Source of the DNA: Hippasteria phrygiana | Lineage: Eukaryota > Echinodermata > Asteroidea > Valvatida > Goniasteridae | Reading direction: 5' to 3' | Length of the DNA: 64,000 bases | Assembly: GCA_037893225.1 (NCBI GenBank) | Contig: JAZGUH010000112.1 | Span: 1-64,000, forward strand | Shown: positions 1 through 64,000 of the stretch, piece by piece | Layout of the letters: each line of letters starts with the position of its first letter | Numbering within the stretch: position 1 is the stretch's first letter | Made by a program: the position numbers and the translations under genes | Notes under the pieces: model-generated | The model's database searches: none | Told to the model about the DNA's origin: nothing | Seen by the model: the letters and a program-made list of their open reading frames with translations, nothing else

Positions 1-490
1 TACCTTTTTCCACCCACGTGACCAGACGGCATTAAATGTAGACAATGCCACAGCGTGTGGAACGCAATGGAGCAATAATTTATACGCGATTTAAACAAAA
101 ATGACAGTATTTTCTGCTCTTTTCGCAGTCATTTAGCACCTGCAAACGGACAAGAGTTGCGAGTATTTGTCGGAACTGAATGCACTGAAGACATCAGATT
201 CATAATTTAATTACACCTACAAAGCATTATTTTGAGAGTTTTTCAGATATTTTGGATGTAACCCGTTGATCGTGATTGCGTGTCGTACTGCAGCATTCAG
301 ACATCTACAATTGACTCGTAATTCACCAAGCAAACTTTGAAAGCTTTTAATTAAAACGCTCGATGCCTACCGTGAATATCATTGATGTGGGAGGCTTAGG
401 GAAGCCCTCGTGTATGCGTATATGTATAACATTCCACATTCAGATATTCACTGTAAACGTCGAACGAGACGGTGGCGATTTTCTATACCC

Positions 491-669
491 AGCAGGATAT
501 GGGACCAAGGGGTACCCCCCTCTTGTCCCTATATCGTATACACACTCCAGACTATTGTTACCTAACAACCCCCCCCCCCCCGATATCTGAAATGAATTCC
601 TGAGATTCCGGGAACACAATGACCAACACAAAGGTGGAGAGGTTCCCATATCTTGTCCCATATCTTGCT
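491..669. mobile_element. diverged copy of the GCACGATATGGGG MITE
   Basis: Ends AGCAGGATATGGGACCAAGG and TCTTGTCCCATATCTTGCT. It contains a 14-C run in the interior. Confidence 0.7.
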
Positions 670-1156
670 TCAAATGCGATTTACTCGGCGAATTGCTGCA
701 ACCAACCACCTCTCCAAAAGAAGATAAATATTCGGGAATTCTATGAACGTCGCATTTTGAAAAGACCTCCATTATCTAACACTTCCCTTACAGCGATCCA
801 ATGTGACGCCACCGGAATTTAATAACCCTAAACCCTGCTAAATTAAAAAAAACACCCGAAAAGATCTTCCAGCCTTCGAATTCAGCAAGATTAATTTTCA
901 TGGGGGGGGGGGGGGGGGGGGGGGTTTAAGACGGCACTCTGAGAGATTTCCTTTCTTGGCCGAATTAAAGAATGATATACCGGTTGCTTTGGTAATGAAA
1001 AAAACAAAACACTGATTAGTTTCAGTCTAAAATCTTACTGGTGTATGAAGATCTGAATTGTTGTCATCTTTAAGAAAATCTCCCCAAAATGATGTTGATT
1101 ATTTCCATTTCAACAATAAACCAATTAGGCCTATGAGCGTGCACAAAATAACTTAA

Positions 1157-1271
1157 TTAACCCTAACGTCCTAAGCATTCATTTGGGGGTATAACTTCTC
1201 ATATGACAGTGTAGTAAGAGTACTGCATACTGCAAGTTATAGTCTGTAGCTTTATGTGAGGTTAGGGTTAA
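1157..1271. mobile_element. TTAA-flanked element, subfamily A, short deletion copy
   Basis: 115 bp, TTAACCCTAAC..GTTAGGGTTAA. Its right end (TGTAGCTTTATGTGAGGTTA) is the complement of the left end of 33242-33707, and its left end matches that element's right end. It is an internally deleted relative. Confidence 0.75.
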
Positions 1272-1981
1272 AACGGAATGGTTTTCCACTATTTTCTCGT
1301 GGCACGGATGATGGATTGAACTCCAACTTTCACAGTTTTCTTATTTCATGTATTTGCCGAATCCCACAAAGTATGAACACTGTGTTGTCAGCTCTGCCAA
1401 TGCTACATCATGCATTTAGAATCCATGCAAGTACCGACAACTTGGAAAGTATTTCCTTGGACTAATCATTCTGCGTTTTGCGAAGATCTACACAAACCGT
1501 CCTGAAAGGCAGTCCAGCGATAGCGAGGGACGATGTGAGCTGGTAGACGGGAAAATAATACACACCTATCAATTACTGTTTGCCCCAACCCCTGCGAAGC
1601 CACACCCCAACATGGGATTTTACCTTAACCAAACTCCCTAGGGTGTGCAGAAAATCATATTAAAATTGGAGGATTCAGAACTGTTAAGGTTTATAACCCC
1701 GCAAAAATCAGTCAGCAAAACTTTGGAAAATAACCACCCATTTATGTTGAGAATTTTACGGACAAGTGGCACAACGTTTAATTGGAGACTTTTTGTTAGA
1801 GGTTCACAGCACACTGTACGGTCACGCAGTGTTTACATACCTCTTAACTTCGGTCTCATTTTTCACAGAATTTGCTGATCTTAAAATAACAGGTAGTGCC
1901 ACAGAGGATTCTTTTATTTTCCATGATTTTGCTGTTTCTAACACATTTGTGTGTGGGGGCACCATTCTCCTATACAAAAGT

Positions 1982-2370
1982 GGGAAAGATTTTACTTTAA
2001 TACCCCCCACCAAAATCGGTTAGAAACAGCAAATCATGGAAAATCACCATCCATTTGTGTTCATAATTGTATAAACACTTGGCACAACCTTTAATTTTGA
2101 GAATTTTGTTGGGACATTTTAGTGCAATATAGGGAAGAAAGTTTGTGTTTTCTGTGTTAGAAGTTCTTGGCAGTTGGCACCATGTTTAGTCACTTCAAAG
2201 TGTGCACATACATGTTGATTTCTTCCTCATTTTTTACAGATTTTGCTGAAATATATCATGAAATAACAGGTTGTGCCACGTTTAGATAGTTGTAAGGAGG
2301 GTTGGTTATTTTCCAAGATTTTGCTGTTCTTGACCGATTTTGGTGGGGGTATTAAAGTAAAATCTTTCCC
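1982..2370. mobile_element. MITE with TIR GGGAAAGATTTTACTTTAAT
   Basis: Ends GGGAAAGATTTTACTTTAAT and ATTAAAGTAAAATCTTTCCC, with CACCAAAATCGGT just inside. A second copy at 55661-56040 has the same interior in the other orientation. Confidence 0.75.
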
Positions 2371-3254
2371 AAAAGGGAAGAGCCAATTTCTATTTCCCCT
2401 CAAGTACCAGAGTCCCAACCCTTGGGTACGAAAAAAACTCAATCCCGACGCTTGGGGTGGGGCAGCGCAAGAGGAGAGGGGTCGGGGAAACAAGTGATGT
2501 GCATTAAGGCCAATGCCACGTACGGATATCTAAAAACCCTGGCGTCTCTTTGAGGTGGTGAAAAAAACTTACCTGCACGCATCAATGCATGTTGCGAAAA
2601 AAAAAACTGCAACAGCCGGCCCTCAGCTAAAGTCGAGCACCGTTGACGTTCATCAGTATATCCTGGGCCACACAAGTATTTCGCGGCTTGTTTCCCCGGC
2701 AAGACACATCCAGATGCCAGTTCGCGAAGGAAGACTGATAGGGGCCGGACAAACGCAAATCGAACGTGAGGAATCCTGCCGTCCCGGCTACGGTAATCCA
2801 CGTTATTAGCTCGGTGCTGTGTGGCTGACTGGACGGAACTAACAGTGCAGTGGCACACTGACTATTTATTGCATCGGTGTCCTATCGAATCACGACCAGG
2901 CAGCAGACAGCGATATCCGTACACGGTGTCTGTTTGCCAACGTGCAAGATTCAGGCGTTCCGGTGAGGGCGCTAATTAAACAGAGGGGTGCCGCCACGTG
3001 CGACAGGTTTTGCGTATGAAGGTGTGGTGCAAGGGATTAAAGAAAGTCTACGCACTTTAAGATATACTGTCAGTGCTTAACCTGAAGAATTGTATGTTTT
3101 TAAAACTGTTATTTCTCTATTGCAATACAAAAGTTGTCCAATCTTCCAGACCTAGAATAAAAATCAGCCAACGTGGAGGCGTGTCGTCTTTTTCTGCCTT
3201 GAGGCGCCAAAGCAACCAAGAATAACAGCCTTTTGAGGAGGCTCCATAGAGCTA
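2371..3254. other. no gene seen
   Basis: Unique-looking sequence. Short ORFs on both strands show no codon bias or motif. Confidence 0.5.
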
Positions 3255-3493
3255 TATAGAGGAATTTCACATCAGCCCCTTCTGCGCACTTCCGGGTTGA
3301 AAGCGAGAATGTCAGTGGCAAACAAAACAACGCTTTCCAGCAGATTCATTCATGCATCAATTAATCAGGCCATAAAAGGAAGCGCAGGCGCACGATCAGC
3401 ATAAAGTTGTTTACTGTGACATTGAGATCCTCGTTTTTAAACGCGGAAGTGCGCAGATCGGCGCTAAACTCGTCGTTGTGGGATTCCTCTATT
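3255..3493. mobile_element. MITE with TIR ATAGAGGAATTTCACA
   Basis: Ends TATAGAGGAATTTCACAT and GGGATTCCTCTATT. The interior matches 14156-14397 in inverse orientation (CTTCTGCGCACTTCCGGGTT, CGCGGAAGTGCGCAGATCGG). A partial third copy is near 20,690-20,815. Confidence 0.75.
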
Positions 3494-4073
3494 AAATTAC
3501 TGGTACGTTTTTATGCATGTGGTTTGACGACGCCCCCCCCCCCCCCCCCCCCCCCATCTCAGTCTCGGGGCAGGGAACGGTTGTGGCATATTGTGTCTGT
3601 TTTTAGGTCGATATTGAACAGAAAATGTTGGTTCCCTTGTTCCAAAGACCGTCAGGGACACATTGCCTTCAAATGTCATGAAATGTTGCTGTTTGGAAAT
3701 GTTCCTTATCTTTTATAAGAGTTGTTCATGCAAAAAAGCACGTATAATGTGTTGTAATTAGTGAGTAGTGATTACAAAACAAAAAATTTGCCTCTGACCC
3801 CTGATATCTGACCCGCGAAACATAGACATATTTCCAGTAGTAAATACCACCGTCTAAATCATGCGCAAAATACGCTGTAAGAGTCTTTAGGCTGGCGCCG
3901 CAGCCAGCGGCCTTGTAAACCTATCAGATGTACCATTCTCTACATCGCGACCATTGAGAACAATGCTCGCGACACATATCGCCAGTGCTGCGCGCCGTGC
4001 CACAGTACATCAAAATGGATCAACAGAACGTACTTCAACCAGCTGCGACTGGAAATACGACTGGTGAACACAG

Positions 4074-4122
4074 TCCGCCATTTTGTGGAGTCAAAAATTT
4101 GGTTCTACAAAATGGCGGACCG
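4074..4122. repeat. hairpin with TCCGCCATTTTGT arms
   Basis: GTCCGCCATTTTGTGGA and complementary ACAAAATGGCGGAC, loop about 20 bp. Surrounding bases 3500-5800 show no gene and no other clear repeat. Confidence 0.65.
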
Positions 4123-5817
4123 TTATTTGTCACGAAATTTAACACAAACCACGCAATTTAAAGGGATAGTTATGTGAATCTTTATATTCTACTTTAAAAG
4201 AAAGCTTCCCAACCATATCCATTTAAGTTTTATAGCCCAAATCGCAAAATCCAAAGCAATGTGTCCCTTTAAAGTGGTCCCGCCATCTACATTCCCTCCC
4301 ATTTGTAACATTGTAACAATAGAAGTGGGGCATCGTTGCAAGTGCCATTGTATACATCTGGTGTGTCAATCACCAGGAGGGAGGACGTGTATACTAATGA
4401 TTAGAATAATCATGTATATCATATGCCAGACCTTATCATGAATAACAAGAAGCTAAGTTACATGATCCCAATAGTTAATTGGATGGAACGCAAACATCGC
4501 TGACCGCATGAACACTCGCAAGTGCTGAATGGCTGGGCTTACGTACAACCGTATTGAAGGTAGGCTTACTAGTAGTACTACGGTCGGTTTAAAACGCACG
4601 AACTCTACTCAGAGTTGTGCCCTTGGCGACTATAATGTGCGTAAATATTACACACAATGGTATAGAATTTTTACACTCAGACATTGGAAATATGTTAGTT
4701 CACTAACCAAACAGATTAAATTTGGGGTGATTTCAGGGTAATTACCGTCAATCCGACAAATGTGTCCGATATGAAATTCATCAGAGAACCTGCATAGATA
4801 ATAAACCCCCCTCAAACATGTCAATAGAGGGCGCCCTGATCATCTTCGAGACCACTGCAATGTATATAGCATTGCAGCCATCTTTGCATGTTGATATATC
4901 TGTAAAACTTAGAGATTTTCACAGTTTCAATTTGAAAATCCAAGACACTTTTTTGATGTGTTTTCTTGAGGTGATGGAGCCCTATGAAATTGATTGATTT
5001 TATGCATAAATGTTCCTTGGGCCCTTTAAAATGATTCCAGCTGTGTTCTGGATTATTTTTACATGCTTGAAGAGCCTAGACATCAAAAATTTGCAAAACA
5101 ATTCCTGGATTCATGCTTTGTAGGTCATGACCTTTTTCAATCCCCTCATATTTTGATTATTTTGGCACCAAATGAAAGAGTAGAACAAGAACTTGCTAAA
5201 AATGTATACTTTTATTGGGTTATCTCAAAAGAATAAGCCGTACTAAGCTGAAAAACATTAAAAACAGTAAAATGTGTGCGATCTTTAAAAATATGACGGT
5301 TAAAATAATTTTTAAAAGAAATAATTTTAAAAAGCGGGGGCGTTGTTATTTGGGAGACTTCGGTGCCGGTATGCCCCATGCAGTATGGCAAGACTTCGTT
5401 GTTTAATTTGTTTCAACATTATCCACTTTTGCCTGGCAGCGACACGATTTTGCCGAAAACAGCGCGATTATACCGACCAAATTACCAAATTACAGGTGCA
5501 GGGTACGTCACGAAACTACCACTTGTTAAGGTAGTATACAACAGACATAAAAAACCACCCCCTCCTGCGACGCCCGTGGGATAGCGTTGTTTAAATGTCA
5601 CTGTAAGGTTTCAGTCTTTTGTAGAAATTCTAGGAAGTAGGCCTAATTGCAAAATTTAGGTTTTTATGTTTATGAGAATTTTTTATCGTCATCAGCAAAA
5701 AAGCATGATGCCATCGGAAACGCAAGAATGCATAGTGTCTCCAATGCGTGATGTACAGAAATACCCCCACCCCTTGCACGGGACCGGGACTGCGACCAAT
5801 CATGTGGATTGGCTTCC

Positions 5818-5941
5818 ACTATAGAGTACCGAAGTCTGACGTCAGTTGCCGCGGCAACTGGTTCCAAACACATGCAGTTTAGAATGTATTCTGGTTCCAA
5901 ACATTGCATTGATTGACGTCATCACTTCGGTACTCTATAGT
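5818..5941. mobile_element. MITE, TIR ACTATAGAGTACCGAAGT
   Basis: 124 bp, ends ACTATAGAGTACCGAAGT..TGACGTCA and TGACGTCA..ACTTCGGTACTCTATAGT. A central TTGCCGCGGCAA forms a second small palindrome. Confidence 0.75.
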
Positions 5942-6040
5942 CGACAAGATTAGTCCAACCAATTAACATCAACTAGACATGGAACAAGTTCTATCGGGAT
6001 TGGGATCTGTGTGAAACAAACAGGCCCCAAGTAAGATTGG

Positions 6041-6449
6041 TTAAAGGTATAGTAAACAACATTTGCTTTTGCTGTAATTTTCAGACATAAATGGATTTGG
6101 GGGTTATAGCGTGCTGGCAAATACTTTATCAATGACCTGTTTAAAGTTTTGTGTGTATCTAGATGCTGGAGGAAAGAGATAATTTGTTTCTAGTAGTCTG
6201 GTTCCCTGACCCTACTTTTAGAAAAATCGGAGCAATTTATAGAGTCGGGGAATTATTAGGTCGAGGAACTAGACTATTTCCAACAATTGTGGGCTGACAA
6301 TCGTTGAAAAACGATATAAATTTCCACTTTTCTTGAAAGCGACAGCACACCAGGTGCTTGAGACTGCTGTTTACTTACAGTCTAGTGCGGTATTTCATAA
6401 CAATTCAGTAGTTTTTTTTTTTTATGTTTGTTGTATACTATACTTTTAA
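6041..6449. mobile_element. MITE family R3 copy
   Basis: TTAAAGGTATAGTAAACAAC at left, TTGTATACTATACTTTTAA at right. It shares CGGGGAATTATTAGGTCGAG-like interior blocks with the other R3 copies. Confidence 0.7.
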
Positions 6450-6623
6450 CAAGTGGTTGATTCGTGACGTACCCTGCACCTGCGCAATAACGCCCAAGCG
6501 TGAACGATATCTAAACTACTGTGCCACAGACCCCCTTTTCAATCTTCACACGAAATGCGTGATACTATTAACCAGGGCGACACTGCCCAATACAACGTAC
6601 ATAATTATGACATCACACTATGT

Positions 6624-6868
6624 TTAAAACCCCTTGAGCACGGTATTTTACCGGAGACGTCGGGGTGTTGCTGTGGTTCTGGCAGCCAAGCGAACCGCTA
6701 CAATGTGTTTGTGCAGTCAAGCATGACATATACACAATAATCCAACAATGGATTGAAACTGCACAAACAGCGGCCAGTGGCGTCATCCGGCCTGGTGGCA
6801 CTGTTTTTTTGCGCCATATGGCGTCTTCCGCGTAAACGTGTTAACCCTTTGCCTACGCAAAGGGTTAA
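6624..6868. mobile_element. second copy of the CCCTTGAGTACGG MITE
   Basis: TTAA at both ends, interior matching 47530-47750. Bases 6834-6873 form a strong hairpin, AACGTGTTAACCCTTTGC against GCAAAGGGTTAACACGTT, created by duplication of the right terminus. Confidence 0.7.
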
Positions 6869-7508
6869 CACGTTTGCCAAGGGTAGGGTAAGCGACGAAC
6901 ATTTTCACTTTCAAGGATTATTTTTTATTTCATACAAAGAGCCTAAAGGAAACCATTCTTGTTTCCTTATGAGTTTAAAAAACGTAGTCTTGGTGTTTGT
7001 CGCAAAAACAGGCAGAAATAGACATGATGATCCCAACTTGTATGTACTGAAATGCATGTCGTGATACCACAGCGCGCGTTCCGTCCCCGCCTGGTTGCAT
7101 GCACGAATGCAATGACGTAACACAGCGTGAAGTTATTTACGTCTTAGGTATATGGGCTGGTTCCAGGTACCGTAGTCGATTAGATGTGGTTGGCTAGCCA
7201 ACGTTAGAGTAAGGTAAGGTTAGTCCATCCATTGCCAACAACATTTTAACTAGTCCTTGGTTGAACTTCTCAATGTCGGGTGTAATAAGCCAAACTGTCA
7301 GTGTTTGTGCATAACTTGCTCATGAAAGATTGCCTTCGTCATATGAACTTTCCGTGGATTCCTGTTGGCATTGAGCAAGCTTCCACAAGGACTATACACT
7401 ATGGTTGGACTAACTTTTTGTGAACCTTAGCTAGTCGACGATGCTTGAACTTGTCTAGGAAAACAACCTGCCAAGGTTGGTAACATGACGTTTGACCATG
7501 GGTTCCAT

Positions 7509-7712
7509 TTCATAAACGTTAGGAATATTCCTATCTTGGACTTAGGAAGAATAATTGTTCTGCGTCCTGGGCTCTATTTCATAAAAGTTAGGAATATTCC
7601 TATCTTGGACTTAGGAAGAATAATTCTTCCTAAGTCCAGGATTTAGGAACAATTTTTCTTCCTAAGTTCAAGATACGAATACATGTACTCCTAACGTCGG
7701 CTAGAAATTGAT
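7509..7712. repeat. inverted and tandem TTAGGAATATTCCTATCTTG repeat
   Basis: Two direct copies of CATAAA.GTTAGGAATATTC..AGGAAGAATAATT are followed by the inverted half (AATTCTTCCTAAGTCCAGGA), giving a fold-back structure. Confidence 0.7.
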
Positions 7713-7793
7713 CGCACTTTAATATGAATGCGCAGACGCAATTATGTTACGTCACAAATCAACAACTGGCTAACCAATGCTCGTTGATCGAAC

Positions 7794-8216
7794 TAGTCTG
7801 GTTCCCTGACCTGAAGATTCCCTGACGACTCTTGATAAATCTTAAGTCACGTAGTCGATCACCACGGTTTAATATAGATCATGACGCACAATGTCAGTCC
7901 AAGTGACGTCCGTGGCAACATTAAACAAAATTATCTTGCCAAATCCGATCGGCATATCCCGCAAGACATTGATTTTCGAGTTTAAACTTCGATTTAATTG
8001 AGAATTCAAAAATTTCAGAATCGACAACTTGCCTGACAGAAATTTTATTTCGCGAACATCAACGGCAACATTGTTGACGAAAAAAGTTCGGAAAACTTAG
8101 GATATATTGGGAAAAAAAAGAGGAATTCCTCCTTTTTTGATCACGTGACATTGGCGGCTGCCGGACCAACGTATCGTCCAGAACAGTCAGCTTCGTCAAG
8201 TCTGAAAACCAGACTA
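7794..8216. mobile_element. relative of the TAGTCTGGTTCCC element
   Basis: Same left end and colinear interior (AGATTCCCTGACG, CGCGAACATCAACG, CACGTGACATTGGCGGCT). The right end is CCAGACTA. No clear target duplication remains. Confidence 0.7.
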
Positions 8217-8399
8217 TGTTCAAACTCATCGACACGCACTCCGTGAATTTCTGTCACTATGAAATACGGGCTCATTGGTAGTGCTGCACATGCCTAAGTG
8301 AAGGTATTTAGAAGAGTGGCCCGTCACGTGAGAGGGTCTAACCAACAATAGGGAAAAGAAGTCCGATTTTCATAGGAGTCTGATTTTCATATGACACCG

Positions 8400-8896
8400 G
8401 GACAAGAATTCGCGTCTAAAAGAACCGAAGGAGTTCCCTGCCATTTGATGCTACGCCACTCGTAGTAGACAAGCGGATTGCCAGATCAAAGCATGAACCT
8501 GCACACGGTGGGCGTATAGGAGAGTGCTCACGCACTAAGGTTAGAGCGGGGGAGGTGAGGGGGTGGTGAAGGGGAAGCTTGATGTATCGAGTTGCTGTAG
8601 GCCCTAACCACTTACAACAGCTCGACACGCAAGACTTTACTCCGTCTTCACGCGCCGTACTTGAAGCCATCAGGTGGGTCGTGGGATTGAGAAGCACCTG
8701 GAGAGGCATTAGCATCTGCCTGTGAAGGAGGAGAATCACTCATCTGGAGGAGGTAATCGGTTCATGACGAGGGTGCTTCAGCGTGACTTGGTCGACTGGA
8801 GAAAGCTGACAGAGAACCCCAAACTCACGCTGAGGTCAATCCGTCTTGCGGAGCTAGCTATATAGGGCATTGCTAAAGGTACAATTGGGTTTTCAG
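8400..8896. other. no gene seen
   Basis: Moderately GC-rich sequence; the 107-codon minus-strand ORF at 8416-8739 has no recognisable motif and no splice partners found. Confidence 0.45.
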
Positions 8897-9062
8897 TCCC
8901 TGCCTGATTCCGTGGGTTCCCCCCAGAATATCAATCTGTGGTTTTCCTCCCACTTCTAAAACTGAACATTTCTTCGTCGTCTTCCTGCAGGTTTCTTCGG
9001 GCTTTCAAGCTACAGTGCGATTGGCGCTTTGGAGGAATCATCGGTTTCATTACCAGAAAGAA

Positions 9063-9094
<32 letters not shown>

Positions 9095-9098
9095 ATAT
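8897..9098 (+). repeat. 5'-truncated copy of the same SINE, with (AAAT)n tail
   Basis: It lacks the tRNA head but keeps the body of the 62,404 copy and ends in about nine AAAT units (9062-9098). This is typical of LINE-mediated retroposition, with 5' truncation and a short repeated tail. Confidence 0.8.
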
Positions 9099-9618
9099 AT
9101 ATATAGGCCTAGTTTTGGTAATGAGCAAAAATAGAAAAATTCGGTTTCAATCTGAAAGCTTACTGTTTATAGAGATGGTACCAGTACCAATCATCCTGAG
9201 AAATATTTCCGTCTGAAATGCTGTCATCTTTGAGAAATTCGTTTCTGAAGACCTCTATAAAAATGTCGTGGCTCGTTTCGATTTCGACAATCGAAACACG
9301 CACATAATGAACGTGTACAAAATACCTGTTTTTCCTCTATTTTCTCATGACTTTAGATGACGGATTGAGCTCAAACATTCACAGGTTAATTTTGTGCATA
9401 ATGTTGAATTACACAAAATACGGACACTTCCTGCAACAGTGTTTGCAATCCTATGAAATAATGCAGGAAATATCCAGTTCAAATAGATCTACGAAGAAAT
9501 GACGTCACACTTATTAACGTGTGTGCTTAAGATAGAAGCAAGATGGGAACGTTGTCCCTTGTGTACAACAATACTAGCACGATCTGATTACCGGTTTTCA
9601 AAGTGAACAAAGAAAACT

Positions 9619-9690
9619 GGCAGGAGCGGGATTTGAACCTGCGACCTCTGGAACACCGTACCGCGCTCTACCTACTGAGCTATCTTGTCC
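9619..9690 (-). repeat. tRNA-like SINE head or tRNA pseudogene
   Basis: The minus strand reads a good A-box (TAGCTCAGTAGGTAGAGC, so the D-arm can form) and B-box (GGTTCAAATCC). The acceptor stem does not pair (GGACAAG against the CTCCTGCC end) and the anticodon stem is not closed. I therefore call it a tRNA-derived relic, not a functional tRNA. Confidence 0.6.
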
Positions 9691-9871
9691 AATGTTGGCG
9701 GTCTCCCAAATTGTCAGTGTTTTTGTTCGGGTGGGCGCTAGTCAGAAGTCATAAACCCAGAATGCCGTATAGCCAGGGATCGCACCCCAACTTTATGATC
9801 CAACGTGGGAAGCGACATTGTGGGGATCACTCAATGAGAATACTTTTTAACTTATAATATCGTCTAAAACA

Positions 9872-10454
9872 GTGTGCCCGGCAGAAGGGCATAAGGACGA
9901 AACATGGGTCAAAAGGTCAAATTCAGGTTTTGGGGGTAATCGAAAGAGTATTGGAATATCTTCATTTTGATATACATTTCGTATCAAGGGGCTACGTCAT
10001 TCTGACGTAATTAACAAAATGAAAAGGACATAAGGGGATTTTGCATTTTTTGTTCCCGGCAAAAGGGCATTAGCGTGTAATACCAATGTAACAATACATG
10101 CTAAAAGTGCGTTCACCTCTGCACTTCAGTGGGGCGTAAGCGCGCTTAGAGCAAATTTTGTTCCCGGCAAAGGGCATTAGCATTTCACATGCCGCTTAAG
10201 CGCACGTTTAAGCCAGAATGACTTCCCGGCAAAAGGGCATTAGCATAAAGATGTAAATAACTTTAAAATTAAGCAATATTTTTATTTAAAAATGCACAGC
10301 ATTATTGGAAATATCAATAATTTTTATCCGACAAAAAAATTAACCTTTTGCGAGTTTTAATTTAGAAATGCCAACGCATAAACCTTAAAGTAAATTTTCC
10401 CGGAAAGTGTAATTACGCTTCAATGCGTTCTATATGCCCTTCTGCCGGGCACAC
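9872..10454. mobile_element. MITE with 22-bp TIR GTGTGCCCGGCAGAAGGGCA
   Basis: The TIR is near perfect at both ends. Inside, CCCGGCAAAAGGGCATTAGC recurs at about 10055, 10161 and 10225. Such subterminal repeats are usual for transposase binding. Confidence 0.8.
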
Positions 10455-10700
10455 CACGAACTGTTCACTTTGAAAATTTATTTAAATCACCTCGTTTGTT
10501 TGCCGGTTTTCATTTTGAAATCAAAACATATTGGCGGTTTTCTGTTCTTTTACAATCTTTCCTGTTAGTCATACAAGAGGCCGCTATATTTGTTTGGTAA
10601 TAGAGTATTTGTTTGGGAATAGAGGGCACTCCTTGTCAAAAGATCACGATCATTAACCATGCCACCAGAATAACCAAATCAGGAATGTTTTGAAGATTCA

Positions 10701-11010
10701 AGTTAGTATACAACATTTGCGAACATCAAAAAACAAAACTACTGAATTTTTACAAAATACCGCACTAGACTGTAAGTAAATAGCAGTTTCAAGCTTCCTG
10801 TGAAATCATGGCACCTGGTGTGCTGTCGTTTTCAAGAAAAGTAGAAACTTATACCGTTTTCCAACGATTATCGGCCAACAAAATATTTAGAAATAGTCTA
10901 GTTCCTCGACCTGATATTGCTCCGTTTAGTCTGAAGTAGGGTTAGGGAACAGGCTACTAGAACATATATTTCTTTTTCTCTGTTTTCCCAGCATCTGTGC
11001 ACGCAAACTT
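10701..11010. mobile_element. MITE family R3, truncated copy
   Basis: It has only the AGTTAGTATACAACATTTGC end and ends where the full copy 11011-11577 begins, in opposite orientation, giving a large inverted structure. Confidence 0.65.
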
Positions 11011-11577
11011 TTAAAGGTAGTATTATACACGATTTGCTTTTGCTGTAATTTTCAGAAATAAATGGATTTGGGGGTTAGTATTTTATAGCGTGCTAACAAA
11101 TACTGTAACACTGACCTATTTTAGGTTTTGTGTGCATATAGATGCTGAGAAAAACCGTCGTCTGCATAGAGGGACAAATTATGTTCTAGTAGTCTGGTTA
11201 CCTGACCATACTTTAGACAAAACGGAGCAACTTATAGATGTCAGGGAATTATCAGGTCGGGGAACTAGACTATTTCCAACGATTGTCGGCCGACAATCGT
11301 TGGAAAACGATGCAAATTTCCACTTTTCTTGAAAACGACAGCGCACCAGGTGCTATGATTTTACAGGATGCTTGGGACTGCTATTTACTTACAGTCTACA
11401 GTAAGGTATTTCGAAATAATTCAGTAGTTTTGTTTTTTTATGTTTGCAAATGATGTATACTACGTTTAAACAGTTCACAATATTTGCTAGCACGCAATGA
11501 AATACAAATGTAGTAACCCCCCAATCCATTCATTTCTGAAAATTACAGCAAAAGCAAATGTTGTATACTACCATTAA
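11011..11577. mobile_element. MITE family R3, TIR TTTAAAGGTAGTATACAACA
   Basis: Ends TTAAAGGTAGTAt..ACACgATTTGC and GCAAATGTTGTATACTACC. The interior holds a second inverted pair of the TAGTCTGGTTNCCTGACC type. Other copies: 6041-6449, 19869-20396, 26772-27293, and a truncated head-to-head copy at 10701-11010. Confidence 0.75.
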
Positions 11578-12089
11578 AACGTGAGTTTTAAAGGGTTTCA
11601 AACAAGCTATAAGCGTAGAACCTTCTCCAAAAATGTGTTAGTGTTTGTTTTGTTTGTACAAGAAGTTGTTTCACGGCCTCTTTAATTAAAGTGGCCTGTG
11701 TGACGAAAACGAAGTATGAACACTATAAAAAAAATTATTGCGCCAAATAAACGGAACTCACGGCTAGAGATCTGCAGAGAGCGTGTAAAACGAAGATCCC
11801 CAAAAGGGCTATTAAGTTAACATTATGAATCTGATCAATATTAATATGGTCGCATCAAAAATCGTCCTTGGTAAAAACAAAATTATCAACCAAATTTGTA
11901 TGCGATGTATTATTGCTTGCGACTGGTATTCAGCTATTGTTTGCTTGGCATGAAAATTACATGGAGTTTTGGCTGGTAACCTGTGTTTAACAAGCAAGTA
12001 TTTTTTGGTGCTAAGCAATTTTGTTGTGTTTAATAGCAACTCCGTGAAATTCGTCCCAGAGGTTGGGTCACCGTAAGCAATAAGAAAAG

Positions 12090-12881
12090 TACGGAGCTAT
12101 AGAAGTGCCATCCGATTGTTGAGATCCTGAAATATGTTATCTCAGGATGACGGCATGTTACAGCATGGTGACGACATCCTTAGATGATTTATCACGGGAT
12201 TACAACATCCTTAGGGTAGGAAGTACATATCCTTACATAATTAATCACGGGATGTCGACATACTGAAAATAGGATGTCGACATCTTGAAAATATGATGTC
12301 GACATCTTGAAAATATGATGTCGACATACTGACATAGGCCTATATACTTGATCACGGGATGTCGACATCCTGAAAGTAGGATGCCGATATACCTAGATAC
12401 TTGATCATGGGATTACAACATCCTGACAGCAGGAAGTCGACATCCTGAGTTAATTTATCACGTGATGACAACATCATGAAAGCAGGATGCCGACATCCTG
12501 AGATGAATTAATCAGGATGTCGTAATGCCGTGATAAATTGACCTATCGCTATAAGTTAAACACGCACCTTAGACAACCCTATGGGAATTTTGTGTGGTAA
12601 TTTTTGTTTGTCTCAGATTTTGCGCGTTCCACGTGGAATTATAATTGATATGATTGGACAATAATTCACAAGCTGCGTTGACATGATTCGACCGCGATAT
12701 TGTCCGAGGATGTCGTCATCCTGTGAAAAGATAACGATATCTCATGATGTCGTCATCCCACTTTCAGGATGTCGTCATTCCGTGATAAATTATCGCAGGA
12801 TGTCGTCATCTTGCCTGTAATTATGTCGTCATCCCGAGATAAAATATGTCAGGATCTCAATGGCACTTCAGGAGCACCGTA
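12090..12881. mobile_element. fold-back element with internal palindromic minisatellite
   Basis: TIRs of about 45 bp (TACGGAGCT...GAAGTGCCAT, then TGAGATCCTGAAATATnTTATC) enclose 15 or more imperfect units around GGATGTCGACATCCTGAAA. Each unit is itself a palindrome. A separate MITE is nested at about 12538-12704. Confidence 0.8.
12538..12704. mobile_element. nested MITE copy, ATTGACCTATCGC family
   Basis: It shares CTTAGACAACCCTATGGGAA and TAATTCACAAGCTGCGTTGA with the better copy at 44433-44614. The right end is degraded. Confidence 0.7.
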
Positions 12882-13092
12882 GTAAAGAGACAAGCCAATC
12901 GAATTTAGTAACTCGTTGGCGATGTCTTGATCCATTAAGCTGTTCAACTCGAGAGAGACGGGTTACATTGGTACGGATGCATTTTCGCCTGGGGGAGAGG
13001 CACTGGTGACAACTCGTTTAACATGTGTATTGTGTGGGGGCGGTGACTCGACGCGTGACATTGCCCTTTTTGTACGCAAGATTCGCATATGA

Positions 13093-13266
13093 AGCGCGAT
13101 ATGGGGGAAAAGAGACCCCCCCCCCCTCTTTTGTGTTGGTCATTGTGTTCCCGGAATCTCAGGAATTCTATTTAGAAATCTAGGGGGATGTGTTAGATAA
13201 CAATAATCTGGAGTGTGCTTAGGGTATAGAGATAAAAGGGGGGTACCCCTTTCCCCGATATCGTGC
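13093..13266. mobile_element. copy of the GCACGATATGGGG MITE
   Basis: Inverted relative to 27507-27684, with the same interior blocks (CCCGGAATCTCAGGAATTC, AACAATAATCTGGAGTGTGC). Confidence 0.75.
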
Positions 13267-13968
13267 AGGGTATCAAGATTCGCGTCCACCCGGACATCAA
13301 GATTTAAAAAAAGATGTGACATCGTGGTCGTGAAAAACTTAGCCTAACGGCAGTCAGCAATTTCATATCAAGATACAGTGATACCCATGGTTTCCGTGGA
13401 AAGTTCGTGGAAACGGATCCACTGGTTTCGACAAAAACGTGTAGGGGGGGGGGGGCCTAGCTATAGCCTAATCCATTTCTTCAGATGCCCGCTAATAGAT
13501 CTATTTATAGTAACAAGACGTAATATTTTTGTATGGTTAAAGCTGCTATGGCCATATTTGTTGGGTGTAGGCCTATCCCCCCTCCCCCGGAAAATAAGGT
13601 TTCAAACGAATTGCTATTTCTTAGCCTTAGATTTCCAATGCGACATTCCACAAAAGATCGACCAACGGTGAGTAACCGATTTACATGTTTGAAATTTTGA
13701 ATTACAGTATTCATGTTATCGTGCGTAGCATATACAGCATGTTTCAGAAAGTAGAAAAAGGCATGCAGTGTTTTTTTTTCAATATAGTTTTCTTCCATAG
13801 TTCGTTAGTGGGGGGTATCCATTAAAATTGATATTTTAAGTTAGAGAACGAATGTTTTGAAATTTATAAGAATCCACGTCATGGAAGACTTTTAAGACGC
13901 TGGTGGCAGCAGACATACCGGTCCTTTTTGCTAGTTCCGAGTACGTCTGCTGTACAAAAGTCTCCCAA

Positions 13969-14099
13969 TAGCCTTTTTGGGGATATGGCGGACACAATAG
14001 GAGGGCGCTATTTGAATTGGGTAAACCTTCTGCATGGCACAGGTTTACCCAATTCAAATAGCGCCTTCCTATTGTGTCCGCCATTTCCCCAAAAGGCTA
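13969..14099. repeat. near-perfect palindrome, 61-bp arms
   Basis: The arms TAGCC..GGCGGACACAATAGGAGGGC and its complement are separated by ~11 bp (CTGCATGGCAC). Only a few mismatches are visible, so the hairpin is young or maintained. Confidence 0.85.
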
Positions 14100-14155
14100 A
14101 TTCCATTACCGAAAAGTTAGAAAAAATCACAAGCTGTTACACGCAGAGGAATCCC

Positions 14156-14397
14156 AATAGAGGAATCCCACAACGAGTTTAGCGCCGATCTGCGCACTTC
14201 CGCGTTTGAAAACGAGGATCTCAATGTCACAGTAAACAACTTTATGCTAATCGTACGCCTGCGCTGCCTTTTATGGCCTGATTCATTCGATTCATGCATG
14301 AATTAATGTGCTGAAAAGCGTTGTTTTGTTTGCCACTGACATTCTCGCTTTCACCCCGGAAGTGCGCAGAAGGGGCTAATGTGAAATTCCTCTATGA
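14156..14397. mobile_element. MITE with TIR ATAGAGGAATTTCACA, inverted copy
   Basis: About 242 bp and about 90% similar by eye to 3255-3493 in inverse orientation. It lies immediately beyond the large palindrome 13969-14099. Confidence 0.75.
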
Positions 14398-14843
14398 TTC
14401 TATATCAGTGGGAAACTGAACAATTATACAAGTTCCATATACATGTATTATGCAATGGCACCATTCATATTTATTACATCCGTATAATGTCTGTACATGT
14501 AGTGTTTGTGCCTTTGGGGTTATACGTATAAATGAGAAGCAACATACAAAACAAAAATTACTGTTTGTACATAATGCACTGATTAAACTACCGAAAACAA
14601 CGGTTCCCATTTACGCTCACATCATTACACCAATTATCAAAAAATAGAAACATCTTTTAACGGAAAGATAACATCGATTCTGACCCGCGGCCTCAAAAAA
14701 AGAAGAAGAGTTTTATATGCCGTTCAGCCGATGAAAGAAATTTCATGAAGAGCGATTGCAGGTAAGACGCCTTGTACTTTGATACTGCGTGCGATCGATT
14801 ACATTTGGAGCAGTGTGTAAGGCGGGCAAAAAAATCATATCCC

Positions 14844-15263
14844 TAGTCTGGTTCCCTGACCTGAAGATTCCCTGACGTATAAATCTTAGGTCAGGTAGCA
14901 ACCGCGGTTTAAAATAGATCATGACGTGTGTGTTAGTCCGAGTGACGTCAGTTGCATCATTCAAATTTAATATTCTTGCAAAATCCAGTCGGCAAAATAC
15001 TGCAAGAGTGTGGCATTAATTTTTCAGTTTTTATATATAATTGAGAATTCAAATTCCAGGATCTGTAACGGGCCCGGCAGACATTTTGTTGTTGCGAACA
15101 TCAACGTTAACAGCCGAATACTACCGAAAACAAGTTCGGAAAACTTCGGAAATTTTCGGAAAATGTCAGAATTCTGACAGTTTTCGTCACGTGACATTGG
15201 CGGCTACCGGACCTAATAATTCATCAGAAATAGTCAGAATATTTTGGTTTGGGAACCAGACTA
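14844..15263. mobile_element. MULE-like MITE, TIR TAGTCTGGTTCCC, 9-bp target duplication
   Basis: The flanks are TCATATCCC immediately before 14844 and again immediately after 15263, a perfect 9-bp duplication. The ends are TAGTCTGGTTCCC and GGGAACCAGACTA. A diverged relative is at 7794-8216. Confidence 0.8.
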
Positions 15264-15439
15264 TCATATCCCCAGTGTCGCATGAATATCCGTCTCCCTG
15301 AAAAGCCGACTTAGTGGTTCTACTGCGCATGCCTAAGTGAAGATAATTAGGACAGGGACCGGTCACGTGAGGTTTAACCAATAATAGGGAAGAAAAGCCA
15401 ACATTTTCATGAGAGTCGGATATTCATGACAGCGGCATA

Positions 15440-16682
15440 AAAAACAACCTAAAACTACGTTGAACCAATAATTATATTTCCAGCAAATTCAACAAAATTA
15501 AAGCTAACATTACAAGAAAACAATTATAAAATTCGATTCGACCTTATGTACAGCTACCACACATCATCAAGGGTTCAAAGTGGAACCAGTTTAAACTAGC
15601 TACATTTAAAACCGGCTGGAACTGGCTCAAACCAGCAGGCCAATGACGTACCGACCTAACGGCTGTAATCCCTGATCAACGCAAAGTTTTCTGAAGAGTT
15701 TTGAAGTGAAAAATAGCTTAAACCGTCGTATCTTATACATGAAGGGCTGGTATTTTGCAAACACAATCTACAGAATTCATCCCGATTTTTAATGGAACAT
15801 TATACGACTAAACAAAAAAATGGTTAGCATCATTCGTTTTTCAAATAGGAAGTTTGCCTTTTTCTACTTCTAATTGTCAGTGCATGACACGCAGTATTTT
15901 TCAAGATAGATGTTTTTTTTCAAAACGGCTATCGCCGATACTGCAGTCCACCACTGGTTTCCAAACATTTCTCTTTTGTATTCTTATGGAATTATTTGGG
16001 ACAAAAGACAAAAAGGCGGTTACTATAAGAAGCGGTCGGGCACGCTAAACGTCTGATTTTGTTTTACCTGACCTCACATGCGTCAGCCCACGTTACGTTC
16101 TCCACAAACAGAAAGCCCCTTCTGAAAATTCAGTTATAAAGTTACAACTGGAAATGTTTTCGATCGACCGTAAAACAAATTATGGTTGACGAGAACAACT
16201 ATCTTATAAAAATATGTGTTGGTTCCATACCTAGTGTTTATTCACAGCTGAATCAACCATATTGGAAATCTCTCGTATATATATATATATATATACACAT
16301 ACAATTGTTGGGAAACAGTTGATTCGGTCTACTCTGGTCCATAACAGATTCCAAACAACTATCCCGAAATGTTACACCTGAGATGGTTTACTGTATGAAG
16401 AATCGGTCATTATTAATTCATTTTTGTTGACACATTCTGCATTATTGATGATGATAAAAAACAAACAATCGATCGCTAATATCAAGTTACAAAATGTTGC
16501 ATTATCACTCGCCGACCTTTCGTCGGGACTGAAATACTTTAATACGATAACATAATCTCACTACGACATCTGTATTATACTGTCTATGAAAAATGGAATA
16601 CATCAATAAGGGATTGTCTTTTTTTTCTAATCAGGCGGGGGAAAAGTGTACAAGAAATTAGTTCAAAATTACTTCTGATAGT
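15440..16682. other. no gene or clear repeat seen
   Basis: AT-rich, with an (AT)n run at 16277-16295. Confidence 0.5.
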
Positions 16683-16823
16683 GGGCCTGCGTTTCACACG
16701 AATCCGGATCGCGATCAGTGATCTGTAAGTTGGTTCACACACCAGATTCCGCCTAATGGATGGAGCGAACCAGCGGCTGGATCACTGATCGCGATCCGGA
16801 TTCGTGTGAAACAAACAGGCCCT
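16683..16823. mobile_element. palindromic MITE, TIR GGGCCTG..TTTCACACGAATC
   Basis: ~40-bp arms with CGGATCGCGATCAGTGATC. Related ends occur at 5990-6028 and 52038-52105 (GTGTGAAACAAAC with AGGCC). Confidence 0.75.
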
Positions 16824-18444
16824 GTTGTGTGTGCAAGTTTACCTCAAAATTTACGAGATTTGGCGAGAATACATACTTGAGGACACACCGTACGGGAGCT
16901 ACAACGTGTGCGACGTCCCATTTTTATGAAATAATTTTGTTTTCTCATTGGTCTTTGGCCTTGTGAAGGAAACAAGAGCAATTTCAATTTGCAATATTTA
17001 GAAATATTGCAAACTAATGACCAAAATATAATAATGGAAACTGACAACTCAACTTACAATCCACAGACTGTCGCTAGACTAGTCAGTGTGGTACCAACGC
17101 GCGAAAATATAATGATAAGTGATCGTGGAGTCATAAGACTTGCATGCTGTAACGATGGTCACACACAACGTATACGGTACGTCAATGCTGTGACCTTCTA
17201 ATGTGCAAACACATGCACAAAACATTTACTTGGTGGACTTAAAGTGAAAACAAAAAGACGAACAAAGAGTCACTGGAAAGGTCCTTTGAAGACTAATAAT
17301 GTGTAATTTCCAGATTCTGCACATACAGGAGTCATGTAAACTTCACTTTTTCATGGAAGTTACAATATTCGAGGAACTCACCTTTAGAGAAAGAATGAAA
17401 ATGACAATATCTTTCAACACTGTACATACCTCGGACAATGTTTATCTCCTTTGGTCGTCAAACACGGTCCCCAGTAAGCACAACATAGGGCATATAATTT
17501 GAGTGAATGAGGGCGCTATACAGACAAGTCCATTCACACGTTTGAAGTAAATGGTCAATATTAATTAAACCTTACTTCAATTAAAAACTAGATTGTGAAA
17601 ATGTAATTTTGGAATCAAAGCATTATGAAAACTTACAATAACCGTGAACTCACTTCTGTTTGTACCCCACAACGGTGTCATTACAACGCCCCCATCGGCT
17701 AAAAAAGATATGGCCTTTTGACATATATACCGCAGTAGTTTTCACTGCTTTCTCTAAAAGTAAGCACGTACCGAGGTTAAACATTTATCATGTCAACTCA
17801 CCGCAGAGGCAACATCAAATTAATATAGCAATTGACCATTGAATCTGAGCTCCTCATTAAAGCTGCATGCTAAAAAAAGAGCCTTTTCAGAATGGAAACA
17901 TTACACGGCATTCGTCATACAGGCTGGTCCTGAACATCAGCAGAACAAAAATGCTACAATTACGCCAATATTATGTACACATTTTTCGCAAAGCGCATCA
18001 ATACTTCCTTGTTTCATACTTTTAAAAAGAATGTATTACTTCCATCTGCACTATTTATGTATCACAAATTTTTCATAAGATTTTCTTTTTTTTGTATACA
18101 TTTTGTACACTCATACAATATATTATGTATAAATTCCGTTTCTTTTTACTTCAATACTGCATATTTTTCTTCTTTTTGACTGATCTGTGTTGTAGCCCTT
18201 TTCCCACGATGGATATGTAAAAAGGAGGTAATCCTCAGTTAAACTTTGAATCTGGCAACCCCCACCCCCACCCCCCTACCAAAAAAAGTACAACATTTAA
18301 ATATTAAAAAGTTAACTACCTGACATTTTGAGCGCAGCGGAATTTTTTCCAAAGGCTAAATTAACTGACAGAACCTCGCAAATGCGGAAACACACATGAC
18401 ACACAGATAAAAGGCATGAAAGAGTTGGTAGAGTGTGCTTTAGG
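16824..18444. other. no gene or clear repeat seen
   Basis: AT-rich single-copy-looking DNA with only short ORFs. Confidence 0.5.
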
Positions 18445-18715
18445 GAAGCAGGGAAGAGGGTTAGGAGGGGGCTAGGAGGGGGGCTGGGAGGGGGTTGAGA
18501 AGCCGGGGGTTGAGAAGGGGGTTGTTGAGAGGGGGGTTGAGAGGGGGGTTGAGAGGGGGGTTGAGAGGGGGGGTTGAGAGGGGGGTTGAGAGGGGGGGTT
18601 GAGAGGGGGGTTGAGAGGGGGGGGGTTGGGAGGGGGGTTGGGAGGGGGTTGGGAGGGGGTTGGGAGGGGGTTGGGAGGGGGTTGGGAGAGGGCAGAGAGG
18701 GGGGCGGAGAAAACA
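18445..18715. repeat. G-rich polypurine minisatellite (GGGGGGTTGAGA)n
   Basis: About 270 bp of GGGG runs separated by TTGAGA or TTGGGA, with almost no C on the plus strand. It could form G-quadruplexes or triplex DNA. The Pro-rich minus-strand ORFs here are artefacts. Confidence 0.85.
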
Positions 18716-19868
18716 AAGTGAAGATTCAAGAACAAGCAAAACCACTAAGAGGGGAAAAGAAAGACGTTTAAATACACCACCAAGTACTACAGGTTTGTTA
18801 ATGCATTAAGAGCCTCTCAAAAGTTGAAACATTCATGTTGCCTTTGGAACAATCCTTTCGGGAACACTTTGCGTTGTCACACTTTCCCAACTGGAACAGG
18901 TTGTCCCCGAGTAACTTTGCACGCACATAGACCACTGTTCCTATACGGGATGGCGCGGTGTACCCAAGCAGTTCCCAGAGGCAATGTTCTCGGAACATTC
19001 AGGCATTCCAACTTTTGATAACTTGATTTGATCCAACCCACCTTGTGGAATAGATCCAAGTCTGAAACAACCGTGAGCCAGCACTCGGAACACATACATT
19101 ACACAATCAGCATAAATAGTTGCATTGGTGGAATAAACAAGTCAATTCATATAAATGGAATATTAGGTCTCTCATGGTTATACCGCTCTATCATTCTAGT
19201 CTATAACATTTAGCTCAGGTACGATATTACAATTTAAAGTTTCTAATGTCTGATCAGACTATGTACAACATACTTAATGGATTTTTTTCTTAATAAAAAA
19301 GTTATATCACATACAGAATTTCTCTCTCACAGAATATAATCGATATATTAACACATTTTTGCATTGTCAAAATTAATCTTCAATTTTCATCCATACAGTT
19401 TTTAACTAACATCATCAAGTCAACAGAAAACAGGAAAATGTTTCTTTAAAATTAATCCCACATTGTAAATGACGTCATCGCAAATTCCCCAATGAATACA
19501 GTCGGAAGTTAAAATAAACCAGGGTCCTGCAAACCGTGGTCCTGCGTGGGTGAACAAAGTCCAAAGATTACGCATGCGTGAGGAAAGACTGTTGAAACGT
19601 GATTTGACAACAGAAAAACTGTAGGAAACTCGGTACCGTGTCCAAGTGTATGTAAACTTTCTACATCAACTGTACACAAATTTCCCTTGGATGAATATAG
19701 CACCAATCTCCACACCTATGGGGTTTGAAAGTCAGGCTCAGTACTCGGTATTACAACCTACATGTATGTCATGTTAATTTGTGTGCAATTTATACATGGT
19801 AACATCTTTTTAAATTTTCAAAAGTCGCTAATTGAGTTGTCCAAAAACAATCTAATGCAGGTAAAGGT
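18716..19868. other. no gene or clear repeat seen
   Basis: Only short ORFs; nothing coding is supported. Confidence 0.5.
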
Positions 19869-20396
19869 AAAGGTAGTATACAACATTTGCAAACATCAAA
19901 AAAACCAAACGACTGAATTATTACGAAATACCATAGACTGTAAGTTAATAGCAGTCTCAAGCATCCTTTGAAATCATAGCACCTAGTGTGCTGTCGTTTT
20001 CAAGAAAAGTTGACATTTACATTATTTTCCAATGATTGTCGACTGACAATCGTTGGAAATTGTAAAGTTCCAGGACCTGATAATTCCCCGACGTCTATAA
20101 ATTGCTCTGTTTTTGTTTAATGTAAGGTCAGGGAACCAGACTACTAAAACGAGAATTTTCTCTCCGTTTTCCCAGCATCTATGCGCACAAAACTTTAAAC
20201 GGGTCAGTGTTACAGTATAAAATACTAACCCCCAAACACTGTGGACAAGTAACAATGGATGTAGTGCTAAGTAACAATGGATGTTCATTCTAACTTCATT
20301 GTTAGTGCACTGTTTTTCTTTTGTTAGATGTTCATAGTGAAAATCCATTTATTTCTGAAAATTACAGTAAAAGCAGATGTTGTCTACTACCTTTAA
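19869..20396. mobile_element. MITE family R3 copy with nested small insertion
   Basis: R3 ends at both sides. Between CCCCAAA and AAAATCCATTT (about 20235-20339) an extra ~105 bp is present that other R3 copies lack. It starts CACTGTGGAC and ends GTTCATAGTG, so it looks like a small TIR insertion. Confidence 0.7.
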
Positions 20397-21120
20397 ACCT
20401 AACCATGCTAAATCCAACAATATCCAACAGTAGGTACTTTCTGTAGGATTTTGTTGGATTTTGTTAGATTCAGCATGGCGCCTTGAGAAAGCCTGAAGGG
20501 AATTGGGGTTAATTTGAGAATCATTGTTCTGTAAAACAATTGAACATCGCGTCAATCAACCCTAACTCCCTAGGGTGTGCGGAAAATCCGATTGGGATTC
20601 AGGATTGTTAGGGTTTAAGAATGGATTTGGACAATTTCTGTCATGATGACCCGTTACTGCTTGACCATGCTGACCATGTGCCGCACTCTCATTTGCCACG
20701 AATTATGCATGCATGAATCAATTTGTTAAACAGCACTGTGTTTGTTTGGCACCGAGAGCCTCACTTTCAACCTGTAAGTGCACGGACGGGGGCCAATGTG
20801 AAATTCATCTAAACCCAAGCACGATGTAGCGATCACAAGCCGCAATACTTTGCATGACTGTACGCCAATGCAAAACACAATATTCAAACAAAATTCTCTC
20901 ATTGTAAAGTTAGGTGAAAATTACCCAACGGAGAAGTCGGGTGCGTACAAAGCAGCACGTCATTAACGCTTCCCAGAATGCATCGAGCTCCGGCACTGCG
21001 AGGTAGATTCTGAATGCCTGCCACTTCTTACGGACCTTTTGAAGGGCTTATTCAAGTAAAAGTCAGTTTAGCGTGCTCTGTGTGCGCATGTGATACCTGC
21101 CCCATACGATACCTGCACTA

Positions 21121-21366
21121 CAGGGTGGTTCAAAAAAAGTTAACCCAGATTTAAGGCGGCACCCACCTCCTACAAATCCAGAGAATTTGTGTTTACCTAG
21201 TGTTGATGAGTAGGGTGTTTAGAAATAATCCTGAAAAAATGCTAGGTCTAAGCTTAATTGGATTGTCCACGGGAGCTTCATTGTAAATGAAGTATGTTGA
21301 AGACAGAAACTAAAGGTGGGTGAACAATCACCTTAAACTTGGCCTAATTTCTTTTTAACCACCCTG
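21121..21366. mobile_element. mariner-like MITE with TA target duplication
   Basis: CAGGGTGGTTCAAAAAAAGTT at left (first 20 bases diagnostic), AACCACCCTG at right, flanked by TA at 21119-21120 and 21367-21368. The size and ends are those of Tc1/mariner MITEs. Confidence 0.75.
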
Positions 21367-21496
21367 TATGATCGCTCCATGGTGGTCCACATCTGCTAGT
21401 TTTGTTTACGTTTCACGCTGGTCACATGGTTGGAAGAGGTCCGTAACAACACAACCCTGTACTGGATCAGTCCAAGGCTGTGGACAGCACTTGCCT

Positions 21497-21764
21497 GGTC
21501 CCAATTTCATAGCGCTGCTTAACACACGATTTTCCGCTATTAAACGGAACCCTCACAGAGACTGTACAGAGAGACTGTAAGCAGTAAGCACAGCGAAGAG
21601 CCCGCTAACTTCAGAAGCAGGATTTGCTTAAATTAGTGACGCAACAATATAGATCTCCATGCACGACTTGGCCATGAAATACGCCGATGCTTAAGCAAAT
21701 TTTCCTGCTATAGTTAGCACAACTTTTTCTGCTTACCGTTAAGCAGCGCTATGAAATTGGGCCC
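21497..21764. mobile_element. MITE, TIR CAATTTCATAGCGCTGCTTA
   Basis: ~25-bp TIRs GGNCCCAATTTCATAGCGCT. It lies just downstream of the proposed TBC 3' end. Confidence 0.75.
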
Positions 21765-21796
21765 TGGACTGAGCAATCTGAATCTACAAACCAAAT

Positions 21797-21802
21797 TTTA
21801 TT
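21797..21802 (-). terminator. possible polyadenylation signal of the TBC gene
   Basis: AATAAA on the minus strand lies about 600 nt downstream of the stop codon. It is the only canonical hexamer I noticed at a reasonable 3'-UTR distance. Placement is a guess without transcript data, and the MITE at 21497-21764 lies just beyond it. Confidence 0.3.
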
Positions 21803-22396
21803 GCCATAAAAACCACATTCAAAGCCTCTTATAAATATTGTGCTTAAAGTGACTGTGCAAACACATTCTCAAAAGCTCCTGGCTCACGAGATTTAAAATC
21901 GTTTTAAATTATATTCAAAGAGAGAGTGCGTGTTATTATTGGAAGGGGGTGGGGGGTGGGGTTAGTGGATGCGTTGGTATGCTGGATATGAACATTTGTG
22001 ACCCGCTCTGCAAAAAGGGCACATAAGTCACTGTATGCTTTTACGCGTAATGGGCCGTTGTGAAGAGGGTGAACAATTCTTCAAACAAGTGATTTTTAAG
22101 GGAGGGAATTTTTGTTGCATCTTTCATACCTACATGTATATTATTCTAGTTCATAACCAAAATCAAGAGGTTAACTTGGCTTGACTTGCGATGTGACTTG
22201 CGAATGACTTGTGATGACTTGATTACATCTGTGGTGTATTTTTCTCGAATTGCGCTTGGCCAGGACTGACTTTACCTACAAACCCTCCCGCTAAGAAATG
22301 TTCAATGCTTTGGGTCAAGGCCGTCTGAATAGCAATTTACACAACAAAGGTGGCCTCTGTGGAAATGTCGCCACTGGCTACAACAGATTCCTACCG

Positions 22397-22584
22397 CTAG
22401 TTGTGGCTGATGTTGGTTAGGTGGGCTGCCAGTACGTGGCTGAACTTCTTCTGGTGAATGTCGAGGACCTCGATGCTCTTGAAGAGCTCCTCGCACTGGA
22501 TGTCCTCCGGGAGCTTGGTTAGGAACTGGGCCAGCTGGATGAACTCTAGGGAGATCAGGATCTCCTCGTACAGATGGAGGATGC
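22397..22584 (-). CDS. TBC1D14-like: TBC1D12/14-like exon 11 (terminal exon, residues 835-896 and stop)
   Basis: The acceptor is ctgcctccag. The exon encodes [20 protein letters not shown], then FLTKLPEDI, matching the C-terminal TBC helices. It ends ...NISHN with TAG at 22399-22397. The tail after the TBC domain is shorter than in human homologues. Confidence 0.94.
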
Positions 22585-25500
22585 CTGGAGGCAGGTGGAC
22601 GGGAAGGAGGAAGGGAGGAAGGGAGGAAGGTGAACATCATGTAAAGGGGTTCAAGAGCTTTTAAACGAGCCCTCCCTGGGGTCTAACGGTGTAGTATTTC
22701 TCAAGTTAAGAAATATGGGGGGAAAACACATTACCGTTTTGGATCATTTTTGAAAATTTAATCCCATTTGTTAAATGCGAGTACAGCCTGGTTTAGGCAT
22801 TGGCTGTCACATTTGCACGCATATGCCGTCGTACTTTCCCAATACTTCCGAGGACAATGCTTTGTGTTTCCTATTTATCCTTTAATATTACCCAACCCCT
22901 TAGACTAAGCACGTACTTCTACTTGCGAGGACCAATTTCAACAAAAGACTTGACTTGCGAGGACTGAAAGGTTTCTTTGTATTTCCTTTCTCCTCTTGTC
23001 CTCGGAAGTGTTTACAGAACCTGTATACATTATATTAGACGTTCGTGTTGGCGCACGGCCGGCTCTGTCGCGAAAGGATGGTACTCATGACTAGAAATGT
23101 ATCAGGTTTAGGGGTAATCTGTAAAGAAATACTGAATACTGTAAGTTGTTCACACACTTTTTGTCACATAGCGTACATAACTATTTCATGACGGGTAGGT
23201 TGCTAATAGTAGGGGTTTCAAAATAAGCCGGCAACCGGCAAATTTGACCGGCTATTTGAACCTTTGCGCCGGCTACTTTTTTTTCAATCATGAAAAAAAA
23301 GAAATCTCCCTGAGCTACCGCTTTGGGGGAATAGATCCTTGTTTTTAGTAGAAATTATATTTTGTTTGTTCACCCAAAAAAAAAGAAGTCTTGAACGGAC
23401 CACGCGCGTGCAGATCTATACATCCACGTTCATGCGATAATTATGCGTGTGAAGCTTAGTGCGGCATGAATCGTGCATGTCGTGTCAATGTCCAGCCGGG
23501 AGTATGCACATGCGGCAAATATGGACTATCGTATGGAAAAACCGTCCTGAGCGTGCGTATTGCAAAATTGTGCAGAGCGAGTCCATTGTTTGGGGGACTT
23601 TAAATCATGCAACACCGAAATGTATAGTCAGGTCCCACCATCGTTATTATGTGTGTTGTCCGTGCGGCAAGTCTAGTAGCTAGACACGTATGCTTACATG
23701 CAATTTCAAAACGATTTTGGAACCGTACTCGACAAGATCGTGGATGGAGGAACATAACAAGATTAACAGAAGCGACCAATTCCCATCAATAACCAACAAA
23801 CAGTTGTTTTATTTCCCCATCAGTCAACCAGGATAGTCATTTATTCCAATCAAAACTTTCGACAAGACTAGCGGTTGAGTGTGCGATAAATGAAGGTGTG
23901 GATAATTCCACGTGTGGCCAACGTGTTACGGTAATGTGTCTTATTCCTCCATGATGCATGATGCACCGTGCAAACTCGGCTAGTCGGCCGAGCATGATCC
24001 GACGCGTTGTATGGCATGGAGTACAGCGGCACAGTGACTCTGCGTGCAATTTGACGGTGATCACAAAAACGTCAGTATCATTTTTGGGGTGTTTATTAGT
24101 TGATTGTCAATCAAGAATCCTTGATATTGACATGTAAATATGTTTGTACTTACATGTACACAAGATGAAACTGTCATTTGTAGTGTCTGTATAAACATGG
24201 AGGAATTCCTCCATGGTATAAAGGACGATTTTAGAGTGTCAAATTTATTTGGTTGTGAATTATAAAAAAAATCAACAGAAATGTCTTTAAGTACTGTACA
24301 GTAGGACCTTTGAAACCCTAGTCTCAGATGCCAGGAAATGCCTAGATTGCAGCAGAGAGTATCTACAATCCGAAAACTTCCGGGGCATTCGGCGGCGGGC
24401 CCCGGACCCCAGGCCATTTGGGGCTAGGACTCACTGCCGCCTACTTTCATCCATCGGCCTGCTACTCTAAAACATTTTGAAACCCCTGTGTATCACCAGC
24501 TTTACTCCAAGACTGAACCAACGAAGGGGGAGGCGAGTTGATCTCAGCGATGGTGTTAGTTACCATGCCTGGATCTACAGGTCTGAAAATTGGGATAATT
24601 TCTTTGCAGTCTGTTGAAGAATTATTCCCCAGTTAGATCTGGGCCCAGGAAAACCATAAGGGTGGTAGGGTTGGCAATTCAAAATCTTGCCAACCCTACC
24701 ACCTCTGATTGTAACACTTTACCAAGAGTGGCTTTTAGCCTTGTATTGGGTAATTTCAATTAAAAAAAGAAAATTAGAAATATTTTTGTTTGATCTGTCT
24801 TACCTAACGCTGTTCGGAAGATAAACTCCTCGCCATCTCTGAAGAAGATATCTAGGAAGCGACAGGCAACATCCAGGGGTAGAGACTTGGTGTACAAGGT
24901 GTACATCCTGCAAGATTGCCAAGAGACTCAAGTCAGCTTCACTAAGATTCAAATCAGGTTTATTCGTTCACGGTTCACTGCATGAGACGTCACATTCCTT
25001 GAATCCATGCATTTCAAACAGCAATTTCCCCTTCGTAGATGTGACGTCATTTGGACCAGGAAGTGCAATGCAAATGAATGGAGTATACGCGCCTGTCTTG
25101 TGTTGTTGCTTTACGCACTGTCCATAGAGCCCCATGCATTTGGGATCCAGAAGTTAATGCAGTACTTGAAATATCTACAGGACGGAGTGCAGTGATTTGA
25201 GCATCGATCTGGTGATCAATACGATTTTTCACACCACCTAGGAAGTTAGGGTTAACAAGTTTAATATTGGTCTTATGAAATACCCTCTAATCCAGTAACA
25301 TTTTTTAACTACTAGACCGGCTGAGTAGTAGATTTTAACCTGAAATTTGATCCCTGTAATGGTATAAGCATCCATACGTGGACATGCACACACAGTTGTG
25401 TTTTCCTATACTACTGAGGACAATGCTTTGTGTTTCCTATTGTTCCTTTAATATAACACAACCCCATAGACTAAGCACGTATTTTTACGTCCGAGGACAG

Positions 25501-28500
25501 ATTTCAACAAAGGACCGATTTTAACAAAGGACTGACTCCTGAGGACAAGAAAAATTCCTTTGTATTTTCTTTCTCCTCTTGTCCTTGAACGTATATACAG
25601 TACATGTACATGCATTTCACACCTGTAGTACCAATAAATGCATTCCAAACATGGGCTAACAAACCAGTAATGTCAAGTAATCTAATATATAATTTTTTTC
25701 ACATTTGAAGGGGCAAAATTGCTTTTAAATTTTATCACGGGACAAAGTGGGAAAACATTTTCACACCTTTTCACACAAGTGGAAAAATATTTTCACACCT
25801 TTTCACACCAGTGGAAAAATATTTTCACGCCTTTTCACAAAAGTGGGAAAACATTTTCACGCCTTTTCACACAAGTGGGAAAACATTTTCACACCTTTTC
25901 ACAAAAGTGGGAAAACATTTTCACGCCTTTTTCACACAAGTGGGAAAACATTTTCACGCCTTTTCACACAAGTGGGAAAACATTTTCACGCCTTTTCACA
26001 CAAGTGGGAAAACATTTTCACGCCTTTTCACACAAGTGGAAAAACATTTTCGCGCCTTTTCACAAAAGTGGAAAAACATTTTCACACCTTTTTCACAAAA
26101 GTGGGAAAATATTTTCACACCTTTTCTGAAAGTGGGAGAATAATTTCCCACAGGTGGGAAAACTTGTGTGAGAAATGTGAATGGGAATGGAAATTCTTTT
26201 CACAAAATTTCCCATTCCCATTCACAGTGTTAACTTTCAATTGCAATGTACTGTACTGCATATGGAGCAGTTCCGACTTTTCTCTTCTGGCCCATTTTAT
26301 CAAACACAAAACTTGTTTTGTCACATGAACGAATGGCACTCGTAGAGAAACTTCGGATACAGTTTTCTCAAAATATTGGTGGCACATGAATTTGACAGCA
26401 CTACTAGAAAGATCTGAACAGTGAACGGCGAAAAAAAAGCACTACAACTTGTTGAAACGTGGTGAATATATCTGTTGTTTGGATGCTCTGGTGTGTGGTT
26501 TCCTTGTCGAGTAAACTTGACATTGGTACGGAAAGGGTCAATTCTTTGCATAACAGCCTCACCAGTCAATGATATACAGGTCCGGGGTAAGGCACTGACT
26601 CTTGAAATGGTGGTAGAGATCGGGAAGATTGTCCTCAAAGTACTCCTCATAAGTATCAAAATACGACTGCATCTGAAATGAAGTACAGTACAATGTAAAA
26701 TTATATACAGCTGGCTAGCTTCATAAGCAAAAACACATATTTAGCAGATGTGATTCATAGGCCCATTTCACAAAGGTAATATACAACATTTGCAAACAAC
26801 AAAAAACAAAACAACTGAATTATTATGAAATACTTGACCAGGTAAATAATAGTCTCAAGCATCCTGTGAAATCATGGCACCTGTTCTGCTGTCATTTTCA
26901 AGAATTTTTGTATCAATGTCCAGTGATGTTTGGATGACGATCGTTGGGGAAAAGACTGACTTTATTTCGAATACTACCCCAATTTACCAACTTTAGTTCG
27001 TCCACATTTGGTTTGGCAATTAGTTTACACATGTGAATGGGCGCAAGCCAGCTAGTCTAGGTCCATGACCTGATAATTCCCTGATATCTATAAACTGCTC
27101 CGTTCTGTCTAAAGTATAGTCAGGGAACCAGACTACAAGAACAGCATTTTTTCCTGTTTTTCCAGCATCTATGCAAACAACATTTTGAACAGGTCAGTGT
27201 TACAGTATTTCCTATAAAATACTAAACCCCAAATCCGTTCACTTCTGAAAATAACACACACAAAAAAACCGAATGTTGCATACTACCTTTAAAAAACACA
27301 TCAACAATTAACTTCAAAAAGAATGATTGGCGCCTTTAAATTGAGGGAGATTGTGGATAGAAATTGTATCAGTTTGCTCTTGGCCGACGCAAACAAGAGG
27401 AGCAATACCTTGTTGGGCACATCTAGGGACAGCACCGCAAACAATTCTCAAGCATTTGAATAATCACGCCCGACCAATCCGGTATACGCGCAATCCGTGA
27501 TACCCTGCACGATATGGGGGAAAGGGGTACCCCCCCCCCTTTTATCCCTATACCCTAAGCACACTCCAGATTATTGTTATCTAACACATCCCCCTAGATT
27601 TCTGAATAGAATTCCTGAGATTCCGGGAACACAATGACCAACACAAAAGAGGGGGAGGGGGGTCCCTTTCCCCCCATATCGTGCTTCATATGCAATCCGT
27701 CAAACACGCCTTGCATTTCGTGCATGGGCACACATAGAGCAGGCAACAAGGTATTGCTCCTCTTGTTTGCAAAGTCGGCATCACGTTGAGACGATTTTGA
27801 GCCAGAAATAACTCCTTTGCTTTACGCTTCTAGAAGAGGATGCCCAAGAATATTTATGCCAGTAAACTGTGATTTTTAAATCCCAATTTCAAGCATAGTC
27901 CTCCTGTGCAGTTTCGTGCACTGAGACGCCATATTAAAGTATCCTTCTAGGGCTAGATTAAAACAAGAGATGGAGAAAGCGAACAAGCCTCAAAAAGACA
28001 TTGGGATCAATACCATCAACTCGCCTTCAAGACGTGGGAACTTACCACAGTTTGGTCCAGCCGGAAGAAGGCAAGTTGGCACGACTTGTTAAGAACGTTG
28101 GCAAAACAACAAAACGCATCGGCAGGCTCCAGATAGAGGAGAAACACTGCTGCGATGAACGACATACCTTGAACCTGGCAGATAAGAAAATAATTGTGAC
28201 AATCCAAAGCATAGTACTGGTGAACAAGTCAAATATTATTGTTAGGGTGAAGTAGTATTATTGACGGCATCGGGTGTAGCGCACCTTTTAACTTCTTTAT
28301 TTTTCCTTTCAGGCATTTTTTCTGGATGTTTAGACGTGTACAGGAAACGCACACAGAATGACCCTGTGATGCTGGGGGGGTCAGCGTGCTTGCAAGATAG
28401 CGCAGTGCAATCATCCCGATCTAGCATTTGTGCATGAATTAGTTGATCGCACAAACATCAGTTGATCGCACAAACATCAGTTGATCGCACAAACATCAGT

Positions 28501-31500
28501 TGATCGCACAAACATCAGTTGATCGCACAAACATCGGTTGATCCTGCAAACATCGATTGCACAGGGTAGAGTTTGTGCCATCTACCAATCGCTCAAGGAA
28601 CTTGCGCAATTAACTGATCGTGCGCACCCGTTTCTGTACGATCTACCGATGTGTAAGTTTGCCCTGCGTGATTGGTCGAACATCAAATCGTCCTGTCCTG
28701 CCATAATCTGTCCTGTGCAATTGACAGATTGCGCTATCATGCAGATTAACCACTCGTGCCCACCAATGCCGTTTTCAGATAATTTAAATTGTTCTGCAGT
28801 CACGAACACAATACACATACACACACACACACACAGTCATGTAAACGGGTGCAATCGTGGACCTCCCATTGTTCCTCTTTTGTTTATACTCTAACTTTTT
28901 CGGAAGGCCTCCCATTGGTTTTGTACACGATTTTCAATCGTGGACGTTAGGTCAAACGTGGACCCCTTTGTCTACGCTCGAATTCTTTTGTCCTAGGTCC
29001 ACGATTGCCGGCATATACAAACTCACACACACAAGTGTGTAAACACCGGCAATCGCGGACCTCCTATTGTCCCTTTTTTGGTTTATACTTTAACTTTTTC
29101 GGAAGGCCTCCCATTGGTTTTGTACACGATTATCAATCGTGGACCTTGACACAATCGCGGACCCTATTGTCCTCTTTGTTAAAGGTCCACAGTCTGAATA
29201 GCTATACAAACGCACACACACACACAAGTGTGTATCGACCTCCAAACGTGGACGTCCTATTGTTCCTCTTGTGTTTGTACATTAACTTTTTTCGGAAGAC
29301 CTCCATAGGTTTTGTACACACTCCCAATCGCGGACGTATGCTGGGAATCGCGAACGATATTGTTCTCTTTTGTTCTCTGGCATTTTTCGTCCACGGTTTG
29401 AATACCCCAACACGCCCACACACACACCACAAATCATTGCCACACCCAGGATGGCTTACAAGGAAATAAGCACAATCACATGGGTCACAGATCATTCAGG
29501 ATAACTAACGCGCGCGGACGAATGTGCAAGGTGGTCGCACAATGCGCACGTGTTAAATTCAATCAATACGGGCGTTCGCGTAACATCGCATGACATTATG
29601 TCAGCAATTTTATCCCGAATAACCTTTGACCTGGACTACTTCATCGAGACACCGAACTGGCTTACTAGAAGATAGCCGTCCAATAATTTAACATGTCCAT
29701 GATATGAAGTTGAAGAGTGCTGTTCATACTTACGTAACCAATATCTGGCCTGTAGCAGGCGTATGCACCTAACACACTATGAAGGCGGTCAAAGTACGGA
29801 CCTCCCTGCAAGACGAAAACATCAATGGCTAATGCCGTTTATCTACAGGTAAAAACACTCATACCATAAGCATCAACTTCTATCCTAGTACTGCAGCCAA
29901 GAGCAAGTTCGGTTGGGCGACTAGAGTTGAATAGACTTAACCATAGTCAATCTAGATGTCACTCGAACGCTGCATGGTTTGACTAGCTAGTCCAACTGGA
30001 TCAACCTAGCCCCGGACCACGGTTTCTCCTGTCAAATTCGCGAGTTACGTCACGGTTTCAAGATGGAGGGTAACGTTAGGTAAACTGGGCAAGTTTTGCA
30101 AACGTTTAGGATCAATCGTTGGTTTTGTCTAATGATAATAACTCTTTGGAATAAGATGATGAATTATTTATTGCACTCAAGTTAATTAGAGAAAATAATA
30201 GAAATAAATAAATAATAGAAAATAATATAAATGACGTGCCAACATTTGCTTTAACAAATAGCAGACGACATTCTTTGCAGTTTGTTGAATTGCTACACAC
30301 TAACTAGATTTGACGTAGTCGATCGAGTAGACGCGTTCGAGTGAAAAACGGACCATGCATGCGTAGCTTAAATCAGCAGCACCCAAACTTGCTCCAAACC
30401 GCTGAATCAAACAGCCATTTCCCACAGAGGAAAATACCAGTCGTGCACCTGGTCACTAGCCTTGGCTTTGATTGGCCAAAATTGGTCTAGTTGCTGGTCT
30501 CGTCGCTGCTGGCTTTGGGATTCGGCAAGAGGCTTTCTTAGTTCCGCTCTTCAACTTACTTCTAAGTCAGACAAGGATGCTTTAATTAAATGGTATATGG
30601 CCGATTAGGTTTTTAACAGCGGTGTAGATGCATACGTTTTACACAGGTTTAACCCTCACCTCCTTCAATGTTTTTTTTCATATCGCCCTGCTAAATTCCT
30701 CAATTTCCAACAACACTGAAATGAGAAGCCTGCTCAATGCAACCAAATCCAACAGCAAATTTGGTTGGTATTCTGCAGTGTACCAGCTGCACACCAGCCT
30801 TGGCATTGTGCAAGCTACTCTACTGAATCCAACAAAATACAACAGGTGTTTGTTTGTATGAGCCCTGCCAAATCACACTGAAATTTTACTAGAAGTCTAC
30901 TTCCATCCTCATAAATAAGACAAAACCCAACAGGTATATTTAGCTGCTACCTTGCTGAATACAACAATATCCAACACACCATGTAGTTTGTGTTGACTGC
31001 TCAATCCAACAAATTACGACAGCTTTTTACCACTGTTGGATTTAGCAGGGTTAGGGTTAAAGGTTGGTTCATACTTCACGCAATTTAGAGAGCAAAGCAA
31101 ATCTGTTAGGGTATTGGCAACATCACTATGAAACATCATTGATGACGTCATGACATTCCCTTTGCTTTCGCATTTGCAAAACCAGCGTTAACTTTCATGC
31201 ATAAATACCATCTCCAACAAACTACCTACCTTCTGATATATACATAGATGAGGGAAGGTTCGGGAAACATCAAGTCGTATCACATCCACACTGTCCTCCC
31301 TACTAGCCTCGTGAACTGCACAGAAGATTAAAGGAAAAAATTAAGTTTAAATAAATACAGGTCATTCCATGTCCAAGCAGAGCACTTGTGCTCGATGCAT
31401 CAATGATTTTGATGAAACTTGGCTGTTCAGTTACCCTCGTGAAAGGAAGTTTCCCAGTGAAAATACTGTGCCACAGGAAAAAAATGCGACCAAGTCTGAA

Positions 31501-34500
31501 GTCTCCGCGGCTGTTGGTTGTCATACATACCGCATCACACTGACCATACTTCTGTTGGAAAAGACACTTGGTTGGTAGTATCTCTTTTGTATTTTTTAAG
31601 AGAGTAAAATTTGACTGAGACGAGAAGCAGTGGAGTATCCAGTAGGTGGGCGGGGCAACATCCCCCTCCTTCGCAATTATAAAGAAATAAAGTACCCCAG
31701 TTCCGAGTTCACAGGGCGAGTAGCCTAGCATACCAGATCCAAGTTCTGATGGCTTAGTTATTGGAAAATGGGTTCGAATCCTGTCCTGTCTGGTCATAGA
31801 ACTCGTGTCCTTGAGCAAGACACTTTATCATAATTGTTTCTCTCAACCCACGAGTAGAAATGGGTACCAGTGAGAGTTGGGGAGTAACCTGCGATGGACT
31901 GGCATCCTGTCCGGGGGGGAATAAAAAATATTCTCAATTAACCTCTTGAATCAGGAAGACGGCCACAGCCACAGGTTGATGTCTATAGGCGCATTCCTGC
32001 ACTTACTCAATCTATTCATTTTTCAAATATATTGTTCTTGAATGGGATTGTAATGAATAGATGGAGCTTTTTTCAAACACAGCTTTCGTTCACACAATGG
32101 GGGGGGGGGGGGGGGGGGGCGAGCTTCAAGTACAATAAATAGAACCACTTTATTCACAGGCATGCAACTTGAGTTAACCAACAAAATGAGGAAATTCCAA
32201 TTTTTTACAAGACTTTGTACAGTGTTTCTTAATTTTCAATGGCATAAGAATGAAGTGAAAAACGATGAAATCAGCTGATGCCTGTATTCAGTGTGGTGCC
32301 TATTTTTTGCATTTACGCTTGGCTGCACAGCCCCGATCCTGGCATACTAGCACCCCATCAATAAGAGCTGGACTCGATGGATTAATGCCACAGAAACTGG
32401 ATACAAACACTGCCCAATGAGTCATTTTGCCTGGGACAGACTTTCGTTTACTTTTACTACGACAACGACCCACCTTCCTCCGAGTCCTCCGTGTCGGGCT
32501 CGCTGAAGACCTTGATCCGATCCTTGGCTCTGGCCAGAAAGATCTCAAACAGCTCCGGGGTGATGTTCAGCTCGTTGCCGATGGCCAGCATCCAGACGCG
32601 GCCGCGGATACTCGGCGGGATGCCCTGCCACCACATCTCTCGCGTCTTCTTGTTGGTTTTGCTGTGGGTTGGAATTACACGCAAGGCAAGGGGAACAGCA
32701 GTGAATTATGATGTACATAAAAGGAATTATGTATAACACCTCACCCACAGATTCTGTGTCTCGATTGGCCGAGAGCGAGTCACACGACATTCGCTATTTT
32801 TGCTATCTACCTGTGCACGGCCAAAAGTACTATACCTGTAGCAACCAAAGTACTATACGCATAGCAACTACAAGTTGGAATACAATTAAAAGGGCAAAGG
32901 TCATAAATGTTACTGTCAACCATTTTTTGGAAGACTCCTTAACTTACGAATTTTCCCAGTTTTTCAGGATCTCTGTCTGCCATACGTGTAGTAGCGTCTT
33001 GATTCCTTCCTCGTATTTGAGCTGCTTGGCTAGCTTCTTCATCTGCTGCTTGTAGACTTTGATTTCTATACCACACCGGAAGAACAAGAGAGTGATTCAA
33101 TTTCAAAGTGTTTCTTGGATTTGGTAAACTTTTTGGACCTGTCAACCAGTCGCAGTATGCCGTGTGAGATTTAAAGGTTCATAGAAGTTGAAAACTGTAC
33201 TCAATACATGTGTAGCTGTGAAATGACACATCGGCGATCTTTTAACCCTAACCTCACATAAAGCTACAACATACGAATAGTAGTAAACTATAGTATGTAC
33301 AGTACTACTCTCCCCTATTTGTGCACAATGCTTGTAGTAATTTTTAGTATTTGATACTTCACCCCAAATAAAGTATAGGTAGTAATATATACTACTGCTG
33401 TTTGTTGCTGGGGTTGGAGGCAAAATGTCTGTTTTCATCTAAGGTGGAAACAAAGCATGAACTACTGGTTTTCAGAGATAATACAATTTGTTATCTCAGC
33501 CATCCAATTCATTGACACAAATATAATTTACTCAATAACTTAACTGTATTACATAGAAGTAGTACTCTGTAGTTGCAAGTATCTTGACTGCTGTCATGAT
33601 ACACTCAATCATCAAAGACAGAGAGACTCAGTGCTACAGAATACTAAGTAGTATTTCGTAGTACACAGGTCTTCACCCCAAATGAATGCCTAAAATGTTC
33701 GGGTTAATGTACATGTACTTTAGTTTTTCAGGACATTACCAAGAATTTTGACAGAAAAAAACCCGTTCTGTGTAACTCCGCCCACAAAATACACCCCTTT
33801 CTGGCCGTGACATCGCAGAATAAAACATTGCTTGCCGTGCCTCAAATGTCAAGAGCCGTGTACAAAATTAAGGGTCTACTTGTATATGTAGGGCCGTTGC
33901 AAAAAAAATGGTTTTAGTTTGCCAATGACATCATGGTCAGAAAGGATTTTTTTGGGTAGAGGCACACAGCAATGTTCTTCCTGTCGTAAGCCTTGGCAAT
34001 TTACTAAAACACAAAAATTTATAAAAATTAATTGTTTCGTATGTAATCAAAATTATTTGAATGCCAATTTATAGGTTTTTCAAGTTTTGTTATCTGTGAA
34101 CCTTCAAAACGGATCCATTCCTGTGTCGGTACCATATGTACAACACGTACATTGCACATGCACACGTATGTCATCCCACATGACTGCACATTCACTACAG
34201 GACCATTTTCTGACAGGCAGAGAACATGCTCCGCATACAACCACTTACATACATGTATCCTCCATGAAGAGCTGGGGATTGAAATTCAAACTGGATCAGT
34301 GGAATGAGTCTAGTAATTTAGGCATTAGTGTATCAGACTCCAAGACCAAGTAGACTAGTAGAACAGGCCTCGAAAAAGTACTAGCCTGGCGTACAAATTC
34401 TAGTGAAAAACGCTCCGGGCTACCTAAACTTGGTTCCTTGGTGGGCTTGTGAAAAATTTAGTAACCTACCTGTTAAAATTTAGATCAAAAAATGCTTACG

Positions 34501-37500
34501 GTATTTATACAGGGTCGCAAAAAAACTGAGTCATTGTGAATGTGTTTCTATTTGTGTTTTTCCAGCGTGATACTCGCGCGATATACTCAATCGATAATCG
34601 ATATAAAGCGATAAACGACCGCGCGCCCCGGCACCACGAACAGAGTAGACTGGTGGGTTGTAGTAAGCATAGCACATTAGAGCTCACGGCGAGGTACCGC
34701 ACATGTGCACACTATTCTCGTTCACATCGTTTATCAATTTTTCTAACCTTAACTGGCTACAGAGGGCTGTACTGTACGTTGTGGGAGTCACTTATAAAGC
34801 GTTTGATACAAAGTCTACACAAAGCCGCGTGTAAACAGCGCCCTCTGTAAACTCAAAAAAGTTTTTCCCATTGCCACCGCGCACCAAGCAACGATAATTC
34901 ATCATCCGTATCCAAGCAAAATGTGGCGATTTCTACCAAATGTCAGTAACCCAAATGAGTGTAAAGATGGGTCAAATAGAGCGTATGATCAATAGTATGA
35001 ACAAATAAAAACAACAAGTTTACAGGCGGGAGTGGGAACGGCAATTTCAGTGGCTGGAATACAGTGAAAAGTCATTAATTTACCATCAGCCTTTTATTTT
35101 CCGAAATATCAACTTCTTCATTGGTGAGCTAAACATATATTTTGGAGTTTTCTTATTATTTATATACGGGCTAGTAAAACTCTAAACGGGCTAGTAAAAC
35201 TCTAAACGGGCTAGTAAAATCTTCAGTTAACTAGCCCAGTGGGCTAGCCAGGAAAAAAAGTTAGCGCAAGGCCTGTAGAATGCCGATTTTTTTTCTCCAA
35301 ATAATCTGATCTTTTTTTTTATAACTGAATATCGGATTTACACTCTGAATGAATGAATGAATGAATGAATGAAGTCCGCCCGTTTATTTTTATTCACATG
35401 ACACATTTTTCAATTCTTAAGGCCGGTTCATACTTCATGCAAATACAAATGCGAAGCGAATTTATGAAGTCAACACCAAATATTCCTGCTGCACAAATTC
35501 ACAAGAGTTGAACACATTTCAACTTGTGCAAATCTTCGCCGCGAATGTTTCATAACGTCAAATTCTCTTCGCATTCGTGTGAAGCATGAAACGGCCTTTA
35601 AACAGTTGGTATGCCAATCGTAAAAAATACAGTTTACTGCACAGAATGTCCTTGGCAAATTTTGATAGTCACACTGGTTTTGAATAAATAACTCTGACCC
35701 AGTGGATCATTTGTACTAGCAGCCTGATAGCCTAGTGGATGTTTTAAAAACAAAATTAGCTGGCCTAAGGTTTCGAACTTCAGCAAGTTCTTTCTCAAAG
35801 ACAGGTTCTTTTTCATTTTGTATTCGAGCGCGAACTTTTAACTTTGAAACGTTAGGCCAGCAAATTTTGTTGATTTGTATATTTCAGGTCAATCCAGTCA
35901 ATCCAGTCAGTTAGCAGTTCAATTTGCAGCAGTTTAATTCATTTTTTCTAGTGGATATTTGCATGATATTATGAACTAATATCTTTTACATATTGGTGAA
36001 CAGGTACATATATGTGACCTGACAGCACAAAATGAGAACAAAGTCGCACTATGGCTTTCTGAGTTAAAATCAGAAACAGCAATTTTTCACTGAAAAGTCA
36101 ATTTTGGGATTTTAACAACTGGATATTTGAAAAATTCTATTCTATCATATCCCAAAGATTGTTAACTGAATCTCTTCACAAAATATTTTTGGCGATGATT
36201 CCTTTTTTGAACTCTGGTTAAAGTGTGCACAGATCACAAACTTTGAGCTTCATTTTTTTCAAAACAAGGGGGTCAAGACTCTGATAATTTTTAAAGGTTG
36301 TGTCAGGGGCTAGGAACGAGATACCACAACACACAATATATCAAATTGAAGCTTTTAACCTGTACTTTCAGGAAATACCATCATCTTGATTTCCAAATTT
36401 TGCTACTTTATCCCCATTTTGTGGGAACAGGTCACATATTTATATGGGTCATTTTATAAATTTGGGGTCCAAAAGTGTGACATTTTTTGGTGTCCCTGTT
36501 ACTTAGTGACATGTATAAGATTTTGGAATTCCGGACACATTCTTTAACCCTACATTGCAACTCCCTAGGGCGTGTGGAAAATCATATTAAAAATTGGAGA
36601 ATTCAGGAATGTTAGGTTTAATGCCTTCTACCTCCAAGAGTGATTATGTAAAGCAAAGTACCTGCCAAACAAGTGAAAAAATAATGTGAAGTCAATTTTA
36701 ATGATACTTGATGGAAATTACACAGGTCGGGTGTAACAGGGACACCAAAAAAAAAAGTCACACTTTTGGACCCTAATTTATGGAATGACCCATGACAGAG
36801 TTGTATTCGAGTCCCTGCCGGTTCTTTCACAAGTCCTTTCGCAAGTCCAGTCAGAAGTCCTTTCGTATTAAAAGCAGGTCACAAGTAACTGGATGAACAA
36901 TGACAAAGGAATGTCTTTTGTCAAAGCTCACTTGAATAGCTTGTGATTGGAATTAGGACTGGAGGGCTTGTGCTGGACTTGTGATGGACTTGCAGAGACT
37001 TGCAGGGACTTGTGATGGACTCGAATACATCTCTGATACATGACGTACAAGTACATGTACATGTACATGTACAGCAAGCACAGTGTTTAATTTGAGTGGA
37101 AGAGCCATGCTATTTCCCATCTTTGGCTATTATGGAGCCCCAGGATATCATTTCTCAACCATGCATGTATTAGTGAGAGCACAGCACAAACACGTACATG
37201 TATCTACATGTACAATGTATGTCACGATGCCGAAGGACAAATGGCATTCAGGGTTCGACGAGAACACACGGGATAACAAGTTTATCTTCAAACAAACTTG
37301 CCTAATTAGAATTCCCTTTTTATTTCTTAAAGTAACACTCAATCCATTTAATGTCTACAATAAGCCAGTTCGTTATTTCAACTGCGCATGGGCACAATGA
37401 TATTTTATCCCGAATGACCCGCGTGACCTAATGCCTGTGTGAATGCGCAAGGCGGTCGCACAACACGCACGTGTTAAATTCAATAAAAAATGGGCGTTCG

Positions 37501-40500
37501 CGTAACACGGCGTGACATTACGTCAGCAATTTTATCCCGAATAACCTTTAACCTTTGAGATACCGAACTGGCTTATTCGATTCGTGCTGAAAGAAAATTA
37601 CACCTGGAGAACAAACCAGCATTTAAAAACAACAAAACCATTTAAAGAGGGCATAACAAATGTTTAAATGTCAACATTTCATGTCAACAGAACTCTAAAA
37701 TAAATAAAACCTGGGGCAGCAGATTTAGGATGAGGGGTGATGTCCGACGCTCTGTTGCTTCATTGAGCCTCTTGTATCGATACTATCATGGAAGGTGGCC
37801 TTTCATCATTAGTTCCCCCTGTTCAAACTTTCAGGCACTCTCCTCGCCTGGCTGTCTCATCACATCCTTTCACTGTTGTTCCGAAGGCTAGTACTGTGAG
37901 ATACTTTTCCCTTGTACATGTACTGCCTCACCTTGGAACTCCTTACCTGTAACCTGCTTCCCTTCATACATATCATCTTTCACAATTTAAACGAAATGTG
38001 AATAGATACTTTCTATCCCTGTGATTTCTGTCTTCTCTAGTCTTTTGTAGCCCACACCTTGAGTGGCCTTTTGGCCTTGTGTTGGGCGATACCCATTAAA
38101 AAAAAGGCAGGTAAGAAAATAACGAGGGGGGTTCGCCCACCTGCAAAACCCCCCTTGGAGTAACCTAACATCTTCGGACCTCCATACCTTTCTGTTTGGC
38201 GCCCTTGACCATCTTCTCGTATTGCTCTTTGTGCTTCTGTTCCTCATCTGGACTCTTGGCCGGTAGATGTCTGGACAAGACACACAAACATTGGACGTGA
38301 TGTATTAGACCCCTGTACTGATGATGTCTGGGTTTGGTGATGTGTGCGGACAATAGATTTGAAGCTCCATAGAAAAGCACACACGTAAGAAAGCGTGATG
38401 TCACCAGTATCTGAGGCACATGATGCTTTTAACATCTTAATTCAATTGTGACACCTCCCTCCCCCACGCTGTCCCACCCACACACAATGTACTTTTGTAC
38501 AGGACACTGGTACCCCAGGGTGGGGGTTTGATCACTTCTGAAATGGGAGTCCCACATTGGGGGTGGGGCAGCAAGGGGGGAGGGAGCACATTTGATGGAT
38601 GCTTAACTATTCATACATGTACATGTACATTTAAATACTGAGAAAAGTTGTAAATATATTAAGGCTGTCCCGAAAATACAAAATATTTGAATATTTGATT
38701 GTCAACCGAATATTCGAATACCTTTTTGCCAGTTCGAATATTTGAAGAAAATGTACAGGTATGTACAGATACGACTTTGATGCTATTTGGAAAAGTGCCG
38801 CATTTTGTTTACGGTAACTTTTGTGGACGGAGGTTTATTGTTCCAGTCCGTAAAACCCTTGATACTTAAACTATACAAAAACAAATGCATAAACGCAGGC
38901 TGGAGTTTGGTTTCTTGTTATCAGAACGTTATACGTGCCCGTAATGATCTTGTGCATGCAAAAAAATGTTGATCGGGCATAATATTGATCGCCGCGGGTA
39001 AAACACCGTGGCGTGCTTATCGAGCAACTTTTTACCAGCGTCGCATGTTTGCAGCTGACGTGAGAAAACTTGATCGGCGAATATCGAATATTTCAATATT
39101 CGGTCAAACCCAGTTTCAAATAATCGAATACCTAATTATTCAAAAATGAACAGCCCTAAAACCTGGCACAAAAAATCCACGTGCTACGGTACGCTGCATT
39201 TGAAAGTTAACCTGGGAACAGGGAATTTCTTTCACAAAATGTGAACAAATGTTCCCACTGTGGGGAAAACATTTTCACGCCTTTCACACAATTGCAAAAC
39301 GTGAATGCGACTGCGAATTCTTTTCACAAAATTTCCCATTCCCATTCGCAGTGTTAACTTTCAACTGTAATGTACTGTACCTACACATGACATACATGTA
39401 TGTGTACACACACATATGTGTACAATACAGTAGGCATCCCTTTAAAATCAGTGGCTTGAGTACAACCATGGAGGAAGGGATATATCCTTCCTCCATGGTA
39501 CAACACTGCAAGATGGTTAACCTTATAATGTGCACTAGACTAGATGATATCATGTACATTTGTGTCCCTAATGCTTACAGCATGTACATACATGTACATG
39601 TACTTGTACAGTGTGCATCCGATGTACAATGTACACGGAAGATTATGCATAATATTCTCTGACTGTTATCAAGTGGCTTATAGGATGTTATAATGATGTC
39701 AGTTCATGCATTAAGAGCACAGTGTCCTGCGACTGAGTTGAACAAGGAAGTACATGTATTGGCATACATGTACACATGTACATTACAGTTATTCTGACGA
39801 GCAGGCACAGCAGTTTCGGTGTACACCGCACAGTTTACATTTAATTAAAGTTTGCACTCTCAAAATCTGTGCAGTGAAGCGTAATGCACACACTAGGCTT
39901 GTGCAGCCAAGCTTAACACTCCCCAATACCCGAACAATGGATTGAATATATGCAGAAAATGCGGGAACAGCCGTCAACCACGTAGGTGGTCTTTTCCAAT
40001 CCTCGGCTACACATGTAGCTGTTATCCGTATTCAATTGGCTAATCTTTCCGCATGTCCACAAATGTGGGAAACACAGTGACGTCATTACTTGGTACACTG
40101 TAGGCCTATAGAAGGTTTGCCCTTACACTAGGGGTATAACGATACACTGTGCCACTTTCTTGTGATATGACACGCGCCACGACTCTTGGTCACGATATGT
40201 TTAGGGCCATATTGATGAATCGAGATGTCAGTAAATTATGATATTAAAATGCTACGATATGGTATTGCGATGTATGGAAATGTGTATTGTAACATTCCAT
40301 GAAATTGAGGCATTCTGGCATTCTTTGATCACGTAATTGTTTTGTTTTCTTAAAACCAAACTGGCTTTAATGATGATTATGGTATGAACTTGTAGAGTAA
40401 AAGGAAGGCTTTCGAATGATACAAAACATGAGGGCATTATATGTGATATATTTACATTTTGTCACCAAGTGTGATGGTGTTCCAGGCTAAATTATGGGGG

Positions 40501-43500
40501 GAATTTTGTGACATAAAAACTTACAAAGTACAAAGGGTTCAGAGGTGAAAACAAATTTACTATTTTTTTCTTTTACATGAGAGGTTATGCAAAACAGCAT
40601 GTAACTTAACAACAAATCATATTTTCAGTATCTCTTACATCTTTTCTGTTATATGGCTAAAAACAATCTGTGGTTAAGTGGTAACGGATGGTGTCCCATC
40701 CTGCCTGCATGTCTAGCTTCCTTACTTTTCATCAAATGAAGTCTGAATTAAATTTCATTTCTTTTGTGTGATTACTGTTTTAATAAAAGTAACTTGTAGA
40801 TTCAATATATTGGACTGCCTTTTCAAAATTGGGGCAAAATGGACTCGGATGTAACGTTGGTGTCCCATGTTACATCCTTACAATTATTGGAACTTTCTTC
40901 CATAATTCATCTGTAAGCAGTATGTGAGATGTCCATGCAACATGATAACAAAAGCCCTGTCCGCACTGGACTTTTGTTGGTAAAGCTTACTGAGACGATG
41001 GGTACTTTTCCCATTTTAAGTCCAGTGCAGACAGCCTAGGACGTTTTCCTCTCAGTTACTTTTCCTGAGTCCAGCGGGTACTTCTACTGGGCAACTGCTG
41101 CCCAGGAAAACTGACCAGGTAACTTTTCCCGAGACGATAAGTCCAGTGCGGACAGTGCGAGTCGGTAAAAGCGGCTCAGGAAAGCGTACATCCGTGGGAC
41201 ACCACGAATGCGCTTTGCATTGTTTCACCGCGGTGCAGCGAGTTTCCAAATTCCAATGCGTTTTTCCTCTTTTGGTCACAATCATGGCAGATATTATTAT
41301 TGATAAAGTCGGAAGTTTGATTAGTGCTACCAGTGCATCATTCCCAGATGATAATGAAGGACGTCAACGTGTACACACCGGCCAAAAGAATGAAAAGGCA
41401 CTTGTGCTTTGGGTCAATCGGGTAAATGCAGAAAGGTCACGCAAAACGCCCTCATGAGTAACCGTTATACTGCGGAAGTTGGTCACATTTGACCATTTTT
41501 CATTTTACCATTGTCTCGGTAAAACCTTCCAAAAAAAGTCCAGTGCGGACACAGCTTTATCTTCCCCCAGTACCACATTCTTTGTTCAGTCAAGCATAAA
41601 CCACTCAAGCAGAAAAAGCAGCCGACTGCTTGCTGAATGGTTGTATTTTCAACCCAAGACTTCACCCTCAAGAGTTGATTGAAAAGGAAAATGTGTGTAA
41701 AATTTGTTCCATGAAAATCACAAATCAAGTAAACTCGACATGGGTAATTAGCAGGGGTGCTGTCGAGTAAACTTGACATTGGCAAGGAAAGGGTTAAAAC
41801 AACATCATATTATTATTGCATCGTTATAGACGTATGATACGTTGCACATGCAGCATGTGGACAAAGTTAGGAAAAAAAAACTTGTTGTGTTGCCCTCGGA
41901 CCGACCGTAAAAATAGACAGAATCAGGGTCGTTTTTTTTATTTTTTTTTATTCAATAAAAATGTAACTCAGCCTCTCTGTCTGATAAAGTATTTGTATTT
42001 GATGTATACCTTCTTTACTTTATGCGTATTTTCATGTAAAAACTAAACCAGGGGGTTCGTCCAACGTTTAGGCCTAAACACACATGGGTGGGAGTGAAGA
42101 TGACTTCGATCCGTCGTGCTCGTCAAAGCTCCATTTGGGCTGAAGAGTAGCCTAGCTAAAAACCCTTAAACTTTGGGTCTGGGGAGGTCTAGCAAGAAGA
42201 AAAAGAACAAGGACAGCGCCTGTGAAAATGCTATGTACAGACAACCAATTCAATGTCTTTTAGAGATGTACAAAATGTACATTTCTATTTAATATATTGT
42301 AGTGGAAGAGTCAAATCGAATTGGCAAAAACTTTGTCGTATCTCATTCAATCGGTTGATATGAAGCCAAAAGTTAGAATACTTCCATTTGGTTTGCTTCT
42401 TCAAGAAGTCGGTAGCGACGGCGAAAAAAAAATTAAAAATTCCGCGACAACCGACCCTCTTTTGTAATGTTACCGGTCCAAGGGCAACACTACAATTTTT
42501 TTTTTTGCCTATCCAAGAACTTGTAATCATCGATACTGCAGATCAATTGCATAGTGACCCAATTATTGGGTCGCAAAAAAAATCATACCGTTAACGATAC
42601 ATATCACAAATACAATGTACATGTACATGTTTTAACTGTAACCTAAAATGTGGCCAACCCCACCACCTCTGTTGTTGTAGTTCTTTAATTACCTACATGT
42701 ACACGTAGAGTGGATTTTAGCCTTGTATATTGGGGACTTAGGCTAAACTTACTGAGGGCGGTTTTCCAGAATCAACGCTGTGGTGGAGGTTGCGGGTCTC
42801 ATGCCCGACTGCTTCTTTTTCCAGTTCAGGGAGAGCGTTGGCGGGTGTGTCTTGCCCTTGGGCGGGTAGTTGCTATCAAACTGATTGGTGTGGTGCGGCG
42901 TTGTCGGCGCTGTCGCCCCTGTCACCGCTGCCTGCTTGGCGGGGCTTCGATTGAACAATTTCCAGCCTGAGCTAGCCGGGCTGTCAGTCTGGTCGACAAC
43001 CGACTTGGCGGACGACTTCCATGGAAAAAGATTTCTGTTTGAAAAGCAAAGAAGTAAATGTGGTCAAAATATACATGTACACTGATGTAATGTTAGATAA
43101 ACAAGTTACATCTACGTACATGTATGTATGTACATGTACTGCATAAGCACATGTACAAGAGAACAAGTGCTTTAAAACCCTAACCTCACATAAAGCTACA
43201 AAATAATACTTGGAAGATGTAGTATGCATTGTTATACAACACCTGAATAAATCCCCGCCATCCGATTGGTGGAGAGTCGATCACGTGCATTGAATTATTT
43301 GACCCATCACACGACGCGAACCCGCCCCGCCCAATACGTTCTATCACATGGGTCTATCACATTATGCGCGCGCATTGATAGAACCAAAAAACTTTTCTAA
43401 TTTCACGGTCACTAGGTGGCGCTACAACAGCGCTGTCATCTACACAACATGGCGGCCGAGTTACCAGAACTGCCGCGGTTTGTTCTCCTAACAGACGACG

Positions 43501-46500
43501 AAATATTGGAACTTGTAAGCAATGCTGACGCTCCAAATACAAAGAGACAAATCAAATATGCAGTGAAACGATTAGATGAATTTGCTAGACACGCAGGAAC
43601 AACAATTGAAGCTTTAACTAATTCGGAACTCGACAATTTTTTGTCCCGGATTTATGCGGAACTGAGAAAGGAAAACGGCACGTTGTACACAAAGAAATCC
43701 ATGCATGCAATCCGCTATGGACTTCACCGGCATTTCAAGGCGGTAAGAGGCATTGATATAAATGATGCTAAACTGTATGTGGACAGTACCAGAGTGTACA
43801 ATGCAATGATGGTCAAACTGAAAAAGGCAGGAAAGGGAACATTTTTAACTGTTCGAGACTTTTCAAGACAGTAATTGGTTACTGGAAGTTCTGAATTTGT
43901 AAAACAGTTTTTTACAATTCTGAACAGTTTTTAACTTGAATAAAATGCATTGAAAGTGTTCCCCCAGCTATCAGTGTTACTACATGTTTCTTACATTTAT
44001 GTAAGCACCAGTTTACAAGTTACCAATCAGATGACGAGAATTTATTCAGGCGTTGTATAAAACAAATAATGAATGTTTCACATTCGTGCGATGGAAAGAA
44101 TAATTTCATTCGGTGACAGATGGCATGTTCTATTCCACTCGGCTTCGCCTCGTGGAATAGAGAATGCCATCTGTCACCTCATGAAATTATTCTTACCATC
44201 ACACTCATAAACATTCATTATTTGTATACTCACGCCTACATGTATTTGTGTGCAATGATTGTCGTAATTTTTAGTATTAGGTAGCATACATGTACATGTG
44301 TGTACTTCACCCCAAAATATGTACATGTACATACATGTATACATGTACAAAATGTAGTACTACTGTTTGTTGCTGGGGTTGGAGGAAACATTTCTTTTAT
44401 CATCTACTGGTTTTCAGAGATGATACGTGTACAATTGACCTACATGTATCGCCGCTTACGAGTTAACCACGCCCCTTAGACAACCCTATGGGAATTTCAT
44501 GTGGGAAATTGTTGTTTGTCTCAGATTTTGCACATTCCAAGTGGAATTATAATTGATGTGATTGGACAATAATTCACAAGCTGCGTTGACGTGATTCAAC
44601 CGTGATAGGTCAATGTACCGGTTTCCTGGCCATCAACTTACATGCAGCATGCAACTTTTTACCGGTTGCAGCACTGAGACACATGAAGAATCAAACTAAA
44701 TTATTTGAAAAGGAACAGCCCTAATAGCCTTTCACATCCAGCAAACTGGAAGCTCCTTAAAACTCCATCAAGTTTAACAACACCACAAGGACATGACCCC
44801 AGCTAAGGCCAACAACTGATTTACAAATCCCCCACTGTGAGCGAGACAAGGTGGCCTAGAAAATATTGTACACATAATGTACAGACATGTAGCTTAGTCT
44901 AGCACACTGTGTACTGTGCAAACATATACAAACAGGTGTACATGTACACAGCATTAAAATTGTCTTAGGCAAAACTAACCCAAAAAAAAAAAAAAGCATG
45001 TTTAGCATGCACGCTGGTAGGGCGGTCCCAAATATAGCGGATACTCAATTATTTTTATCCTGGGTTGATTTTTTTTTTTTTTTTTTAATCAGATTTTGTT
45101 TAATTTAAATCAGATTTTTTAAAATTTAAATCAATTTTTTTAATTTATTTTTTACCATCGTACCATTGGCATAAAACATTTGTTTCAAATAAGTCAATTT
45201 AAATGACCATCATTGAAAGTCAAGTATAACCACACACAATTGTTCATGAAATCAGTGCTGAAATCCCTTTCATTGGTCATATTCTTTTCTTAGAATACAA
45301 AGTTTGATACACTTTCTCACCGTTGGTGGCGCCATTTAACCTCTTTGTTTTGTTCTCACCCATAGACAAAATAAGTTTGCAAGGCGTAAGGCCCCTACAA
45401 ACAAAAGCAACAAAAAAAAAAAAAAAAAATTGGCAACGAGCAGGGGGTGATTCGACCCCCGACCCCCCCCATCCGCACCTGCCTAGGGGGTTAGGGTTTA
45501 AAACCCTTACCCCTAATGATTACCCTGTTAAATCCAACAGAGTCCAATGGTAACTCATTATGAGTTTCCTGCTCAATCCAACGCAGTCCAACATGCCAAG
45601 TTATTGGGAAACTAAAAACATAAAATGGCTTGCCAACTGTATATTTTTCTGTTGAATGCTGAATCCAACAGCATGGTATCTGCATGTTTCAGAAAGTCAA
45701 ATTTAAGACTTTTTAAGACCCTTTTAATGCTGCCCTAAACAAAATTTAAGCAGGGTTAGGGTTATTATTAATTAACCCTAACCTTCCCAAATCCTCCAAA
45801 ATCCTCTTTGCAAAATGGAGGAATTTGGAGGATTGAGGGCACTTGAAAGTTGATGCATCGGAGGATTTTGCAGGATTGAGGTTACTAGGGGTTTTTGCCC
45901 CTGCAGGAATATGGAGGATCCAGGTTATCAGGCTCAATGTGATACATGAGGATTTTGGAGGATTGAGGTTACTAGGGGTATGCAAAAAAAACCTGGAGGA
46001 TTTTGGAGGATTCGTGCTATGGTCCCCATAAGAGGATTTTGGAGGATTCAGGTTATATGGAGTTTTAACACTTTGAAATCAGAGGATGTTGGAGGATTCA
46101 GGTTACATGGGGGGGAAATGATGTAGGGAGTTAGGGTTAATACAAAAGTTACACCGCTTAGTGTCAAATGCTGCCTTTTGGTCAACAGAAATTTGTTTGG
46201 GCCGGGTGTTTAATTGTTCCCGTCAGTAAAACCCTTGACACTTATAAAATAATTACTGCAAAAATGCAGGCTGGAGTTTGGTTTCTTGTTATCAGAACGT
46301 TATACGTACTCGTAATGATCTTGAATGGTGCATGCAAAAATGTCCATCGGTCGGTTCACAATATCGATCGCCGCACGTAAAACACCAGCATGCTTTGCGT
46401 GCAACTCTTTACCGGCGCAGCATGCAGTTGAATCAGAAACGTGAACAAATTGATCGGTGAGTATTAAATGTTTGAATATTCGGTCTAACCCAGTTTCGAA

Positions 46501-49500
46501 TAATCGAATACTGAATTATTCGAAAGTGCAGAGCCCTACCTGCTGGCTTAATTTTTCAAAGGTCCCCTCTAAAAAAATCAGTCCATTAAAATGCAGAAGG
46601 AAGAGAGGAAATCCCTATAGTCAATTTATTGCACACTTTAAATAGATTTGGGACTCCTATTTCAGAGAAAGCATTCTTGAAAAAAAAATGGGGGCAGCCA
46701 TTATGGAAATTACTACCCAGAATGATGTACATTTGTAAACACATGCACATACATCAAAATCCTTATTTCTTACAGTATGTACATGTACCATTGTTTTGGA
46801 CCAATTGATAACACTTTGTACCATTTTCATTTTTTGTAAACTTTTAATACAATGTAGTTAGCAGTCTTCGTAGCCACACAGGACACATGTGCTTTAATTT
46901 GTTTTTTTGAGTGATTGACATTAACAGACTGATATGATTCTCTTTATCAGCTGGCCTCTAATGCGAGGCTGTATTATGGAAATATCGCATTTGGATCAGA
47001 TCTGATCATCATATCTGTGCTTTTTATCATCAAGTAATTTGCATACATGGTACATGTACATTGTACATGGTACATGCTAACTGCATTCCATCTTTGTCTG
47101 GCTGACCCAAGTGTACATCACAAAGTCCGGAAGGGCAATATGCCACAAATTATCACTGGTACTTTAAATCTAATTGACAAAAGACTTGTACGTCAACAAT
47201 CCATATTATTGATTCTATTATTTGCAATGTCTTCACAATTGCTGTTTGTACACAATGTGCAGGATACATGTACTATTGTTGTCTGAAGAGGGGTGTGGGG
47301 CGATGAAAAGGGTAATAGAAATGTGCTGGAAAGCAGATCAAAGCTTGCAGATTTATGCAGATTCTCCACAAGGGTCTTTGCGGGGCAGCCCGCCCTGCGT
47401 AATTTTTCTACCACGTCATTTTTCTGTCCTGAATGCAAAGTTTTGTTTGAATAGAAAGAGCCAGCCACCAACATGACAGTTTCTCACCCAACAGATTACA
47501 CACATGTATACAAGTACATGTACGTGAAGTTAATCCCTTGAGTACGGTATTTTACGGGAGACGTCGGGGTGCCGCGGTGGCTCTGGCAGCTAAGCGAACC
47601 GTTACAATGTGTTTGTGCAGTCAAGCGTAACATATACACAATAATCCAACAATGGATTGAAACTGCACAAACAGCGGCCAATGGCGTCATCCGGCCTGGT
47701 GGCACTGTTTTGTTTGCGCCATATGGCGGCATCCGTACGCAAGGGGTTAACCCTAACCATGCCAGACGCAGCACAGTGCATCTGTGGTGACAGCTTGACC
47801 TTGCTGCACTCTGCACACAAGTCAATGTGACAAAGTATCTGATGCGTCTGGCAGGGTTTCTAGCCAAAATACTCTGGAGGGTTAGGGTTAAGGCACAATG
47901 TTGGCACCATAGTCCCTTCCGCGGGAGGGCGCTTCATCCTAATATCCAAGTGCAAGATTGTTCTGTCATTCCCAAGGGAACCAACAGCCCTTTTTTTTAC
48001 AGAATAATGCATTGTTTAGCTTCACATAAATACAAACTATACATGTACATGTACATGTATGTGTATGTACAAATGTACAGTACACACAGTCGTACTTTCC
48101 AAATACGTGCGGGGACAATGCTTTGTGTTTCCTATTGTTCCTTTAACCCTAACGTACATACATTTGTAAATCCATCAAAATCCTTCCCCCGTTTTGGAGG
48201 ATTTTGGCGGATTCAGGATACCTCCATACTGTAACCTGGGGGATTTTGATGGATTGAAGATTGTAAGCCTAGCGGTACTGCAGGACTTTGATGGATTCAG
48301 GATTCCTCCATATTGAGCAGTCACCCAAACCAACTTTTTGTGCTTGACAAAATAGGTGGATTTGGGCGGATTCAGGATACTTTCTAGTCAAGTTACCAAA
48401 GGAGTTAGGGTTAATATAACCCAACCCCATAGACTAAGCACGCACTTCTACGTGCAAGGACCGATTTCAACAAAAGACTTGACGTGCGAGGACTGAAAGG
48501 TTTCTTTGTATTTCCTTTGTCCTCTTGTCCTTGGACATGTTTACGGAACCTGTACAATCAAGGCTGCACAATTCACACAACACTTTACATTGCACTTTGA
48601 TTTGGTCAACATTCGAAATACGGTATTTACATGCATGACATGTATAGCGTGTAATAAACAATACTCTTGACTAAATGGTTACAATTCAAATGTCATGCAG
48701 GTTCAACCAATCAAGTTGCAGAAACTACATGTATTGTGGGTACATTGTATGTACTTGTAATCTGTAACACAGCATTAACCCTAACCCCTTGGGTAACTTT
48801 ACTAGAAAGTATCCAGAATCCGCCACAATCCACCTATTTTTTCATGCACAAAAAGTTGGTTTTGGTGACTGCTCAATATGGAGGTACATTGTACATGTAT
48901 CCTGAATCCATCAAAATCCTGCAGTAACGCTAGGCTTACAATCCTCAATCCATCACAATCTCCCAGATTTCAATATGGAGGTATCCTGAATCCGCCAAAA
49001 TCCTCCAAAACAGGGGAATGATTTTTTGATGGATTTATGAATGTTAGGGTTAATGTTCTCCTTTGGAGAACCCCAAATATTAAATTCCAGCCCTGAATCA
49101 AAACTGTTGTGCACATGTGCAGTTGGAATACCGAACTGGCTTATTGTTCTTCCTTTTCGTATTGTTCTAACATGTAGACTGTTTGGCAAATGCTGTGACT
49201 GTACAGACCTTCAGCAGAGAATACATTACCAATCCACCAAGGTACATGTACATGTACGTAGTTTTATCTGAAAATTTCAAATTCTAATTATACAGGCTAC
49301 TACCGCATATCATTAACCCTCTACCCTGTTATTAAAATCCAACCAACTCAAACAATGCTATGAACACAGGGACATGTACAATGTACATGTACATTGTACA
49401 TTGTACTTTGTAAATATACAGCCTAACCAGATACAGTACACATACAGTACATGTGTAAATTTTCTCAACCCTCAACTTACTGTATGTAATTAATTAAAGG

Positions 49501-52500
49501 CACACATTGTCCTGAAATCCCCAAAATTTCATCTCTTTGGTTAGTCACCTGCGTACAGTGTACACATTATTTATGTACAAGTGTACATGTTCATGGATTT
49601 TCCAAGGTCCGAGTGTACAAATTACATTATAATGTATAATATTAATGGAAAAATGTGGGGGAAAAAACACAATCTATTGACATCCGGACATTCAGACTGG
49701 TGCCTAATAATGCAGTCAAAGTGCTACATATATGTGCACATATAGACAAGCAAGGGCACCATTCTGAATCTAATTTTGCAACGGTCAAACTTTTCCCAAA
49801 CCATAGGGCATACCTGAAATGATTTCCATCGATGATTTTCACACAAATGGTGCATTTTCAGTGGATGGTCATACACAGTATTACATGTACATGTACTGTA
49901 TTACGTTCGAGGCCAAGAGGAGAAAGAAAATACAAAGGAATCTTTCTTGTCCTCGGGAGTCGGTCTTTTGTTAAAAAACAAACAAACAAAAACCACAAAA
50001 AAAAACCGTGCTTAGTCTCTGGGAGTTTTTTTTTTTTTTAAAGTAAAGGAACAATAGGAAACACAAAGCATTGTCCTCAGTAGTATAGTAAAACAGTGTA
50101 CATGTACACTTCTGAATATTTCCAACCACAGCAATTTTACAATAAGGGAATAAATATGTGCTGGGCCGGTTTTAAACGTACATGTACGTTTAAAACCGCC
50201 TTGGGGCCTGGGCGCTTGATAATGACCCGAGCCGAAGGCGAGGGTCATTATCGGCGTACCGGCCCCAAGGCGGTTTTAAACGTACGTTTAAAACCGGCCC
50301 AGCACATATTTATTCCCATTCATAAAATACCTTTTTGTATAATTAAGCAAAAAACACCGAAAATTATAACTTTCCAATGATTTTGTTTAATTTGTTTTAC
50401 CTTGGTTTGTAAAACACCCCTTCAGCTATTTAATGGTTCGTGCCACCCGCGGGTAGTGGTAAACAAGTCCTTATATGGAAATTGACGCGCGCGCGACGCG
50501 CTCGCCAGGTGGCGCAAGAACGCAGCAGTGCCGGTGTAGCGTGAAATTATGGACTCAAAATACGGACGCATCGGTAGTATTGCGCTTGCGTTATTAGGAG
50601 AGTGACTGGTCGCTCGAGTGTTCAACCAATAAAATGGACCAGATTTTGTAGGACTCTACATTTCGTGTGACACCGGAAAAAAATGTTTCAAACCGCGCCG
50701 TGTTTAAACAACTTCCAGCCTTGTTTAAACAACTTCCAGCCGTGTTTAAACAACCGTTTAAACACACCCACATGACAGGCTCTCAACCAATAGGCATAGT
50801 GAAACTCGCTGAGGTATTTATGAATGAATGTTAATTTTGTCGCCCAGTCGGGCCCCTCCTTTAATTGGACTGAATTGTGTACAGTGCATGTACTTGGCTT
50901 GACGTCATGTTCTTACACTCTACATGTACATGTACATCTGCCATTATATTGGGATTATTTCAGGTTCAACTGCAGGTCAAGAGTGACTATTGGAAGAAAT
51001 GAGCAGGAAGCAGACAGACCAAACAAGGAAATGGCAGTACATGTACATTATGAATGGGCAGCCACCAATACATTTCCAAATGGGCGCTACCCACAAAAAC
51101 ACCCTAGTTTTGCTGGGTGAGATTGGCCAAAAATAAAAAATCCACGAAATCCACGAAAAATCCACGAGGACCCCAGATCAACACAGTTTGTATATATTTG
51201 CCTAAAGGCACCCCCTAAAAATATCCATTTTTATTGGTCTATATAACCACTTTGACAGGTAAAAACACCTTTAGGACAACACCTCAGGAATTCCAGATTG
51301 CAAAAGAGATTCTTTAACCCTAACCCTGCCAGACGCAGCACAGTGCATCTGTGGTGACAGCTTGACCTTGCTGCACTCTGCACACAAGTCAATTAGACAA
51401 AGTATGCAATATGATGCATCTGGCAGGGTTTCTAGCCAAAATACCCTGGAGGGTTAGGGTTAAAAATTCTGAAATCCTGACAAAAAAATCTTGAAATCAG
51501 GAAAAATCCTGACAAATCTCACCGCTGATGTACATTACATTGTACGTGGGTCATTCCATACATTTGGGGTCCAATATCATTTACAATGTACATGTACGTC
51601 ACAATACTACTTTAGACATCACCTGTGCCACATTACTATCTTTTAAATCTATGTAATGTCAATCTCCCCCCCCCCCCCCCCCCGGTGTTGCCCCACCCCC
51701 AATGTGGGGATTGTCATTTTGGATGTGACCAAATCTCCACTCCTTGGGCACATATTCTCCCATCGGTACCCAAGTATACATGTACATGTACATGTAGGTT
51801 GATTTTTATTTCCGCTCAAAAGGCCAAAGTCCATACCCTTTGGCAGAAAAAAATGAACAATCCCAGCGTCTAGGGGTGGGACAGTTCTGAGGAAAGGGTG
51901 GGTAAAACAATTGATACCATTGGTACAAACATGCAGCAGTTTTAGAACAATGTGATTTTAAGACATGCATACATACATACATACACGTACACCCAAGTGC
52001 TTATTATGTAGTTTGTCTTTACAATTACATACACATATAGGGCCAGTTTGTTTCACACAGATTAGGATTTCGTTTGGTTCACAGACTGAATCTCGTGTGA
52101 GGAGAGGGGCAGTTTTTAACAGGGGTGAGATTTGAGGAAAACGAAAAATCCACGAAAGATTCAGAGACAATTAATTTGTATGGCAAATTTTCTACCAAAA
52201 GGTATGGTTGAGAATTGCCAAAAATAGGGTTCCATGTTGCAGAGGTAATTTTGGAATGATAAAAACAATTTAAGGACCAAAATATCTTTAGGAAATCGGG
52301 TAGACGTCTCACCAAAAATGCAGAGAAATCTTACCCGTTTTTATCTTCGCTGAGGGTGGATGGCAAATTTAGCCGTGTCAGCATTGGACTTTTTTTGAGT
52401 AAAACGTACGGAGACTGTTCTCAATTTGACCAAATTAAAACCAGTGCGGACAGCCAGTAAACTTTCCAAATTGTCAGTGTCGATCGTCGGTTGTCTGTTT

Positions 52501-55500
52501 ATCCCTCCGGAGCGGGAACTTTCACAGGGCCAACCGTGTAGCGGAAAAGTTACGTGGCCAGTTTTACGCTGCTCAAAGTCCAGTGCGGACAGCCACTGAC
52601 TGTAATGTAAAACGTGCATTTTGATCAGTGCAAAGTTTACGTGGCCAAGGACTTTCCGCGAGCCATGTAATCCAAGTGCGGACGCACGGAAGAATAACCA
52701 CAGTGGAATGTTAACAATCGCACACGGTAACTTTTGACAAGTTATTAGTCCAATGTGAATGCAGCTTTTGTATTTTTCAGGCAGGACTGCTTTGCAACAA
52801 GGGGGGGGGGGAATATTGGGACAGAGGATTTTCAAACCAGCTGACAGAGTGAAGAATGCCCTTCCATGATATCAGCACAGCTTGTATTAGGCCCATATAG
52901 TACAAATATATTGCGAGTCATACAGTACCTGTAAATATAGGCTTTTATATAAATAAACTTAGCTTGTCAGGATGTACATTTGTACATAACTTGCTGTGGT
53001 TTGTGGATTTTCACTGGTATGCAGAAGCACCTCAGGTTTGTTTATTTGGATTACATATCGTGGGTGGAAGTTATGCATGGCCAGATCTTATGCATATTTT
53101 TGTTAACAGTACAACTTCACCTGTCCGTGGAGTGTACTATATAGCTTTTTACATGGCTTCACAGACACTGACAAGGGTGTGTGCATTCAGATTTATACAT
53201 GTACACGTATACAAAAGTTTACTAGTTTCCATGTACATTATACTCTAAAAATTATGTTTTATTTTCTTAACTGCTTAACTGTACAAAACATTCCAAGCCT
53301 GTACATATGTACATGTACCAAAATGTTTTCACATTTGTTGTGGTTTTTGCCTATTGCGAAAGAACTTGCTTTTACCCATTCTCTCCGGCTAATATTAATT
53401 TAATGGGGTGCTGGTACAATGTATGCTTGTGCAGCCAAAGTGTACCACACACAAAAGGAAAACAATGGAATGAATATGCACAGAATGCATATACAGATGA
53501 CAACGGGCGAGGTGGTCTTTTTCAAACCGCGGCTACGGCTGGCCGTCGTCCATATTCAATGGCGTTAAGTTTAGAGCGTTAGGCCAGTTAATTTTGTTGA
53601 CTTTTCTTAGTTGTACATGCACGTAAACACAGGACAGTGTACACCCCTTGTACAAGTCCCATCCCCTCAAAAAAGTGTGAGCTGCCTCCCCTCGTCACAT
53701 AAACCTGGGTGTGCCACTGCTAATCGACAGTGAGCCAATGCTGGCAAGATCATAATAGGTGGAGAGTTCCATGTGTGAACACGGCAGGATTTCAAGCAGA
53801 CCCAGGCGAAAAAGTTAGCATCAAAATATAATAAAAAAGACACAAGTAGGACTTTGGAGGACAAAATTAGGATAAAAGTATAAGTACATTACGTGTACAT
53901 TTAGTTCTTTTGTGGGCTCTCAATCTCTCAGTAGTTTTTGTTGATACTCACCCATGCCTCATTTGGCATGTTCTGTACTCACAACGCTTGTGCTCCAAAA
54001 TCAACTAAAAGCTCTTGGAAGTAAAGTTGCAGTACTCCTGAACCCAAGCCTTTCATTGTGTGATTTTCAAGTGACAGTCGGGGATGTAGTCGAGTCCATC
54101 ACAAGTCCCTGCAAGTCCCTGCAAGTCCCTGCAAGTCCCTGCAAGTCCCTGCAAGTCCCTCACATGCCCTCCAGTCCTAATTTGAATCACAAGCTATTCA
54201 AATGAGCTTTGACAAAGGCATTTCTGCCATTGTTCATCCAGTTACTTGTGACCGGTTTATGAAAGGACTTCTAACTGGAGTTGCGAAAGGACTTGTGAAA
54301 GGATTTGCAGGGACTCGACTACAACTCTGGTGACAGTGTGTAACACTGTTCTGAAAAATATTCAATAAGATTGAATTTCATAGTTGTGGGACGAAAAAAT
54401 AGGAATTTTAAGAAAAAAGTAGGAAAAGTAGCAGCAAGGTAGAACCAACAAAATTAGAAAATGTAGGAATACTTGAAAGCCTGGCATGGGTACAAGTATC
54501 AAATCCAGGGCCCCAGAAAGACTTTATGAGCACCAGAATCATGAAAGAAGACCCACAGTATGACATGTACATGTATTGTTTCATACTAGTGTTGTGTGGC
54601 ACAGTACATACATGTACATGTACATGTAGTTGATCTTGGAGGAAGTGAGTATGGGGGATCCCCTCTACCCTCAGTGCCCACAACTGGAAGTGTCTCATGA
54701 CAGGATGTATAGTACTGTACAACAATAACATGCACAGTAGCAAATGGTTTCATCATCACATGATTGTGAGCAATAACCCTAACCACTACAAATCCCCCCA
54801 AATCCAACACCACATTTTGTTGGCATTTTAACCCTCCCTCTCTCGGTGCCAAAATGGAGCCAACTACCCTACCTATCAAAACCTATCAAGTTTCAGGTTG
54901 AAACACACAAGCTGTTGGAGAGGAAGGGCTTAGGTTTTTTGATAGGTTATGATAATTATTAACAGTAGGAGGGTTAATTGACAAATTGATTTTGGAATCA
55001 AATAGTGTGTAACACTACAATGGCATCCTAGCGCATGAAACTGCACAGGCAGACGATGCTAGAAATTGAGGTTTCCTGCATAAATATTCCAAGTGGCATC
55101 ATCTCTGCCAATAGTTTAATAGTCCATCTTTCTCAATGCTTAGAAATATTTCTCAACAAATGTAAAGAAAAAGAGATATTGTCGGCTACTGTATTGTGTG
55201 CGCATGCACAAGACGTTAGGCCTGTTTCAGGGATTACACGCATACCGAATTGGTCAAGCGTGCTTATTTAAGTGGTTGAGAACTTCGCGCTGTCACTAGG
55301 TACATAACAAGGTATTGCTCCTCTTGATTGCTTAGTCAGCGCCACGTCGAGACGATTAGCCCTAATCTGGATGCCACTACTGACTATCCTTAGTCTATAC
55401 ATTAGGTGTGATTTTTATTTTGCCTTTTCCGACAGTCTGAAGCACTGTATGCTCAGTTCTTTCCGAGAGCCTGTGGGAAAAAAATTCACAGGCTTACTCA

Positions 55501-57953
55501 TGTGGGACTCGAACCAATGACCTCGGGCAGGTCTTAACCACTCAACCACTGAGCTTTGCTGGGGTCAGCTGGCCAATTTGAATCAAATGTACACGTAGCA
55601 GTGAGTACCTCATAATAAGTGTGTAGATCGAGTCCCAGCCGAGTACGCCTGTGGATTTTTGGAAAGATTTTACTTTAATACTAAAATCGGTCAAGAACAG
55701 CAAAATCTTGGATAATAACCAACCCTCCTTGATAACAACTGTCTAAACATGTGGCACAACCTGTTATTTCAAGATTTATGTCAGCAAAATCTGTATAAAA
55801 AAAATCGAAAAAATCAACATGTGAACACTTTGAGTGACTGTACATGGTGCCAAGAACTTCTAACAGAAAAAACAAAACTTTTTCCCCTATATTTCACTAA
55901 AATGTCCCAACAAAATTCTCAAAATTAAAGGTTGTGCCGAGTGTTTATAAATACAATTATGAACACAAATGGATGGTTATTTTCCAGGATTTGCTGTTCC
56001 TTACTGATTTTGGCGGGGGGTATTAAAGTAGAATCTTTCCGGATTTTTTCCCACAGGCTCTCGGAAAGCACTGAGCATACAATGCTTCATACCCTACGTC
56101 GGGGAAAGGGCAAAACAAATTCTTCTAATTCACATCATCCCCGACGCAAATTCCATCTTCACACCCATCCTTAGGCCGGATGCCAAAACAATAGACCTTA
56201 TCTTAAATACCGCCTGGCTGAGTCTGCACAATGGTCACAAGGGGGCGCCTTAACGCCATTGACAAACCACAGTGTTAATAAGGCACCCTATCTCGACCAC
56301 AAACGACTTCAAACTTTGGAGTGGTAAATCCTGTGGTCTTGGTAAGCGATATTCTCGTAAAATTTCACCATTTCGAGTGACATTTCAAGGAATTGAACCT
56401 AGCCTTCGTGTATAGCCATATCAAGATGCATAGAAAATGTTGGGCAGAAAACTTGACAATTTTCTACCACAGCAGTTTATATTGGTCTCTCTGTAAGGTT
56501 TGTGAAAACCTTACAGTTCTGGAAGTATTTCTTTCCCACAATCCCTTGTGACCATTGTGCGGACTCAGCAAGGCAGCATCTACGATAAGGTCTATTGGTG
56601 TTCAAGTTGGGTCGTAACTCACCTCGCTAAAAATCCTGCCAAGCCCCTCTTCTTTGGTTTAGCCCCTTGGGTAGCATATGCCCAGTGCTCCCCTCCGCTC
56701 AGCTGGCTGTGTAGGCTGACTTCAACAAAGCCCAACTCAATGTTATCCCTGGTTTCGCTGAGGTCATCCGTGGCCAGAGAGGAAGAGTAATCGGTGCTCA
56801 GGCTTGAAACGCTCGTAAACGATGCCCTGGACCTTAGTTCGTGCTGCAGGATGCCAGATAGATGCAAGCTCTTGGAATCAAAGTGGCCTTCTTGCAAAGG
56901 CTCTAGTGATGGTTCTTGAAGATCAACAACAGTACTACCGGGTTCGTTTAGTTCATCGAGGAAACGAGGAGTGCTGGTTGATGGAGTTGTTCTGAGGGAC
57001 TGGGGCTTGTTTGGGGTGGTCCACTTGGGGGCACTGGGGTCGTAATCCAGGCAGCCCTCCAGGGACTTTGGCCTTCTCAGCTTGGAACCGATCGGCGCCT
57101 GGGAGCCCAGATTGATAACGTCAATGGTTGCGGGGGATAGGGGACTCTCTCCTGAGAGCTCAATGTCACTGAGAATGAGCTCCTCGCTAGTGGTGACATC
57201 CAAGACTGCTGGTTGATCATGAGACGATTCCTCTGACTGGGACGTAGCGACGTTACTCGTGCCGGAGTTTAATACTGAGCTTGTGGGGGAATCTGAGGGA
57301 TTTTCCTCCCCGTCCGCCGGTGTCCGTTCCCCTTGTGGTCTTACTACATCGGAATCTAATCTTATTGCATCTTGTGTTGTAGTTATGGCAAGACCTTTCG
57401 CTATTGCATCACAAGATCTGCTCTTCGTATCTGCACCAATGTCTTCTGTCACAGTTAAACTGTCTACGCCACTAGTTCTATTGCATAACTTGACCGTTTT
57501 CTGTACAGAATTGCTTGATGATGAACTCTTGGCACTAGATTTATTTGTTGTTAAGTCTATGGATGCACCTGTCACTAACGTTAGATTTTCAACAGCTGTT
57601 GGTGAATCAAGCGAAACACCATCCATTGTAGTCACAGTGTGGTCATGTGACAGCCTGCTTGTCTCCAATACCACCGACTCATTTTCCACAGGGTGTCCAG
57701 TTAATGGATTTTTCAACTCCAACCCTGTCACACCATTAACTTTCTGGCCTGTGTGGTGTTGTTCTTGGGATCCGGCAACCATCGCGAACTGTAACGGCTC
57801 CGCTGAGACACCCATGCCTGCAGACGGTTCACTGGCAATGGCATCAGAAGAAATCAGAATCTCCCTGAAATCGCTACTGCTTCCCGGGTCGTGCACTATT
57901 TTTGGCGGGTTGTTGCAAATGTTGCCAGCTAGCGACCCAGCTTGGGAGTCCAT
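22397..57953 (-). CDS. TBC1D14-like: TBC-domain Rab GTPase-activating protein, TBC1D12/TBC1D14 type (11 exons, complete)
   Basis: CDS = complement of 22397-22584, 24804-24907, 26563-26672, 28046-28174, 29734-29805, 31230-31315, 32474-32661, 32948-33065, 38188-38270, 42753-43034 and 56623-57953 (2,691 nt, 896 residues). All ten introns are GT..AG and every junction keeps phase. The long N-terminal region (about 1-535) is Ser/Thr-rich and low-complexity. A charged, probably helical linker follows (about 540-600), then the TBC domain (about 612-870). The catalytic signatures are intact: arginine finger in IxxDxxR (R686) and glutamine finger in YVQG (Q722). From family knowledge, vertebrate TBC1D12 and TBC1D14 act on recycling endosomes, bind RAB11 and, for TBC1D14, ULK1, and influence autophagy. 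The protein is longer than human TBC1D14 (about 690) or TBC1D12 (about 775), mainly because exon 1 is large. I infer a single pre-duplication orthologue; a tree would confirm it. Confidence 0.95.
22844..23010. repeat. dispersed repeat copy with TIR ACTTCCGAGGACAA
   Basis: The best-preserved ends of this family: ACTTCCGAGGACAA at left and TTGTCCTCGGAAGT at right. It also has an uninterrupted TTAATATTACCC where the 48 kb copy holds its insertion. Confidence 0.75.
23211..24487. mobile_element. 1.3-kb element with TIR AGGGGTTTCAAAAT (hAT-like)
   Basis: Ends AGGGGTTTCAAAAT and ATTTTGAAACCCCT. Subterminal GCCGGC..CGGCTA motifs appear at both sides. No ORF looks like a transposase. It fills most of TBC intron 10. 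Confidence 0.65.
24804..24907 (-). CDS. TBC1D14-like: TBC1D12/14-like exon 10 (residues 800-835)
   Basis: The acceptor is caatcttgcag and the donor G|gtaaga. The encoded [20 protein letters not shown] then [12 protein letters not shown] is nearly the family consensus (F.LYSKSLPLDLACR.WDVFCRDGEEFLFRT). Confidence 0.95.
25410..25592. repeat. dispersed repeat, empty-site copy
   Basis: Inverted ends of the GAGGACAA..TTGTCCT type. Relatives at 22844-23010, 48103-48538 (carrying a TTAA element) and, inverted, 49903-50087. Three copies lie in TBC introns 9, 10 and 1. Confidence 0.75.
25747..26130. repeat. 32-bp minisatellite, 12 units
   Basis: Unit GTGGGAAAACATTTTCACRC plus CTTTTCACAMAA. Because 32 is not a multiple of three, overlapping open frames appear in all three phases; they are not genes. 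A relative with about one unit lies at 39230-39380, with the same 3' flank (TTCCCATTCCCATTC). Confidence 0.85.
26563..26672 (-). CDS. TBC1D14-like: TBC1D12/14-like exon 9 (residues 764-800)
   Basis: The acceptor is cttcatttcag and the donor TG|gtgagg. The encoded [14 protein letters not shown] and TPDLYIIDW match the FFEENL..LF.HFK and TPDIYLIDW blocks of TBC1D12/14. The tryptophan codon is split by the intron. Confidence 0.94.
26772..27293. mobile_element. MITE family R3 copy in TBC intron 8
   Basis: AAAGGTAATATACAACATTT at left and ATGTTGCATACTACCTTTAAA at right (last 20 shown loosely). It holds the continuous CCCCAAATCC site that is interrupted in the 19,869 copy. Confidence 0.7.
27383..27779. 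mobile_element. outer MITE with TIR GCCGACGCAAACAAGAGGAG
   Basis: ~32-bp TIRs (GCCGAC..GCAAACAAGAGGAGCAATACC) enclose the inner element 27507-27684. One arm of the family, without a partner, occurs at 55,310-55,360. Confidence 0.8.
27507..27684. mobile_element. inner nested MITE, TIR GCACGATATGGGGGAAAGGG
   Basis: Symmetrical ends GCACGATATGGGGGAAAGGG and CCCTTTCCCCCCATATCGTG, with the shared interior GAATTCCTGAGATTCCGGGA. Other copies: 13093-13266 (inverted) and 491-669. Confidence 0.8.
28046..28174 (-). CDS. TBC1D14-like: TBC1D12/14-like exon 8 (glutamine-finger exon, residues 721-763)
   Basis: The acceptor is atctgccag and the donor GTG|gtaagt. The exon begins [20 protein letters not shown], carrying the glutamine finger Q722, and ends with [11 protein letters not shown]. 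Both stretches align to the human proteins. Confidence 0.95.
28441..28558. repeat. 19-bp tandem repeat, about 6 units
   Basis: Unit CAGTTGATCGCACAAACAT, nearly perfect. It lies in TBC intron 7, just before the ~185-bp satellite. Confidence 0.85.
28841..29410. repeat. ~185-bp tandem satellite, three units
   Basis: Units start near 28841, 29041 and 29235. Each holds CAATCGYGGAC, CTAACTTTTTCGGAAG, CTCCCATTGGTTTTGTACAC and an (AC)n run. The 154-codon ORF over it is a by-product of the repeat. Confidence 0.8.
29734..29805 (-). CDS. TBC1D14-like: TBC1D12/14-like exon 7 (residues 697-720)
   Basis: This 72-nt phase-0 exon, with acceptor gtcttgcag and donor TAC|gtaagt, encodes [20 protein letters not shown] and then DIGY. 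The final tyrosine begins the YxQ glutamine-finger motif, so the intron splits Y from VQ. Confidence 0.95.
30649..31060. mobile_element. TTAA-flanked element with AATCCAACA repeats
   Basis: 412 bp, TTAACCCTCAC..GTTAGGGTTAA. The interior repeats AATCCAACAAAATACAACAG-like units. It lies in intron 6 of the TBC gene. Related interiors occur at 20400-20475 and 45490-45768. Confidence 0.7.
31230..31315 (-). CDS. TBC1D14-like: TBC1D12/14-like exon 6 (arginine-finger exon, residues 668-696)
   Basis: The acceptor is ttctgtgcag and the donor AAG|gtaggt. The encoded [17 protein letters not shown] contains the IxxDxxR motif; its arginine (R686) is the catalytic finger that enters the Rab active site. 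The human counterpart is IKLDISRTFP. Confidence 0.94.
31738..31990 (+). repeat. tRNA-derived SINE with a widely shared 3' domain
   Basis: A-box-like TGGCTTAGTTATTGG (31750) and B-box GGTTCGAATCC (31771) are followed by GTCCTTGAGCAAGACACTT and GCGATGGACTGGCATCCTGT. The last two are blocks I recognise from SINEs across fish and invertebrates. It lies in intron 5 of the TBC gene and accounts for the long minus-strand ORF there. Confidence 0.7.
32474..32661 (-). CDS. TBC1D14-like: TBC1D12/14-like exon 5 (TBC domain start, residues 605-668)
   Basis: This exon encodes the opening TBC signature [15 protein letters not shown] and then [16 protein letters not shown], nearly identical to human TBC1D12/14. 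It ends in an acidic loop (EDSEEG) that is also acidic in the family. I placed the donor at GAAG|gtgggt because it restores phase with exon 6; the ORF otherwise runs on a few codons to a TAG. Confidence 0.93.
32948..33065 (-). CDS. TBC1D14-like: TBC1D12/14-like exon 4 (residues 566-605)
   Basis: The acceptor is ggtatag and the donor TTC|gtaagt. The reading frame gives a lysine/glutamine-rich amphipathic helix ending [12 protein letters not shown]. It matches the W.NEILPNWE motif that leads into the TBC domain in vertebrate homologues. Confidence 0.9.
33242..33707. mobile_element. TTAA-flanked element, subfamily A, intact
   Basis: 466 bp beginning TTAACCCTAACCTCACATAA and ending GTTCGGGTTAA, in intron 3. 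The same family appears inverted and short at 1157-1271 and interrupted by the ORF-bearing insertion at 43172-44410. Confidence 0.75.
34363..35276. mobile_element. 0.9-kb element with TIR ACAGGCCT (hAT-like)
   Basis: Ends ACAGGCCTCG and CAAGGCCTGT, with subterminal CTAGCC/GGCTAG motifs, including a triplicated CGGGCTAGTAAAACTCTAAA near 35,168-35,220. No coding region. Confidence 0.65.
35417..35602. mobile_element. MITE, TIR TTAAGGCCGGTTCATACTTC
   Basis: Ends TTAAGGCCG and CGGCCTTTAA, with ATGAAGC/GCTTCAT subterminal pairs. A diverged half lies at 31061-31200, directly after a TTAA element. Confidence 0.7.
36545..36621. mobile_element. short TTAA-type element, subfamily E
   Basis: About 77 bp: TTAACCCTACA, then ACTCCCTAGGGCGTGTGGAA, then GGAATGTTAGGTTTAA. 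Related copies at 20558-20614 and 1624-1697 share CTCCCTAGGGTGTG and AATTGG..GATTCAG. The three copies lie far apart, so the family is dispersed. Confidence 0.65.
37359..37577. mobile_element. MITE, TIR AATAAGCCAGTTCGKTAT
   Basis: ~18-bp TIRs. Relatives: 29505-29645 (interior ATTCAAT..GGGCGTTCGCGTAAC) and a lone end at 49126-49143. Confidence 0.7.
38188..38270 (-). CDS. TBC1D14-like: TBC1D12/14-like exon 3 (residues 538-566)
   Basis: This 83-nt exon has acceptor ttgtccag and donor AAAG|gtatgg. It encodes [20 protein letters not shown] and the start of a basic helix. It corresponds to the NLPAK..EEA..HRQ.YEEMV segment of the human proteins. Confidence 0.93.
38662..39158. mobile_element. hAT-like element with ATTCGAATA-rich ends
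   Basis: Ends AGGCTGTCCCGAAAATAC and TGAACAGCCCT, with AATATTCG-type subterminal repeats. A partial copy at 46150-46540 lies next to the TTAA element 45772-46140 and shares CAGGCTGGAGTTTGGTTTCT. Confidence 0.65.
39465..39499. repeat. short near-perfect palindrome
   Basis: ACCATGGAGGAAGG and its complement around GATATATC, in TBC intron 2. Confidence 0.8.
40951..41559. mobile_element. element with ~50-bp TIR around GTCCGCACTGGACTTTT
   Basis: Left end GTCCGCACTGGACTTTTGTT and TACTGAGACGATGG; right end the complement with AAAGTCCAGTGCGGACA. More copies of the TCCAGTGCGGACAG motif lie inside and in a relative at about 52435-52775. Short interior ORFs show no known domain. Confidence 0.7.
42753..43034 (-). 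CDS. TBC1D14-like: TBC1D12/14-like exon 2 (residues 444-538)
   Basis: The acceptor is tttcaaacag and the donor CA|gtaagt. The exon completes the arginine codon and continues N-L-F-P-W-K, then a proline/threonine-rich stretch, then the very conserved ALILENRPQ motif, which in human TBC1D12/14 reads [10 protein letters not shown] just before the charged linker. The conserved ends and poorly conserved middle are typical of this protein pair. Confidence 0.93.
43231..44243 (+). mobile_element. TIR-bounded element carrying the Crypton-like ORF, ending in a large palindrome
   Basis: Imperfect ~40-bp TIRs (43231-43270 and inverted 44022-44063) share the core TATACAACRCCTGAATAAAT; nearly all differences are transitions. 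From 44050 to 44243 follows a long palindrome with ~80-bp arms centred on CACTCGGCTTCGCCTCGTGG. Its outer arm repeats the AGGCGT/TATA motif of the TIR. The whole block interrupts an older repeat whose uninterrupted relative is at 33242-33707 (shared flanks AACCTCACATAAAGCTACA and TTGTTGCTGGGGTTGGAGG), so it is an insertion. Exact ends and target duplication are not clear. Confidence 0.7.
43449..43874 (+). CDS. 141-residue ORF resembling the N-terminal (core-binding) half of Crypton/ZMYM/QRICH1-type tyrosine recombinases
   Basis: The ATG at 43449 (CACAACATGGCGG, good context) opens a 141-residue frame ending in TAA at 43874. Residues 25-120 carry the pattern [16 protein letters not shown], ..[39 protein letters not shown]. 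This is the signature I recognise from the N-terminal helical domain preceding DUF3504 in Crypton elements and in the domesticated ZMYM and QRICH1 proteins. The downstream catalytic domain with its R-H-R-Y residues is absent; the frame stops soon after KKAGKGTF. The ORF lies in intron 1 of the TBC gene on the opposite strand and is flanked by TIRs (43231-43270 and 44022-44063). It may be a truncated transposon gene or a short DNA-binding protein. Family assignment rests on motif memory. Confidence 0.65.
   Translation: MAAELPELPRFVLLTDDEILELVSNADAPNTKRQIKYAVKRLDEFARHAGTTIEALTNSELDNFLSRIYAELRKENGTLYTKKSMHAIRYGLHRHFKAVRGIDINDAKLYVDSTRVYNAMMVKLKKAGKGTFLTVRDFSRQ
44433..44614. mobile_element. MITE, TIR ATTGACCTA..TCGC, best copy
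   Basis: The left end ATTGACCTA is interrupted by an extra CATGTA before TCGCCG; the right end is CGTGATAGGTCAAT. A fragment is at 59712-59756. It follows directly on the subfamily A element in intron 1. Confidence 0.7.
45772..46140. mobile_element. TTAA-flanked element with degenerate GAGGATTTTGGAGGATT repeats
   Basis: 369 bp with TTAACCCTAAC..GTTAGGGTTAA ends. The interior is built from about eight imperfect copies of a GAGGATTTTGGAGGATTnAGG unit, related to subfamily C. Confidence 0.8.
47530..47750. mobile_element. TTAA-flanked MITE with CCCTTGAGTACGG ends
   Basis: 221 bp between TTAA at 47530 and TTAA at 47747; TIRs CCCTTGaGTACGG and CCGTACGcAAGGGG. A second copy at 6624-6868 shares almost the whole interior (TTGTGCAGTCAAGC, ATCCAACAATGGATTG) and carries an extra ~22 bp near its right end that makes a local hairpin. 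Confidence 0.75.
47747..47891. mobile_element. TTAA-flanked element, subfamily B
   Basis: A 145-bp element with TTAACCCTAAC ends; the subterminal TGCCAGACGCA pairs with GATGCGTCTGGCA. It is nearly identical to 51314-51463, so recently mobile. Its left TTAA is shared with the right end of the element 47530-47750, meaning one was inserted in the target duplication of the other. Confidence 0.85.
48143..48414. mobile_element. TTAA-flanked element with CCCTAAC ends, subfamily C, inserted in a dispersed repeat
   Basis: It begins TTAACCCTAAC and ends GTTAGGGTTAA. The interior consists of degenerate repeats of the GGATTTTGGCGGATTCAGG type. The flanks (CCTATTGTTCC and TATAAC.CAACCCCATAGACT) are continuous in the copy at 25410-25592, where a single TTAA stands at 25448-25451. 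The element with one TTAA is therefore an exact insertion duplicating TTAA, the hallmark of piggyBac-type transposition. Confidence 0.88.
48775..49053. mobile_element. TTAA-flanked element, subfamily C, inverted copy
   Basis: TTAACCCTAAC..GTTAGGGTTAA with the same interior as 48143-48414 in the opposite orientation, 360 bp away. It carries a small internal TACATGTA expansion. The pair could form a large hairpin. Confidence 0.85.
49903..50087. repeat. inverted copy of the ACTTCCGAGGACAA repeat
   Basis: Reverse orientation, interrupted by A-rich and T-rich runs (AAACAAACAAAC near 49,978 and a 13-T run near 50,027). Confidence 0.65.
50146..50317. repeat. large palindrome with nested palindromes
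   Basis: ~78-bp arms beginning GGGAATAAATATGTGCTGGG. Each arm contains its own inverted repeat GGTTTTAAACGTAC/GTACGTTTAAAACC. The loop is GAGCCGAAGGCGAG. Confidence 0.85.
51314..51463. mobile_element. TTAA-flanked element, subfamily B (second copy)
   Basis: 150 bp, TTAACCCTAACCC..GGGTTAGGGTTAA. The interior is the same as 47747-47891 in the same orientation, with few differences. Confidence 0.85.
54103..54160. repeat. 10-bp tandem repeat CAAGTCCCTG
   Basis: About six units inside an inverted-repeat element (GTAGTCGAGTCC near 54,087, complement near 54,312). A relative with the unit inverted is at 36,796-37,040. Confidence 0.75.
54772..54977. mobile_element. degraded TTAA-type element
   Basis: ATAACCCTAACC..GGAGGGTTAA; the left TTAA is mutated. 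The interior contains an inverted pair, CCTATCAAAACCTATCAA and TTTTTTGATAGGTTAT. Confidence 0.55.
55412..56122. mobile_element. composite inverted-repeat element, with nested MITE and tRNA-like segment
   Basis: Outer inverted repeats of about 65 bp (..GCACTGTATGCTCAG, TTTCCGAGAGCCTGTGGG) enclose the tRNA-like segment 55500-55565 and the nested GGAAAGATTTTACTTTAATA element at 55661-56040. Confidence 0.7.
55500..55565 (-). repeat. tRNA-like sequence (SINE head)
   Basis: On the minus strand: A-box-like GCTCAGTGGTTGAGTGG (55539-55555) and B-box GGTTCGAGTCC (55505-55515). It lies within the larger inverted-repeat element 55412-56122. Confidence 0.55.
56623..57953 (-). CDS. TBC1D14-like: TBC1D12/14-like exon 1 (start codon exon, residues 1-444)
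   Basis: The exon opens with ATG at 57953 in the context CCAGCCATGG, and an in-frame TAG lies three codons upstream, so this is the true start. It encodes a long Ser/Thr/Glu-rich disordered stretch with no recognisable domain. It ends in the conserved basic motif [11 protein letters not shown], which in vertebrate TBC1D12/14 also precedes the N-L-F segment. The arginine codon is split by the intron (AG|gtgagt, then A from exon 2). Confidence 0.93.
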
Positions 57954-60440
57954 GGCTGGAAACTAAAAGGCCTACAAGTTCGCTTCATTAGTTAAAGTTG
58001 TTTGTCTGATCATGTCTGATGATATCGTCATGTTTACACTTCCGCATTCATGCATTGCTGCTGACGTAAATCACACAGCTGATCTGCATGCTACACGCAG
58101 TGGCCATCCCATCCGTACACCGAAATTTCAGATCACCCCAGCACATAAAACAGTACATGCAACCACCTAATAAGAAGACCCGGGGTAGGCGACGTATGTC
58201 GCGTCGACTGCCATCACCGAAAACATCCGATATCCCGCCCAAAAATGTCGTTACTTTCCATGTTTTCTTACCACAAGTCCACCGCAAATGAAGTCTGCCA
58301 TTTTCAGTACGGCTGGTACTCGGCGGCAGTGGTACAACATTGAAGAAAATCGCATAGGGTATCGTGAACCAGCTAGAATAGCAGAGGGCGTTCCTGCATC
58401 GATCGACGACGTACCCCCCTACATCCCACTTTTGGGGTGGGGTCGGCCATATTTGAGGAGGGGGAAACAGAAAAATTGGAATAAGTTTTTAATTTGGGTG
58501 GGCTTGAGGAATAGAATGGGTTTTCTGTCTGATAAAGGGAATAAAACAAAAATTGAGCCTTTGTGCATAATATCAAAAAAAAATGACGATGTGGATCGAC
58601 TTCTCAGTGGGCGGCGGGGAATCGGGATTTGTTAGGAAGGGGGATTGTATATAGTTGTAGGAAAAGATTTTTAGATATCAAGTTATTATACACTCTTTTG
58701 ATGGATGTGGCCCATATCTAGTCTATGTTGGGTCCGGTGAGGGCAGGATCGCTAAATTGTTTGTGGGTCCATTTCATTCACAGGGCGGATTTCACAGTGT
58801 AGGCCTGGATAGCGCCCCCAAGCAGCCAACTTTGTCACAAGTTTGTAACACGATTGGTCGACGGGGCTATGTCCGTGCTTCACCGTGAAAATACATTTTC
58901 CCAATTGAATTGCTAATTTGTTAGCATGAGATACATTATGAGCTTTCCAGTAAGGTACTCCACAAACAATTAACGAACGACAGTGGAAACCCCCGTGGGA
59001 ACTCTTTCCCCCCGGAAATGTGGGATTTCAAATTTACTGTCAAGGGGCTGACGCCACGTCATCTTTAGACATTGGCCTACCCCCCCCCCCCCCCACCCCT
59101 TCCTGGCTACTCTACTGACTGCCGATAAGTAACAAACTAAATAAGTTTCGAATTTTGAATTAGGATCGAAACTATCGTGGCCCTAAAGGGACATGCACAC
59201 ATCGCACATTTCTGCGCAGATTTCTGCGATGTCGCACATTTTATTGCAGATTTCTACGATGTCGTAGCCATTTTAATTTTTATCGCACATTTTGTCGCAG
59301 AAATCTGCAATAAAATGTGCGACATCGCAGAAATCTGCGATAAAATATGCAATACAATGTACGACATCGCAGAAATCTGCGCAGAAATCTGCGATGTATG
59401 ATGTCCCTTCAGGGCTACGATAGTAAGGGGGGTTATTGTTGGGACCAGTGGCATAACTAGATGTGGGAACCAGCTGCGTAGGTAAACGTGCCGTGCAGGG
59501 GGGCGTGCCCCATACAAAATCGTCGCCCCCGCAGTCGCCCCCACTGTAAATTTCGCAAAGGCAGAAAATAATAGTATTTATTAAGAAAAATACTGTCAGC
59601 GCCCCCACTGAAATATCCAGCCCCCCCCCCCCCCCCCCCCTAGAGAGAGCCCTGGCTACGCTACTGGTGGGAACCCTTGCCCTCCCCTCTTGCCCTTCCA
59701 TCCCCTCCCAATTGACCTATCGCCGTTTGTGAGTTAGCCACGCCCCTTAGACAACTTTAGACACGTGCAACACGTGGATGCAATGCGCGAAACGCGCAGT
59801 GTCGTATTACGGGGAATCATTGCATACACGCTCTCTCTGACCGGATATGATACAGGAGTTGTCTCAGATTTCTGGGACAACTTTGCCCACATAGTACATG
59901 TGCATGCAAACTTTCGTGCGACCACTTATTGCAAAAAGTGGGGAAATAGCTTTTCCCGATTTCCAGCCGCTCGTTATAACGCCTAAGCCTATCTGAATAA
60001 TGCAGATTCCCCGGACCACACCCGTATACATGATTTTCACCGTCCGAGAATCGGGGGGAAAATGAGAAATATAAACAGAACAAACTACGCTAAACGGGCT
60101 TTGCCAATGCCTACTGCAAACAAAATTAGTGTATGAAAACGTGATGGGCCGGTTGAGCGTTTGCGTTAAATTTGACGTGTAATCGCGTACTGCGTTTCAA
60201 CGAACAGGGCGCACATGCGGCCGAATAATGCGCGTATTTGGAATGTTTTTTGTTTGTCCAAGATTTGGAATATCATGTGATGTTCAACAGACGCTACGAT
60301 TGGATAATGGTCATGAACGGCGATAGGGACGCGCCTGACAATGAATCTTTATTTTGGCGCGCACTCATATTCCATTATGCTATTAAAACGCGTCAAGATG
60401 TTCTCTTTTGTTACGTCATAAGTCCTAATGATTGAAGACA
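57954..60440. other. divergent intergenic region between the TBC gene and the rightward gene
   Basis: This is presumably the 5' flank and any 5'-UTR exons of both genes. Contents: a CpG-bearing stretch near 58,050-58,300 next to the TBC start, a fold-back element at 59171-59424, a poly-C run near 59,622-59,640, and a fragment of the 44,433-type MITE near 59,712. I see no coding region. Confidence 0.5.
59171..59424. mobile_element. fold-back MITE with GCAGAAATCTGCGATGTCG repeats
   Basis: Ends ACTATCGTGGCCCT and AGGGCTACGATAGT. The interior is tandem copies of TGCGATGTCGCACATTTTAT and, in the second half, their complements. Confidence 0.8.
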
Positions 60441-60626
60441 ATGGCCGCGCGAAAATTGTGCCCAAACTGTGGAAACCGTGGAAAACTTTTGTTGTCAAAC
60501 ATTCAGAACTATCTTCGCCAGCAGAAACAACGGACGTTTCAAGCTTTTTCTTTGATGAGATCATCAATTTTTAAATCATCAATTAGTTTGAATAAGCTTC
60601 GTAAGTTGCAACGACGAAACAATGAC
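60441..60626 (+). CDS. candidate first exon of the rightward gene (doubtful)
   Basis: ATG at 60441 opens a 62-codon frame ending at a strong donor (GAC|gtaagt). The peptide is rich in Arg/Lys/Ser and nearly free of acidic residues (MAARKLCPNCGNRGKLLLSN...), which resembles a mitochondrial presequence. However, it ends in phase 0 while the next supported exon needs two bases carried over. Either another exon lies between, a different donor is used, or this is not the first exon. A second donor (gtaagt at 60601) also gives the wrong phase. Confidence 0.35.
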
Positions 60627-61411
60627 GTAAGTTTCTTGATTAACTTTAAATTTGTCAGTTTTTGTTTTAAAGAACAATATGAGATATTGTTTAGGTGCAA
60701 AATTAGGCGCTATTGTGTCCATGTCAAACTCAAAGTATTATGAAAGGGAAACAGGTTTAGAATAAGATTTTTTTTCTTTGTTCATTTTTTTCTTAATTGT
60801 TCATCTTCGTTAATTTCAGTTCACTTCTTTTTATTTTTATCAAAGTTCGCTGCCTAAATGCTTCATTATCACGATGCTTTGAAGCAGTTGTCAAATTGCA
60901 CAAAATGCATAAACAAATCAAATAATACATTTGCAAAAAGAAGTTACACGACTTCGCTTAATATTATGCTTAAATTATAGCTTTTTAGGGACTTTAAATT
61001 ACATGTAATATTTTCTGCTTCGAAAAATACATTTGCTTTAAACAGAGGTGTTTCTCAATAGATGAGCACGGGGATTGAATTGCCATAATCATACACTCTA
61101 AAAAAGAAATGCAAAATTTCGATGGGTAAACTGGTCGGGTAAGATGGTAGAGTACTTTCTTAAACATTGTTGAGTAATGCTGCTATTTTGGCATTATACT
61201 TGATGACATTTGAGCGATGCTGCAAAGATGTTATCAAAATGTGTTATCAACATGTGTAATATCTAAATTATACTCCTGTTATAAGCAGTGAAGTGTAAGA
61301 AAATTGTACACGCAGAGTAAATTCTGCTCAGTCTAGCATGCAATGGGACGTGCAAGCATCACCCTGATGCCGCCATATATCGCCATTCACGTACTGGGTT
61401 TCTTTTGGCAG

Positions 61412-61519
61412 TAAATTTGCCTGCTTCCTGGTAACAGTAACTACTGCCGCTGTGGGCATTGCTGCAGCATGGTACTCCAGACGCAGCATCGAGAACCAAT
61501 CAGAGGAGAAAGAAATCAG
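61412..61519 (+). CDS. membrane-anchor exon of an unrecognised small membrane protein
   Basis: The acceptor is gtttcttttggcag and the donor ATCAG|gtcaga. The frame that joins all later exons encodes FACFLVTVTTAAVGIAAAW, a hydrophobic segment long enough to span a membrane, followed by YSRRS and an acidic stretch (NQSEEKE). The basic residues right after the segment suggest the C-terminal part faces the cytosol (or matrix). There is no in-frame ATG between the upstream stop and the hydrophobic segment, so this is an internal exon. Confidence 0.7.
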
Positions 61520-61769
61520 GTCAGAATTAAGACAATGAAACGATTATATCCAATGATATTTCAGAATCTGTTGGCATAGTTTGGAACCCCACCTCATAAC
61601 ACAGTGCTGTCTGTAATTCACAATCAGGTAGTTGTGTTTAATTATTCCAGGACATTCTGCCTTTGTTGGATTCAACATTCCACTATACAATAAGCCTTTA
61701 TTCAGTATTGTTATTGTTATTGTTGACGAATTAATGTTAATTCTGTTTGTTTCTTTGTTTTTCTAACAG

Positions 61770-61808
61770 TGCTCCCGATGTCTTCAATGGCACTGACGTA
61801 GACTCAGG
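61770..61808 (+). CDS. 39-nt internal exon of the same gene
   Basis: The acceptor is tttttctaacag and the donor CAGG|gtaatt. The exon completes the serine split from the previous exon and encodes APDVFNGTDVDS. Its small size makes it uncertain on its own, but it is the only bridge found that keeps frame between the membrane exon and 62137. Confidence 0.65.
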
Positions 61809-62136
61809 GTAATTACATGTATTTCTTCGTCACTAATCAAAGCCAGAAGTTGCAAGCCATATATCTGGGCCGTTGGACCCCTCATTCCACTCCTCCCCCT
61901 ACCCCCACCCCCGAAAAATACTTCGACAATTTCCGTACAATTAGTAAACTACGGGGTTGGAAATTTGCGGTGTGTGTTCGACTTTACATTCAGAAAATGA
62001 CATTTGAATGTAGTGATATTTTCCATTTAGGTCTGCAAAGACATCGTTTATGGGCATTGCTTAATTAATTAAAACCAACGATTTGGTGTATACATATTTT
62101 GTCCATGGTTGAAGAATATGTTTCACTTCTTTTTAG

Positions 62137-62269
62137 ACTATCTGGCCAGCTGGCCAACATCATAGTCGGTGGTCATTTTTCCTCGGACCAACCGGATCTC
62201 GAGGCCGTCAAACGGGCTAAGAAGACCCTGGAAGAACGGGCAGTGGAGCTCGCTAGAGAGAAACTGAAG
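62137..62269 (+). CDS. internal exon, amphipathic region of the unrecognised membrane protein
   Basis: The acceptor is cttctttttag and the donor AAG|gttggt. It encodes GLSGQLANIIVGGHFSSDQ and then a charged helix (AVKRAKKTLEERAVELAREK). GC content and codon use are higher than in the surrounding intron, supporting real coding. I do not recognise the family. Confidence 0.75.
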
Positions 62270-62403
62270 GTTGGTCAGTTAACAGGGAAAGCACAATGCA
62301 GACATGATTCCAATTATGCTATCGGCAGTACTCAAAAACTAATTGTAAAAATAATTTCAATTAGTGTCATCTTCAAACTGCTACGGAGCCAAAGAGCACA
62401 TTT

Positions 62404-62674
62404 TCATTTATTTAGTTTTAGTTTAATTATTTCTGGTAATGAAACCAAGGATTCCTGAAAAGTGCATATCCATAGCTCGAAAGCCTGAAGAAACTTGAAG
62501 GAAGACGACAAAGAAATGTTCAGTTTTAGATGTGGGAGGAAAATCCCAGAATGATATTCTGGGGGAAAACCCACGTAATCAGGCAGGGACCCAAGCACAT
62601 GTCGACCCTGGTGGGATTCGAACCGGTCACAGCAGTAGAAGGCGAAGAAAGTACCGCTAGGCCAATCTGACACC
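62404..62674 (-). repeat. tRNA-derived SINE, full length
   Basis: Read on the minus strand, it has an A-box-like stretch (TTGGCCTAGCGGTACTT), a B-box (GGTTCGAATCC, complement at 62614-62624), a conserved body and an A-rich tail. The body matches the copy at 8897-9098 almost throughout (shared blocks GTCCCTGCCTGATT, CCCCAGAATATCA, TTTCATTACCAGAAA). It sits in an intron of the rightward gene beside a poly-C run. Confidence 0.8.
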
Positions 62675-62811
62675 CCCCCCCCCCCCCCCCATTCAGTGGA
62701 CTACTGCAGATAATTATGATGCTACATGCGGTCATGATGTTGATAAGATGGTGAAGTGCAAAATGATGCCGATAATTTAGTGATGATTGAAACTTCACAT
62801 TCTCCCTGCAG

Positions 62812-62922
62812 AATAATTCAGCCGAGGCAAATGCAGATGCCCGTGAGCTCCTGAGATCTGTCACCGGGCCTCACCCATGTGTCTTCTTCCTTGACCTCAA
62901 CAACGTCATTGACGACGACGAC
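62812..62922 (+). CDS. internal exon, conserved-looking acidic segment
   Basis: The acceptor is ctccctgcag and the donor GAC|gtgagt; this is a 111-nt phase-0 exon. It encodes NNSAEANADARELLRSVTG and then PHPCVFFLDLNNVIDDDD. The hydrophobic-then-acidic FFLDLNNVIDDDD looks like a short structured motif, but I cannot tie it to a family. Confidence 0.78.
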
Positions 62923-63779
62923 GTGAGTACAAACGACGTGTTTATTAGGACAAAGAGTATAGTCAATAAGCGCCAAATTAAACCAATATCGAGGTTTCGA
63001 AATAAATATTATGATAGAATTCCTCTTTAAGTAAAGCAATGTGTTTTACTCACCAATACACTTTATTAGAATAATTATTTTCAAAATCTATACCGTATAT
63101 TATAAAAAATCTACATTCTAGGGACAGAGTGTCACATACTGAAATATACAATTGATACAAATACAAGAGAAGTCTAATGAAATAAATCGAGAACAGACTA
63201 ATGACATTTCTCGGCTATAACTAAGGAAGGGCGGCATTGAACAGAATATGGTGTATGGAAAAATTGAGGGAAAGAGAAGCCGAAGGCGTCAACGCACAAC
63301 ATTACGTCTCAACGGTCAATAATACACATTTCACAAACAACCAGTTCATTCAAGCAGCTCAGAACAGAGAACTCTGGAGATCTATAGGTCATCAACGTCT
63401 GCAACCAGTCATGATAGTCTGATTACATTCACTCGGGAAACTCGAGATCTTAGATCTGAAGTTCACTATAGAAACAGCATTCAATTAACTTGTATAAGCA
63501 TCTGAAAAGTTTTCATTCCAATACCGTGTATTAGTGAGCAAAAGGGTTGCCTTTCTTACGAGAAACTAATATTTATTTTAATGGAATCATGAGCCAGTTC
63601 TTCGTTTCTGTGTAGGCCTATTCCTCTCGTTTTCCCCTTCCATTTTGTCTTCAGTCATCCCATTCTAAAGACCTAATGTTTCCTCTCCGTTTGTTTGTTT
63701 CTTCTGTTTCTCCAAAACAATGTTTACCGTCTCCCATATTCTGTTTGATCATGTCTATATTTTTCTCTCCATTTTACAG

Positions 63780-63872
63780 TTCTTGGACAACATACCCGAG
63801 GAGTTGCAGCAGGAATTCTTGATGCAAAACATGGCGGACTTCTCCGAGTTGGCCGCCGCTTTTAAATGCTAG
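63780..63872 (+). CDS. terminal exon of the unrecognised membrane protein
   Basis: The acceptor is ctccattttacag. The exon encodes FLDNIPEELQQEFLMQNMAD, then FSELAAAFKC and TAG. The five supported exons together encode about 160 residues: membrane segment, helical region, acidic C-terminus. The gene is divergent from the TBC gene (about 2.5 kb between start regions). No canonical AATAAA is visible before the window ends, so the 3' end may lie beyond 64,000. Confidence 0.78.
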   Translation, partial: FLDNIPEELQQEFLMQNMADFSELAAAFKC

Positions 63873-64000
63873 ACAGCAAACATGCAGCAATTGAGCCTTC
63901 ATTTAACGGCCCTATAAAAGTAAATAATGAATCAAATAGCTGCTTGTGTGAATTACTATAGTTTACATATGTAAACACCTGATCGGGACAAATGGCTTGA

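Follow-up and report, generated by a model that had tools for sequence, protein, structure and literature searches.

We identify in the window (the whole 64-kb stretch of DNA analysed) an insertion that encodes half of a Crypton-type tyrosine recombinase and that carries, near its right end, an inverted copy of its own two ends joined together. The reading to which we give slightly more credence than doubt is that this is a non-autonomous, internally deleted CryptonA-like tyrosine-recombinase DNA transposon with a DIRS1-like internal circle junction. The parts of the element, in the order L - ORF - L' - R' - loop - R, are listed below with the site that fixes its limits.

43232..43270, plus strand: L, the element's left end (the left terminal inverted repeat of the preliminary description); 34 of 39 bases recur inverted at 44022-44060, and comparison with the empty site shows the left flank to stop here
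43233..43237, plus strand: TATAC at the left end, a possible crossover core (direct repeat; empty-site join 203, best 208)
43449..43874, plus strand: ORF for the core-binding N-terminal half of a Crypton-type tyrosine recombinase (sequence comparison and model)
44022..44060, minus strand: L', internal inverted copy of the left end (the right terminal inverted repeat of the preliminary description), left half of the internal complementary region
44062..44138, minus strand: R', which repeats the right end in inverted form a single base after L' and supplies the right half of the internal complementary region
44139..44151, plus strand: loop region of the R'/R hairpin
44152..44225, plus strand: R, the element's right end (pairing with R'; relatives diverge just behind it)
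44225..44229, plus strand: TATAC at the right end (sequence and empty-site comparison)
33244..33484, plus strand: paralogous empty site with the flanks side by side (window self-alignment and joined-flank comparison)

Extent and anatomy of the insertion

The element had first been described as an open reading frame flanked by terminal inverted repeats (TIRs) of about 40 bp. Inverted repeats of 39 bp are real (34/39 bases alike, ungapped), and the 21-base core common to both occurs at these two sites only in the window, with 0.00 occurrences expected from 100 shuffles; the right one is internal, however, so that the repeats are not terminal and the pair does not bound the element. Evidence for this comes from the paralogous empty site in the same window, at which both flanks of the insertion adjoin in the same order and orientation and which rules out a pair of terminal inverted repeats. 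Joined by script and aligned to this site, the flanks score 203 when the join is made at TATAC and 208 at the best join, while the filled site scores 150 (local mode) and flanks joined as though the right 39-bp repeat were the element's end reach at best 142. Because scores of 203–208 are obtained with the hairpin counted as part of the element, against no more than 142 without it, the hairpin belongs to the inserted DNA. The insertion spans about 43232 to 44226, including a 74-pair hairpin outside the supposed right TIR; the right 39-bp repeat ends 165 bp short of the insertion's right end, and the hairpin starts one base further on. TIRs at both ends of the insertion, the mark of a DDE transposon, are thus not what we find, the right copy being internal.

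The comparison concerns one insertion with an empty site, which counts against our reading, and many neighbouring joins, a few bases apart, come within 5 of the top score (208), so that TATAC is one of many candidate crossover points. TATAC stands at both ends as a direct repeat (43233-43237 and 44225-44229), a pair that could also be read as a 5-bp target duplication. The target itself is an interspersed repeat, of which the copy at 33244-33484 matches both flanks and another, at 1221-1269 (minus), resembles the left flank only. Within the window, neither the L core nor the right end has a further copy besides the two arms of each.

A single base separates L' (up to 44060) from R' (from 44062), and the adjacent pair L'R', read on the opposite strand, gives the right end joined to the left end (R.L). 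The hairpin at 44062-44225 sets R against R' over 74 aligned pairs, 66/74 of them Watson-Crick. When the element is folded as a single strand, each end pairs with its internal copy (L with L', R with R') and a single base is left unpaired between the ends; the minimum free energy is -172 compared with a mean of -104 for 20 shuffles, the hairpin contributing most. Among random 995-bp stretches of the window, 0/389 had an inside that matched both ends as well, and 9/389 matched at least one end as well. Outside the TATAC region, L and R do not form an inverted repeat: L aligned to the reverse complement of R scores 21 (300 shuffles: 95% 20, 99% 24). A weaker direct repeat of 25 bp (43288-43312 and 44180-44204, 76%) joins the left and right end regions, and its two copies are possibly shared protein-binding sites.

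Elsewhere in the window, a tandem array of about 12 copies of a 32-bp unit (92% matches) lies at 25745-26137, and TACATGTACATG-type palindromic motifs are found at 44287-44349 and in many other places. An open frame of 447 codons at 56619-57962 (minus) is probably a large host-gene exon; its last residues are suggestive of a TBC1D12/14-like protein.

Identity of the encoded recombinase half

The ORF (141 codons) starts 178 bp behind L and encodes a Cre-like core-binding N-terminal half of an animal Crypton/QRICH1-type recombinase. Its Pfam likeness is to QRICH1 and DUF3504, both Crypton-derived families, and the recombinase type is QRICH1/DUF3504/KIAA1958-like; family likeness stops after residue 129 (KAGKG), and a predicted model of the protein resembles Cre and QRICH1, with a Cre-like fold. 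A PDB sequence search gave no convincing match (best E 0.24). Pfam, relatives and the Cre-like model agree with the preliminary description, which had likened the ORF to the DNA-binding N-terminal half of Crypton/ZMYM/QRICH1 proteins without a catalytic domain, and the relation to tyrosine recombinases, whose absence would have spoken against it, holds through both family likeness and the model.

The frame has no catalytic domain and ends at 141 residues, so that an intact catalytic domain is absent from the window copy; nor was a catalytic half found elsewhere in the 64-kb window by tblastn with 70 relatives. A match of one relative (P0058) at 33982-34263 was considered as the missing half and set aside as noise, being weak (24%, E 0.009) and interrupted by one stop. 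Full-length relatives with the integrase domain, which the preliminary description had proposed to seek by their catalytic set, do exist, and every scored catalytic residue is present in 14/17. As only the core-binding half is encoded here, the window copy is non-autonomous, as had been suggested; the accompanying idea that such an element captured a foreign DNA-binding domain is superfluous, given that the family also contains full-length recombinases. More speculatively, the truncated protein may bind the element's ends, perhaps as a repressor.

Relatives, rival readings and a proposed mechanism

Having defined the parts in one copy, we looked at relatives, whose DNA layout was inferred from predicted proteins rather than from the relatives' DNA. 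Two of the 70 recombinase relatives (P0003 and P0055) extend into the L'R' region; the others stop before they reach it and so speak neither for nor against the condition named in the preliminary description, that other copies of the ORF lack the repeats. P0003 combines the recombinase N-terminus with the L'R' junction (score 52.8; maximum of 100 shuffles 21.0); the match of P0055 at the junction is weak (23.0; shuffle 95% 22.0, maximum 23.4; tblastn against the window E 0.002) and counts against our reading. The leader of the ORF partly recurs in P0003 (31.0; maximum of 200 shuffles 22.4), and a piece of it lies at the limit in P0043 (25.0 against 24.8); these two of the six proteins tested had a leader match and the other four had none.

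Could the element instead descend by deletion from a DIRS1-like retrotransposon, with gag and pol gone but a portion of the recombinase and the internal complementary region retained? That region has its two parts in the same order as in DIRS1, likewise adjacent and of matching size (39 and 77 bp). We nonetheless regard this origin as very improbable: L and R score no better as inverted repeats than given above, whereas DIRS1 inverted terminal repeats measure 66-316 bp; gag would find no space in the short interval from L to the ORF, of whose leader a piece recurs in P0003 and, at the limit, in P0043; and the Pfam families that the ORF resembles are Crypton-derived. Since inverted terminal repeats, a defining feature of DIRS1, were tested for and are absent, we read the element not as a member of DIRS but as a Crypton whose right end has the DIRS1 construction.

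With the translated hairpin region as query, 19 proteins were retrieved at E<=10 (17 at E<=1e-3). Every one of the 19 aligns with the window's hairpin region and 0/19 with the ORF, a result that counts against our preferred reading; a hairpin mostly without recombinase is what is expected for non-autonomous copies, and equally for an unrelated MITE. These predicted proteins (P0071-P0089) show the same hairpin right end without the recombinase, and many share an upstream stretch, NLFKNLNLCTSYIKQ, which suggests a numerous non-autonomous family in some animal genomes. In the relatives read in the FVY frame, divergence sets in right behind TTTGTATAY, with T next, in 9/9 (by eye). As relatives part exactly there, R is a mobile end.

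The pairing of R with R' could be followed in the relatives by a codon-based test. Across 21 proteins (P0055 and P0086 map no pair), 702/905 informative pair cells can pair, compared with 37-51% after a shift of one side by 1 to 6 bases, although changes common to several copies make the cells non-independent and gaps in the alignments move some proteins out of register. Seventy-two cells are altered on both sides and yet pair; 153/905 window pairs are broken in relatives, which again speaks against our reading.

One further relative, P0079, from a 999-bp contig, shows an L'R'-R block with L-type sequence immediately after it (score 26.8; 40 shuffles reach at most 19.4), and seems to represent a right end fused to a left end, either in a head-to-tail tandem or at a circle junction. 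The L-type sequence there matches L' reversed and not the window's own L (18.4; shuffle maximum 22.2), a mismatch that weighs on the other side.

These observations bear on a composite origin, in which a palindromic MITE (about 44059-44227) of separate descent would have landed precisely at the right end of a TIR element (43232-44060) with a recombinase fragment, the two using TATA-like targets and DDE transposases. Taken alone, the hairpin does resemble a foldback MITE, none of the 19 hairpin proteins carries the ORF, and TATA stands at both hairpin borders in the window. This would, however, require the MITE to coincide precisely with the end of the TIR element and, by its outer end, with that of the insertion. 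The L'R' junction moreover recurs in P0003 and weakly in P0055, and in P0079 the hairpin lies between an L'-type and an L-type sequence; we therefore judge a composite improbable.

Rolling-circle replication offers another account, that of a Helitron2/Helentron-like element with a captured recombinase fragment, a 5' repeat, its inverse before a 3' hairpin, and insertion next to T. Rolling-circle elements are compatible with head-to-tail copies such as P0079 may represent, and with gene capture, and the order of parts is alike: asymmetric inverted repeats, the 3' one just upstream of the hairpin, and T at the 5' end. The dimensions argue otherwise, for where Helitron2 is described with asymmetric repeats of 8-15 bp, the 3' one lying 20-30 bp from the end (38-60 bp in Helentrons; available text of PMC3627910 and PMC4067079), the repeats here measure 39 bp and the 3' copy lies 165 bp from the end. 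Moreover, the hairpin is flush with the element's end, and there is no 5' hairpin, folding of the first 100 nt and first 50 nt giving z -0.06 and z -0.18 against shuffles. An element of this kind we consider highly improbable.

On the Crypton reading, a full-length recombinase would act in trans on R and L, and the element would move as a circle carrying the R.L junction, which would integrate at targets resembling TATAC and duplicate little or none of the target. Among the sequences examined no autonomous copy bearing these ends was seen, which counts against this reading. As proposed for DIRS1, both ends would probably anneal side by side on the internal copy in a single-stranded intermediate, an annealing that would probably both restore the ends and make a double-stranded crossover site.

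The element was also sought in other collections. Protein scans confirmed no relatives of the ORF among viral contigs or GTDB contigs, and neither the L pattern nor the right-end pattern had a match in viral contigs. Loci with a 19-base R' pattern (18 viral, 12 GTDB) were rejected as relatives, blastn showing only stretches of 19-25 bases. Rfam returned nine matches at E<=1, none reaching its gathering score; the best, MIR807 (54 bits, gathering 113), was read as a likeness between long hairpins.

Comparison with known mobile elements

MarCry-1_FO, a mariner-Crypton fusion, also places a Crypton gene between inverted repeats, but its mobility is explained by a mariner transposase, 16-bp TIRs and TA duplications (as given in the accessible part of PMC3212892), none of which is seen in the window element. 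MCi-2A, a Fanzor element, shares a Crypton recombinase truncated at its C terminus; it differs in having, by the portion of PMC3627910 consulted, no recognisable TIRs and target duplications of 11-12 bp. Relative to Helitron2 and Helentrons as the available sources portray them, which share with the element the asymmetric inverted repeats, the 3' one before a hairpin, and the T at the 5' end, both repeats and hairpin are far longer here, the hairpin is flush, a 5' hairpin is lacking, and no Rep-helicase is seen.

Closest in coding content is CryptonA. The element encodes a Crypton-type recombinase, in its N-terminal half only, and it too lacks terminal inverted repeats, the 39-bp repeat consisting of one end and one internal copy. 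Fungal and oomycete Cryptons have a short direct repeat at their ends, non-autonomous derivatives outnumber full copies, and for animal Cryptons no terminal repeats, direct or inverted, are reported in the accessible text of Kojima and Jurka 2011 (PMC3212892), which makes their ends difficult to locate and leaves the way they move unexplained. The internal copy of the joined ends sets the present element apart, going unreported in the same text; nor did we find a description of a Crypton with an internal complementary region in the literature searched, a body that lies largely outside subscription journals and Repbase. If our reading is true, an internal joined-end copy would yield both ends of a Crypton from sequence alone and make the circle model testable.

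It would also be a candidate for a structural connection from Crypton DNA transposons to the DIRS retrotransposons, about whose origin opinions differ (PMC6681497 and PMC4157794, as far as available). A bolder generalization, which we think unlikely, is that some animal Cryptons keep an inverted circle-junction copy that folds into a double-stranded crossover site, and that the internal complementary region of DIRS1 is older than its reverse transcriptase and derives from such Cryptons. DIRS1-like elements, according to the available part of PMC3266345, have inverted terminal repeats (66-316 bp) and, near the 3' end, two internal complementary regions that overlap on a 3-bp circular junction and come in pairs such as 40-58 and 44-88 bp (sum 85-130 bp); the ends anneal to these regions to give a circle, which integrates without target duplication. 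The copy in the window differs in having no inverted terminal repeats, gag, reverse transcriptase or methyltransferase, and in its Crypton-like recombinase, but it shares with DIRS1 two adjacent internal complementary regions near the right end that match both ends, their sum of 116 bp falling within the DIRS1 range.
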